Part shown: piece by piece, positions 1 to 37,484 of the stretch | Layout: each line of letters begins with the position of its first letter | Position numbering within the stretch: position 1 is the first letter of the stretch | IMG/VR virus record: IMGVR_UViG_3300011244_000005 | Location: 1-37,484 of that record | Direction: 5' to 3' (one strand) | DNA from: a virus | DNA: 37,484 nucleotides | Notes under the pieces: generated by a model | The model's database searches: none | Told to the model about the DNA's origin: nothing | Seen by the model: the letters and a program-made list of their open reading frames with translations, nothing else | Made by a program: the position numbers and the translations under genes

Positions 1-11
1 GGGCGCGAACG

Positions 12-43
12 GGTTTGCGAAGAAACGCGCGAGGTTTGCGAAG
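12..43. repeat. Direct repeat, two copies of an 11-mer 21 bp apart
   Basis: GGTTTGCGAAG occurs at 12-22 and again at 33-43, separated by an A-rich GAAACGCGCGA stretch. MuA-type transposases bind arrays of about 22-bp sites near phage ends, and known sites contain GAA..CGCGAAA-like sequence, so period and content are suggestive. Two copies are too few to be sure. Confidence 0.35.
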
Positions 44-120
44 GATCACGCCCGTCGCGGCTCGAATTGGCCGCGATTTGAGCGACTTCTAGGCGACCGT
101 GCAAGCCGAATTCGCGGACG

Positions 121-148
121 CTGCAGCTGCCGTGCACAACTGCTGCAG
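121..148 (-). terminator. Stem-loop after the last leftward gene
   Basis: CTGCAGC (121-127) and GCTGCAG (142-148) form a 7-bp inverted repeat with a 14-nt spacer, 5 bp beyond the stop codon of the last minus-strand gene. The position suits an operon terminator, but no T-run follows on the minus strand, so Rho-independent termination is not shown. Confidence 0.3.
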
Positions 149-153
149 GCGGC

Positions 154-471
154 TCACCACGTATAGACGGTGATCCAGGTGTCGCCCTGTTTAATTACGA
201 CCGGCTGAACCCGGCTCCGCAGGACCGTGCTCCTGGGGCTTTCGCCGGGCTTCTCAGCTCCACTCGTGGTCTCAGGTATCAACCATGGCGGCATGGCCGG
301 CGCTTGCGCCGCCTGAGCGGCCGGGGTTGCGCTGGGGGTCGGTGATGGCAACGGGGTAGCCGACGGCGATGCCGTGGGCGTCGGGGTTGTTGTCGGGCTG
401 GGATCTTGCGCGGGCAACGAGGCAACGCCAAGGAACGCGATCGCGGTGATGATGAGGATTGTTTGTTTCAT
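154..471 (-). CDS. Small secreted Pro/Thr/Ser-rich protein
   Basis: 105 residues, not assigned to a family. The N-terminus is a typical Sec signal peptide (MKQTILIITAIAFLGVASL, then AQ as likely cleavage site). It is followed by about 40 residues of Thr-Pro/Ser-Pro repeats, which should be an extended linker, and a short C-terminal part containing VVIKQGDTWITVYTW. I chose the ATG at 471 because the upstream codons to 540 are Pro/His-rich, lie inside the preceding gene and precede the obvious signal peptide. It is the last leftward gene, 4 bp after the similar gene 476-754. Export or an envelope role is inferred; it may be a fibre accessory factor or a host-derived cargo gene. Confidence 0.6.
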   Translation of the reverse strand: MKQTILIITAIAFLGVASLPAQDPSPTTTPTPTASPSATPLPSPTPSATPAAQAAQAPAMPPWLIPETTSGAEKPGESPRSTVLRSRVQPVVIKQGDTWITVYTW

Positions 472-475
472 GATT

Positions 476-754
476 TTAGAGGCCGTCTGGTGTGGGTGAT
501 GGTTGCGGGGTGGGAGTGGGCAGAATGGGCTGGGCGGCATTCACCGCGTCCTGGACCGATTGCTTGATGGGCACGCCCATTGCGATCAGCTCGGTCATCT
601 TCTGCTTCGCTCGCCGCGGATCGTAGTCCTTCACCTTCATTAGAGCTGTCTCCTTCTGCTTCGGATTGATCGAAGCAGCGTTTGGGGTGGGCGACTGTGC
701 GAGCAATGAAGCCGCGAGGGCGATGATGATAAGCAGAGTTGATGTCGTTTTCAT
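476..754 (-). CDS. Small secreted protein with Pro-rich C-terminus
   Basis: 92 residues. An N-terminal signal peptide (MKTTSTLLIIIALAASLLAQ) precedes a charged helical middle (about residues 30-75, rich in Lys, Asp and Gln) and a Pro/Thr tail ending PTPQPSPTPDGL. The same ingredients, signal peptide plus Thr-Pro stretch, appear in the next gene downstream, so the two look related in design if not in sequence. It lies 29 bp after the tail fibre gene in the same operon. No known function recognised. Confidence 0.6.
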   Translation of the reverse strand: MKTTSTLLIIIALAASLLAQSPTPNAASINPKQKETALMKVKDYDPRRAKQKMTELIAMGVPIKQSVQDAVNAAQPILPTPTPQPSPTPDGL

Positions 755-783
755 GGGATTGGGTCTGATGGGGTTTTAGTTTC

Positions 784-2880
784 TCAGGGTGCGTCGAGGA
801 GAATCTTATACGTCGCGCCGTTGATGCGGACGCTCAGGGTGCGATCGCTCGTCACTGCTTCGGTGGCCACGGCCGTTTCGGTGCGAATTCCGAGGGTGGC
901 ATTGCCGGCACTCAGATCCACGCTGTAGAGCTGCACCATGTCGGCGGGCGAAGTGGACGGCTCCGTCCCGTTGGCGATGCCGAGAACGTTGACGGCTGAC
1001 GTGCCGAAGGTTGTCGTCCCTATTCCGAGCTTGAATTGCGTATAGGTGTAGAGGTCGGTTGTTCGGAACACATCGGCCCCTGCGGTGTTTTTGACCGCGA
1101 AGCCGCGATTGCCGTCACCAGCGCCCGCGAAGTTGGCGATAACGTGATAGTCCGAGCCGGTGTTGCGCACCCCGAATCCCCAATTCGCGTCGCCTCCGAC
1201 GAACTGAAAGAATTGCTGCTGATCGTAGGTCACTCCCGTGCTGACCAGCGCCGGGGCGCTGATCGCGTGCGAGAACACGAATCTCTCGCTCGAATTAACC
1301 GTCATCGTTACGTCAGTGCCAGCCGGTGACGCTTCCCATCCGATTACGGCCGCATTTTCCAATCGCACCACTCCTGCGTCAGCTGGGTCGCTTCCGAAGG
1401 CAATGCTTGTCCCTGTCGCCGCTCCAAGGTTGGGCGTGGTGAATGAAGGGGATACGAGTTTCGCGTAACCTTGCCCAATCACAAAGGCCGTGGTGGCGAT
1501 CTGAGTGGTGTTTGTGTCGACGGCGGCCGTTGTTGAAAGCGGCGTGCCCGTGAAAGTGGGGGAAGCCAAATTTGCTTTCAGCGCAAGATCGGTGTCATCC
1601 ACCAGAATCCCATCCCGATCCCGGAACGTGTAAAAACGTGTGGAGGTGAGACCGATGAGGCGCAACGCTGCGCCGGCGCTAAGATCGTGTTTGAGGATCG
1701 TGACATCGTCCGCTTTCGTTACGCGAATAAAACCGCCGCCGTCGCCGGTGTCTCGACTTCTTCCTACGTCGAAAAAGGGACCGCCTTCATCAGCGAACCC
1801 GATGTTTGCTCCAGGGTTCATGTAGATGTCATCGAAGATCTTCTTCGAGAACCCGTCTGAGTATTTGAAGTCCGTGACAGTCACGACCCCAGAGCCCTCC
1901 CCGATAATGAACGCAACCGAGCCAGCATCAACGGGGATATCCTCCCCACCTGGCGTTTTCAGATTCGAGCTCGATACGAGAGTCGTAGCCCCGGTGAACC
2001 GCAAGATCCGCTCCTCGCCCAAACCAATCCCTGTGATGAGCGTGATCGGCGTTGTGCCGGTGATGTCGTATTGAATTCCCGTGGCCGCACCCAAGGCCAA
2101 CGTGCTCGCCGAAGCGACGGTGGAATCGGAGGTGGTCTTAACTCCGCCGCTGACGGTGGGTATGATCCCACTGGTGGACATGAAGGTGAACCGCGAAGGA
2201 CCATGGGTGCGGAACTCGAGTCCGCCAGTCGTAGCGCCCCAGCCAACCTTCGTGTGCATCATGAAGTTCACGGCCGCGGGAGCCTCGGTTTCGGTTGGTG
2301 AATCGGTGGTGCCGGCCGCAGTGCCAACCTTGAGGGTCATGCCGTTGTAGGTTTTGCCGCCGGTGAAGGCTTCGGTGCCGGCCAGAGTGGCGAACGTGCC
2401 GTTGTAGTTCGGCACCGTGTAAACGCGCGTCGTTGCGGTCGTGTTGCCGTCGACTTCAAAGCGAATCAGCTTGGTGGCGTCGCTCGAGCCTTTCATGAAG
2501 GTGGTGGCATCGCTGACGGGCAGGCCAGCCGCGACGATTGTGGCGGCGGTGTTGTAGCTGGAAGTGCCGTCCGTGGCGACCAGGATGTAGCTGGCGGGAG
2601 AAGGAAGACCGAGCGTCAAGAGGTTTAAGGCGGTGATGGTGGGTTCGGGGATGTTCGACCAATCGACCAGGTGGTCGCCGACTGTGACACCGTCGATTTT
2701 GAAATGTTTACCTGGGCCGAAGTTCGGGACGTTAATGACGTCTCCGGAGGGCTTGAGCATCAGGGGAACGTTGGTGGCGGGGGCCGCCTGCAAGGAAGAA
2801 TGCAGAAGGAAGAATGCAGAGAGCGCCAGGGCGCCAATGAATCGGGAGTTGGGTCTCATATATATAGGGATGGTTTTCAT
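784..2880 (-). CDS. Tail fibre / receptor-binding protein with signal peptide
   Basis: 698 residues. The start at 2880 overlaps the stop of the tail-tip gene as ATGA. The middle and C-terminal half have the repeats typical of phage fibres, notably ASPTFTGTP followed by TTQIATTAFV, then a second SPSFTTPNLG unit, with many Ala/Gly/Thr-rich beta-type segments. The C-terminus (LSVRINGATYKILLDAP) resembles the end of many fibre proteins. Unusually the protein begins with a good signal peptide (hydrophobic core around residues 12-28, cleavage probably near LQAAPA), which is not expected for a protein assembled on the virion in the cytoplasm. It lies downstream of the tip protein, where receptor-binding genes usually sit. 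Host-range role is inferred from family and position. Confidence 0.75.
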   Translation of the reverse strand: MKTIPIYMRPNSRFIGALALSAFFLLHSSLQAAPATNVPLMLKPSGDVINVPNFGPGKHFKIDGVTVGDHLVDWSNIPEPTITALNLLTLGLPSPASYILVATDGTSSYNTAATIVAAGLPVSDATTFMKGSSDATKLIRFEVDGNTTATTRVYTVPNYNGTFATLAGTEAFTGGKTYNGMTLKVGTAAGTTDSPTETEAPAAVNFMMHTKVGWGATTGGLEFRTHGPSRFTFMSTSGIIPTVSGGVKTTSDSTVASASTLALGAATGIQYDITGTTPITLITGIGLGEERILRFTGATTLVSSSNLKTPGGEDIPVDAGSVAFIIGEGSGVVTVTDFKYSDGFSKKIFDDIYMNPGANIGFADEGGPFFDVGRSRDTGDGGGFIRVTKADDVTILKHDLSAGAALRLIGLTSTRFYTFRDRDGILVDDTDLALKANLASPTFTGTPLSTTAAVDTNTTQIATTAFVIGQGYAKLVSPSFTTPNLGAATGTSIAFGSDPADAGVVRLENAAVIGWEASPAGTDVTMTVNSSERFVFSHAISAPALVSTGVTYDQQQFFQFVGGDANWGFGVRNTGSDYHVIANFAGAGDGNRGFAVKNTAGADVFRTTDLYTYTQFKLGIGTTTFGTSAVNVLGIANGTEPSTSPADMVQLYSVDLSAGNATLGIRTETAVATEAVTSDRTLSVRINGATYKILLDAP

Positions 2881-5800
2881 GGAGTGGTGCGGGCGACGGC
2901 TACGGTGATCGTGACGTCGTCGAAGAAGGCCTGGGAGTTGTGGTCGCTGGGACTGAAGACGTCGTAGATGGCAAAGCGGTAATACCAGGTGCTGGCCGGA
3001 GGTTGGGGAACGCTGAACGAAGTCTCGGAGCCGTCGTGGATGAGCTCGACGCCGGGAGGGAGATTGCCGTCGATTATCTCTACTTCGAAATCGGGATCGA
3101 GTGAGCGCCACATGGCGATGCCGGCATAATCGAGATCGCCCACGGCGGGCTCGATGAAGCGGTAGTCGATCCGGTCGGCGCCAACCTGAGCGGTGCCCCC
3201 CAGGGAATGGCTCTGCGGGTTGCTCACCAGTATTTCGAGCCAATCGGTGTAGCCGAGCGCGCCATCGTGCTTGCGGTAAACGGCGCGAACACCCCAATGA
3301 AATTCTCGGCGCCGGCCGTCGGTGGAGTTGACGTTCTCTTCGTAGGAAAAGATGTACTCGGGCACGGCGCTATTAGCGGTCCAGACGCTGTCGCCGGAAA
3401 CGGGATCGCGGGCGCGGAGTTCGAACCGGACAAACTGATCGGCAAACGGGCTCCCGCCGCCAACAGAGAGTCCGCCGGTATCGAGGGTGAGAAGGATGTT
3501 CTCGCCGGTGCCGCTGGCCGCGATGCGGTAGTAGAGCTCGTTATCCGGATTGAAAAGAATGGGAACGCCACCCGTGGGCGGAGTGGCGGATCCGGCCTGC
3601 ACCACGCCGACGAGGATGTTCTCGCCGGTGCCGGAAGCTAGGACGGTGTGCCAGAGCGCGGTGTCGGGATTCCAGACGGCCGGCGCGCCAGTGACCGGCG
3701 CAGTGAGCGATCCGGCAGCGCGAACGGCCGGCCCGATGATGTTTTCGCCGGTGCCGGTGGCAATGAGATCGTGCCAGAGGCCGGTGTCCTCGTTGAACGC
3801 GGCGGGCGGAACGCCAGGCACGCCGATGATGCCGAGGCCGGAGATGTCGTAGAGGCTCCAGCGGAAGCGCGGGTTGCGTCCCTCGAAAGTGTAATCCTCG
3901 CCCTGACCCCAGATCTCGAGGTTGTTCAGAAGGAACGGGCCATCGCCAAAGGTGTGGGCGATGGAGTCGGCCTCGGCCAGGTCGATATTCTGGGTTGCGG
4001 TGTAGGACTGGAGCTTGAAGTAAACGGTGGCGCCGGGATCGAAGATGGCGTGGCCGATCGCGTTGACTTGCGATCGGAAGACGAACCAAACTTCGTCATC
4101 GATCGAGTGAGCGGCCTGCACGCTGCCGTAGCAGCCGCGGCGGAGGTAGACGCGGAAGCGGCCGTCGCCGAGCGCTTCAATCTCGCCCACGGACATGATC
4201 TCGTTCCCAGCCCAGACGAGGAGGGTCATGTCATCGCGCTGCTGATCGCTTTGGGAAACGATGGTGGCGAGGTCGCGCCCGTAGAGATCGACTACCATTC
4301 CGACCGTGGTATCGACGACGTCGGTGTCCTCGGGGTAATCTTCCGCTTTAATCTTGGCGCGGACGGCGAAATAGCTTTGCTGCTCCACCTGGTCGTAGGT
4401 TTCGTCGTCGGTGGAAACGTAGGTGCGGAACCCGATGACATGCGAACTGGGGCGCTCCGCCAGGATGGCGACCTGGATGCCGGCGGCGTCCTTGAGCGGA
4501 CTAGGGAGTTCGACGATGCGGGCGTGGGCGATCGCGAACGCTTCGATGTTGAAGTCTTCGTCCTTGGGCGCGGGCGGCTGAATGTAGATGTGATCCCAAT
4601 CGGCCAGCTCGACGATGTAATTGAGCTTGGCCAATCCCTCGCCGGCCGCCGGACCCTTCTTGTTCGTGCAACGCATGAGCATCGTTAGGCCAAAGCTGGT
4701 GGAGAGAAGTTTGAATCGCTCGCCGGGGAGGAGGTCGCGGACGCTTTCCCAGAGGAAGCCATTGGAGCCGGACCCGCCGCCGACCGAGCCGAGCATCATC
4801 CCGCGCTCGGTGACGAAACGCTGGGCGAGTTGCGGATCGATGATATCATCACGCCGCTGGCGGTCTGGCCGAATCTCGCCCTCCTCGTCGTCACCCACTT
4901 TCAACATTTCGATGGCAGCCAAGTGGCGGTAGCTCTCAGTGTCATCGGTGAACCATTTTAGACGATTGGGGAAGACGACATCGAAGTGGGTTTTGATGTC
5001 CTCGTCGGTGCCAGGTGTGATGTTCGGTTCGCCGCCAGCGATGTCGTTGCTGTCGAGCTCCAGGAGACCTTCCTGATCGATGTCGCCGTGGTCGAAGTAG
5101 CCGGCCTTAAGGACCGAACCGTCGCGGCAGAAAAAGCCGTCGTAATTCTCCAGGAAACCGGCAGCCCAGGCACGGACTGGCTTGGCTTCGCGCAAGACCG
5201 GGGCGACGTAGATGCCGGAAGTGTTCAGGCTGTTCTTGGTGGCGATGAAGCTGGCGCTATCGAGCGCGCTTTCGGGCATACCGGCGCCAATTAACTTGTC
5301 AGTGAGAAGCTCGTACGCAGGGCCCATCGGGTTGACGCCGGCGACGGTGGTCTCGAGGCGGGTGTCGCCGAAGAATTTGCAGCCGCGGGCGAGGACGGCC
5401 GCCACGTTCGGCATGTTAGGCGAACTGCCGAGGAAGAAATTCTTGAAGACGAAATAGCAATTGTTGCGATAAGCCGGATGGAAATCGTAGTGGCCGGCGT
5501 AAGGATTCGCGACGCCTGGCGGCGGGTCATCGCCTTCCCAAGGCTCGCCTTCGGCATCGAGCGCGGGCCAGGTGGAAATGACGCGCGGATCCACGCCGGG
5601 CGGAACCACGGACTGGCGCGGGTAGAGGATGAGGTTATCGGTGGGCGAATCTTTCGTGCCCCAATAGACGCGGGCTTGCTGGCAATAGGTATCGAGGGTG
5701 AGCGCGGCATAATGGGCTCCACCGCTCCGGGCGAGCGGACCGGTGAAAGCGATTTCGTCGTTCACGAGGACGTAGAGACAGAAATCGACCGGGGCATCGT

Positions 5801-6059
5801 TCGGGCAGATGCAAGCGACGCCAGCGATATCCGCGTACCAATTATCCTTCGAGCCTGATGCGCCGACGCCTTTCTTGCCGCCCTGGCCGCCACTGGTGAC
5901 CTTGTGGAGGTTGTACATCGGCGAGATCCACGTAAGAGCGAGTTTGGCGACGCCGGCGAAGTACGGGACCGGAACGGCTTCCTGGTTGGAGGAAGTGTCG
6001 TAGCCGGAGATGTTCTTCAGCTTCTTCGGCGTTACCGGTTGCGCTGTCTGGCCGATCAT
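2877..6059 (-). CDS. Tail tip / central hub protein (gp15- and J-like)
   Basis: 1060 residues, the size of a host-specificity or central hub protein. Around residues 600-670 it has a segment ending in VYLRRGCYGSVQAAH, like the R-G-x-x-G-[ST] region of the GTA gp15/Phage-tail_3 group. The C-terminal half contains three repeats of about 40 residues and then fibronectin-like beta segments. The NlpC/P60 hydrolase and fused hub gene directly upstream (ATGA overlap at 6056-6059) and the fibre gene directly downstream (ATGA at 2877-2880) give the standard tail-tip order. It probably forms the tip that the fibre attaches to and that crosses the envelope. Family assignment rests on motif and context, not a search. 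Confidence 0.75.
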   Translation of the reverse strand: MIGQTAQPVTPKKLKNISGYDTSSNQEAVPVPYFAGVAKLALTWISPMYNLHKVTSGGQGGKKGVGASGSKDNWYADIAGVACICPNDAPVDFCLYVLVNDEIAFTGPLARSGGAHYAALTLDTYCQQARVYWGTKDSPTDNLILYPRQSVVPPGVDPRVISTWPALDAEGEPWEGDDPPPGVANPYAGHYDFHPAYRNNCYFVFKNFFLGSSPNMPNVAAVLARGCKFFGDTRLETTVAGVNPMGPAYELLTDKLIGAGMPESALDSASFIATKNSLNTSGIYVAPVLREAKPVRAWAAGFLENYDGFFCRDGSVLKAGYFDHGDIDQEGLLELDSNDIAGGEPNITPGTDEDIKTHFDVVFPNRLKWFTDDTESYRHLAAIEMLKVGDDEEGEIRPDRQRRDDIIDPQLAQRFVTERGMMLGSVGGGSGSNGFLWESVRDLLPGERFKLLSTSFGLTMLMRCTNKKGPAAGEGLAKLNYIVELADWDHIYIQPPAPKDEDFNIEAFAIAHARIVELPSPLKDAAGIQVAILAERPSSHVIGFRTYVSTDDETYDQVEQQSYFAVRAKIKAEDYPEDTDVVDTTVGMVVDLYGRDLATIVSQSDQQRDDMTLLVWAGNEIMSVGEIEALGDGRFRVYLRRGCYGSVQAAHSIDDEVWFVFRSQVNAIGHAIFDPGATVYFKLQSYTATQNIDLAEADSIAHTFGDGPFLLNNLEIWGQGEDYTFEGRNPRFRWSLYDISGLGIIGVPGVPPAAFNEDTGLWHDLIATGTGENIIGPAVRAAGSLTAPVTGAPAVWNPDTALWHTVLASGTGENILVGVVQAGSATPPTGGVPILFNPDNELYYRIAASGTGENILLTLDTGGLSVGGGSPFADQFVRFELRARDPVSGDSVWTANSAVPEYIFSYEENVNSTDGRRREFHWGVRAVYRKHDGALGYTDWLEILVSNPQSHSLGGTAQVGADRIDYRFIEPAVGDLDYAGIAMWRSLDPDFEVEIIDGNLPPGVELIHDGSETSFSVPQPPASTWYYRFAIYDVFSPSDHNSQAFFDDVTITVAVARTTP
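3490..3830 (-). repeat. Three in-frame repeats of 40-41 codons in the tail tip gene
   Basis: The block encodes three units, each with a [FW]N-x-D-[TN]-x-L-[WY] core followed by ASGTGENI or ATGTGENI. The shared DNA segment encoding Gly-Glu-Asn-Ile recurs at 3495, 3615 and 3738, giving spacings of 120 and 123 bp. The units differ at many codons, so this is an old duplication or a recombination-prone array. Copy number may vary between relatives. Confidence 0.75.
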
Positions 6060-6709
6060 GGAACCACCTCCTCGCTGCGCTCGCGAATAGTCACAGGTGT
6101 CTCGACTTCGCTCGACATGACAACAGGGAGGGCTCTCGCCCGGAAGGCGGCGACCAGATGCTCGCGATAGTTTCGAGCGTCGATAGTGGCTTCAGTAACG
6201 CCGTCAGGTGCTGCGCAATGAATGGCGGCGGTGCCGCGCATCATGATGAAGAGATGATAGAGACCCTTCCCGGTTTTCAGGATGCAGATGTCGCCCGGCA
6301 TCACGGGGATCGGATCCGAGCTTGTGAAATCAAATTCACGAATTTCGTTCGCGTCGAGCTCGGCGAAGTGGGCGGCCAGGACCGCGCTCTGCGAATCATC
6401 GTCGAGGCCGCGAAAATAATTGACCATGCGCTCATTGAGGACGTGGCGGGAAATGTCGCGCTTTCTCCGCTCGAACTTAAATTTCGGAACGACGCCGGAT
6501 TCGAACATCACGATCTCGGGGAGAGCGCTGCAATCCATCCCGCCAGTCTTGCCCTTGGCGCGGCTACCGAAATGCCATGGAGTGCCGAGGCAGGAGTCGC
6601 AGGAGGCGAGGAGGCGATCGACGGCAACGGGGTCGTCGAAATACCATGGGTCGGATCGATCACGAGCAGGAGCAAGATCACGAGCAGGAGTGGGATTCGC
6701 TTCGCTCAT
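6056..6709 (-). CDS. NlpC/P60-type tail peptidoglycan hydrolase
   Basis: 217 residues. A papain-like NlpC/P60 fold is indicated by LGTPWHFGSRAKGKTGGMDC, where Cys60 in the D-C-S motif is the expected nucleophile, and by MPGDICILKTGKGLYHLFIM around 137-156, where His152 is the expected base. This matches the gp14-type hydrolase of gene transfer agents and siphophages, which opens peptidoglycan locally during DNA entry. ATGA overlaps on both sides tie it to the hub gene upstream and the tip gene downstream. The last 20 residues (VMSSEVETPVTIRERSEEVV) look like a variable tail. Confidence 0.8.
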   Translation of the reverse strand: MSEANPTPARDLAPARDRSDPWYFDDPVAVDRLLASCDSCLGTPWHFGSRAKGKTGGMDCSALPEIVMFESGVVPKFKFERRKRDISRHVLNERMVNYFRGLDDDSQSAVLAAHFAELDANEIREFDFTSSDPIPVMPGDICILKTGKGLYHLFIMMRGTAAIHCAAPDGVTEATIDARNYREHLVAAFRARALPVVMSSEVETPVTIRERSEEVVP

Positions 6710-8838
6710 CCTTTCTTGCCTCCAGCGTTGTGGGCGACTTCGCCGATGTTGGTGCTCGGGTCCTTGATCGGCATGTAGGGATAGCCACGGAAATTTTCGG
6801 CACTGCCGGCCATGGCGATGAATTGCTCGAGGCTGCCGTTAGTGCCGGGATAGAGAGTGATGGCCTGGGCGTCGACGGCGTTCCAGAAACGTTTGTTGAC
6901 CGTGATCTCGAGGCGGCCGGAGCCGTTCACTTCGGAATGGAGAATGGGGCGGCGCTCGAAGTTCGCGCCGACGCCGGTGGCGCAATAGCCGGGGGCGAAG
7001 TAATCCTCGTCTTCGTCGGAGCCTTCGTTCAGCTCGATGACGGTGTTGTCATCCGGGTCGCCGCGGAAGGTGCAGGCGACGGCGAAATCTTCCTTATCCA
7101 CCCCGGAGTAGGGGGAGTAGATGGCGACGTTATCGGTCTTCTGGAAATAGACGCGCGGGATACGGCTATCACGGAACCAGCGAACAACCGCGCGCCAATC
7201 CTTGCCGGTCAAGTTGGGTTTAGTGACGCGGCCGGAGAAGAGGATTTTCGCGTAATCATCCTCGGGGTCGGCTGCGTTGATTTCGATGATCCGGAGGGAG
7301 AGCGGGCCTTCGAGGGTGTAAGGGAAAAGGCCGGCGAGCGGGTTGCCGGGAAAATTTCCGCCCCAGCTGGTGATCTCGCATTCTTCGCGCTCGAGTTTCA
7401 TGCCGCTCTCGGGGGAGCCGTGCGAGTAAGGGGCGGGTGTCCACGAAGCGGGGCCGGGCACGTCGATAAGGGGATCGTCGCTGGCGAAGGCGATTGTGTT
7501 CTCGTAGCTGGTGAAACGCTGGATCTGCGGGGTGGGCAGCTCTTTGGTGAACTCGTAAAGGTGAGCGGGCTCGATGACGTTGTCGGCGGGCGTGACGTAT
7601 TCGTCTGGCACCTCGACGAACTTGATTCGGCAGCGGGCGCGCTGCGGGGTGGCGTATTCCCAGGTGATCGACGGGCTGGCGAACCGGGCGAAAAGGAGAT
7701 GACTGAGCCGGGTTATCCGCCGGAGATGGGTCTCGGCAACGTCGACCTCCATGAAAAGGTTGTTGCCGAGAACGTGATCGATCTTCTTGGCTGAGACGAC
7801 GCCGGGCTCGATGAGGGCAATGTAAGGATCGCCGGGGTGGATCGGACGATCCGGGTCCGAGTAAGCGTTCGATTCGACGGGAATCACATCCTCGCTCCCG
7901 GCCTGTGGAAGATCGGCCGTGATGACCATGTCCTGCCGGAAGGTGGGGACCATGAAGGGCTTCACGGGCCCGAGCCGGTTCATGAAGAGGTTTTCCGCTT
8001 TCGCGATCTCGGCGCGCGAGCGGCAAACGATTTCGAACTCAAGCCCTCGCCGGTTCGACTGGAGATAGGTGTAACTTTGTTCCTGGCGGAGGAACCCGAG
8101 CTGGCGGTAGATGATGTCCACCTCCGTCGTGTCGAGGACGCTCACCCAATTCGGCTCGATGTCCCAGACCGGGGTGGTGATGAAATTCGGGACCGCGAGG
8201 CCGCAAATCTGGTGGGCGACCGGATAGACGTTGAGCTTGCGCGCGTAGGTCGAATCCTCGCGAATCTTGAGAGCGCCCTCGACTTTTTGCGGAGTGCGTG
8301 AATCGAGCGTCGGACGTTCCTCGAGGCGACCGAAGAGGAGCGGATAGATGAGCGTGCCGGCGGGCCAGGCGAGGGTGGTGCCTGGCGCGGAAAGAGTAAG
8401 CGTGCTCGAGCTGATGGCGGTGACGGTGATGATCTCGTAAGTCCAGGCGTTCCAGGTAGCGGGTTCGGGGGCGAGGATGATCCACTCGGCGCCAGAGCGG
8501 ACGGGATTGTCGGATGTCTTTTGCAGAGTCGTTGCACCGATGATGCAGGCGCTCGACAGCTTGATTGCATCGTCCCAGAGCGGAACGGCGACAGGTTCGT
8601 CCTTGAGTCTCGTTAGGCCCTGGCGGAATTCGGTAGCGAAGCCGGCGTCCTTAAACCAAGGCGTGTACTCGAGGATGTAACGGGAGCTGCGGCCAAAGGT
8701 GCGGCGCTGTTCGCGGGCGCCGATGGCGGTCTCGATGTCAGTGAACGGAAGCGACGCCGTGATGCGCGGCCGAATTCGGCGATTCGGCTGAGCAAGAATT
8801 AGCGCGGTCGTTTCGCCGCCATAGTCAATGAACTTCAT
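6706..8838 (-). CDS. Fused tail hub/baseplate protein (gp12-gp13-like, BR0599-type C-terminus)
   Basis: 710 residues. The C-terminal third resembles the DUF2163/BR0599 family: an FSGRVTKP segment, then VAIYSPYSGVDKEDFAVACT, then a long beta-rich end. The N-terminal two thirds (ALILAQPNRRIRPRITASLP, repeated aromatic beta segments) take the place where GTA-like tails have a separate gp12-type protein (DUF2460). Position between tape measure and NlpC/P60 hydrolase supports a fusion of the two distal-tail proteins. One Cys of the usual BR0599 pattern is Ser here (PYSG), so a metal- or disulfide-dependent feature may be missing. The start at 8838 leaves a 12-bp gap after the tape measure gene. 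Confidence 0.65.
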   Translation of the reverse strand: MKFIDYGGETTALILAQPNRRIRPRITASLPFTDIETAIGAREQRRTFGRSSRYILEYTPWFKDAGFATEFRQGLTRLKDEPVAVPLWDDAIKLSSACIIGATTLQKTSDNPVRSGAEWIILAPEPATWNAWTYEIITVTAISSSTLTLSAPGTTLAWPAGTLIYPLLFGRLEERPTLDSRTPQKVEGALKIREDSTYARKLNVYPVAHQICGLAVPNFITTPVWDIEPNWVSVLDTTEVDIIYRQLGFLRQEQSYTYLQSNRRGLEFEIVCRSRAEIAKAENLFMNRLGPVKPFMVPTFRQDMVITADLPQAGSEDVIPVESNAYSDPDRPIHPGDPYIALIEPGVVSAKKIDHVLGNNLFMEVDVAETHLRRITRLSHLLFARFASPSITWEYATPQRARCRIKFVEVPDEYVTPADNVIEPAHLYEFTKELPTPQIQRFTSYENTIAFASDDPLIDVPGPASWTPAPYSHGSPESGMKLEREECEITSWGGNFPGNPLAGLFPYTLEGPLSLRIIEINAADPEDDYAKILFSGRVTKPNLTGKDWRAVVRWFRDSRIPRVYFQKTDNVAIYSPYSGVDKEDFAVACTFRGDPDDNTVIELNEGSDEDEDYFAPGYCATGVGANFERRPILHSEVNGSGRLEITVNKRFWNAVDAQAITLYPGTNGSLEQFIAMAGSAENFRGYPYMPIKDPSTNIGEVAHNAGGKKG

Positions 8839-8850
8839 GGGAGAGGTTCA

Positions 8851-11800
8851 TCAGTTGATCGGCGGAAGCCCGAGCTCGTGGCGGGCGCCGTTCACGGCGT
8901 TGACGATGGTGGTGGCGTAATCGGAGTCACGCTGGGCTTCCCTGATCGCAGACTTCAGGTCCGTGACGATGACGAGCTTCATCTTGCCGCCGCCAGCAGA
9001 AGAGGAGGCGCGCGAGGAAGAGCCACCTACCTGACCGCCGCTGGCGAAGTGCGGCCGATCGATCGCGATGCGCCTATCGTTGAGATCGTCGAGAAAATTC
9101 GGACCTAAAATTTGTTTCGCGTGTTCCACCGCGGGGGAGCTGATGACAAATTCGTTGCCAGCGAGCCAGGCGAGCATGGTGTCCGTGGTGGACGGAGGAC
9201 CCGGCAGCAAACCGCCGACAGCGCGACGCGGGATATTGCTGGCGATGATACTGCCGATCCGCGGGTCGCTGATCGGGTTGTAGGACGTGCCGATACCGAA
9301 AAGGTCGCCCACGCGGGTGTAACCGCCGTCGGCGTCCCTCACATAGTTGCCATCGTAAAAGCGTTCGTTCCCGTCCCCTCTCCCCCGCGACATCGGGATG
9401 CTGGTGCCACCCATCGACTGAAACCACATCGTCATGGCGCTATGGCCTGACAAACTTCCAATCGCGCTACCGCGCGTGTCGCGGTAGCCAGTGCCTCGCA
9501 ATCCTCCAAAGGTTTGCCGATAGTATTGTCCGGGGGTAAGGAGGCGCGGCCCCTGCCCTGAACCGCGCGGAGAAGCGTCGCCAAAATTACCCCGCCCGAA
9601 GCCTCCGCCACTGCCGCCGCCGCCGCCTCCCCCGCCGCCGCCAACTGCTTGCGCCCGTGGCACCCATCCAAGTCCCGGCTCGTAACTCCATGAAGTAGGA
9701 TATAGGGACGGGGGGCCAGTAAAGGAACCTTGCGCGCCACCGAGGTTAGGGACGAATCCCTGCCCCCTTGGATTCGGCATTGAATTATATCCGCCTGAAA
9801 AAAATGGAGCTTGACCTTCCCACGGGTAAGGCCCGGTCCGGGGCCCCGTTCCCTGATTATTCGGCCCGTTCCATTCGCCTGAGTAGTATGGGTTCGGAGT
9901 GCCGTCTGGCAAAAATCGCGAATAGAATCTTCCTCCGGGCGCGAACGGGTTTCCTCGACCGCCACCTACCCCCCCAGCAGAAGGATTGTACGGCGAGAAA
10001 AATGAATGGTAGGGCCCTCCGGGAGCGAACGGGTTATTTCCGCCTCCAGGGAAAAGCCGCGGACTAACAGCGTAATCGCCCCTGTATGGATAAGGCGACT
10101 GCCACGGCCTTGGACTATACATCGGGTTGAAGTAGGGCGGCCGGCCGATGTTGCCGGGAAGGATGCCGGGCTCAACCTCGCCGCCTTCGAAGAAATGCGG
10201 GGCGTGCTCGGCGGCGTGGTGCATCGCGTAGAGCCGGGAGAGGCCGATGTTTTCGGTGGCGCGTTTGTTGAAATAGAATTCGCCCTTGTGGGCGGGGCCG
10301 GCGTATTCGTCCGCGCTTCCCTCTCCGGTGTAGCCGCCGCGTTTGAAACCCCCGGTGAGCGCCGCGACGATGGCCGCGATTGCGGCGATCGCGAGGACCT
10401 GACCGATGATGGCCGATGTTCCTGAAGTCGCGACGCTGGAAGCGGCCGCGGCCGGCGCGTAACCACCGGCCAAGGCGGCGCCTTGCGCCATGGAACTCGC
10501 GGTCGCAGTCTGTTTCAGGCCTTCGCCGAAGACGAACTGGAGGAGCTGCTGCTCCATCCATGTGAGGAAAAAATTCAGCATCTGCTTCTCGAGGCCGACG
10601 ATCACCTGTCGCCAATCGCCGGTGTTAAATACGGCGTCGGTGATGAGCTGGTTGGTGGCTTGGAGACTCGCGTTGATCGAGTTCTCGATGATGCCCGCAA
10701 TCTGTTGCGCGCTAGTGCCGAAGCTATTGACCCATTCGGTCAGCTCCGCCGCGAGCGGTTTATCGATAGCGGCGATTTTGAGCTGAAGCATGTCGAACTC
10801 GAACTGGTCCTTCTGGAGCTGGGCCTGGAGGCGAGCGTGCAGCTCCGGGTCGAGCGCGCTGTCGGCGATCTGCTGTTTCGTCTGCTCGATGGCGGCCCCC
10901 ATCCGGAGGATCTCCGCCGAGAGTGAAGCGAGGGTGAGCGCTGCCTTCGCGTCCGGGGATAGGTAAGGATTCGCGGCGATGAGCTGCTGCTGCTGATGGA
11001 TGCCCTGGATAAGCGTGCGCTGCTCGAGGAGAGAGGCGTTCACTTCGTCAGCGCGAGCTTTGCGGCGATCTTCCTCCTGCTGCTCAACCACCTTGGCGAT
11101 CTCGCCCAGGACGGTGGCCCAGGCCTGGGCGAGCTTTAGGACTTCCTCGCGGGTCTCGGCAGTGAGGTCCTTCGATTTTTCCAGCGCGTCGTTAGGCGAA
11201 GCGGCATCGACGCCGAGCTGCTGGAGCTTGTCCTGGATTTCGAGCAGGTTTGTTTGGAGCGCGTCGAGCTGACCGGTAGAATCGAGCTGGGCGAAATCGG
11301 CCTTGGCAATGGCGTCGGCGACTTTTTCGGATTCGGAAGCGAGTTTTGTTTGGGTCTTAGTAAGGCCATCGAGCCGCTTCGTAGTGAGTTCGATTTCGCG
11401 GTTGACCTTGACCCATTCGTTGAAGTCCGGGACGGATGCGTTGCGATCGATGCCGGACTGCTTGGCCCTCAGGTCATTGAGCTTCTGAGTGTACTCGGCG
11501 ACCGCCTCGTTGAGTGGAAGTAAATTAACTGCTTCCCAGGCGGCTTTCGCCTTCTCGGCCGCATCGACGCTGGCGTTGCCGGCGACGAATGCGGTTTTCT
11601 CGGCTTGCTCCAACTGAGCGATGGCCTTGTCTCGATTTTCTTGATTGAAGTTGGGGCCGCTGCCCGGAATGGCAGAGCCGAAAGTGCGAGTGAGAACGTC
11701 AGTGAATTTTTGCCAGAGAGTTAATTCATTGGCCCGAAACTCGGCCAGTTTTGCGGCCAGAGTGTCGAGCTGGGGCTGGATGCTTTCGCCGATTTTGATG

Positions 11801-12642
11801 ACATCACCGAAATCGCCGGCGGCGTTCGCCATCTCGAACCAGAGAGTGACGTTTTTTTCGAGCGCGGCAGTTTCTTTCTCAACCTCCTTGGCGAGACGGA
11901 CGGCTTCATCGGCAGCGCTGGCGATGACCTGGTAGAGGGCGTATCCGGCGACGCCGGCAATGGAGAGCGTGGAGCCGAGCCCGGAGAAGGTGCGGGAGAT
12001 GGATTCGGCTGACACGCGGCCGGTGGCGAGCTGCTGGGCGAGCGCTGTGGCCTGGCCACGGGTGAAAGTAATGCCGGCCGCCGCTTTGGCGTTGCCCGCC
12101 TCCTGGGCCAGGATGAGACGCTCAGCCTGGACGAGGGCGAGCTCCATGGAGACGTTCGTGGCCCGCTGAATAGTGAGGGCCTGCAGCCGGATGGCAGCTT
12201 CCCGTTCCAGCTTCACGGCCATAGCCGGGTTGCCAGCAATGCGCGCCTCGGCCGCCTCGAGCTGGATTTCCATGATGACCTGGCGTTCCATCTGCACCAC
12301 TTTTTTGGCCTCGGCGGCAGCGGACAGTTCGGCGGCGATAACGCTCTGCTGATCGAGGACAAGAGTCTGGCCGGCGATGCCGCGGAGGGCATTCCGCGTG
12401 GCGACCTGGGCATCGAGCTGTGCGCGCAAGGCGACGGCCGCCGCGCTATCGCCACGGTCCTGGCCTGCCGGCAGTCCGGAGGTGTCGCGAATGGTGCGCG
12501 TGGCTGTTTGGTTCAACGCCGCGGCGGTCTGCGCGGCTTGCGCTTGGACCGCTTGCAGCTCGTTCCTGATCTGCTGCCCACCAGCGGCATCAGCTTTCAG
12601 GCGAATGAGAAGTTCGAGAACCCGCTGTGATTCGTTAGCCAT
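8851..12642 (-). CDS. Tail tape measure protein
   Basis: 1263 residues, the longest gene here. Residues 1-190 are Ala/Gln/Glu-rich coiled coil, a hydrophobic segment follows near 215-240, then long coiled coils to about 640. A second hydrophobic stretch near 720-765 (IIGQVLAIAAIAAIVAALTGG) is followed by GGYTGEGSADEYAGPAHKGE, the Gly-rich region found near the end of many tape measures. Residues 830-1070 are Gly/Pro/Tyr-rich, with NPFAPGG twice and a ten-Gly run around 9630-9650. The protein sets tail length and is ejected with DNA. It follows the frameshifted chaperone gene, as in lambda-like tails. At one residue per about 1.5 Angstrom a tail near 190 nm would be predicted, a rule-of-thumb inference. 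Confidence 0.85.
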   Translation of the reverse strand: MANESQRVLELLIRLKADAAGGQQIRNELQAVQAQAAQTAAALNQTATRTIRDTSGLPAGQDRGDSAAAVALRAQLDAQVATRNALRGIAGQTLVLDQQSVIAAELSAAAEAKKVVQMERQVIMEIQLEAAEARIAGNPAMAVKLEREAAIRLQALTIQRATNVSMELALVQAERLILAQEAGNAKAAAGITFTRGQATALAQQLATGRVSAESISRTFSGLGSTLSIAGVAGYALYQVIASAADEAVRLAKEVEKETAALEKNVTLWFEMANAAGDFGDVIKIGESIQPQLDTLAAKLAEFRANELTLWQKFTDVLTRTFGSAIPGSGPNFNQENRDKAIAQLEQAEKTAFVAGNASVDAAEKAKAAWEAVNLLPLNEAVAEYTQKLNDLRAKQSGIDRNASVPDFNEWVKVNREIELTTKRLDGLTKTQTKLASESEKVADAIAKADFAQLDSTGQLDALQTNLLEIQDKLQQLGVDAASPNDALEKSKDLTAETREEVLKLAQAWATVLGEIAKVVEQQEEDRRKARADEVNASLLEQRTLIQGIHQQQQLIAANPYLSPDAKAALTLASLSAEILRMGAAIEQTKQQIADSALDPELHARLQAQLQKDQFEFDMLQLKIAAIDKPLAAELTEWVNSFGTSAQQIAGIIENSINASLQATNQLITDAVFNTGDWRQVIVGLEKQMLNFFLTWMEQQLLQFVFGEGLKQTATASSMAQGAALAGGYAPAAAASSVATSGTSAIIGQVLAIAAIAAIVAALTGGFKRGGYTGEGSADEYAGPAHKGEFYFNKRATENIGLSRLYAMHHAAEHAPHFFEGGEVEPGILPGNIGRPPYFNPMYSPRPWQSPYPYRGDYAVSPRLFPGGGNNPFAPGGPYHSFFSPYNPSAGGVGGGRGNPFAPGGRFYSRFLPDGTPNPYYSGEWNGPNNQGTGPRTGPYPWEGQAPFFSGGYNSMPNPRGQGFVPNLGGAQGSFTGPPSLYPTSWSYEPGLGWVPRAQAVGGGGGGGGGGSGGGFGRGNFGDASPRGSGQGPRLLTPGQYYRQTFGGLRGTGYRDTRGSAIGSLSGHSAMTMWFQSMGGTSIPMSRGRGDGNERFYDGNYVRDADGGYTRVGDLFGIGTSYNPISDPRIGSIIASNIPRRAVGGLLPGPPSTTDTMLAWLAGNEFVISSPAVEHAKQILGPNFLDDLNDRRIAIDRPHFASGGQVGGSSSRASSSAGGGKMKLVIVTDLKSAIREAQRDSDYATTIVNAVNGARHELGLPPIN

Positions 12643-12678
12643 GACTCGATAGGCCGGATGGGTCCGATAGGACCGATT

Positions 12679-13433
12679 TCAGCTCCCGATTTTCTCCTGG
12701 ATCTCGCGCATCGTTTCCTGCGCGTGATCGCCCCCGGCCATCCCGGCATTGACGATCGAGATATCGATCAACTTCTCCCGCAAGAGCTCGCGCTGATGCG
12801 CGCGGTAAATGTGCTCGCATAACGCGGGTGAATAGTTGTCGATTACGTCGCGTTCGGTGGTGCGCCGGAGGGTGGCGATGGCGCTGATGACGTCGACGAA
12901 GCGGATGCTCCCATCGTTTCCAGGATTGCTTTCGAAGACGCCGTCGCCCGGAGCGTTTGGCTGGAGAATTTTTTTTTGTTCAGCAGCTCACCGATCTCGC
13001 GGATCCGCTCGACGGTTTCGTGCGTGAGGGTATCGCTCCAGCGTGGTTTCGCTTCGTGCTGCGCGATCTCTTCGCGAATTGCGCTCAACCTTTTTTGGAT
13101 TGCCTCGATCTGCTCGATCGGCGCCTGAAATAGAATGCTCTGGACCCGCATTTCGGCCAGGCGCGCATTCGTGAGATGATAAGATGTCGCGCGGTCGACC
13201 CGATCGCAAAGGAGCTCGATCAGGTAAGCTTCGTTCTCTTGCCCCTGCGAGTTTCCCCATTCTCCCAGGAGCGCGATCGGCAGCTGGCGCACCTTCACCT
13301 TCTCCAAAGTGCCATCGATCTTGACGGCATCGATGTCGATGCCGCCGCCGATGATCTGCAGGTCGGTGATGGGCGCGGCGGCGGGTGCGGGTGAGACACC
13401 CGCCGCTACACCAGATTGATCGACCTCAGGCAT
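12679..13433 (-). CDS. Tail assembly chaperone, long form made by -1 frameshift (GT-like)
   Basis: 251 residues if ribosomes slip one base back on the A run at 12969-12977: 155 residues from the zero frame, then 96 from the -1 frame, ending at 12679. The extension reads as real protein, including RFVDVISAIATLRR, RDVIDNYSPALCEHIYRA and GGDHAQETMREIQEKIGS, and it fills the otherwise empty gap before the tape measure gene (36 bp). The -1 frame opens only at 12987, just before the slippery run. Lambda gpG/gpGT and many other long-tailed phages make a short and a long chaperone this way, from the same position between tail tube and tape measure genes. A homopolymer sequencing error is the main alternative. 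Confidence 0.7.
12843..13433 (-). CDS. Tail assembly chaperone, short form (G-like)
   Basis: 196 residues in the zero frame. The first 155 are plausible globular/helical protein (LEKVKVRQLPIALLGEWG, then a long helix with IEQIEAIQKRLSAIREEIAQ). After the Lys-Lys-Lys codons the frame turns into a Ser/Ala/Pro-rich tail of 41 residues that looks like out-of-frame reading of the sequence coding for the long form. It lies 17 bp after the tail tube gene. By analogy with lambda gpG it should coat the tape measure protein during tail assembly. Confidence 0.65.
   Translation of the reverse strand: MPEVDQSGVAAGVSPAPAAAPITDLQIIGGGIDIDAVKIDGTLEKVKVRQLPIALLGEWGNSQGQENEAYLIELLCDRVDRATSYHLTNARLAEMRVQSILFQAPIEQIEAIQKRLSAIREEIAQHEAKPRWSDTLTHETVERIREIGELLNKKKFSSQTLRATASSKAILETMGASASSTSSAPSPPSGAPPNAT
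12969..12987 (-). promoter_or_regulatory. Programmed -1 frameshift site (A9 slippery run)
   Basis: On the minus strand the sequence is CTGCTGAACAAAAAAAAATT, read as AAC-AAA-AAA-AAA-TTC in the zero frame. It contains A-AAA-AAA heptamers that allow tandem re-pairing in the -1 frame. GGTGAG lies about 9 nt upstream and could act like the internal Shine-Dalgarno that stimulates -1 shifting in dnaX. I did not establish a downstream stem-loop. Confidence 0.65.
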
Positions 13434-13450
13434 TGGCTTCTACCCGGTCG

Positions 13451-14197
13451 TTACGCCGCGCGATTGAGCTTGGTCCACTGGCCGCTGATGGCCATCTCCA
13501 TGGCCCACTTCGCGTTCTTCGAGATGTCCGAATCGCCCGGCTCTTTCGGCGAAAGACAGACGCTCGGAAACGCCCACTCAGCGCGGACGATGTTCGATTT
13601 GTTGTCCTTCTCGATGTAGATCGCCGCGCCGTAGAAATTCAGCACGCTGCCGCCGATGAATTTCGTGCGCGAGATCGCCGGCTTGTCGAAGGTAACGACA
13701 ACACTCGCGGCATCCGCAATGCCCGCGGCGACGTGCGGGAACCGGATGAAGCCGGAGAGTTCGTCGAAGAAGAAATCGACGTCGCGGGTTTTTGCTGCCG
13801 CGGCGACGGTGACCGACACCAGCGTGACGTTGCGCGCGCCGATGTCGAACGACTTGCCAAGCGCGGCCGTGACGTTGGCGGTGGAGCCGCTGCCGCTCGA
13901 TTGCGAGACGTTCGCTTCCTGCGTTCCCATGTTGAGGTAGCGCTCGACGGTGTCGTTGTAGAGCTGGCCTTCGAAGGCCACGACCGGCGAGATCCCGGTG
14001 TTTTCCTTGATGCCGAGAATGGACGCGCCGTTAATGGCGAACCGAACCTCATCGGTGGTCGGGTTCATATTGACCTTGCTGACGCCGATGGGACCGAACT
14101 CGTCGTAAGACGAAAGGCCGGTCGGTTTGAATTTGATTTCCCCGCTAGTGCGCCGCAGCGCCTGCAGGTTTGGATTGAGAAATGTTCCTAGTTCCAT
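13451..14197 (-). CDS. Major tail tube protein
   Basis: 248 residues, a usual size for a tail tube protein. It is beta-rich with few charged helices (VNMNPTTDEVRFAINGASIL, VTLVSVTVAAAAKTRDVDFF, SGFIRFPHVAAG) and ends WAMEMAISGQWTKLNRA. It sits between the connector genes and the chaperone/tape measure genes, the standard place for the tube protein. No contractile sheath gene is seen, so the tail is probably long and non-contractile. Sequence alone would not have identified it; context carries most of the weight. Confidence 0.7.
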   Translation of the reverse strand: MELGTFLNPNLQALRRTSGEIKFKPTGLSSYDEFGPIGVSKVNMNPTTDEVRFAINGASILGIKENTGISPVVAFEGQLYNDTVERYLNMGTQEANVSQSSGSGSTANVTAALGKSFDIGARNVTLVSVTVAAAAKTRDVDFFFDELSGFIRFPHVAAGIADAASVVVTFDKPAISRTKFIGGSVLNFYGAAIYIEKDNKSNIVRAEWAFPSVCLSPKEPGDSDISKNAKWAMEMAISGQWTKLNRAA

Positions 14198-14230
14198 GTG
14201 GAGAGTAGTTTCTGGTTGCTGAGTTAACTG

Positions 14231-14533
14231 TTACTGCTGGGCGATCGGAGAGGACTTCGCGGGCCGCGGTCCCGGCTGCGGCTCGTCAGCGAGAACGTGC
14301 CAGCTGTTCTCGCGTTTCTTGCCGGCATCGAACGATGCGTTGGCGGCAATGTGATGGCCGAGCGATTCGCCCTCTTTGGCGGGCTGGCCCTGTTCGTTTC
14401 GCTCGGTGAGGTCGAGCCTGGCGCTGCCGTCGTCGTAAGCCTCGAGGACAACGCCTTTCTTGATGGTGGTGGGTTCGCCTGGCCTCGCCGGAGGCGCGAC
14501 GTAGCCGACGACCTGATTGATGTTCGGTTTCAT
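14231..14533 (-). CDS. Small hypothetical virion-region protein
   Basis: 100 residues, acidic and polar, with a short beta-type segment (KKGVVLEAYDDGSARLDLTE) and a Pro-rich end. No family recognised. It sits between the terminator-like gene 14594-15100 and the tail tube gene, with 60 bp upstream and 33 bp downstream. In Mu-like phages such small genes near the tail tube often encode connector or accessory tail proteins, but nothing here shows which. Confidence 0.55.
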   Translation of the reverse strand: MKPNINQVVGYVAPPARPGEPTTIKKGVVLEAYDDGSARLDLTERNEQGQPAKEGESLGHHIAANASFDAGKKRENSWHVLADEPQPGPRPAKSSPIAQQ

Positions 14534-14593
14534 ATTTTTACTTGGTGTTGGTTTTGGTTGCGCCGTGAAGGCGAGGTTTTTGGTTGGAGAAAA

Positions 14594-15100
14594 TCACGGT
14601 TTGAGCGGGACGTTCAGGTCGAGCGGAGTCCAGGCCGCGACGTTGTAAATGACCGCGGGATCGTCGCCGATGAGAACGAAAGGCGTGCGTTCGAGCTTCA
14701 CTCGCATGTGCTCTGGCGCGATGGCGTAAAGGTCGTGCACCCAGAAATGGAGGCGCTTTTGAATGAAGGCGACCATGGCCAGGGCGGAGATCTGGCTGCC
14801 GCTCGCGCCCTTATTCACGACGCCCATTTCCTGCACTTGCACAAGGATCGGCGCCATCTGATCGAGCCCAGGAGCATCGGGATCGATCATGATTGCTTTA
14901 GGGGTAAGGACGATGACAACGAGGCCAATCTTCGCGATCCCTTGCTGGATTTTTGCCAGCAGATCGCCGCGCTGCTCGGAAAGAATCGGGACCGGGATCC
15001 CGTTGGCCGGGACCGGCGCCGGCACGGCAGCGTCCACGGCCGTCAATCGTGCCACAACGGCATTCTGCAGGGCGACGTAATGAAGATTCGCGTCGCTCAT
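14594..15100 (-). CDS. Probable tail terminator / Gp37-like protein
   Basis: 168 residues. It starts with a helix (NLHYVALQNAVVARLTAVDA), has beta segments (KIGLVVIVLTPKAIMI, PILVQVQEMGVVNKG) and ends LDLNVPLKP. Size, mixed fold and position after the gp10/G-like gene and before the tail tube fit a tail terminator or Mu Gp37-like (DUF1834) protein, which caps the tail and joins it to the head. The start overlaps the preceding stop as ATGA at 15097-15100. Assignment is by gene order more than motif. Confidence 0.5.
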   Translation of the reverse strand: MSDANLHYVALQNAVVARLTAVDAAVPAPVPANGIPVPILSEQRGDLLAKIQQGIAKIGLVVIVLTPKAIMIDPDAPGLDQMAPILVQVQEMGVVNKGASGSQISALAMVAFIQKRLHFWVHDLYAIAPEHMRVKLERTPFVLIGDDPAVIYNVAAWTPLDLNVPLKP

Positions 15101-15810
15101 GATTTTGCGAACCTCGTTCCGCCGTATTGGCGCTCCCAGATATTGAGGAGCTGCTCCTGGCCGGCTTCTTCAGCGGCCTCGAGCATTTCGGCATCGGTCG
15201 GGAGCACGCTCGGGTCGGGCTGGTGCGTGATCGATTTCTTGAGCCAGAAAATAACGGTGCCGATGGTGGACGCGACGTGTTTGTAAACGCCGTTGCGCGT
15301 CTTTTTGATGACGGAAGCGAGCCGCTCTACCAGCGCCGCCAGATCCGGCCGGAAATAGACGAAGCGAAGATTTCCTAGCCCGCCCGCGCTGAAATCGAAC
15401 TCCTGAGTCCGCGTGCCGTAGGCGCTGGCGACGGCCGGGACGGAAAGCCATTGAGTCGGTTTCCCGGTCTTCCAGCTGATGCCCTTGCCAGGCTTCACGG
15501 TGCCGCCGTAATAGCGCAGCCGAAGGCCGAGCTTGTTGATCGGGATGGCGATGCTATCGCCTTCGATCCTGGGCACCTGGACGCTGCGCGCCGCGTCCGC
15601 CCAATAACCGGAATGATCGGCGCCGAGGCGATCCGCAGTGCGGTGATGAATCCCATCCGACTCGAGCCGGGTGAAGTGATCGATCAACTTGAGACGAACC
15701 GCGCCGCCGATCGCTTTCTTCACTGAGTCGCCCAGGGCTTCGCCGGCCAGGTTATTTATCGCCTCGCCTACTTCGTTCAGCCCCTCGGATTCGATAACGA
15801 GCGTGCTCAT
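15097..15810 (-). CDS. Head-tail completion protein (Mu G / HK97 gp10-like)
   Basis: 237 residues. The N-terminal half has the pattern of phage virion-morphogenesis proteins: a helix that leads into LIDHFTRLESDGIHHRTADR, then IAIPINKLGLRLRYYGGTV followed by a Gly/Lys-rich stretch and LSVPAVASAYGTRT. The R-x-x-G-G-x-[IV] strand after a conserved helix is common in gp10/G-like connector proteins. The C-terminal half adds helices with KKTRNGVYKHVASTIG and an acidic end. ATGA overlaps both neighbours. Role in joining head and tail is inferred. Confidence 0.55.
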   Translation of the reverse strand: MSTLVIESEGLNEVGEAINNLAGEALGDSVKKAIGGAVRLKLIDHFTRLESDGIHHRTADRLGADHSGYWADAARSVQVPRIEGDSIAIPINKLGLRLRYYGGTVKPGKGISWKTGKPTQWLSVPAVASAYGTRTQEFDFSAGGLGNLRFVYFRPDLAALVERLASVIKKTRNGVYKHVASTIGTVIFWLKKSITHQPDPSVLPTDAEMLEAAEEAGQEQLLNIWERQYGGTRFAKS

Positions 15811-16685
15811 ATTCGTTCCGGCTGCGTGATATCAAAATGGGTGAGCACTCCATCCTTCATCTCGAAGAATGGGCCGACGGATTCCTCGAGCGCCTGCTGA
15901 AGCGCCTCGCTGAGATGCTCAGCGGAATATTTCAGGTCATCGTTGAACCCGCGATCCTGCGGCTCGACCTGCTTATCGCGATCGATCAGGCCGAATTCCA
16001 TCGCGTCTTTCCGGCTGACGTCCTTGACCCACATGCCGCTATTGAAAGCGAACGGCGGATAGGGATTGCCCAGCGAGTCATCAAACGAAGTCCCGAGAAG
16101 CTCCCAGATGTCGTCATCCTTTAGCGCGATCATGCGGCCGTCGGAGAATGTGCCTCCTACTTGGTCCCAGCGGGCTGCCCAGGTGCGCTCGTTTTTCTTG
16201 GACTCGAGTCGAAAAAGTTCCTGGGCGGGGAACGCATCGAGCACGGCCGGGTCTTGGCCCTGAATGAATTGACCGTAGCCTTGCGCGATCCGGGCATTCG
16301 TTTCGATCACGACCTTCAAACGCCGTTCGCTTCCGAAATCGGTAATCTTTCCGCGTTGCGCTGGATCCGGTTCGTAGCCGATCTCGCGCAGCTTCACTTT
16401 CAAACGCGTGCGCGCCGTCGCCTCATCGATTTCCCCGTTGAGAAGCTGCCGCGTGATATCGTCGATCTCGCCGAGATACTCCGCGCTGGTGACACGCGCG
16501 GAGAAAATAGCGCGCTCCCGGATCGAAGGCTCCATCGCGACCTGGAGTTCCGCGCTCGAGAGCGTGGTCGGCAAAATGGAACGGACCTGCCGCGACTGCA
16601 GTGCCTCGGAAAACTGGACCGGGCGCGAGAACGCGATGTTCGTCGCGACGGCCGCAGAAAAAAGGACGTGCGAGAAACGAGTCAT
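15807..16685 (-). CDS. Minor head / head morphogenesis protein (Mu F-like)
   Basis: 292 residues. The C-terminal half carries a pattern seen in minor head proteins: NERTWAARWDQVGGTFSDGR, then NPYPPFAFNSGMWVKDVSRK and a following DAMEFGLI. Such proteins enter the prohead through the portal. The N-terminus MTRFSHVLFSAAVATN ends in one of the [LIV]-A-x-N motifs shared with neighbouring head proteins (residues 13-16), which suggests removal of a short propeptide. In Mu the F gene lies before the protease; here it comes after capsid and Gp36-like genes, so gene order has been shuffled. The start overlaps the upstream stop at 16682-16685. Confidence 0.6.
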   Translation of the reverse strand: MTRFSHVLFSAAVATNIAFSRPVQFSEALQSRQVRSILPTTLSSAELQVAMEPSIRERAIFSARVTSAEYLGEIDDITRQLLNGEIDEATARTRLKVKLREIGYEPDPAQRGKITDFGSERRLKVVIETNARIAQGYGQFIQGQDPAVLDAFPAQELFRLESKKNERTWAARWDQVGGTFSDGRMIALKDDDIWELLGTSFDDSLGNPYPPFAFNSGMWVKDVSRKDAMEFGLIDRDKQVEPQDRGFNDDLKYSAEHLSEALQQALEESVGPFFEMKDGVLTHFDITQPERI

Positions 16686-17155
16686 AGCCGTTCGAGCTCC
16701 TCGCGGCTATTGCCGCTGTTCCCTTCCTGCACCGTCTCAATAATGCTGCCATTCTGGACGTCGCTCGTTGTCTGCGGGTCATCAGGTTCCGTGATCGGCA
16801 CTTCGCAGCGGGAAATTCGAACGAGATATTTGTCCGCTTTATCCGCGGCCGTCTTCATGGCCTCAGTGAGCGGAAGCCCCATCGAAAGCCGAGTGGCCAT
16901 CTGCTCGATGATGAGCGCACATGCCGACGTCTTCAGGTCGGGCGGGATCGAGTTAGCCAGGTTGCTTACCTTATTTGCTTTGCACCCGCGCACTTCCGCC
17001 CGGATCCGCGCCGCGACGTCGGGCATGATGCGAAGGAACGGATCGGTTTGTCCGACCTCAAGCGCGGCGCTCGAGAATGCATCCATTCCCGCGCCGAGCA
17101 GGTAATCATCGAGGTCGACCCTCGTGATCACGATCCATGTGTTTTCAGCTGGCAT
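16682..17155 (-). CDS. Head-tail connector, Gp36-like (DUF1320)
   Basis: 157 residues. All-helical connector signature: an N-terminal WIVITRVDLDDYLLGAGMDA, a middle with RIMPDVAARIRAEVRGCKAN, and a helix PPDLKTSACALIIEQMATRL followed by LTEAMKTAADKADKYLVRIS. This arrangement matches Mu Gp36/HK97 gp6-like adaptor proteins that form a ring under the portal. The acidic Ser/Asn-rich C-terminus is probably flexible. First of four genes joined by ATGA overlaps. Confidence 0.7.
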   Translation of the reverse strand: MPAENTWIVITRVDLDDYLLGAGMDAFSSAALEVGQTDPFLRIMPDVAARIRAEVRGCKANKVSNLANSIPPDLKTSACALIIEQMATRLSMGLPLTEAMKTAADKADKYLVRISRCEVPITEPDDPQTTSDVQNGSIIETVQEGNSGNSREELERL

Positions 17156-17164
17156 AACTCAATC

Positions 17165-17191
17165 CCGCCCCGAGCTACGCACTCGGGGCGG
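17165..17191. other. Perfect 10-bp inverted repeat between genes
   Basis: CCGCCCCGAG (17165-17174) and CTCGGGGCGG (17182-17191) flank a 7-nt loop between the 43-codon gene and the connector gene. The stem is very stable, but no T-run follows on the minus strand. It may be an attenuator, an mRNA processing site or protection for the capsid transcript. Confidence 0.6.
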
Positions 17192-17214
17192 ATCTGAATT
17201 GTGAGAGGCGAGAC

Positions 17215-17346
17215 TTAGTCCTTCGTTTCGGTCTTGGTTTCGGTCTTCGTCTCCGTCTTCGTTTCGCCGGCCGCCGGAGCGGCTGGCGGTGGAGTCGTCT
17301 CCGTTTTGGTCTCGGTCTTTGTCTCTTCCTTTTTTTCGTCGGCCAT
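17215..17346 (-). CDS. 43-residue Thr-Lys-Thr-Glu repeat protein
   Basis: Starts at an ATG at 17346 and ends at a TAA at 17215. The sequence is MADEKKEETKTETKTETT, a PPPAAPAAG linker, then more TKTE repeats ending KTETKD. It is almost entirely charged and Thr-rich, so it should be disordered. Both flanks hold strong hairpins, and it sits between the major capsid gene and the connector genes, suggesting a separately controlled small protein. Function unknown. The repetitive DNA also opens a Val-Phe-rich frame on the other strand, which I regard as a shadow. Confidence 0.55.
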   Translation of the reverse strand: MADEKKEETKTETKTETTPPPAAPAAGETKTETKTETKTETKD

Positions 17347-17400
17347 AGATGTGTCCTTGTTGTTTAGGGTTTCATTGTTGTCGGCTTTCGCCTTTGCACC

Positions 17401-17440
17401 TCGAAGCCCGCTGGCGATTGCGCACCAGCGGGTGTTTCGA
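17401..17440 (-). terminator. Hairpin downstream of the major capsid gene
   Basis: CCCGCTGG (17407-17414) pairs with CCAGCGGG (17425-17432), and an outer TCGAA/TTCGA pair extends the stem. It lies about 30 bp after the capsid stop on the minus strand. No clear T-run follows, so it may stabilise or partially terminate the capsid message rather than end the operon. Confidence 0.45.
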
Positions 17441-17472
17441 GTGACTCGTTAGGCGAGCCGCCTTTGATTTTC

Positions 17473-18519
17473 TTACGAGACCGTGATCGTCTCCAAACCG
17501 ATGGCGCTAGTGAGAGCGACCAGGCGTTTCCCGGTCGTCACCGCGATGCGCCAGCGCTTGTCGCCCACCTGGCGCACATAGACGGCGCGGCGCTGCCCGT
17601 TGCGCGCGGGCGCAGTGAACGTCTTCAGGTTGCTGAAGTCGTCCCGGCTCATTCCCGGCGAAGCCGTGAAGAGCATCACCACGCTGCCGAAGATGGGCGA
17701 TGTGACGCTCGCGGCGGATGCATAGCGGGGCTGCGGCACCTGCACGCTGGCGTTAAACATCCCGCCCAGCTGCTCCATCGTCATCGTGGAGCTGAAGGCC
17801 TGGCCGGCCAGGTTCTGAGCGCGCAGGGCGAGCAACCGCTTGGTCGCGGCACCCGGCCCATACCAGATGTTGTTCGGCTTGATCATCATGGCGTTGATCT
17901 CGGTGATCACGTCCATGTCCGGGTCTTTGCCCGCGGTGGTGTCCCAGGTCTTCGCGACGTTGGTCGCGCCGGCCACGAGCAGCGCGATCGCCTGCCGCAG
18001 TTCCGTGCGATCGAGGATCCCGAGCAGGAACGCGACCTTGCGCTGCTGCCAGTCGGCATCGAGGAGCTCCTCCTCCTCGTCCACCTCCACCGCCAGGCCG
18101 ATCTCCGGCATCTTCTGGCTCACCATGCTCTTGCTGGTGTTTTGGAGCGTGGTGAAATCCGCCCCGACGCCGCGACGGACATCGAGCGGGTTATCCATGG
18201 CAAGGAACGCGTCGGTGAACCCGTAGACTGGGTAGGTCACATACGCGGAATTATTGCTCATCACTTCCGGCGCGATCTGATCCCGCAAACCCTGCAAGGC
18301 TTGCTGGAGCGGATCCGAATAACGGACCGCGTAGTTCGAAAGGAACTCGTTTGGTGCGTTGGCCGTGAACTGCGAGGCGTTGAAGGCGAGGACGCGATTC
18401 GGGGCGAAGTTTTCGTCCGCCGGATGAATCTCGAACGACTCTTGCGGCGCAATGCCGAGCATGGCCGCGATAGCGTTGAAGGCCAGCGCTTGCCGGCCGG
18501 GTCTTAAGTTGGTGATCAT
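17473..18519 (-). CDS. Major capsid protein
   Basis: 348 residues, matching Mu T-like and other HK97-fold capsid proteins of this size. It contains the long E-loop/spine-type region (FTTLQNTSKSMVSQKMPEIG), an acidic stretch VEVDEEEELLDADWQQRK, and the Ala-rich helical A-domain part RTELRQAIALLVAGATNVAK. Gene order (protease/scaffold, decoration, capsid, connectors) supports the call. Two LAFN motifs at residues 12-15 and 44-47 lie in an N-terminal segment that could be trimmed during maturation, leaving a 301-residue mature chain. The start at 18519 follows the decoration gene by 38 bp. Confidence 0.8.
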   Translation of the reverse strand: MITNLRPGRQALAFNAIAAMLGIAPQESFEIHPADENFAPNRVLAFNASQFTANAPNEFLSNYAVRYSDPLQQALQGLRDQIAPEVMSNNSAYVTYPVYGFTDAFLAMDNPLDVRRGVGADFTTLQNTSKSMVSQKMPEIGLAVEVDEEEELLDADWQQRKVAFLLGILDRTELRQAIALLVAGATNVAKTWDTTAGKDPDMDVITEINAMMIKPNNIWYGPGAATKRLLALRAQNLAGQAFSSTMTMEQLGGMFNASVQVPQPRYASAASVTSPIFGSVVMLFTASPGMSRDDFSNLKTFTAPARNGQRRAVYVRQVGDKRWRIAVTTGKRLVALTSAIGLETITVS

Positions 18520-18557
18520 AATATTTTGTTTGGTTGCTGAATTCGTTAGGCGCGGGG

Positions 18558-20138
18558 TTAAGCGACGATCACAGGAGGCGCGGCCACGCCGGCAGTGCCG
18601 ACAAGGATCCAGCCTTTGACGTCATCGACGTACTCGAGGTCGGCGATGTCGCCCGCATCGGCGAAAACGATCGAGGTGAAGCCGGTCTTCGTTGCCGGGG
18701 TGAGCGTGCCGTCGCCCCCATCGACTCCGAGCACCAGGTTGAGTCGCTGGCCGGGGACGCCATTAGCGAGAGTGAGCGCCTCGGCGCCGCCCGTGGTCAT
18801 CACCACAACGCGCGACGTGATCGGCACCGCGAGCGTGCCACCCGCTTTCACTGTGCCGCTCGTGGCGACGACGACCTTGAAAGGAACGCAATGCGCGATC
18901 GAGACCGGATCGCCCGCGGCCGCAACGGTAAAGCGGGATTTGCCGATCACCCAATAAACGCCAGCCACGGTGGGCAGCGTCTTGACTCGACCGAGCGTGC
19001 CGACGCCTGGCGTGAGCCAATCATCGACCGCGATGGCGGCTTCCGCGACGGCCGGGAGCGACTCTGGCCAGAGACCGAAGAGCGCGATGTTCTTTTTCAC
19101 CACGTCGACTTCGTCGGTGGCGATCTCATCGTTCAGCAGGATGCCGAGAGGCACGTCGCCCACGGCGGAAACCAGCTTGAAATGTCGATCGTCCGCGCCG
19201 CGCACCACCACGTAATTCTTCGTGGCGATCGCCGCGGTGCCATCGAGACTCGCCGTGCCGTGGCTGGTCTGTTGCGGGGTAAACACGACGTTCGTCGCGA
19301 GTGTGCGCCCTCGAAGTCGATGGGCGATCAACGCGAAGAACATTCCCACGCGGAACAAGGCTCGTCTGAATCGACTCACCGCTTCCCGCCGATAGCGCTG
19401 GCGGTTTTTCGCCAGCCAGGCACAAGCCGCGAAGGCCAGGGCCAGGGCGCAGATGACTTCGACCCATCGCACTGCATCAACCGTGAGATATGCCAGGAAG
19501 GCCGCGGGCATCGGGCTGTAGGGAATCGCTGGGGCGATAACCTGGTCGGCCTGATGCAACGGCGTGCCATCCGAGACGAGCTCGAGCGGTGCGACACCGG
19601 CTTGCGCGGGCGACGCCGCGCCGAAGAACAGCGTGCAGCACAGCGCGACAAGCACGGCTTTCGCTGCGGAGCTGATCGCCTTGATTATGTCGGCCTTCTT
19701 CGTCGCGCCCTTCAGATCGTAGCCGTTCGTCGAGGCCAGTTCCGTGAGTTCGGCGACCGTCTTTGATCCGAGATCCACTTCTTCAGCCTCGCCGTCCGGA
19801 TGAGTCCGGAGTTTGAGGACTGTCTCGGTGGCCGGCCGTTCCTCGACGGTGGCGGTGACGCTGAGATGGTGGTCGCGCAGGTATTGCTGCTGCTCGGCAT
19901 CGATCGCCAGCTTCTCGGCGAGAAGCGGCTCGGTGCCGGCCGCGATCAAAGCCTTCTTGCGGGCGAGGACTTTGTCCGGATCGAGGTTGGTCGGAATTCC
20001 GACGGTGACGACAGGCGTCTCCGGCGGGAGAGTGCCTGGGATGGCAGGAGCTTCGTTGACCGCGAGCCCGCGACCGCAGAGGCGGTCAGCGAACGCGGCC
20101 AGCGCGCACCCGAGAACTAACAATTGTCTTTTAATCAT
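18558..20138 (-). CDS. Composite head protein: HeH-like domain, membrane segments and decoration (DUF2190-like) domain
   Basis: 526 residues in distinct parts. Residues 1-28 form a hydrophobic leader ending LAVN. Residues 124-156 (KTVAELTELASTNGYDLKG and onward) look like a SAP/HeH-LEM helix-extension-helix domain, common near phage capsid genes. Residues 161-180 resemble a second signal peptide (ending SPAQA), and 225-243 form a transmembrane helix followed by a basic Arg-rich stretch. From residue 284, directly after GRTLATN, the chain looks like a DUF2190-type capsid decoration protein (VVFTPQQTSHGTASLDG; FKLVSAVGDVPLGILLNDE). Cleavage after LATN by the prohead protease would release that domain. 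Membrane segments in a capsid-region protein are odd; an ancient gene fusion is an alternative. Confidence 0.6.
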   Translation of the reverse strand: MIKRQLLVLGCALAAFADRLCGRGLAVNEAPAIPGTLPPETPVVTVGIPTNLDPDKVLARKKALIAAGTEPLLAEKLAIDAEQQQYLRDHHLSVTATVEERPATETVLKLRTHPDGEAEEVDLGSKTVAELTELASTNGYDLKGATKKADIIKAISSAAKAVLVALCCTLFFGAASPAQAGVAPLELVSDGTPLHQADQVIAPAIPYSPMPAAFLAYLTVDAVRWVEVICALALAFAACAWLAKNRQRYRREAVSRFRRALFRVGMFFALIAHRLRGRTLATNVVFTPQQTSHGTASLDGTAAIATKNYVVVRGADDRHFKLVSAVGDVPLGILLNDEIATDEVDVVKKNIALFGLWPESLPAVAEAAIAVDDWLTPGVGTLGRVKTLPTVAGVYWVIGKSRFTVAAAGDPVSIAHCVPFKVVVATSGTVKAGGTLAVPITSRVVVMTTGGAEALTLANGVPGQRLNLVLGVDGGDGTLTPATKTGFTSIVFADAGDIADLEYVDDVKGWILVGTAGVAAPPVIVA

Positions 20139-20173
20139 GATGGTTGTTGTCGTGGTTAGGCTGCGGTTTTAGG

Positions 20174-20815
20174 TTATGTGGTTGCCGCTGGTTCCATCGC
20201 CTTGAGCAGCGCGGCGTCGGCTGGAGTGGCGCGCATCACGTTGATGGCGTCGTCGATGGAAAGTTCGCGTCCGCCGTTCTTGCGGGCTTCGGCCTGGATG
20301 GCATCGATGCGGACATTGAAAGCCAGGGTGCGGCCGCGCGGCGTGGACAGGTCCGCGACGTCGACCGGCTTGAGCGGATCGAGCGGACTGGCGTTGAGCG
20401 CGGGTTTCTTCGCGTTCAACTTTGTGAGCGTGCCATCGAAGTCGGTCTCGAAGTCCGTCCCCCACTGCGGGCGTTCCGCGGCGGTGATGACGCCTTTGTC
20501 GATCGCGCGATCGAGATGCGCGTTGACGGCGAGCTTCTGGAACTTCGTCGCTTCGGCTTGCGCGGTGGTCGCGGCCGTTTGCGCCGAGGCGACATTGGTC
20601 GCCAGGGTTCCGAGCTCGGCGAGGAACGCGTCCCGGTTATCGCCCATGATGACGACCGAGATTTTCTTTTGGCCGAGCGCGATCTCCATCGGGTCGACGT
20701 TTACTGCGAGCCGGCTGCACGCCGTCTGCAATTCCTGTTCGGTGGGTTCAACGCCGTCGGCGGGCTTCTTCAGCACGTTGAGGGCGACCAATCTGTCGAT
20801 AAGCCATTTTGGCAT
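20174..20815 (-). CDS. Nested scaffold protein from an internal start (Mu Z-like)
   Basis: An in-frame ATG at 20815 begins MPKWLIDRLVALNVL after the disordered Pro/Thr linker, giving a 213-residue protein identical to the C-terminal half of the protease. AAAGGA lies about 10 nt upstream and can act as a ribosome binding site. In phage Mu the scaffold Z is made this way inside gene I. It would supply the excess of scaffold over protease needed for prohead assembly. Confidence 0.55.
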   Translation of the reverse strand: MPKWLIDRLVALNVLKKPADGVEPTEQELQTACSRLAVNVDPMEIALGQKKISVVIMGDNRDAFLAELGTLATNVASAQTAATTAQAEATKFQKLAVNAHLDRAIDKGVITAAERPQWGTDFETDFDGTLTKLNAKKPALNASPLDPLKPVDVADLSTPRGRTLAFNVRIDAIQAEARKNGGRELSIDDAINVMRATPADAALLKAMEPAATT

Positions 20816-21499
20816 GGTGTTTTTGTCCTTTGTTTGGGTTGTTGGTGCTGAGGAGGGATCCTCCGCGTTGGTCCAGACCGGGACGTTCTTCATCCGCGGT
20901 TGATTTGTTAGGCCGACGCTCTGGATTTCGTCCGGCTCGATGATTCCGGTGCGCGCGGCCGATGCCATGTCGTAAAGCCACGCGATCGATGGATACGGCA
21001 GGTAGTGATTCTTCTTGTTGTCGAGCCCGAGATCGTTCCAGGCCGGTTTGACATACAAGCCATCGGCGCGCTGCTGCACGTCGAGGAGATGGCCGTAGCG
21101 CCGATCGTCCGGCCAGCGCACTGGATCCGCGTCGGGATGCCCGCGGTAGATCGGCATCCCGATGAAATCCTTGCCCTGGCGCACGCGATAGGCGTTGAAC
21201 GCTGCAACGATCTTTGTCGCCTGCGCCGGCGTGAAGCGCTGGATAAGCTTCTTCAGGCCACCCTTGCCGTCCTCGATCCAGTAATCGGTGTCGCCGTAGG
21301 GAGCGAGCAGCTTATATTCGTCGCCCGCTTCGGCCTCGGTGATGGGCGCGATGTTGGTCGCGATCGAGTAAGCGATACAGCGGTCCGCCGCGGAATTGAA
21401 AGCGAGAGCGAGAAGCCGGCGAAAAGGGCCAACAGTACGCACATACGGCTCAGGCCGGCGCGATGGCGGGAAGAGTTCCTCACAAAATCTGTGTCTCAT
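20174..21499 (-). CDS. Prohead protease fused to scaffold (Mu I-like)
   Basis: 441 residues from the ATG at 21499, chosen because it overlaps the portal stop as ATGA; an ATG at 21532 would add 11 residues. The protease half has the Mu I pattern: IYRGHPDADPVRWPDDRRYG, LLDVQQRADGLYVKPAWNDL, NHYLPYPSIAWLYD and IIEPDEIQSVGLTNQPRM, with His121 and Ser194 as likely catalytic residues. After a Pro/Thr-rich linker the C-terminal half is a Lys/Ala/Glu helical scaffold. The chain carries six [LI]-A-[FTV]-N motifs (residues 32-35, 46-49, 264-267, 299-302, 323-326, 392-395), consistent with self-processing. It organises and then matures the prohead. Confidence 0.8.
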   Translation of the reverse strand: MRHRFCEELFPPSRRPEPYVRTVGPFRRLLALAFNSAADRCIAYSIATNIAPITEAEAGDEYKLLAPYGDTDYWIEDGKGGLKKLIQRFTPAQATKIVAAFNAYRVRQGKDFIGMPIYRGHPDADPVRWPDDRRYGHLLDVQQRADGLYVKPAWNDLGLDNKKNHYLPYPSIAWLYDMASAARTGIIEPDEIQSVGLTNQPRMKNVPVWTNAEDPSSAPTTQTKDKNTMPKWLIDRLVALNVLKKPADGVEPTEQELQTACSRLAVNVDPMEIALGQKKISVVIMGDNRDAFLAELGTLATNVASAQTAATTAQAEATKFQKLAVNAHLDRAIDKGVITAAERPQWGTDFETDFDGTLTKLNAKKPALNASPLDPLKPVDVADLSTPRGRTLAFNVRIDAIQAEARKNGGRELSIDDAINVMRATPADAALLKAMEPAATT

Positions 21500-23367
21500 G
21501 CTGCGATCCTTTCCTGTGCGGCTTCCGTCCATCCGGTTTCGATCGATTTGCGGATGATCTCTTCGAGGACGTCGGCCTGCTTTGGCGCGGCGAGGATCTC
21601 TCGAGCGAGCGAACCGCGAAGTTGCGACTGCATCCAGAGGGCCTTCGATGTGAAGTCCATGTCGTCCGGCGAGAGGACCGCTTCCATGGCCGTGCGCAAC
21701 GGCTGCAGATCGTTTGCAAACGCGATGCGATACTGATCGCGCAACGGCCCAAGGAACCGATCCATGTCCTCTTCGGGCGACAGCTCCACATTGATCGCAG
21801 CTTTCTTCTTCTCTACGCCTGGCTGTCCGCTTTCCGGTTTCCGGTTGCCGAATTCGTCCACTTCCGGCGCCACCGCTTTTTCAAAAATCTTCTCGCCGGA
21901 TTTTGCGAGTGGCACATTCAGCCGCTTGGCGATCGGCCCGATCGGCACTTCGGCGCCGGCGTTCACCATCATGGTCACGCTAGAGCGCAACGCCGACTGG
22001 TCTTCGCTCTTCGGCGCATCGATCGAGACGCGCGCCAGGACCGGCGCGTCGCCGAAATACCAACGGAGCACGATGACATCGATGGCGGCATTGAGCGTCT
22101 CCGATATCCAGATGCAATCGGCGCGCTCCCGGTCTTCCTCGCCTACCTGCTGCACGCTGGCGCCCACGCTTTCCTGGCCGCGCGATTGCGTGCTGAGGTC
22201 GGCGCCGAGATAAAGCGAAGCCAGGTCACGCTTCACTTCCTCGATGATGTTGTGCATCGGGAGGGAATTGCCGCTGGTCCCGCCGCTGGGCCAGACGATC
22301 TCGACCTTGTTCTCGGTCGCACCGAATTGCGTGCCGCGATAATTCGAACCGAGCGATCGCGCGAGCGCGACAGCGGAATCGCCTTCCGGCGTGCCGCGCT
22401 GCGCAGTGGTGTGAACCACGATGCCAGGCGTCCCGAACTTCTCCGAGAAATTGATGTTGTCGCTCGTGGCCAGCTTGTCGTAGTAGGCGAGCACTGAGGC
22501 CGCGAACATGAGCGGACTTTCCTCGCTAGTGACGAGCCAGGCAGATTCCTGGAGGGGCTCGCCGGAGAACGCCTGCGACATGCCGAGGAAGCGGAGCTCG
22601 CCCGTGCGGCTCTCGAAGAATTCCATCGGCACGTATTCAAACTTCGCCGTGAGACTCGGGACCGACGCGCCGCTTGGCAGCTTAATCTGGCGGGAGCTGT
22701 CCGGATTCCAGATGAGATGATGCGCGGCCGAGCCGAAGCTCTTAGCCTCCATCATCTGCATGACGATCTTCGAGAACCCGCCGCGCACGTTCCGATTGAG
22801 CGCGTGGCCAGCGCGAGCGTTCGCGTAGAAATGTTCCAGGATGAAGGCCTGGTCGTAAGCCATGGGTGAATCGTCGACGCGCTCGATCACGCGCGGCCGC
22901 AGGGCGACGGCTTCCTCGCGTTTCGCCTTTACGTTGCGGATGGTCTTTTGCTGTTTGGCCAGGCGATCCCAAAGCCGCGCGGCCGGGACCAGGTAGCCGC
23001 CCATGTAGCTATCGAGCGCGTTCGAGAGCCCGGCGGCGTTGAACGAGCTGAACGGATTGAACCGGCGAAAACTGAGCATCTCGAGCTGCTCGGGACTGAA
23101 GACCTCGACGTTCGAGTTGGTCTGCGCGGCCGAGACAGAGGCATCGAATCCGCCGCCGACCGGACCCTCCGATTGCGGGCGCGCCGGCGAGGCCGGGATG
23201 GGCAGCGTTGCCGATCCGGAATGGCCGATGGCTCCGTTATGGCGCTTCCTGGGCATAAAATTAGCCCGGAATGGCGCGTGCAACCGGCGTGCAGACTGCG
23301 CGGACGGCTCAGTGGCAGCACAGACCCGCGAAAAAGCGGTGGCGGGGCGTACAGCGCGTCGGCTCAT
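21496..23367 (-). CDS. Portal protein (Mu Gp29-like, DUF935)
   Basis: 623 residues. Family-like features include RFNPFSSFNAAGLSNALDSY, WDRLAKQQKTIRNVKAKREE, MGSQAF-type segment GMSQAFSGEPLQESAWLVTS, then FGTPGIVVHTT and a C-terminal helical clip/crown (LRTAMEAVLSPDDMDFTSKA). It forms the dodecameric ring through which DNA is packaged. The first 37 residues are basic and Ser/Ala-rich and may be an extension or a misjudged start; Met38 (MPRKRHNGA) is an alternative. It overlaps the terminase stop (23364-23367) and the protease start (21496-21499). Confidence 0.8.
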   Translation of the reverse strand: MSRRAVRPATAFSRVCAATEPSAQSARRLHAPFRANFMPRKRHNGAIGHSGSATLPIPASPARPQSEGPVGGGFDASVSAAQTNSNVEVFSPEQLEMLSFRRFNPFSSFNAAGLSNALDSYMGGYLVPAARLWDRLAKQQKTIRNVKAKREEAVALRPRVIERVDDSPMAYDQAFILEHFYANARAGHALNRNVRGGFSKIVMQMMEAKSFGSAAHHLIWNPDSSRQIKLPSGASVPSLTAKFEYVPMEFFESRTGELRFLGMSQAFSGEPLQESAWLVTSEESPLMFAASVLAYYDKLATSDNINFSEKFGTPGIVVHTTAQRGTPEGDSAVALARSLGSNYRGTQFGATENKVEIVWPSGGTSGNSLPMHNIIEEVKRDLASLYLGADLSTQSRGQESVGASVQQVGEEDRERADCIWISETLNAAIDVIVLRWYFGDAPVLARVSIDAPKSEDQSALRSSVTMMVNAGAEVPIGPIAKRLNVPLAKSGEKIFEKAVAPEVDEFGNRKPESGQPGVEKKKAAINVELSPEEDMDRFLGPLRDQYRIAFANDLQPLRTAMEAVLSPDDMDFTSKALWMQSQLRGSLAREILAAPKQADVLEEIIRKSIETGWTEAAQERIAA

Positions 23368-24965
23368 AGCGCGTATCTCGCCTCCGTTTCGGCCTCATCG
23401 CCCACCCGGTTGAAGGCATATTCGTCCTGCGCCATCGGCTCGAAGTCGAAGGGACCCGTTTTGCCGATCAGGGCGTAGTTCGCCAGTTTTACAGAATCGA
23501 AGGTGTCTCCGTGGCGCCCTTCCTGGTCTGGTTCGCAGACGAAGTCGCCCTTCTCCTTTTTGACCAGGCGGAAGTCCTCTCGGACGTACCGCTCGGGAGG
23601 AAGGAGCACATGGTTGTCATCCAGCTCACCCACGAGCAGACCGCCCGTGTATTGCTTCATCGTGATCGGCTCCGGATTTCCCGGCCGCTCGATCGTCTCA
23701 CTGGCGACGACGAGCTCGACCTGGAGCAGGCCGCTCAACGTCTTTTTGACGGTCTGCGCGAAGTAGCGCTCGTTCGTGGCGTCTTCGCAAAGCCTGCGGG
23801 CCGGTCCGCCTTCCTTCCTCGCGGCAACCGCTTGGATGATCAGCCTGGCGCGTTCCAAAGCGATGTCCGGATCCGCCGTCTTCCAGTTCAGGACTGCGCG
23901 GACGATTCGTTCGACTCCGCGCTCTTCAACAACCGCAAAGCTGCTCGGATTGCTCTTTTGTTTGGTGGTCGTCGCCAGATCCCAACCGAGCCCAACCCGG
24001 CCGGGCCCCAACTTGTCGGAGATCCACCGGAGCGCCTGGCCCAGGTCAAGGTCGCTGTTGATGCTGAAGAACTGGCACTCGCCGATGCCGCGACGTTGCG
24101 CAGTGTCGAGCTGCATCAAACCAACGGCGCCGGTGCCGCCGACGACAAACTTGCAGCCGTAGTTTCGATCCCACGCGTCCTTGTCGCTTGCTCGCCGCCG
24201 CGATTCGTCTGGCGAGATCGACGCGCCGGTATCGTCGTCATAAAGCGGGATCCCGTCGGCATACGCGTCCTCGGCTGTGATGCGCAGAACCCACACACCG
24301 AGCTCGCTTCGATACCAGTTACCCTTTGGATTGATTGGGAGCTCCGCGCCGATCGGCGGCGCCAGGAGATCGAAAGAAGGATGCGTGTCGTCCGGCGGCG
24401 GCGTGGTGGTGAAGATCGCGCGATATTCCGGATTCGAGCTGATGATCGGCATCATCGCCTCGAGGATCTCGTTGAACTTTTTCGCGCGGCCGACTTCGTC
24501 TAGGACCAGGTCGCCCGTTTCGCCAACGGCATCGACCGTGAGCGCGACAACTTTCGTGCGCGAGTAGACAGAGTTTGAGTGGTAGAGACGGAACTCCAAC
24601 CGCGTCGCTTCGTAGAGCTCCGCGAAATCATCCGCGCTCAGTCCTACCGGGAGTTTCTTGCCGCCGTCCGAGTCGGCGAGCTCGAGAGAAAGGTTCGCCG
24701 CCTTTGCCTGGCTCGCGATCAGCTGAAAGGCTTTTTGCAGCGCGTCCGATTCCTTGCGGACAATCTCTCGGCCCAAGTCGAGCTTAACGCTGCCGAAGAT
24801 GACGGTATGACCCGGCTCCTTCATCATTTTCCGGAGCGCGATCCGGGAAGCGATCGTGGTCTTTCCGTATTGCCGGCGGGCGAGCAGACCGCAGACGCGA
24901 TGCGCGCGAACGCCCTGCTCGAACTCGCGCTGGCCGGCGCGCACTTCAAAAGCTCGCGCGGCCAT
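23364..24965 (-). CDS. Large terminase subunit (Mu Gp28-like)
   Basis: 533 residues from the ATG at 24965, which shares one base with the TGA of the small terminase. Walker A is LLARRQYGKTT (Lys35), Walker B is DLVLDE (152-157) and the coupling motif is FTTTPPP (185-191). The nuclease half has the expected acidic residues in GLGWDLATTTK (Asp329), CEDATNERY (Asp395) and GRHGDTFDS (Asp487). It drives DNA into the prohead and cuts it. The reading frame stays open upstream to 25634, but that part overlaps the small terminase gene and has no family features. Confidence 0.88.
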   Translation of the reverse strand: MAARAFEVRAGQREFEQGVRAHRVCGLLARRQYGKTTIASRIALRKMMKEPGHTVIFGSVKLDLGREIVRKESDALQKAFQLIASQAKAANLSLELADSDGGKKLPVGLSADDFAELYEATRLEFRLYHSNSVYSRTKVVALTVDAVGETGDLVLDEVGRAKKFNEILEAMMPIISSNPEYRAIFTTTPPPDDTHPSFDLLAPPIGAELPINPKGNWYRSELGVWVLRITAEDAYADGIPLYDDDTGASISPDESRRRASDKDAWDRNYGCKFVVGGTGAVGLMQLDTAQRRGIGECQFFSINSDLDLGQALRWISDKLGPGRVGLGWDLATTTKQKSNPSSFAVVEERGVERIVRAVLNWKTADPDIALERARLIIQAVAARKEGGPARRLCEDATNERYFAQTVKKTLSGLLQVELVVASETIERPGNPEPITMKQYTGGLLVGELDDNHVLLPPERYVREDFRLVKKEKGDFVCEPDQEGRHGDTFDSVKLANYALIGKTGPFDFEPMAQDEYAFNRVGDEAETEARYAL

Positions 24966-25528
24966 CAATCCTTCCAATCCTCCCCGAACATCGCCTGGCC
25001 GAGTGCCTCGATCTTCTCCGAGTGGGTGGCTCCGCTCGTCGCGATCTCCTTCGCGCGTTTGTCCTCGAACCATTCGAGGAAGAGCTCGCAAGTCTTGACC
25101 TGGAACACTTTGGTCTTCAGCTCGAGATCGAGCTGCTTCGTCAGCTGAGCATTCTGCGCGACCCGCAAATACTCCATCTGGCGGAACTCCTCCGAATCCC
25201 GCTGCGCCATCGCCTGCATCGTAAAGAAAGTCTGGCCAAAATCCTGGATCCGTTTCGGGTCCGCCGTCGGGAATTCTTTGCGTAGCAGTTCTTCGAAATC
25301 GCTGGTCAACGAATCCGTGCGCCGAAAATCCCGACGCAAGTTCCACCAGGAGTAAAAATCCGAGAGCGCACCCTCGGAGACCTTGATGCCATCCGCCGCG
25401 AGCTGTTGCTTTGCGAATTTGTGACCGCCGACACAAGCGTCCGACTTCGGCGTGTTGCACCATTCGATGATCTGCTCCTGCCGTTCCTCGGAGAGATTTT
25501 TCAACGGCGAATCCGAGCGTGGCTTCAT
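24965..25528 (-). CDS. Small terminase subunit (Mu Gp27-like, DUF3486)
   Basis: 187 residues, mostly helical. The N-terminal LSEERQEQIIEWCNTPKSDA starts a helix-turn-helix region (to about residue 65, with VSEGALSDFYSWWNLRRDFR) as in DUF3486 proteins; the rest is a long coiled coil (QRDSEEFRQMEYLRVAQNAQ) and a C-terminal segment that should contact the large subunit. It recognises phage DNA for packaging. The stop overlaps the large terminase start. Confidence 0.78.
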   Translation of the reverse strand: MKPRSDSPLKNLSEERQEQIIEWCNTPKSDACVGGHKFAKQQLAADGIKVSEGALSDFYSWWNLRRDFRRTDSLTSDFEELLRKEFPTADPKRIQDFGQTFFTMQAMAQRDSEEFRQMEYLRVAQNAQLTKQLDLELKTKVFQVKTCELFLEWFEDKRAKEIATSGATHSEKIEALGQAMFGEDWKD

Positions 25529-25783
25529 TCACGAGAGTCCCTCCTTGTGCCGGCCCTCTGGCGTGAGGAACCATTCCTTGCGCTCTTCGCCTTCGTCGTA
25601 GCGGAAGTCCGCGTAGCCCTTCGAGTGATTCCACGAGAGAGCGATCTGCAGTTCGTCCGTGCGCAGATCCGGTAAATCCGGCTTTAGCTTGTCGAACAGG
25701 AGCTGCTCGCTCGCGCGGCGGTTCTCCGGAAGTGCCGAGAGAACCATCCGGACGCGCCGGCGAAGGAAAATGGGGTCTGTCAT
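25529..25783 (-). CDS. Small winged-helix-like protein (Mu Gp26 position)
   Basis: 84 residues from an ATG at 25783 (ATGA overlap with the upstream gene). Its pattern, RRRVRMVLSALPENRRASEQ then DELQIALSWNHSKGYADFRY and a beta pair ending EWFLTPEGRHKEG, fits a small winged helix. In Mu, gene 26 has the same place before the small terminase and is structurally undefined. A DNA-binding or packaging accessory role is possible. Confidence 0.55.
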   Translation of the reverse strand: MTDPIFLRRRVRMVLSALPENRRASEQLLFDKLKPDLPDLRTDELQIALSWNHSKGYADFRYDEGEERKEWFLTPEGRHKEGLS

Positions 25784-26349
25784 CCCCCGTTCCTCCATTT
25801 CATCAGGAGCTCTTGGACCTTGTCCGCTGTTCGATCGACGACGTGGTCAAGCTTCACGTTTATGTCGCGAAGCCAGCGATCATGGCTCTCCAGTTTGGCT
25901 TCGGCCGCCGCGAGCCGTTCTCCGCGCGCCTCAGACCTTTCTTCCAAACCAACGATCCTTGACCCGAGATCGTTGCGAACCGAGTGCCATTCGTGGTGAG
26001 CATTTCCGCTCACGTCCTTTATTTGGCGATCGAAGGAAATCTCTAGCGCGGCGAGCTGCGGTATCGTGGCGTAACCCGCCATCTGATCGGCGAGTTTCGC
26101 GAATTTTTCTGCGTCCGGGAGTTTAGCCAGATCTCTTTTGAATAGCTCGAGCGTCGCGTTGTAACGCGCGAGATCCTCATCGAGCGCCGGCCTGCGGGCG
26201 AAAAACCGGTGCCAAAGCGCCACGGCGAGGGAGATGACGGTTAGGACTAGTGCGATGATCGTGAGCGTGACGACGATCGCGATAACGCCGTTGCCGAGGG
26301 CTGGAGCATCAGTTTTGTTCCAAATGTCCGCGAGAAAGAGATTGTTCAT
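25780..26349 (-). CDS. Membrane-anchored coiled-coil protein
   Basis: 189 residues from the ATG at 26349 (ATGA overlap). One strong transmembrane helix (about residues 18-45, VIAIVVTLTIIALVLTVISL) is followed by an Arg/Ala/Glu/Leu coiled coil to the C-terminus (RSEARGERLAAAEAKLESHD). In Mu this region holds small lysis-related membrane proteins. It could be an inner-membrane spanin partner, but the long helix fits several roles and no partner motif is visible. Confidence 0.55.
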   Translation of the reverse strand: MNNLFLADIWNKTDAPALGNGVIAIVVTLTIIALVLTVISLAVALWHRFFARRPALDEDLARYNATLELFKRDLAKLPDAEKFAKLADQMAGYATIPQLAALEISFDRQIKDVSGNAHHEWHSVRNDLGSRIVGLEERSEARGERLAAAEAKLESHDRWLRDINVKLDHVVDRTADKVQELLMKWRNGG

Positions 26350-26951
26350 GAGGGGTTCTCCACGAGGACGTAGGGGATGGTCTTTTGCTCGGCGCGTTTC
26401 ATTTCGCTTTGCACCAGGGCGATGAACGCCGGCCATTGATCCGGAAAAATTGTCTGGCAGCCTAACGAGCTGGTTGTGCCGTAGCCGCCCTTGTGAATGT
26501 TGATGCCGAAGGCGTCGCCGGTGTCCTCGTAATTGCCGTCGATACCGTCACGCACGACGGTGAATTTCCCGCTCTGGCGTAGGGCCAGGTATTTCCCCTG
26601 GTGCAGCCCGAGAGTAAAAAACCAAAGACCAGGCTTGAGAGTCGCGATGCCTTTGCTTGCGCCAGTGCCACGGCCCTTCCGGACCACGCTCGGATCCGTG
26701 TTCGCGTTGAAGGCGACGTGCGCCGTACCCGATCGGAGAATGATCGCGTCGTCGTAGATCCCACGGTCGTTCTTTCCCGGAACGCCCATTGCGTCGCGGT
26801 AGTAGCCGCGGCTGCCGAAGAGTGCGACCTGGACGACGTGCTTAACCGGAAGCGTCGTCACATGGTGAGGAACGAGCACGCCGGCGCGCGCCAATGCCAG
26901 GTCAGTGACATCGCGTGTCTGCAGCGGCCGTGACGGAGGAACGATCTTCAT
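26346..26951 (-). CDS. Endolysin candidate, YkuD-like (L,D-transpeptidase-type) catalytic motif
   Basis: 201 residues. The end of the protein has GINIHKGGYGTTSSLGCQTI (150-168), a version of the YkuD His...Ser-x-Gly-Cys motif with His153 and Cys165 as likely catalytic residues; the usual Arg after the Cys is Gln. No signal peptide or cell-wall binding domain is seen. Position in the lysis cassette suggests an enzyme that cuts peptidoglycan or its cross-links at lysis. A YkuD-like fold would be unusual for a phage endolysin, so a different peptidase with a similar motif is possible. It overlaps both neighbours by ATGA. Confidence 0.55.
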   Translation of the reverse strand: MKIVPPSRPLQTRDVTDLALARAGVLVPHHVTTLPVKHVVQVALFGSRGYYRDAMGVPGKNDRGIYDDAIILRSGTAHVAFNANTDPSVVRKGRGTGASKGIATLKPGLWFFTLGLHQGKYLALRQSGKFTVVRDGIDGNYEDTGDAFGINIHKGGYGTTSSLGCQTIFPDQWPAFIALVQSEMKRAEQKTIPYVLVENPS

Positions 26952-27154
26952 GCGGTCGCCTCCTCACGGCGGAGAATTTCGAACGGCCGCGCCGGGCCGA
27001 AGGTGAGCGGGACGGGAACCGTGATGCGGACCTCGTTAGGCGAGACGCGCTCGCAGCGATCGGCGAGCTCGCGCTCCGCGGCGTCGGCTTCCCTCTCGGC
27101 GGTCCGACCTTTGAAGCGTAAAACTTTTCCGCGTGGTAAAAGCATAGGGGTCAC
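26948..27154 (-). CDS. Small basic hypothetical protein
   Basis: 68 residues, Arg/Glu-rich (FKGRTAEREADAAERELADR), with a short beta segment EVRITVPVPLTFGPAR. No family recognised. It is coupled to the endolysin gene (ATGA at 26948-26951) and lies 2 bp after a tiny membrane-peptide gene. It could be a lysis regulator, but this is context only. Confidence 0.45.
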   Translation of the reverse strand: MTPMLLPRGKVLRFKGRTAEREADAAERELADRCERVSPNEVRITVPVPLTFGPARPFEILRREEATA

Positions 27155-27156
27155 TG

Positions 27157-27231
27157 CTAGTTGTCCGCGCGGTGCTTCACCCAGATCAGCACGCCGACGA
27201 CGATCACGACGACAATGGCGGCTTCGATCAC
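27157..27231 (-). CDS. 24-residue single-span membrane peptide
   Basis: The GTG at 27231 overlaps the upstream TGA as GTGA, in line with the overlap style of the operon. The peptide is one hydrophobic helix (IEAAIVVVIVVGVLIWV) with a positively charged end KHRADN. Such peptides occur in phage lysis cassettes as holin modulators. The ORF is very short, so evidence is its placement and the overlap. Confidence 0.5.
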   Translation of the reverse strand: MIEAAIVVVIVVGVLIWVKHRADN

Positions 27232-27497
27232 GGCTGCGCGGCCTCCGGTGCGGGTCGAAGTGGCGGGCAATCGGCCGGCTTGTTTTCGGTCAGCTTGTCG
27301 ACGGCGGAGCTGGCCTTGTTCAAACCGTAGAGCGCGCTGATGAAGAGCGTGAGCCCGCCGAAGTCCGGCAGCGCGGCATTGACCCAAACGAGCCGCGTGA
27401 TCCAGACGAGCGCGGCGAGCACGAGCACTCCAGTCGCCAACCGAGTAAAGGAACCTTTGCCGTCCGATTCGCTGAGAGCGGATTTCAGGAAGCTCAT
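27228..27497 (-). CDS. Holin-like membrane protein
   Basis: 89 residues from an ATG at 27497 (ATGA overlap). The protein has a first hydrophobic helix LATGVLVLAALVWITRLVW and a second, weaker one, LPDFGGLTLFISALYGLNKA, with a short basic/polar N-terminus and a Pro-rich C-terminus. Size, topology and position beside an endolysin and spanin fit a holin. It opens the inner membrane so the endolysin or its substrate can be reached. Some annotated phage proteins of this type are not holins. Confidence 0.5.
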   Translation of the reverse strand: MSFLKSALSESDGKGSFTRLATGVLVLAALVWITRLVWVNAALPDFGGLTLFISALYGLNKASSAVDKLTENKPADCPPLRPAPEAAQP

Positions 27498-28162
27498 CTT
27501 TTTCCGAAGTACCCCTTGATGACGGACCATGAGAGTTTGCCGGTGACCAAAAGGACGATGACCAGGAGAACCAGCGCGCCGCCGCCGATCCTGAAAACCC
27601 ATTTGAAGATTTTTTCCTTTATCAGCTGGCTCTGCGCGTCGTAGCGCGCCTGGTCGCTTTTCGTCGCGACGATCGCGAGCTTCCCGGCGTCGGTGACATA
27701 CTGAGCCTGCCTGGTCTCGAGATCCTTCTTCGCTTCGAGGGTGGCCTTGTTCTCGACTCGAAGCTGCTCGTGCTCCTGCTGCGCGCCGGCTACGTGAGTG
27801 ACGATCTCTCCCGTGGCACTTTGCTGACGCTCGAGGCTGCCCTGGAGCTCCGTTACTTTTTCTCGCAACTCCGGCGGGACGAGGCCGGCGAGCTCGTTCA
27901 CCAGGTTGACGACCGTGGCGGACGCAGCCGCTTCAACGGCGGCGGCTTTTTGCGCGGCTTCGATGTGGACAGCAGCGCGCTCGGCCGTTTGCGAAGAGGT
28001 ATCGATCGCGTCGGATAAACGCCTGGCGGCCGCGTTCATCTTCGCCGGGTCCGGCGCTGAATGGATTCTCGGTTTGGCCGCGCAACCTGCGAGCAAGAGC
28101 GCCGCCAGCAGAACGAGATAAATCTTTTTTCTGGAGAGGAAGGTGACTACGGTCCCGATCAC
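27494..28162 (-). CDS. One-piece spanin-like lipoprotein (u-spanin candidate)
   Basis: 222 residues from the GTG at 28162, the only start that gives a complete lipoprotein signal. The N-terminus has a lipobox (ALLLAGC, Cys27) and should be lipidated and sent to the outer membrane. A long Ala/Gln/Glu coiled coil covers about residues 40-185, and a second hydrophobic helix lies at 192-207 (GALVLLVIVLLVTG). Lipid at one end and a transmembrane helix at the other is the architecture of unimolecular spanins such as phage T1 gp11, which fuse inner and outer membranes at lysis. It is larger than T1 gp11 (131 residues), and an ordinary lipoprotein remains possible. Confidence 0.55.
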   Translation of the reverse strand: MIGTVVTFLSRKKIYLVLLAALLLAGCAAKPRIHSAPDPAKMNAAARRLSDAIDTSSQTAERAAVHIEAAQKAAAVEAAASATVVNLVNELAGLVPPELREKVTELQGSLERQQSATGEIVTHVAGAQQEHEQLRVENKATLEAKKDLETRQAQYVTDAGKLAIVATKSDQARYDAQSQLIKEKIFKWVFRIGGGALVLLVIVLLVTGKLSWSVIKGYFGKR

Positions 28163-28248
28163 GCCGTGCAGACAACACGGCCACTCAAAAGGCCGCCAGA
28201 GCTGGATCGGCTAAATCGGCTAAATCGGCGTTAAGTTTGCAGAAACCG
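28163..28248 (-). promoter_or_regulatory. Intergenic gap before the lysis/late block with tandem repeat
   Basis: A non-coding gap of 86 bp. CGGCTAAAT occurs twice in tandem at 28208-28225, followed by CGGC to 28229, and CGGCC/GGCCG forms a small inverted repeat at 28178-28195. This is the natural place for a late or lysis promoter of the leftward block. I see no convincing -35/-10 pair, so an activator-dependent promoter would be expected. Confidence 0.35.
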
Positions 28249-28485
28249 TCAGATCACGCCCAAAGTGCCTGCGTTCTCGCGCTGATTCGGATCGTGATGG
28301 ATCGTTTGAATCAACGCGCCGGCCGCGTCGAAAATCTCGATGGTTGCCCGTTCCGATCCCGCGCGGTGGCGCGCGTAGGCGACCGCATAGTCGATATTGC
28401 CGTACCAGAGCCCGTCATGAGACAGCGCCTCGGATTGGAGATTGAACCCGTCGCCTTTCGGTCGCGGCTTGATCGTGAATTTCAA
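28249..28485 (-). CDS. Small DUF2188-like protein
   Basis: 78 residues. A beta strand MKFTIKPR, a helical part with IDYAVAYARHRAGSERATIE and a final strand IEIFDAAGALIQTIHHDP give the pattern of DUF2188-like proteins (short alpha-beta). It lies between the secreted-protein gene 28492-29010 and the lysis block. No function known. Confidence 0.45.
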   Translation of the reverse strand: MKFTIKPRPKGDGFNLQSEALSHDGLWYGNIDYAVAYARHRAGSERATIEIFDAAGALIQTIHHDPNQRENAGTLGVI

Positions 28486-28491
28486 GCGAGC

Positions 28492-29010
28492 CTAACGACC
28501 GCGCCATTTTACGGCGGTGGCGCCGGCGTAATAGGGGACTGGCCCTCGCTCATGGGGCAGCAGGACTAGCGCGTCCGCCTGGCGAAGCCGTGAAATTTCG
28601 ATCAACAGTTTGATGGCAGCTGAGCGTGGATCTGCATCGTACGGACGGAACCGGACGTAAGCAAAGCCCAAGACGTCGTACTGGCGGTCGGGATGAGTCT
28701 TATAAACCGGCATAGAGAAATTCGGGAGCAACACGGGCTTTGGCACAATAGGCCAGGCGGCAGCCTGAGCGCCTGGGTAATCGACAAACTGCGTGGCCTG
28801 GCCGGGTGAGTCTTCAACGTTCTCGAGGGCCTTGCCTTTCTTCGCGGGAACATGCTCGCTCGCCGGCCGATCGTTGGTTGCACGAGCTGCAGTAACAACG
28901 CCGTTTTTCTTCGTGGGAATAAAGACTTGCTCGGTTGATTTTGGATCCGAGCGCTGCGCAGAGACCGACTGCGCGAGCAGGGACATAACAATGAACACGA
29001 GTGTTCTCAT
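28492..29010 (-). CDS. Secreted protein, lysogeny-operon candidate
   Basis: 172 residues. Residues 1-19 are a signal peptide (MRTLVFIVMSLLAQSVSAQ). The first half after it is Lys/Thr/Ala-rich; the second half is more structured (SMPVYKTHPDRQYDVLGFAY, VRFRPYDADPRSAAIKLLIE). It is 9 bp after the lipoprotein gene, itself coupled to the repressor, so it may be expressed in lysogens. Envelope function, perhaps blocking superinfection, is an inference. No family recognised. Confidence 0.55.
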   Translation of the reverse strand: MRTLVFIVMSLLAQSVSAQRSDPKSTEQVFIPTKKNGVVTAARATNDRPASEHVPAKKGKALENVEDSPGQATQFVDYPGAQAAAWPIVPKPVLLPNFSMPVYKTHPDRQYDVLGFAYVRFRPYDADPRSAAIKLLIEISRLRQADALVLLPHERGPVPYYAGATAVKWRGR

Positions 29011-29019
29011 TTCGTGTGA

Positions 29020-29508
29020 CTACTCCGGAGTGAGAATTACTCGAATCGATTGCCCGGCTGAAACGTGAACCTTCTTGTGTACGGCCGCGCCAGTTTGAGT
29101 GACGAAATAACCGGTTGGAACACCCCAGGATATTTGCGACACCAGGTAATAGTTGCCCGCCGGCAAACCAGCGAACTCGAAGTTACCACTTCCGTCCGCC
29201 AGAACCATTTTCGAGTGCTGCATCATGCGTTGGTCGCCAGCCTGCATTGGCTTTCCTTGCTCAAAGCTTGTGCGATACCACTCCGTCGTCATGGAAGTCA
29301 CCGGGTACAGCCACACACGATTGCCGGCAGCGAATTTCACGTCTCCTCCAACTGTTTTGGCGAACGCCTGGCCTGAAATCTTGGCAGTCCCTGAGCCCGC
29401 GTAGGGCGCGTACTCCGCTGAGTCGTATTTTGCGATGCGTGGCTGTTGAGGGACGGCGCAGCCGACCAGTGCCAACGCGATCAAGGTGAGGAACAGTTTT
29501 GTTTTCAT
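29020..29508 (-). CDS. Lipoprotein coupled to the repressor gene
   Basis: 162 residues. The lipobox ALVGC (Cys17) ends a typical lipoprotein signal peptide. A beta-sandwich domain follows, with GTAKISGQAFAKTVGGDVKF, MVLADGSGNFEFAGLPAGNY and HKKVHVSAGQSIRVILTPE; the G-x-F-x-[FI]-x-x-[LI]-P-x-G-x-Y pattern is that of the carboxypeptidase-regulatory-like fold. The start overlaps the repressor stop as ATGA, so it is probably translated with the repressor in the prophage state. Lipoproteins co-expressed with phage repressors often exclude superinfecting phages; that role is inferred here. Confidence 0.65.
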   Translation of the reverse strand: MKTKLFLTLIALALVGCAVPQQPRIAKYDSAEYAPYAGSGTAKISGQAFAKTVGGDVKFAAGNRVWLYPVTSMTTEWYRTSFEQGKPMQAGDQRMMQHSKMVLADGSGNFEFAGLPAGNYYLVSQISWGVPTGYFVTQTGAAVHKKVHVSAGQSIRVILTPE

Positions 29509-30431
29509 AGCTCAACTTTCTGGGTGAGGCCGACCGGGTAAATCCAAACGAGATCGCGTTCGGGGTACCGCAGCGGCTGGTAGTTTGGGTTCATGGAGTG
29601 GAAGATGACCTCGCCTGTCGCGATCTGGAGGCGTTTAAAGAGGACGCTACCGTCGCGCAGCTTCGCGATGACCAGATTGTCGTTCTTCGGTTTGTGGCTC
29701 GGGTAACAAATCGCGATCGTGCCCTCGCTGTATTGCGGCGCCATGCTGTCGCCTCGGATCCGGACCGCGAACGCGCGCGGGTCCTTCCCGTCGTATGCGA
29801 GGACGCCCTCATAATCGTAGACGTCATCGAACTCAACGAGCTCGCCCGCTTGAGCCATAGAGATGAGCGGAATGTTTCGCGGCTTGATATTGTCCGTGGT
29901 CGCCACGTCCGGGCTCGCTCCAAACGCGCGATGTCCTGGGCCGAGGCTGGGCGGAAGGTCGGCGCCTCCCATTAACGCTTCCGGCTCGAGCTTCAGTGCG
30001 GCCGCCAGCTTGCGCAGCTGCTTCTCGTTTGAGCCTTGAACGTCGCCGGCTTCGATCTGCCGAATGTAGGCGGCCGGGACCTTCGACAGTTTCGCGAGAT
30101 CCTCGATCGTGAGTTTCATTTCTTCGCGCTTCCTCTTTAAGAGGGCGCGCGGGCTGGAGTCCGAATACTTCGCCTCCCCGACAACTAGCGCGTCTGGCGT
30201 CTCCGCGACAATGTCGGCGCGATCATGCTCACTTTTGAGCGTATCGCCAATAGGCGAGCTCTCGAGGAGTTGTAATTTCTTCTGGAACTTCGGCCCCGGC
30301 TCTTTGCCTCCTTCCACCATGGAAATGTAATTCCTGTCGTAGCCAAGAGCGTCAGCAAGCTCCTGCTGCGTCCACCTTCGGCGCGCCCGGAGCATTCGCA
30401 CCCTTTCCGAAATATTTAGCTTTTCGCTCAC
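29505..30431 (-). CDS. LexA/cI-type repressor with two HTH domains
   Basis: 308 residues from a GTG at 30431; an ATG at 30497 is possible but would run through the control region. HTH1 covers about 10-54 (RRRWTQQELADALGYDRNYI) and HTH2 about 96-148 (KLTIEDLAKLSKVPAAYIRQ). The C-terminal S24 peptidase half has the catalytic Ser229 in RGDSMAPQYSEG and Lys266 in GSVLFKRLQ, with Ala195-Gly196 as a likely LexA-type cleavage site. It should silence the early genes and self-cleave on DNA damage. Two HTH domains in one repressor are unusual; they may read two operator types or one long site. Confidence 0.8.
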   Translation of the reverse strand: MSEKLNISERVRMLRARRRWTQQELADALGYDRNYISMVEGGKEPGPKFQKKLQLLESSPIGDTLKSEHDRADIVAETPDALVVGEAKYSDSSPRALLKRKREEMKLTIEDLAKLSKVPAAYIRQIEAGDVQGSNEKQLRKLAAALKLEPEALMGGADLPPSLGPGHRAFGASPDVATTDNIKPRNIPLISMAQAGELVEFDDVYDYEGVLAYDGKDPRAFAVRIRGDSMAPQYSEGTIAICYPSHKPKNDNLVIAKLRDGSVLFKRLQIATGEVIFHSMNPNYQPLRYPERDLVWIYPVGLTQKVEL

Positions 30432-30498
30432 TTTTTTGCTTGCAGGGGGTCCGCGAGATGCTAAAAAGTTATCACTCGCTAACCACAGAATAAGCACC
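30432..30498. promoter_or_regulatory. Divergent operator/promoter region between repressor and Cro-like gene
   Basis: A 67-bp gap between two divergent GTG starts. GCGAG (30453-30457) and CTCGC (30475-30479) form an inverted repeat with a 17-bp spacer, a candidate operator. For the rightward promoter TTGCAG (30440-30445) and TAAAAA (30462-30467) with 16-bp spacing are a weak match to -35/-10 boxes. The leftward promoter is not clear. Confidence 0.45.
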
Positions 30499-30690
30499 GT
30501 GCGAAAAACTCCACAAGAAAAAAATTACTTCCGGATCGCGGTAATGAAAAAATTGCTTGATCGCGGACTGACCGTTACGGCCCTGGCCGGCCTGCTCGGA
30601 TATGCGCGCAACACCGTCAGCATGGTGATCAATCGCCGCCGCGCGTTCCCCGGAGTGAAAAAAGCGATTCGAGAGGAGCTCGGAGTCTAA
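30499..30690 (+). CDS. Cro/Ner-like transcription regulator
   Basis: 63 residues from a GTG at 30499. The HTH core is LDRGLTVTALAGLLGYARNT followed by VSMVINRRRAFPGV, close to the small Cro and Ner proteins that shut down early transcription in Mu-like and lambdoid phages. The upstream open frame to 30436 overlaps the operator region and was not taken. It is the first early gene, 2 bp before the next. Confidence 0.65.
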   Translation: MRKTPQEKNYFRIAVMKKLLDRGLTVTALAGLLGYARNTVSMVINRRRAFPGVKKAIREELGV

Positions 30691-30692
30691 CC

Positions 30693-30908
30693 ATGGATCT
30701 CCGCTCAGCCATGCGCCGCATCGTTGATAAAGGGACGCTGGACCTCAGCGACATGTCGGTCTGCGATCAGATTGCAATGCACCAGGCGGCAGCGATCGCC
30801 TTGCAGGAGGTCGACAAGGACGCGTCTGAAATTTCCGCCCATGCGGCGGAGCTGCTCCGCGAGACCGAACGGCACCAACTAAAATTCCGGGAGCTGCTGA
30901 GGTCATGA
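30693..30908 (+). CDS. Small helical early protein
   Basis: 71 residues, nearly all helical: MDLRSAMRRIVDKGTLDLSD and AAAIALQEVDKDASEISAHA, ending RHQLKFRELLRS. No family recognised. ATGA overlap with the following gene. Early-operon position suggests a regulatory or anti-host role without direct evidence. Confidence 0.5.
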   Translation: MDLRSAMRRIVDKGTLDLSDMSVCDQIAMHQAAAIALQEVDKDASEISAHAAELLRETERHQLKFRELLRS

Positions 30909-31297
30909 GCGTCGTCATGGACAGCCCGGCTAGAACAAAGCGCTTCACGGCCACGGATGCGGAGCTCGCGCTAGCCCAGCGCAATTTCGATTTCCTGATG
31001 CCTTACAAGAAAGGGCTCCTGACCGTACCGGAAGTGGCGAAGACCATCGGCCGCGAACAGGACTTTGTCCGCGAGCTGATCGCGGAAGGCCGGCTCGAGT
31101 CGCACGCCGACAGCGCCTTCGGCGAGCGCAAGTCGAACCGGGTCACGCGCCGAAGCGTGCTCGTCTATTTCGCGCGGACCGCCGAGTACGATCCCGCTGC
31201 CTTCATCGACACGTTCGTCGAGCTCTTTAGAACGCTCACTGCAGAGCAGCTCACAAAGCTGATCGTCCTGGCCACCGGGGAAAGGGCACGGCGATGA
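30905..31297 (+). CDS. HTH/excisionase-like DNA-binding protein
   Basis: 130 residues. Residues 38-95 match a helix-turn-helix of the excisionase/MerR-like type: LLTVPEVAKTIGREQDFVRE, then LIAEGRLESHADSAFGERKS and VTRRSVLVYFA, where the final helix-strand resembles the wing. A C-terminal helical segment follows. It probably binds phage DNA near the operon, as a regulator or architectural factor. Confidence 0.6.
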   Translation: MSVVMDSPARTKRFTATDAELALAQRNFDFLMPYKKGLLTVPEVAKTIGREQDFVRELIAEGRLESHADSAFGERKSNRVTRRSVLVYFARTAEYDPAAFIDTFVELFRTLTAEQLTKLIVLATGERARR

Positions 31298-31584
31298 CGA
31301 CGTCGCGCATTCCAGACGTCCCGCTTTTCCGCTCAACGGAAGAAGCGATGGAATACGGCCGCGGTTTGCGGCGCGTGCTCGAGCCCGACGAATTTCAAAC
31401 GCTCGTCCGGACCTGGATGGCTTCGAGCCTTGCATGCACCGAAGCGCCCGACCAACGGGCGAAAATCCTTTTAGCCACGCGCTGCCAACTTCTCCGCGAG
31501 GCGATCCAGGAAGTTTTGTTTCCGGACGGAATGAAGCTCACCCAGCGGGCTGATCCCGCGCTCTTAGAGGTAGGCGGATCATGA
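31294..31584 (+). CDS. Early hypothetical protein
   Basis: 96 residues, helical (STEEAMEYGRGLRRVLEPDE, then KILLATRCQLLREAIQEVLF). No family recognised. Overlaps both neighbours by ATGA. Confidence 0.5.
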   Translation: MTTSRIPDVPLFRSTEEAMEYGRGLRRVLEPDEFQTLVRTWMASSLACTEAPDQRAKILLATRCQLLREAIQEVLFPDGMKLTQRADPALLEVGGS

Positions 31585-31832
31585 AACCAACCATCGGCCG
31601 CACCGTTCTCTTTTCTCTCCCGCCCGACTACTGGCAATACGTCGCGGACAGCGACCGCATCCGGCCAGCGATCGTTACGCGCGTCTCCGATTACACGGAC
31701 CGCAACCATTTGATCAACGTGAGGGTGATCTACGACCCGACCGATGTGTTCATGGTCTCGGCCGCTCACCAGGTGGCCGTGGAAGAAGGCGCGGGGACCG
31801 CTGGCCGTTGGCATTGGCCGGAACGCGTATGA
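31581..31832 (+). CDS. Small early protein with HWPERV end
   Basis: 83 residues, beta-rich: TIGRTVLFSLPPDYWQYVAD, IRPAIVTRVSDYTDRNHLIN, VRVIYDPTDVFMVSAAHQVA and a C-terminal W-H-W-P-E-R. A GxWHWPE ending with a small SH3-like barrel is frequent among short phage proteins of unknown function. ATGA overlaps on both sides. Confidence 0.55.
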   Translation: MKPTIGRTVLFSLPPDYWQYVADSDRIRPAIVTRVSDYTDRNHLINVRVIYDPTDVFMVSAAHQVAVEEGAGTAGRWHWPERV

Positions 31833-32611
31833 GCAAGCGCAAGGCGAAGCGACTCCAGACCTGCCCCGGTTGCGGGAAGCGCGGCATCATGAGCATGAAG
31901 TCGCACAAGTGTAAGGCGATCGCGAAGCCGGCAAAAAGTGTCGAGGTCGAAATCGTCGCGCCGGCAGAGTCGCTGAAAGAGATCGAAGCGAAACTAACGC
32001 CCGTTGTCGCCCGCGTTTCGCGCAAGAGCGAGGACCTGCTTTACGATCTGGTTCTCGCCGGTTTGTTCCTAATGAAGGCACAGCTTGCGCACCGGGTGTG
32101 CAGCGTTGCACACGCGGCGGATGGCAAGTTCGACGGCAGCGCCAGCGACACTGGATTTCAGGGCTGGCTCGAAACAAAATATCCGGGGATCTCGCGCCGA
32201 TCAGCCTACAACTACATCAATGGCGCGAAGAACTGCGGCATCAAAGTCACGGACGGTCCGGGCGCCGTGGCGAAACTCCGCAGGGCGCATGCGCTCGCCG
32301 GTAAAACTGCCGACGACATCTACAAGCTGAAGGATAAATCCGACGGCGGAGGCGAGAACGAGGACCAGCAAGAAAGCGGCGGCACGAAGTGGAACCTCAT
32401 CCGCGACGCCGCGGTGAACTATCGCGACAGCTCCGACACGGTCATCGAGCTGAAGCCGCACATGAGCAAGAAGGCTTACTCGACCGTTTGTGCGCGTGCG
32501 CTGCGCACTCTGGAAGAACTCACCGGCTCGACCTGGGACATGGCACCGGCCGGCCGGCGCCGGAGTAACCACTTCAGAGAACACGGAGACGTCTATGAAC
32601 TCGGAAGTTAA
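31829..32611 (+). CDS. Zinc-finger plus DUF3102-like DNA-associated protein
   Basis: 260 residues from the ATG at 31829 (ATGA overlap). The N-terminus has CPGC (Cys12, Cys15) and a later His26/Cys28, a possible small zinc-binding knuckle. Residues 70-140 (LAGLFLMKAQLAHRVC, then FQGWLETKYPGISRRSAYNY) look like DUF3102, a helical domain near HTH-like sequence in plasmid and phage proteins. The C-terminal part is acidic then helical. Function unknown; the early position next to the transposase fits a replication or regulatory role. Confidence 0.5.
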   Translation: MSKRKAKRLQTCPGCGKRGIMSMKSHKCKAIAKPAKSVEVEIVAPAESLKEIEAKLTPVVARVSRKSEDLLYDLVLAGLFLMKAQLAHRVCSVAHAADGKFDGSASDTGFQGWLETKYPGISRRSAYNYINGAKNCGIKVTDGPGAVAKLRRAHALAGKTADDIYKLKDKSDGGGENEDQQESGGTKWNLIRDAAVNYRDSSDTVIELKPHMSKKAYSTVCARALRTLEELTGSTWDMAPAGRRRSNHFREHGDVYELGS

Positions 32612-32951
32612 AGACGAATCCCACCTCGATTTCCTGCGCGTCGAGTCAATGCCGATCGAAATCGACGGGATTCGCTCACTTCTGATTGTCGCACTGAAGC
32701 AAGCCACGGTCGTGGCAACGCTCGAGCTGTTTCACCAGGATCAGCCAGCCGGCATCGCAGTGGTCCACAATTTTTTCGTCCGGTCCGAATGCCGCAAAAA
32801 AGGCATTGGCCGAAGACTGATGGAGCTGGCCGCGGATTTAGCTCGACGGGAAGGCTGCAGGGAAATGGCCCTGGGCGTCAATAAATCGAATGACGGCGCG
32901 ATCGAATTTTATCGCTCCGCCGGGTTCACCATCTGCGCAAAGGAACTATGA
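32595..32951 (+). CDS. GNAT-family acetyltransferase
   Basis: 118 residues, short for the family. Motif A is clear: FFVRSECRKKGIGRRLMELA (acetyl-CoA loop R-K-K-G-I-G at 67-72), followed by a late motif NDGAIEFYRSAGF (99-111). The first strands, usually substrate-specific, are short. I chose the ATG at 32595, which makes a 17-bp overlap with the gene before; the upstream frame to 32490 is not GNAT-like. Its stop overlaps the transposase start (32948-32951). Possible targets are a host or phage protein, a toxin or DNA (Mu Mom has a GNAT fold), but there is no Mom-like sequence. Confidence 0.72.
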   Translation: MNSEVKDESHLDFLRVESMPIEIDGIRSLLIVALKQATVVATLELFHQDQPAGIAVVHNFFVRSECRKKGIGRRLMELAADLARREGCREMALGVNKSNDGAIEFYRSAGFTICAKEL

Positions 32952-34708
32952 ACGAAGAGCTCCAAGGCACAAAGGCATGGCAGCGTAATCGCGCGCTTCT
33001 CTTGGATCGCGAGTTCAACGCGCTGGCGCGGCGGATCCAGCACGAGGGCGTCTTCATCGACCGCGGCTTGAAGGACCTGGCGAAACAGCTCCAGGGCGCA
33101 ACCGTGAACGCCGGCGCCCGGCCCAGCCGGAAGAAAGGCGGGCAACCTGAGCGAATCCTGAAAGTTCTCCGTTTGTCGAAGGGCACGCTGCGCCGCGAAT
33201 GGGACAAATGGAACGCGGGCGGCTGCACGCCCGACGCTCTCAAGCTCGATTACAAATACGTTCCGCCGAGAGATGGCAGCAAGACGCGGCTGCCGGAATT
33301 GCTCATCGCCGAGATTCAACGCCGCTGCACCCTCAAAACGGGCGGCCGCGATAAGAACGGATTGACGCCGGTCTCCGTGGTTTACCAGTGGCTCAAGAGC
33401 GATTTCGCCGAGGGCAAACCGATCCCCGGAATCAATTACGAAGATTACCCGGCCGGCGCCGAGTTCCCATATTCGGCAACGGCCGTGCGCAATTACGCGC
33501 CGTCGCGCGCGGCCCGCGCCTTTGGCAACCGCGGCTTCGCTGAGTTCAAGGCCAGGGCGTGCCATGTGACGATGGATTATTCGAAGCTGCGCAAGGGCGA
33601 GCTCTACACCCTGGACGACGCGCGGCTCGACTTGCTCTGCATTCATCACGCGACCGGGCGCGCCATCATCGTGCGCGTCTACCTGCTCATGGAAGTGGCG
33701 AGCCGAATGATCGTCGCCTGGCTCATCAAACCGATGGACGCGATCCGGCCGGAAGATGTGGACGAGCTGATTGCGCACGGACTGCAGACGCCCGGCTTCG
33801 GGATCGGTGTCGGTTACACCACCTACATCAAATTCGAACGCGGATCGACGCCATGCAGCGAAGCCGCGCAGATGACGCTGGAAGGTGTAACGGAAGGCCG
33901 GATCCAAATCATCCGCACCAGTATGAATGGCGGCGTGACCTGGGTCGGGGCCCCACAGGATGTCGCCAGCGGCCACGCGGCCGGCAAGGCGGTGATCGAA
34001 TCGTTCATCCGCCGGCTGCATTACGCGCTGCTCCATTTGCCTGGTCAGATCGGCAACAACTGGCGGAACACGCCGGCCAGCGTGGGATTCGGCAAAACGC
34101 CCGTGAAGGATCCGCTGAAACACGACGACCGGCGCACGCCGACGCTGGTCGCGGAAGCGGAGCGCCTGGCGCAATTCGTCTTGCTGATGCGAAAGAAGAA
34201 CTCGCGCACCCGGTTCAAGCTACAGCTGCCGATGCTTTACCTCCGCGAGGTGGAATGGGCAGTCCATCACGCGATCGAGAAACTGAATCACGAGCCTGGT
34301 CATGACTACGCGGACCACGGCGAATTCACTCAGGCGGAAGTCGAGCCTGGTGTCTGGAAAGATGTGGACGGTGGGGTGGCGGAATTGGCAGACGCGCCGG
34401 ATGCCGGTGTTGCGACGGCCGAGGTTGATCACTCGGAGACAGCAGTTCGTGCAGGTTCAAGACCTGCCCCCACCACAAAAAAAGTTTTCGTCCTGGACGC
34501 GCCGGCTGAACCGCTGACGCCCAAGCAGCGCAATGGAATGTATTGGCGCCTCTGGAAGGCGGCTGAGGCCGCACAGCCTGGCGTCAATCGGTTTGCCCTA
34601 ACAAGTCGCGTGCTGGGTCGCGTGAAGAAGATCACGGAGATGACCGACGAGGAATTTCTCAAGGTCTGTCACGTCTTTGAATCGATCGCGAAGAAAGGGG
34701 CGGAATGA
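32948..34708 (+). CDS. MuA-like DDE transposase, catalytic part
   Basis: 586 residues. The N-terminal ~200 residues are Arg/Lys-rich with helix-turn-helix-like segments that would bind phage ends. The RNase H-like catalytic core runs about 210-400: GELYTLDDARLDLL (Asp223/Asp224), YIKFERGSTPCSEAA (Glu297 where MuA has Asp336) and GKAVIESFIRRLH (Glu351 for MuA Glu392). Spacing is close to MuA. Thus the triad reads D-E-E. The usual C-terminal beta-barrel is missing here; a barrel-like gene follows about 1 kb downstream. A Pro/Gly-rich linker at 475-510 is encoded by a tRNA-Leu-like sequence, then a separate helical domain (LTPKQRNGMYWRLWKAAEAA and on) ends the chain. Confidence 0.82.
   Translation: MNEELQGTKAWQRNRALLLDREFNALARRIQHEGVFIDRGLKDLAKQLQGATVNAGARPSRKKGGQPERILKVLRLSKGTLRREWDKWNAGGCTPDALKLDYKYVPPRDGSKTRLPELLIAEIQRRCTLKTGGRDKNGLTPVSVVYQWLKSDFAEGKPIPGINYEDYPAGAEFPYSATAVRNYAPSRAARAFGNRGFAEFKARACHVTMDYSKLRKGELYTLDDARLDLLCIHHATGRAIIVRVYLLMEVASRMIVAWLIKPMDAIRPEDVDELIAHGLQTPGFGIGVGYTTYIKFERGSTPCSEAAQMTLEGVTEGRIQIIRTSMNGGVTWVGAPQDVASGHAAGKAVIESFIRRLHYALLHLPGQIGNNWRNTPASVGFGKTPVKDPLKHDDRRTPTLVAEAERLAQFVLLMRKKNSRTRFKLQLPMLYLREVEWAVHHAIEKLNHEPGHDYADHGEFTQAEVEPGVWKDVDGGVAELADAPDAGVATAEVDHSETAVRAGSRPAPTTKKVFVLDAPAEPLTPKQRNGMYWRLWKAAEAAQPGVNRFALTSRVLGRVKKITEMTDEEFLKVCHVFESIAKKGAE
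34370..34475 (+). tRNA. tRNA-Leu-like element inside the transposase gene (probable pseudo-tRNA)
   Basis: GGTGGGG (34370-34376) pairs perfectly with CCCCACC (34468-34474), with A as discriminator. T8-G9 follow, then a D arm GCG-GAATTGGCAGA-CGC (34379-34395) identical to common leucine tRNAs. The T arm GCAGG-TTCAAGA-CCTGC (34451-34467) is perfect. The middle is abnormal: CCGGATGCCGG (34397-34407) would be an anticodon stem with the loop reduced to three bases, followed by an unusually long variable arm with a CCGAG/CTCGG stem (34419-34436) and a weak outer stem TGTTG/CAGCA. No readable anticodon remains. It codes in frame for VAELADAPD, a peptide typical of leucine tRNA read as protein. Function, if any, unknown. 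Confidence 0.65.
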
Positions 34709-34932
34709 CGACTGAGATGTTCGGCCTCCAAGCACAGGAGAAACCGCTTGTCGGAAAAGTCTGCGCGGTCCCGCGTATCAGCGGTCGCGGCCGTTGGTGG
34801 ACTTCCATCATTGATCAGTCCTCAGACGGAAGATTCATCCTCGTAAAGCTCGGCGGCGTGCAAGGCCGATCACGCTGGCTTGCCGTGAAAGACGCGGAGG
34901 AAATCCGTGACGGCAGAAAGGTCGCGAAATGA
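34705..34932 (+). CDS. Small early hypothetical protein
   Basis: 75 residues with a beta-type middle (VCAVPRISGRGRWWTSIIDQ, FILVKLGGVQGRSRWLAV). Possibly a small SH3-like barrel. First of the genes between the transposase and the barrel gene; ATGA overlaps on both sides. No function known. Confidence 0.5.
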   Translation: MTTEMFGLQAQEKPLVGKVCAVPRISGRGRWWTSIIDQSSDGRFILVKLGGVQGRSRWLAVKDAEEIRDGRKVAK

Positions 34933-35144
34933 CGGACGCGCACAAAGCTGCCGAAGCAAGGCTGCAGGCCGGCATCCGTCGCGGGGCCTTCGTCGCGCAG
35001 AAGGTCCATGTCGCAATCGCTTTTCAGGCGATCCGCATCCGGGATGGCGTGCCGCGGCCTGTCTGCGTTCAGGCGTGTATGCCGGCGCTGCAAGCCGGCT
35101 GGACAGGCAGCGGCTACCGCAACCTTCACTTCTCCCTCAGCTGA
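34929..35144 (+). CDS. Small hypothetical protein
   Basis: 71 residues: helical N-terminus TDAHKAAEARLQAGIRRGAF then a Cys-containing middle (RPVCVQACMPALQAGWTG). No family recognised. It overlaps the gene before and is 2 bp before the next. Confidence 0.4.
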   Translation: MTDAHKAAEARLQAGIRRGAFVAQKVHVAIAFQAIRIRDGVPRPVCVQACMPALQAGWTGSGYRNLHFSLS

Positions 35145-35146
35145 CC

Positions 35147-35467
35147 ATGATTCGAGGAAACGAAATCGCGATCGACCTGGGCCTCGAGGTTCTTCTTGCC
35201 CTGCGGCCTGACCGCCCGCTTTCGTCCGGCGAAGTCGCTGCCTACTGCGACGCCGCGCGCGAAGTCCTCGGGCTACCCACTAAGCCATTCCAGAAGCAGG
35301 ACCTCTTCTTCCTGGAACATCGCGCGCTGAACAAGATGCGCCGCCACTGCCGCGCGAATCCCGAGCTGAAGCAGGTCGTGGCCCAGCTCACCGGCGTCAC
35401 CACTTTCCGCGATCCCGCGCCGCGCGATCGCTTTTCCCAAAACCAGCTTCGCAGACACGCGCCTTAA
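35147..35467 (+). CDS. Small helical, possibly sigma-region-4-like protein
   Basis: 106 residues from the ATG at 35147. LSSGEVAAYCDAAREVLGLP and FLEHRALNKMRRHCRANPEL suggest an HTH; E-x-[RK]-A-L-x-K-[LM]-R resembles the start of sigma-70 region 4. The likeness is short and could be chance. An open frame in register extends upstream to 34907 through the preceding gene; it was not taken. Confidence 0.45.
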   Translation: MIRGNEIAIDLGLEVLLALRPDRPLSSGEVAAYCDAAREVLGLPTKPFQKQDLFFLEHRALNKMRRHCRANPELKQVVAQLTGVTTFRDPAPRDRFSQNQLRRHAP

Positions 35468-35471
35468 CCAA

Positions 35472-35744
35472 ATGACACTGACACTCGATATAACGGCCGC
35501 CGAATTGTTGGCAGTTCGCCGCGTGATCGACGCCGAGCGCCGAGGAGACTTTTACGACGGTGCCGATGGCAATATCCGCGAGCGCGTCATGCGACGCCTG
35601 GTCGTTCAATGGGCGATCCGCGTGAAGCCGGCCCGTCAAGGCAAGTGCATCGGGTGCGGATGCTCAGACACAGACCCATGTAACCCGCCGTGCCACTGGG
35701 TTAGCAAATCTCAAACGCTCTGCAACGCCTGCGCCGACGCCTAA
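35472..35744 (+). CDS. Small Cys-rich zinc-binding protein
   Basis: 90 residues. The C-terminal third has many Cys: KCIGCGCSDTDPCNPPCHWV and TLCNACADA, a C-x-x-C-x-C pattern with a later C-x-x-C that should hold zinc. The same pattern (C-x-G-C....C....C-x-W....L-C-x-x-C) recurs in small phage early proteins. Probably binds nucleic acid or a host protein; no partner shown. It sits 3 bp before the barrel gene. Confidence 0.6.
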   Translation: MTLTLDITAAELLAVRRVIDAERRGDFYDGADGNIRERVMRRLVVQWAIRVKPARQGKCIGCGCSDTDPCNPPCHWVSKSQTLCNACADA

Positions 35745-35747
35745 ACC

Positions 35748-36734
35748 ATGACCACTTTCACCAACGTCCATCTCCAACACCCGCCCGAGCCAGCCTTAGG
35801 TCTACCGCGGCTGCGCTCCCTAACAAACGATCCAGCGCGCGAGTATGCGCAGCGACCAGGCGAAGTGGAGCGGCTGCCGGATTCAGTCGCGGCGTTGATC
35901 CTTTGCAAGACCGGCTTCAGTAAAGTCGGCCGCAACGGCATCAGCGTCGAAGGAGTCACGGCCAAGCCACTAAAATTCTGGAGCGAGAATTCGGTGACGA
36001 TCGCGGAGAAGGCCGGTACGAACGAGAAAGTCCTTTGGGCGTTGAACCGGTTACAGCCGGACCTGCTCCACATCCTGGGGAGCGACGGCAAATACATCGA
36101 GACGATCCCGCTCGACGGCAAGGTGCCCTGGTTCGATGAAGCGGCGACCAAGGAAGTGCTGGGCGCTAAGCGCCGCAGCCAGAACCGCACGATCGAGCGC
36201 GTGCGCCTGCTCCACGCTTCGGACAGCGAAGCCGCCGCTGAGGCCGCCACCGCCAACGACGCCGCGATGAAGAGCGTCGTCCATACTTTCCCGGCGCGGG
36301 GTGACCGCTCGGGCAATCCCGAACAGCGAGCTGATGACGACCGCCACCGCAATGGGCGGATACCGAAACGGAAAACAGATCGAATCATCGCACCGGCCGC
36401 TGATCGGGAACAATTTCAAGAAGGGCAGCGGTCCAACCTCGGGAATCGACAAGCGCCCGAGACAGTTGAGTTGCCCTCCCGCGCGGAAGGGCGAGCCAGG
36501 TCATCCGCGCGGGGCGCCTTCCCGAAAGCCGATCGGATCCACGAGATCCAGCGCCATTTGCAAGATGAGCGCACGGCCCATGCGACCCGCGTGCAAACGC
36601 TCGCGCGGCGCGTGGCGGCCGTCACTGAGGCCGACCTGAATGATTTAACGAGCGACGAGGGGCTTGAACCCGTCGCCGCTCTCACTGCAACAGAACGCTA
36701 CCCCGACGAAGACGCGTCGGACTGCATTCTCTAA
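35748..36734 (+). CDS. MuA C-terminal-like beta-barrel protein (second half of a split transposase)
   Basis: 328 residues. Residues 30-155 align by eye with the region after the MuA catalytic core: REYAQ (MuA EREYA), then FSKVGRNGISVEGVTAK, WALNRLQPDLLHILGSDGKY (MuA [20 protein letters not shown]) and VPWFDEAATKEVLGAKRRSQ (MuA VAFNDAAAGREYRRRQKQL). It thus seems to supply the beta-barrel and following basic helix that the catalytic protein lacks. The C-terminus (260-328) is helical. Between about 36300 and 36470 another frame has the higher GC at third positions, so the middle part is less certain. MuB contact by the C-terminal end would fit the neighbouring gene, as in MuA. Confidence 0.6.
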   Translation: MTTFTNVHLQHPPEPALGLPRLRSLTNDPAREYAQRPGEVERLPDSVAALILCKTGFSKVGRNGISVEGVTAKPLKFWSENSVTIAEKAGTNEKVLWALNRLQPDLLHILGSDGKYIETIPLDGKVPWFDEAATKEVLGAKRRSQNRTIERVRLLHASDSEAAAEAATANDAAMKSVVHTFPARGDRSGNPEQRADDDRHRNGRIPKRKTDRIIAPAADREQFQEGQRSNLGNRQAPETVELPSRAEGRARSSARGAFPKADRIHEIQRHLQDERTAHATRVQTLARRVAAVTEADLNDLTSDEGLEPVAALTATERYPDEDASDCIL

Positions 36735-36752
36735 CCCCGAGGAAAACTGAAA

Positions 36753-37484
36753 ATGGTAGTCGCTGCAACACCCGAAACGGAAACCAAGAAAGGCTCTGGC
36801 GAGAATGGCGCCGGCTCCGGCCTGAGCGTAAATGCCGGCCGCGATCGCGGCGGCTCGCTCTCACTCTCAGCGAATAACAAACTCAAGATTCCCGGCGACA
36901 AAGTGAACAAGGCGACGGCGAATCTGCCGGACGAACAGCGCTCCCTGGTGCGCTGGATCCACGCTTACTACGAGGACGGGTCACTCAGCCTCGACGAGCT
37001 CGCCGCCAGACTGAAGCAACCGAGCGGCCGGCCTTACTCGCGCACCTCCCTTTACCACCTGCTCACGGGCGGCCGGCAGGATGAAGGCGTCGGAATCGAC
37101 AACATGATCAGCGCGATCCGGACGTTCAAATCCGACATCGAACGCATCGAGCGCATCACGACAGAGCGCGGCACGATCAAGCGAATCGAGTGCGTCGCCA
37201 CGTCGCTGGCCAAGAAGATTTGGCAGCTCTGCCACGCGGCGTTGATCTATCAGAAAATCATCTTCATCTGGAGCGACTCCCAGGTGGGCAAAACTTTCGC
37301 GCTCCTGAAATACGCGCTCGAGCACAACCACGGCGAGACCATCTACGTGCGCGTTCCAGAGGGCGGCGCGCTTTACGCGTTCATGGAAGAACTCGCCGTC
37401 GCGCTGCGCATCAGCCCGCAGCAAAAGATCGGCGAACTGCGGCGGCGCATCATGGCCTCGTTCGACGACCGAATGCTGCTGATC
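36753..37484 (+). CDS. MuB-like AAA+ ATPase, target selector (cut by window end)
   Basis: 244 codons from the ATG at 36753, open to the window end. AGGA lies 9 bp upstream. Residues 1-55 are flexible; 60-108 form an HTH-like N-terminal domain (SLSLDELAARLKQPSGRPYS), as in MuB. The ATPase core begins near 145: Walker A is SDSQVGKT (174-181, Lys180), with Ser instead of the first Gly, and the last visible residues DDRMLLI begin the Walker B strand. MuB-type ATPases coat target DNA, activate the transposase and give target immunity. Position directly after transposase genes supports the call. Confidence 0.78.
   Translation, partial: MVVAATPETETKKGSGENGAGSGLSVNAGRDRGGSLSLSANNKLKIPGDKVNKATANLPDEQRSLVRWIHAYYEDGSLSLDELAARLKQPSGRPYSRTSLYHLLTGGRQDEGVGIDNMISAIRTFKSDIERIERITTERGTIKRIECVATSLAKKIWQLCHAALIYQKIIFIWSDSQVGKTFALLKYALEHNHGETIYVRVPEGGALYAFMEELAVALRISPQQKIGELRRRIMASFDDRMLLI

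Follow-up and report, generated by a model that had tools for sequence, protein, structure and literature searches.

Capsid protease cutting codes are known for few phages. The window analysed here, the whole 37,484-nt stretch of an IMG/VR virus record (IMGVR_UViG_3300011244_000005), carries a Mu-type head gene module on the minus strand. A tetrapeptide that recurs in several of its head proteins, [LIV]-A-[FTV]-N, was proposed in a first-pass annotation to be the cleavage code of the prohead protease. Is this motif a cleavage code, and if so, on which side of the Asn and in which proteins is it cut? The comparisons described here make it very probable that a capsid-maturation serine protease cuts A-x-N after its Asn. 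This code would be the counterpart, specific to the lineage, of A-x-E and L/I-x-E. The earlier proposal is supported in that the Asn is conserved and the code covaries by phage, but its wording was too narrow. That wording was dropped because leucine is not general; A-x-N, or hydrophobic-A-N in other lineages, describes the sites better.

The head gene module and its uncultured relatives

The portal protein of the Mu gp29 type (21496..23367; all head genes and sites given for the window lie on the minus strand) matches Portal_Mu (PF06074, E 5e-34). It is followed by a 441-aa head maturation protease with a C-terminal scaffold (20174..21499), which matches Mu-like_Pro (PF10123) with 33.5 bits against a curated cut-off of 25.2. 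For the protease, a start at 21499 was chosen over an upstream ATG; it overlaps the portal stop. Next come a cement protein precursor (18558..20138), the major capsid protein with a 47-residue N-terminal leader (17473..18519) and a minor head protein with a 16-residue hydrophobic leader (15807..16685). The cement protein was assigned from alignments and from its L057 homologue, which when aligned matches Phage_cement_2 (PF09956) with 30.8 bits against a cut-off of 24, the window protein itself having no Pfam match. The minor head protein was assigned from the alignment of its relatives. Downstream of the capsid gene, a 43-residue ORF (17215-17346, minus strand) consists of Lys/Thr/Glu repeats (KTETKTETK).

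Profile searches of viral and bacterial contigs with capsid, portal and protease returned two close phages or none, and tblastn found no capsid relatives among isolate phages. A wider group was opened by a degenerate DNA pattern for PPFxFNSGM of the minor head protein, which gave 91 loci. Profiles run on these loci identified numerous homologues of the capsid, protease, cement and portal proteins (duplicates included). The closest relatives are two IMG/VR phages with the same module, in which the sites in capsid, cement, protease and minor head protein are kept. The window phage is a Mu-like soil phage with about forty uncultured relatives; all of them place a short tag ending in Asn where the apparently disposable parts of their head proteins end. 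Neither proteomics nor an assay was found for this phage group. The portals and capsids of the window, L009 and L010 are 74-79% identical, yet the gene at the terminase position (window 23364-25634) differs strongly among these three phages, as if swapped. In L095 the capsid profile matches two neighbouring ORFs, which may be a duplication or a broken gene.

Asn sites in the protease-scaffold and other head proteins

All sites named in the first-pass annotation were found at the residues it gave in the capsid, cement, protease-scaffold and minor head proteins, and the protease-scaffold does contain six exact copies of [LI]A[FTV]N. Fewer than one copy had been thought to arise by chance. Composition shuffles gave 0.47 expected copies of [LIVM]A[FTVIL]N vs 11 seen in capsid, cement and protease-scaffold together (2 vs 0.19, 2 vs 0.15 and 7 vs 0.13, respectively). 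The motif had not been noticed in the tail proteins; genuine tail proteins, terminase and other true genes contain none, with the exception of VATN in the minor head protein, and one further match in the window belongs to an ORF that runs antisense to the minor head gene. A-x-N-related sites that had been missed are AAIN at residues 523-526 of the portal, VALN and PALN in the scaffold, and protease Asn 211 (VWTN). A lack of conservation at these positions in relatives had been named as one possible refutation. The comparison did not refute the proposal: the Asn of capsid and cement is kept in dozens of relatives, down to about 25-35% identity.

The fusion of protease and scaffold in a Mu-type head module was confirmed. 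A catalytic domain of about residues 56-216 is followed by a helical region, and portal and capsid genes adjoin. The AlphaFold model has low confidence at residues 1-56 and 217-227 and is well ordered in between. Foldseek alone gave a weak match (E 0.05). After realignment the catalytic domain was found to have an assemblin-like fold (VZV protease, Z 9.1 over 112 residues; T4 gp21, Z 8.4 over 124), with herpesvirus proteases or gp21 in every row to rank 33 and unrelated rows at Z <=4.9. H121 and S171 are invariant in the alignment of 23 homologues and are likely to be the catalytic pair. Two sites precede the ordered domain: LAFN 32-35 in the protease leader (21395..21406) and IATN 46-49 (21353..21364), whose N49 shows almost no variation among 23 homologues. 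VWTN 208-211 (20867..20878), a conserved site that deviates from A-x-N, closes the catalytic domain, and its N211 is invariant in the 23 homologues. In the model, the predicted catalytic domain lies between Asn 49 and Asn 211. The scaffold contains VALN 238-241 (20777..20788), LAVN 264-267 (20699..20710), LATN 299-302 (20594..20605), LAVN 323-326 (20522..20533), PALN 366-369 (20393..20404) and LAFN 392-395 (20315..20326); LATN and LAFN are invariant in three close relatives. The conserved residue is Asn, not the Glu of the L/I-x-E or A-x-E codes of gp21 and giant-phage proteases.

The HK97 fold of the capsid protein was confirmed with its AlphaFold model, for which the best Foldseek match was 3bjq (E 7.8e-13), followed by lambda, HFTV1, HK97 and others. 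Leader residues 1-29 of the model have pLDDT <50. The site LAFN 44-47 (18379..18390) ends the leader, and the predicted mature start is A48. Only 8 residues are invariant in a 32-sequence capsid alignment, and N47 is among them. An equivalent Asn was found immediately before the conserved body in every leader-bearing homologue, the exceptions being one fragment and a few distant leaderless capsids. Two capsid leaders, those of L104 and L028, contain extra inserts with a second site at the insert end and keep the same mature start. The insert in 3300043503_000001 is 30 residues long and ends in an extra LAVN, with the mature start unchanged; the L028 sites are FFAN and QFCN.

The cement precursor consists of a leader, a helical domain of the DLKGATKKA type, hydrophobic segments and the C-terminal cement domain. 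LATN 280-283 (19290..19301) stands directly before the cement domain, and its N283 column is Asn in 25/25 homologues. The helical domain (19660-19800, minus strand; DLKGATKKADII) matches PHROGs 3281 and 10541 and is apparently fused. Upstream sites in the cement protein (LAVN 25-28, 20055..20066) and in the capsid leader (LAFN 12-15, 18475..18486) are weaker candidates, kept in the two nearest relatives only. The cement leaders of most relatives (L027, L057, L060, L097, L085, L046 and others) open with a strongly hydrophobic helix, continue with basic residues and end at the Asn tag; the count of hydrophobic leaders is approximate, since the choice of start Met shortened some leaders in the hydropathy table. 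Because of this leader we considered that the cement protein might be a membrane-anchored precursor, freed when the head protease cuts at the Asn tag. We regard this idea as tentative, and somewhat doubtful. If it is true, release of cement from the membrane couples decoration to head maturation.

The minor head site VATN 13-16 (16638..16649) is identical in the two close relatives, and leaderless minor head homologues start at about the predicted cut. In the portal, AAIN 523-526 (21790..21801) lies in a C-terminal linker. Relatives have IATN and TATN at this site, and with the following residue the linker reads ATN-V in both close relatives and AIN-V in the window. Portal tails contain repeated 3-mers of their own scaffold more often than do the tails of other phages (combined test, p 5e-5, 24 phages). 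In a simpler 3-mer portal test, the window's own scaffold gave no 3-mer repeated three times.

A pooled count over regions of the head proteins gave enrichments of 2.6-2.7 fold in the leaders of capsid, cement and protease, 2.0 in the scaffold and 2.1 in the protease catalytic region, the last partly from the boundary site. The portal tail was moderately enriched (1.7), and values near chance (1.0-1.2) were obtained for the portal body, the minor head protein and the mature parts of capsid and cement. A-x-N is near chance in the mature capsid (86 vs 74) and in the minor head regions too. Because so short a pattern occurs at about the chance rate in mature regions, exposure must matter as well.

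Covariation of the code and the probable position of the cut

Relatives use variants of the code. The window group and L046 have A-x-N, and L057, L027, L021, L083 and others have [LF]-A-N. For each phage the three residues that precede Asn in its own protease leader and scaffold were combined into a profile. Such profiles score a phage's own capsid and cement sites higher than those of other phages (permutation p <= 5e-5 each, 24 and 18 phages). The same p value (<= 5e-5) was obtained when each close group was reduced to a single phage (16 and 14 phages). These permutation results may be inflated by kinship, for which tests based on distances control in part. Similarity of code and similarity of site remain correlated with protease identity controlled (partial Mantel r 0.32, p 2e-4) and among pairs <35% identical (r 0.42, p 2e-4). 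Covariation within a phage is predicted by a shared recogniser and not by a purely structural Asn.

We propose that the Mu-type protease-scaffold recognises A-x-N, usually as [LIV]-A-x-N, in flexible segments inside the prohead and would cut after the Asn. It would free its own catalytic domain at N35/N49 and N211, chop the scaffold, and trim the leaders so that the capsid begins at A48, the cement protein at V284 and the minor head protein at I17. The portal tail would probably be removed after N526. From these sequence comparisons we infer that cutting occurs, that it falls after rather than before Asn, and that the window protease performs it. Residues up to the Asn are shared among substrates and those after it differ (D/E/A in capsids, V/I/T in cement), which fits a cut after Asn. 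Because A-x-N and [LIV]-x-N also share the layout of A-x-E and L/I-x-E, a cut on that side is most likely.

The main alternative is that the same tag is cut before Asn (between A and N of x-A-N), which would then be the first mature residue. Herpesvirus assemblins, which have the same fold as the window protease, cut between Ala and Ser. The residue before Asn is Ala in most relatives (30/36 capsids and 19/25 cement proteins), and a small residue stands at that place in the F-A-E of the B3 group and the L-S-A of Mu as well. In the A-x-N phages, including the window, however, this residue varies freely (F, V, T, I, H, C) and the Asn is fixed, and in the phage codes A-x-E and L/I-x-E it is behind the third residue that the chain is cut (PMC10052503, PMC9026906). 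We consider a cut before Asn unlikely, if the strongest of the alternatives.

The scaffold repeats, together with the presence of the motif in several head proteins, could also suit a binding element, so that the motif would dock scaffold, capsid, cement and portal during assembly and not be cut at all. The observed positions of the motif speak against docking: it ends disposable leaders, flanks the protease domain, marks where the inserts of L104 and L028 end, and is missing from apparently leaderless capsids. In Mu, the portal tail appears to be lost close to the corresponding tag. We judge docking less probable than a cut before Asn.

Self-cleavage by cyclisation of Asn, as in maturation of the nodavirus coat protein or picornavirus VP0, would need no protease, and such reactions typically have Asn at the cleaved bond. 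It is very improbable here. The two positions upstream of Asn are also selected and covary per phage, in the Mu and B3 relatives the layout persists with Ser-Ala or Glu where the Asn would be, and a capsid protease gene lies next door. Finally, A-x-N is a low-information pattern and the relatives share ancestry, but chance or common ancestry of Ala- and Asn-rich sequence is equally improbable, being already contradicted by the shuffles, by column invariance beside diverging leaders and by the own-code tests on remote pairs.

Cleavage after Asn is the reading we carry forward. The first-pass annotation had called the specificity new, and the open-access literature searched describes no Asn-specific prohead protease, although a gap in that literature does not prove the point. 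Systems of this class are known; what appears to be new is the Asn specificity and the occurrence of several codes within the Mu-type family. The code can be read from the repeats in a protease's own scaffold and checked against the other head proteins, and it was in this way that the Asn specificity was predicted. It gives predicted mature termini for uncultured phages.

Comparison with known head protease systems

T4 gp21 cuts after Glu in L/I-x-E (PMC9026906). A likeness to this short code had been pointed out before, and it extends to the assemblin-type fold (Z 8.4). As in the window, one residue is strict and another is set two positions upstream, and scaffold and capsid are both processed, as is predicted for the window; the strict residue is Glu in T4 and Asn in the window. 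SPN3US gp245 cuts after A-x-E, with several sites per propeptide (PMC10052503). The A-x-E layout of gp245 is that of A-x-N, but gp245 and phiKZ gp175 have Glu for Asn and come from giant phages, whose proteases form another branch. Herpesvirus assemblin resembles the window protease in its fold (VZV protease, Z 9.1) and in the fusion of protease and scaffold.

Other codes were found among proteases closer to that of the window. In a neighbouring group (L013, L030, L031, L047, L068, L090, L091) each protease has 8-10 copies of [LIV]-x-N-R vs 0.2-0.35 expected. The capsids of this group are apparently leaderless and lack [LIV]-x-N-R, and one or two copies occur in some of the portals. In B3 (L112:6891-8129) and its relatives (L118, L119, L120) the protease repeats F-[AS]-E. 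FAE or FAD is present in the portal tail of B3, YPCBV-1, PhiKM and Bhz63; RcapMu and RR1-B fit less well. Proteases of the B3/BcepMu type thus resemble that of the window in having their own repeated tag, which in several phages is also in the portal tail, but the tag has Glu and the capsids show no such leader. The codes in this one protease family now comprise A-x-N, [LF]-A-N, [LIV]-x-N-R, [AV]LSA and F-A-E. Such a set suggests that the protease and several of its substrates change code together.

In Mu itself the tag occurs in gpI and in the portal gp29 (at L110:4555-6093 and L110:8057-9142). Mu gpI contains six copies of [LVM]SA, where 0.34 are expected; most of them take the form AALSA or AVLSA. 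The tag is absent from the Mu capsid protein, whose start, as annotated in the record, has been verified by sequencing; the SuMu proteome paper gives no N-termini. The Mu portal gp29 has a single AALSA, at about residue 429. It falls in the C-terminal 124 residues that were not visible in a 2025 cryo-EM study of Mu and whose absence that study ascribes to cleavage by protease I (PMC11915804). The tag offers a testable site for this loss, and like AAIN in the window portal it lies just upstream of the C-terminal segment. The Mu gpI/Z scaffold and the window protein share the PF10123 family, the in-frame fusion of protease and scaffold, the gp29-type portal neighbourhood, and a short tag that is repeated in the scaffold and occurs once in the portal tail. 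They differ in that the Mu tag is [AV]LSA and not A-x-N, and in that the Mu capsid is without a tag.

Follow-up and report, generated by a model that had tools for sequence, protein, structure and literature searches.

A predicted PA1324-fold lipoprotein in an exchangeable slot downstream of the repressor gene of a transposable phage: a candidate superinfection-exclusion locus

Defence systems are known to be encoded next to prophage repressor genes; the best studied of them, rexAB and bstA, act inside the cell. The locus analyzed here raises the question of what genes in this position do when their products are exported: that is, whether a lipoprotein and a small secreted protein encoded directly downstream of a prophage repressor serve to exclude rival phages. 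The locus lies in a 37,484-nt stretch of viral DNA (hereafter, "the window"). Gene content indicates that the window is a temperate transposable (MuA-like) phage. The plus strand encodes a MuA-type transposase, which marks transposable, Mu-like phages (32948..34708; phrog_310, E = 2.2e-13; 69% and 66% identical to the transposases of sister phages L096 and L097), and, as the first early gene, a small divergent helix-turn-helix (HTH) protein resembling Ner and Cro (30436..30690; phrog_8, 2e-4; phrog_1468, 6.3e-4; HTH matches). The minus strand carries terminase, portal, head-protease, tape-measure, and tail genes. An open reading frame (ORF) on that strand with an endonuclease VII-like stretch (18558-20138; phrog_3281, 4.6e-9) adjoins the head-protease gene. 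The late or lysis side may begin, tentatively, with a gene for a 222-aa lipobox protein with a C-terminal membrane segment (27494..28162, minus strand), with weak matches both to phrog_8152 (5.5e-4) and to Rz-like spanins (0.016). A scan of positions 27400-30800 for sigma-70-type promoters returned none, and a scan of the same interval for terminators returned four terminator-like sites vs. 3.7 expected, none of them convincing.

The repressor gene (29505..30431, minus strand) encodes two HTH stretches and a Peptidase_S24 C-terminus (PF00717, 3e-18; HTH_3, 3.2e-16; phrog_4, 4e-39), and the protein is presumably of the SOS-cleavable type; its GTG start at 30431 is the assignment made in an earlier, sequence-only reading of this DNA. 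According to that reading, the start of a lipoprotein gene overlaps the repressor stop codon. The overlap can be read directly from the minus-strand junction, ...GAGCTATGAAAAC..., in which ATGA at 29508-29505 comprises both the ATG of the lipoprotein ORF (29020..29508) and the TGA of the repressor ORF, a 4-bp overlap. The gene for a signal-peptide protein was likewise said to follow 9 bp later, and does so: the lipoprotein ORF stops at 29020 and the next ORF starts at 29010. The lipoprotein gene thus lies directly downstream of the repressor gene on the same strand, the arrangement that characterizes the repressor-operon genes rexAB, bstA, and ltp (that is, repressor-operon "morons"). The identical ATGA junction is present in three related phages, L096, L097, and L100, each with different genes downstream, and the overlap is therefore more than chance. 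In L096 and L097, the repressor resembles that of the window in its C-terminal S24 half and diverges from it in the N-terminal HTH part, which is the pattern expected of heteroimmune phages.

The 162-aa product of the overlapping gene carries the lipobox LVGC and matches phrog_14789 over residues 1-160 (E = 9.8e-42). In searches of the Protein Data Bank (PDB), it matches the two structures of Pseudomonas aeruginosa PA1324, 3qec and 1xpn, both as a single sequence (2.7e-9 and 4.1e-9) and as a nine-sequence family profile (3.4e-23 and 4.1e-23). An AlphaFold model made from a 21-sequence alignment has a pLDDT of 92.3, and a Foldseek search with that model retrieves 3qec (E = 3.5e-11; TM 0.73/0.81). 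We conclude that the lipoprotein is predicted, with a confident model, to have the prealbumin-like fold of PA1324; sequence, modelled fold, and the lipobox cysteine (Cys17, invariant across the 21-sequence alignment) all place it in the PA1324/phrog_14789 family. Its closest relative is a chromosomal gene of a Spartobacteria metagenome-assembled genome (MAG), 73% identical. Compared with a Spartobacteria chromosomal homologue, the window gene differs at codon positions 1, 2, and 3 in 40, 26, and 104 of 160 codons, respectively, a pattern from which purifying selection on the lipoprotein gene is evident at the sequence level. That neither exported protein resembles a known exclusion family, as had been claimed by eye, holds for named exclusion families and fails for families in general, given the phrog_14789 and PA1324 matches of the lipoprotein. 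PADLOC has no defence model matching either slot protein, Pfam finds no Imm_superinfect or other exclusion domain in them, NCBIfam has no name for the lipoprotein, and Foldseek against viral models gives only partial matches with low TM-scores. Our literature search, which covered titles and the starts of abstracts, found no phage-borne PA1324-like protein recognized as a described exclusion factor and no established function for PA1324. Its structure is listed in the PDB as a putative carbohydrate binding protein.

The second exported protein, of 172 aa (28492..29010, minus strand), is an orphan. By a crude Kyte-Doolittle rule it has an N-terminal hydrophobic segment and is signal-peptide-like. 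Pfam offers nothing for it at E<=1 and PHROGs only a weak match (0.073); tblastn against phages finds no match, and a single-sequence scan of viral contigs finds no relative. Its single-sequence structure model, with a pLDDT of 45, is not usable. The only match among 145 genomes of the phylum to which the Spartobacteria MAG belongs (L095, E = 0.0087) is antisense to a long membrane-protein-like ORF, and we read it as chance. The rest of the slot is filled by a 78-aa ORF with a TTG start (28249..28485, minus strand; Pfam matches only above E 0.09, PHROG matches only above 0.3), which is uncertain and possibly not a gene. In the gap between the slot and the lysis-side gene are three CCGAT boxes 9 bp apart (28206..28228, minus strand), the sole exact copy of this pattern in the window. 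The same exact pattern occurs upstream of the lysis-side gene in L096 (2420-2442) and L097 (3229-3251) and is absent from the related phages L099 and L100. The triple is a candidate slot boundary or late regulatory element, discussed here for the window, L096, and L097 alone because, among the matches listed, it was without specificity across viral contigs. Elsewhere in the window, two overlapping imperfect CCGAT-type repeats (12646-12677, plus strand; 1-2 mismatches) adjoin the 5' end of the tape-measure gene.

Comparison with four transposable phages (L096, L097, and the more distant L099 and L100, with transposases 49% and 46% identical to that of the window) and with L104 indicates that the content of the slot is exchanged. 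The four transposable relatives have other exported proteins in the slot, three of the four through the same ATGA overlap. L096 has a secreted protein followed by a second secreted protein; L097 has a lipoprotein, a membrane protein, and a secreted TonB_C protein. The first slot protein of each of these two phages is BamE-like below the cut-off only (13.3 and 13.7 bits vs. 23.2), so that BamE identity is rejected as an assignment and kept as a lead. The TonB_C protein of L097, encoded in the repressor operon (3373-3723; Pfam, 1.1e-10), might interfere with TonB-dependent receptors. L100 has a signal/membrane protein (6756-7367) with a C-terminal Imm_superinfect domain (PF14373; E = 2.3e-16; 59.9 bits vs. 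a cut-off of 27.9), its gene joined to that of the prophage repressor through the ATGA overlap; the protein resembles proteins in 813 phage records, several of them annotated "immunity to superinfection". In L099, 4 nt separate the repressor gene from the gene for a membrane-anchored protein. In L104, which has a similar repressor but is less closely related, a membrane-protein gene directly follows the repressor gene, and genes for a DUF6804 membrane protein and a lipoprotein come next. By the crude export rule, the gene immediately downstream of the repressor gene encodes an exported or membrane-bound product in 6/6 phages (the window and these five), which are not independent of one another; by the same rule, 6 of 29 window genes, including the two slot genes, encode such products. 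We conclude from these comparisons that an envelope slot with exchangeable content lies downstream of the repressor gene and is translationally coupled to it. The proposed repressor operon with two exported proteins is supported as regards the lipoprotein, which belongs to it by structure, and too simple as a whole: the second protein is an orphan, and the content varies between sister phages.

The PA1324-like family extends well beyond the window. Eighteen records of a phage collection match the lipoprotein, 17 of them Pseudomonas phages at ~44% identity. In each of three Pseudomonas records inspected, the gene lies directly after the repressor gene on the same strand, and in two of the three it lies between the repressor gene and an early-type operon; in the one Pasteurella phage record, it lies elsewhere, among tail and anti-repressor genes. 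Whereas a single-sequence scan of viral contigs found no relative, a profile scan found 108. Counts of loci given here refer to the best 80 of these 108 relatives, counts of lineages refer to 27 single-linkage clusters (70% identity over >=100 aa), and repressors were detected with a home-made S24 profile seeded from three repressors, which misses other repressor types. An S24 repressor gene of the same orientation lies no more than 150 nt upstream in 47 of the best 80 of 108 loci and in 5/27 lineages, counts biased towards repressor context by the seeds of profile A1, which included repressor-adjacent phages. Within 2.6 kb, the corresponding values are 59 of the best 80 of 108 loci and 11/27 lineages. 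Most of the 47 adjacent loci belong to two large clusters (24/27 and 20/21), and in 22/27 lineages no S24 repressor was detected directly next to the gene. In L091 and L093, the gene upstream of the lipoprotein gene encodes an HTH_35 protein (domain search done on L091). Homologues beside repressors in other temperate phages, the check proposed with the sequence-only reading, were thus found, in 3/3 Pseudomonas records and in the 47 loci.

A second site is seen in L042, L079, L081, and L087, where the lipoprotein gene lies directly, or one gene, before a tape-measure-like gene (Pfam-confirmed for L042), and in L015 it lies upstream of a tail-tip gene. Given the repressor-adjacent and the tape-measure-adjacent lineages, the family is a moron family with two favoured sites. 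In L078, a BamE-like lipoprotein gene (5456-5938; 1.5e-4, just below the cut-off) directly precedes a PA1324-like lipoprotein gene (5998-6507), and the pair lies downstream of a 1477-aa ORF. Thirty-five records of a plasmid collection match as well. Among the five inspected, a 110-kb Klebsiella plasmid with a tail-fibre gene and an Escherichia marmotae plasmid with portal and head genes look like phage-plasmids; the others are one more Klebsiella and two Pseudomonas plasmids, and a repressor is a listed neighbour of the lipoprotein gene in 0/5. The gene is annotated "carboxypeptidase-like regulatory domain" in L008, L010, and L009 (Klebsiella and E. marmotae plasmids), with phage genes near it in L008 and L009. 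By sequence, the family thus recurs in unrelated temperate phages and phage-plasmids. Chromosomal relatives are sporadic: within the phylum of the Spartobacteria MAG, the family model finds them in 3 of 145 genomes, and within its order, profile A6 finds them in 8 of 147. Two further contigs from the genome scan, L012 and L013, were rejected, matching at the N-terminal signal region only. The closest relative and this sporadic occurrence suggest, and do not prove, a Verrucomicrobiota host for the window phage.

The kind of locus is known, and the protein family and the slot architecture appear to be new. The genes rexAB and bstA lie downstream of cI, and the repressor promoter drives transcription of bstA (PMC7067206, PMC8585504). 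This "cI-n" hotspot resembles the window in having a gene directly downstream of a prophage repressor gene; BstA and RexAB are described as abortive-infection systems, whereas the window products are predicted to be exported to the envelope, with coupling through a 4-bp overlap. In Streptococcus thermophilus phage TP-J34, ltp is described as a lysogeny-module gene that has the same direction as the CI-type repressor gene and is transcribed in the prophage state (PMC3952083). Ltp is a superinfection-exclusion lipoprotein and, like the window lipoprotein, is encoded on the repressor side. However, it belongs to a phage of a Gram-positive host, one gene separates ltp from the repressor gene whereas the window gene overlaps it directly, and the window lipoprotein has no Pfam match to the Ltp family and has the predicted PA1324 fold instead. 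The Lpp lipoproteins of mEpimmI phages excluded phages when expressed in laboratory E. coli (PMC11893012). These are likened here by description, not sequence, as phage lipoproteins with a lipobox; they differ in that their genes are reported within the structural cluster, a location shared by only a few lineages of the window family. The domain of T4 Imm (Imm_superinfect, PF14373) is present in the slot of L100 but absent from the window's own proteins. PA1324, which shares family and predicted fold with the window lipoprotein, is by contrast chromosomal and linked to AlgU. It is well supported that the moron locus of the window is real and of a known kind; its lipoprotein family is one that the searches made do not recognize as exclusion-related.

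How the slot would act can be outlined from its structure. The repressor mRNA would run on through the translationally coupled gene, and coupling would make the yield of envelope protein depend on translation of the repressor; envelope protein is accordingly expected whenever repressor is made. The coupled product would then be exported to the cell envelope: in the window, the PA1324-fold lipoprotein, probably sorted to the outer membrane, followed by the small secreted protein. We regard expression of the lipoprotein in the lysogen as very likely and, as a matter of judgement, an envelope role expressed in lysogeny as highly probable. In the lysogen envelope, the lipoprotein would most likely block related phages, possibly by covering a glycan or protein site required by incoming phages or, alternatively, by disturbing the periplasmic step of DNA entry. 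Such a lysogeny-expressed slot, its lipoprotein mediating superinfection exclusion, is our best single guess, with a probability of about 0.5. The presence of Imm_superinfect in the same slot of L100 is what makes exclusion at the envelope the best single reading, and the earlier proposal of an exclusion or conversion locus also draws support from the repressor-operon structure and from the occurrence of the family beside repressors elsewhere. The tape-measure-site lineages count for exclusion too, since active exclusion lipoproteins are encoded in the structural cluster of mEpimmI phages (PMC11893012). Also in favour are retention of the ATGA overlap in four phages whose downstream proteins differ, export of the first slot product in the six phages compared, and purifying selection on the lipoprotein gene. 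Against exclusion stand the 22 lineages not adjacent to a detected S24 repressor, the lack of a PADLOC match, the empty promoter scan and unconvincing terminators around the locus, and the biased profile seeds.

The main rival is lysogenic conversion without exclusion, in which a PA1324-type stress lipoprotein helps the lysogen against envelope stress or binds a surface glycan, a possibility to be taken seriously though held tentatively. PA1324 is reported among the genes strongly induced by inhibition of lipoprotein transport (PMC7685553), is discussed as being under AlgU regulation (PMC6444534), and appears in a list of conserved proteins of outer membrane vesicles (PMC6347270); moreover, the 73% relative is a Spartobacteria chromosomal gene with no phage genes recognized in a neighbourhood of 7.8 kb. 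Because family members also occur on chromosomes (PA1324 and the sporadic genome relatives), the fold need not mean defence. However, the recurrence of the family at classic moron sites in many phage lineages, together with the Imm_superinfect domain in the slot of a relative, fits exclusion better. It is unlikely that the slot genes are instead the first genes of a late or lysis operon (for example, spanin-like genes) with the repressor gene as a mere neighbour: late genes on the same strand do follow, with no minus-strand terminator detected in the gap and with the weak spanin-like matches of the 222-aa lipobox protein, but the lipoprotein gene is coupled to the repressor gene by 4 bp, the Pseudomonas phage homologue lies between repressor gene and early-type operon, where the stretch inspected has no annotated lysis gene, and in three phages the slot and the lysis side are set apart by the gap with the conserved CCGAT triple. 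We consider it very improbable that the coupled start merely adjusts repressor translation or mRNA stability, the product hardly mattering; retention of the overlap while the product changes is what such tuning would predict, but the amino-acid constraint on the lipoprotein and the export of the first product in all six (non-independent) phages speak against it.

Beyond the window, superinfection exclusion by the slot lipoprotein admits a broader proposal, for which we would offer somewhat less than even odds: PA1324-fold lipoproteins would be an unrecognized exclusion family in temperate phages and phage-plasmids that span different groups of bacteria, and in this group of transposable phages the conserved ATGA junction would be a port at which heteroimmune phages swap proteins for envelope exclusion (PA1324-like, Imm_superinfect, TonB_C, possibly BamE-like), with immunity specificity exchanged alongside. 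The locus points to a repeated, modular placing of envelope proteins under repressor control. It also links PA1324, a protein of solved structure, to a wide range of phages, and a plating assay could thus probe what this protein does. A swappable envelope slot coupled to the gene for dormancy would probably bar rival viruses or otherwise alter the surface of the host.
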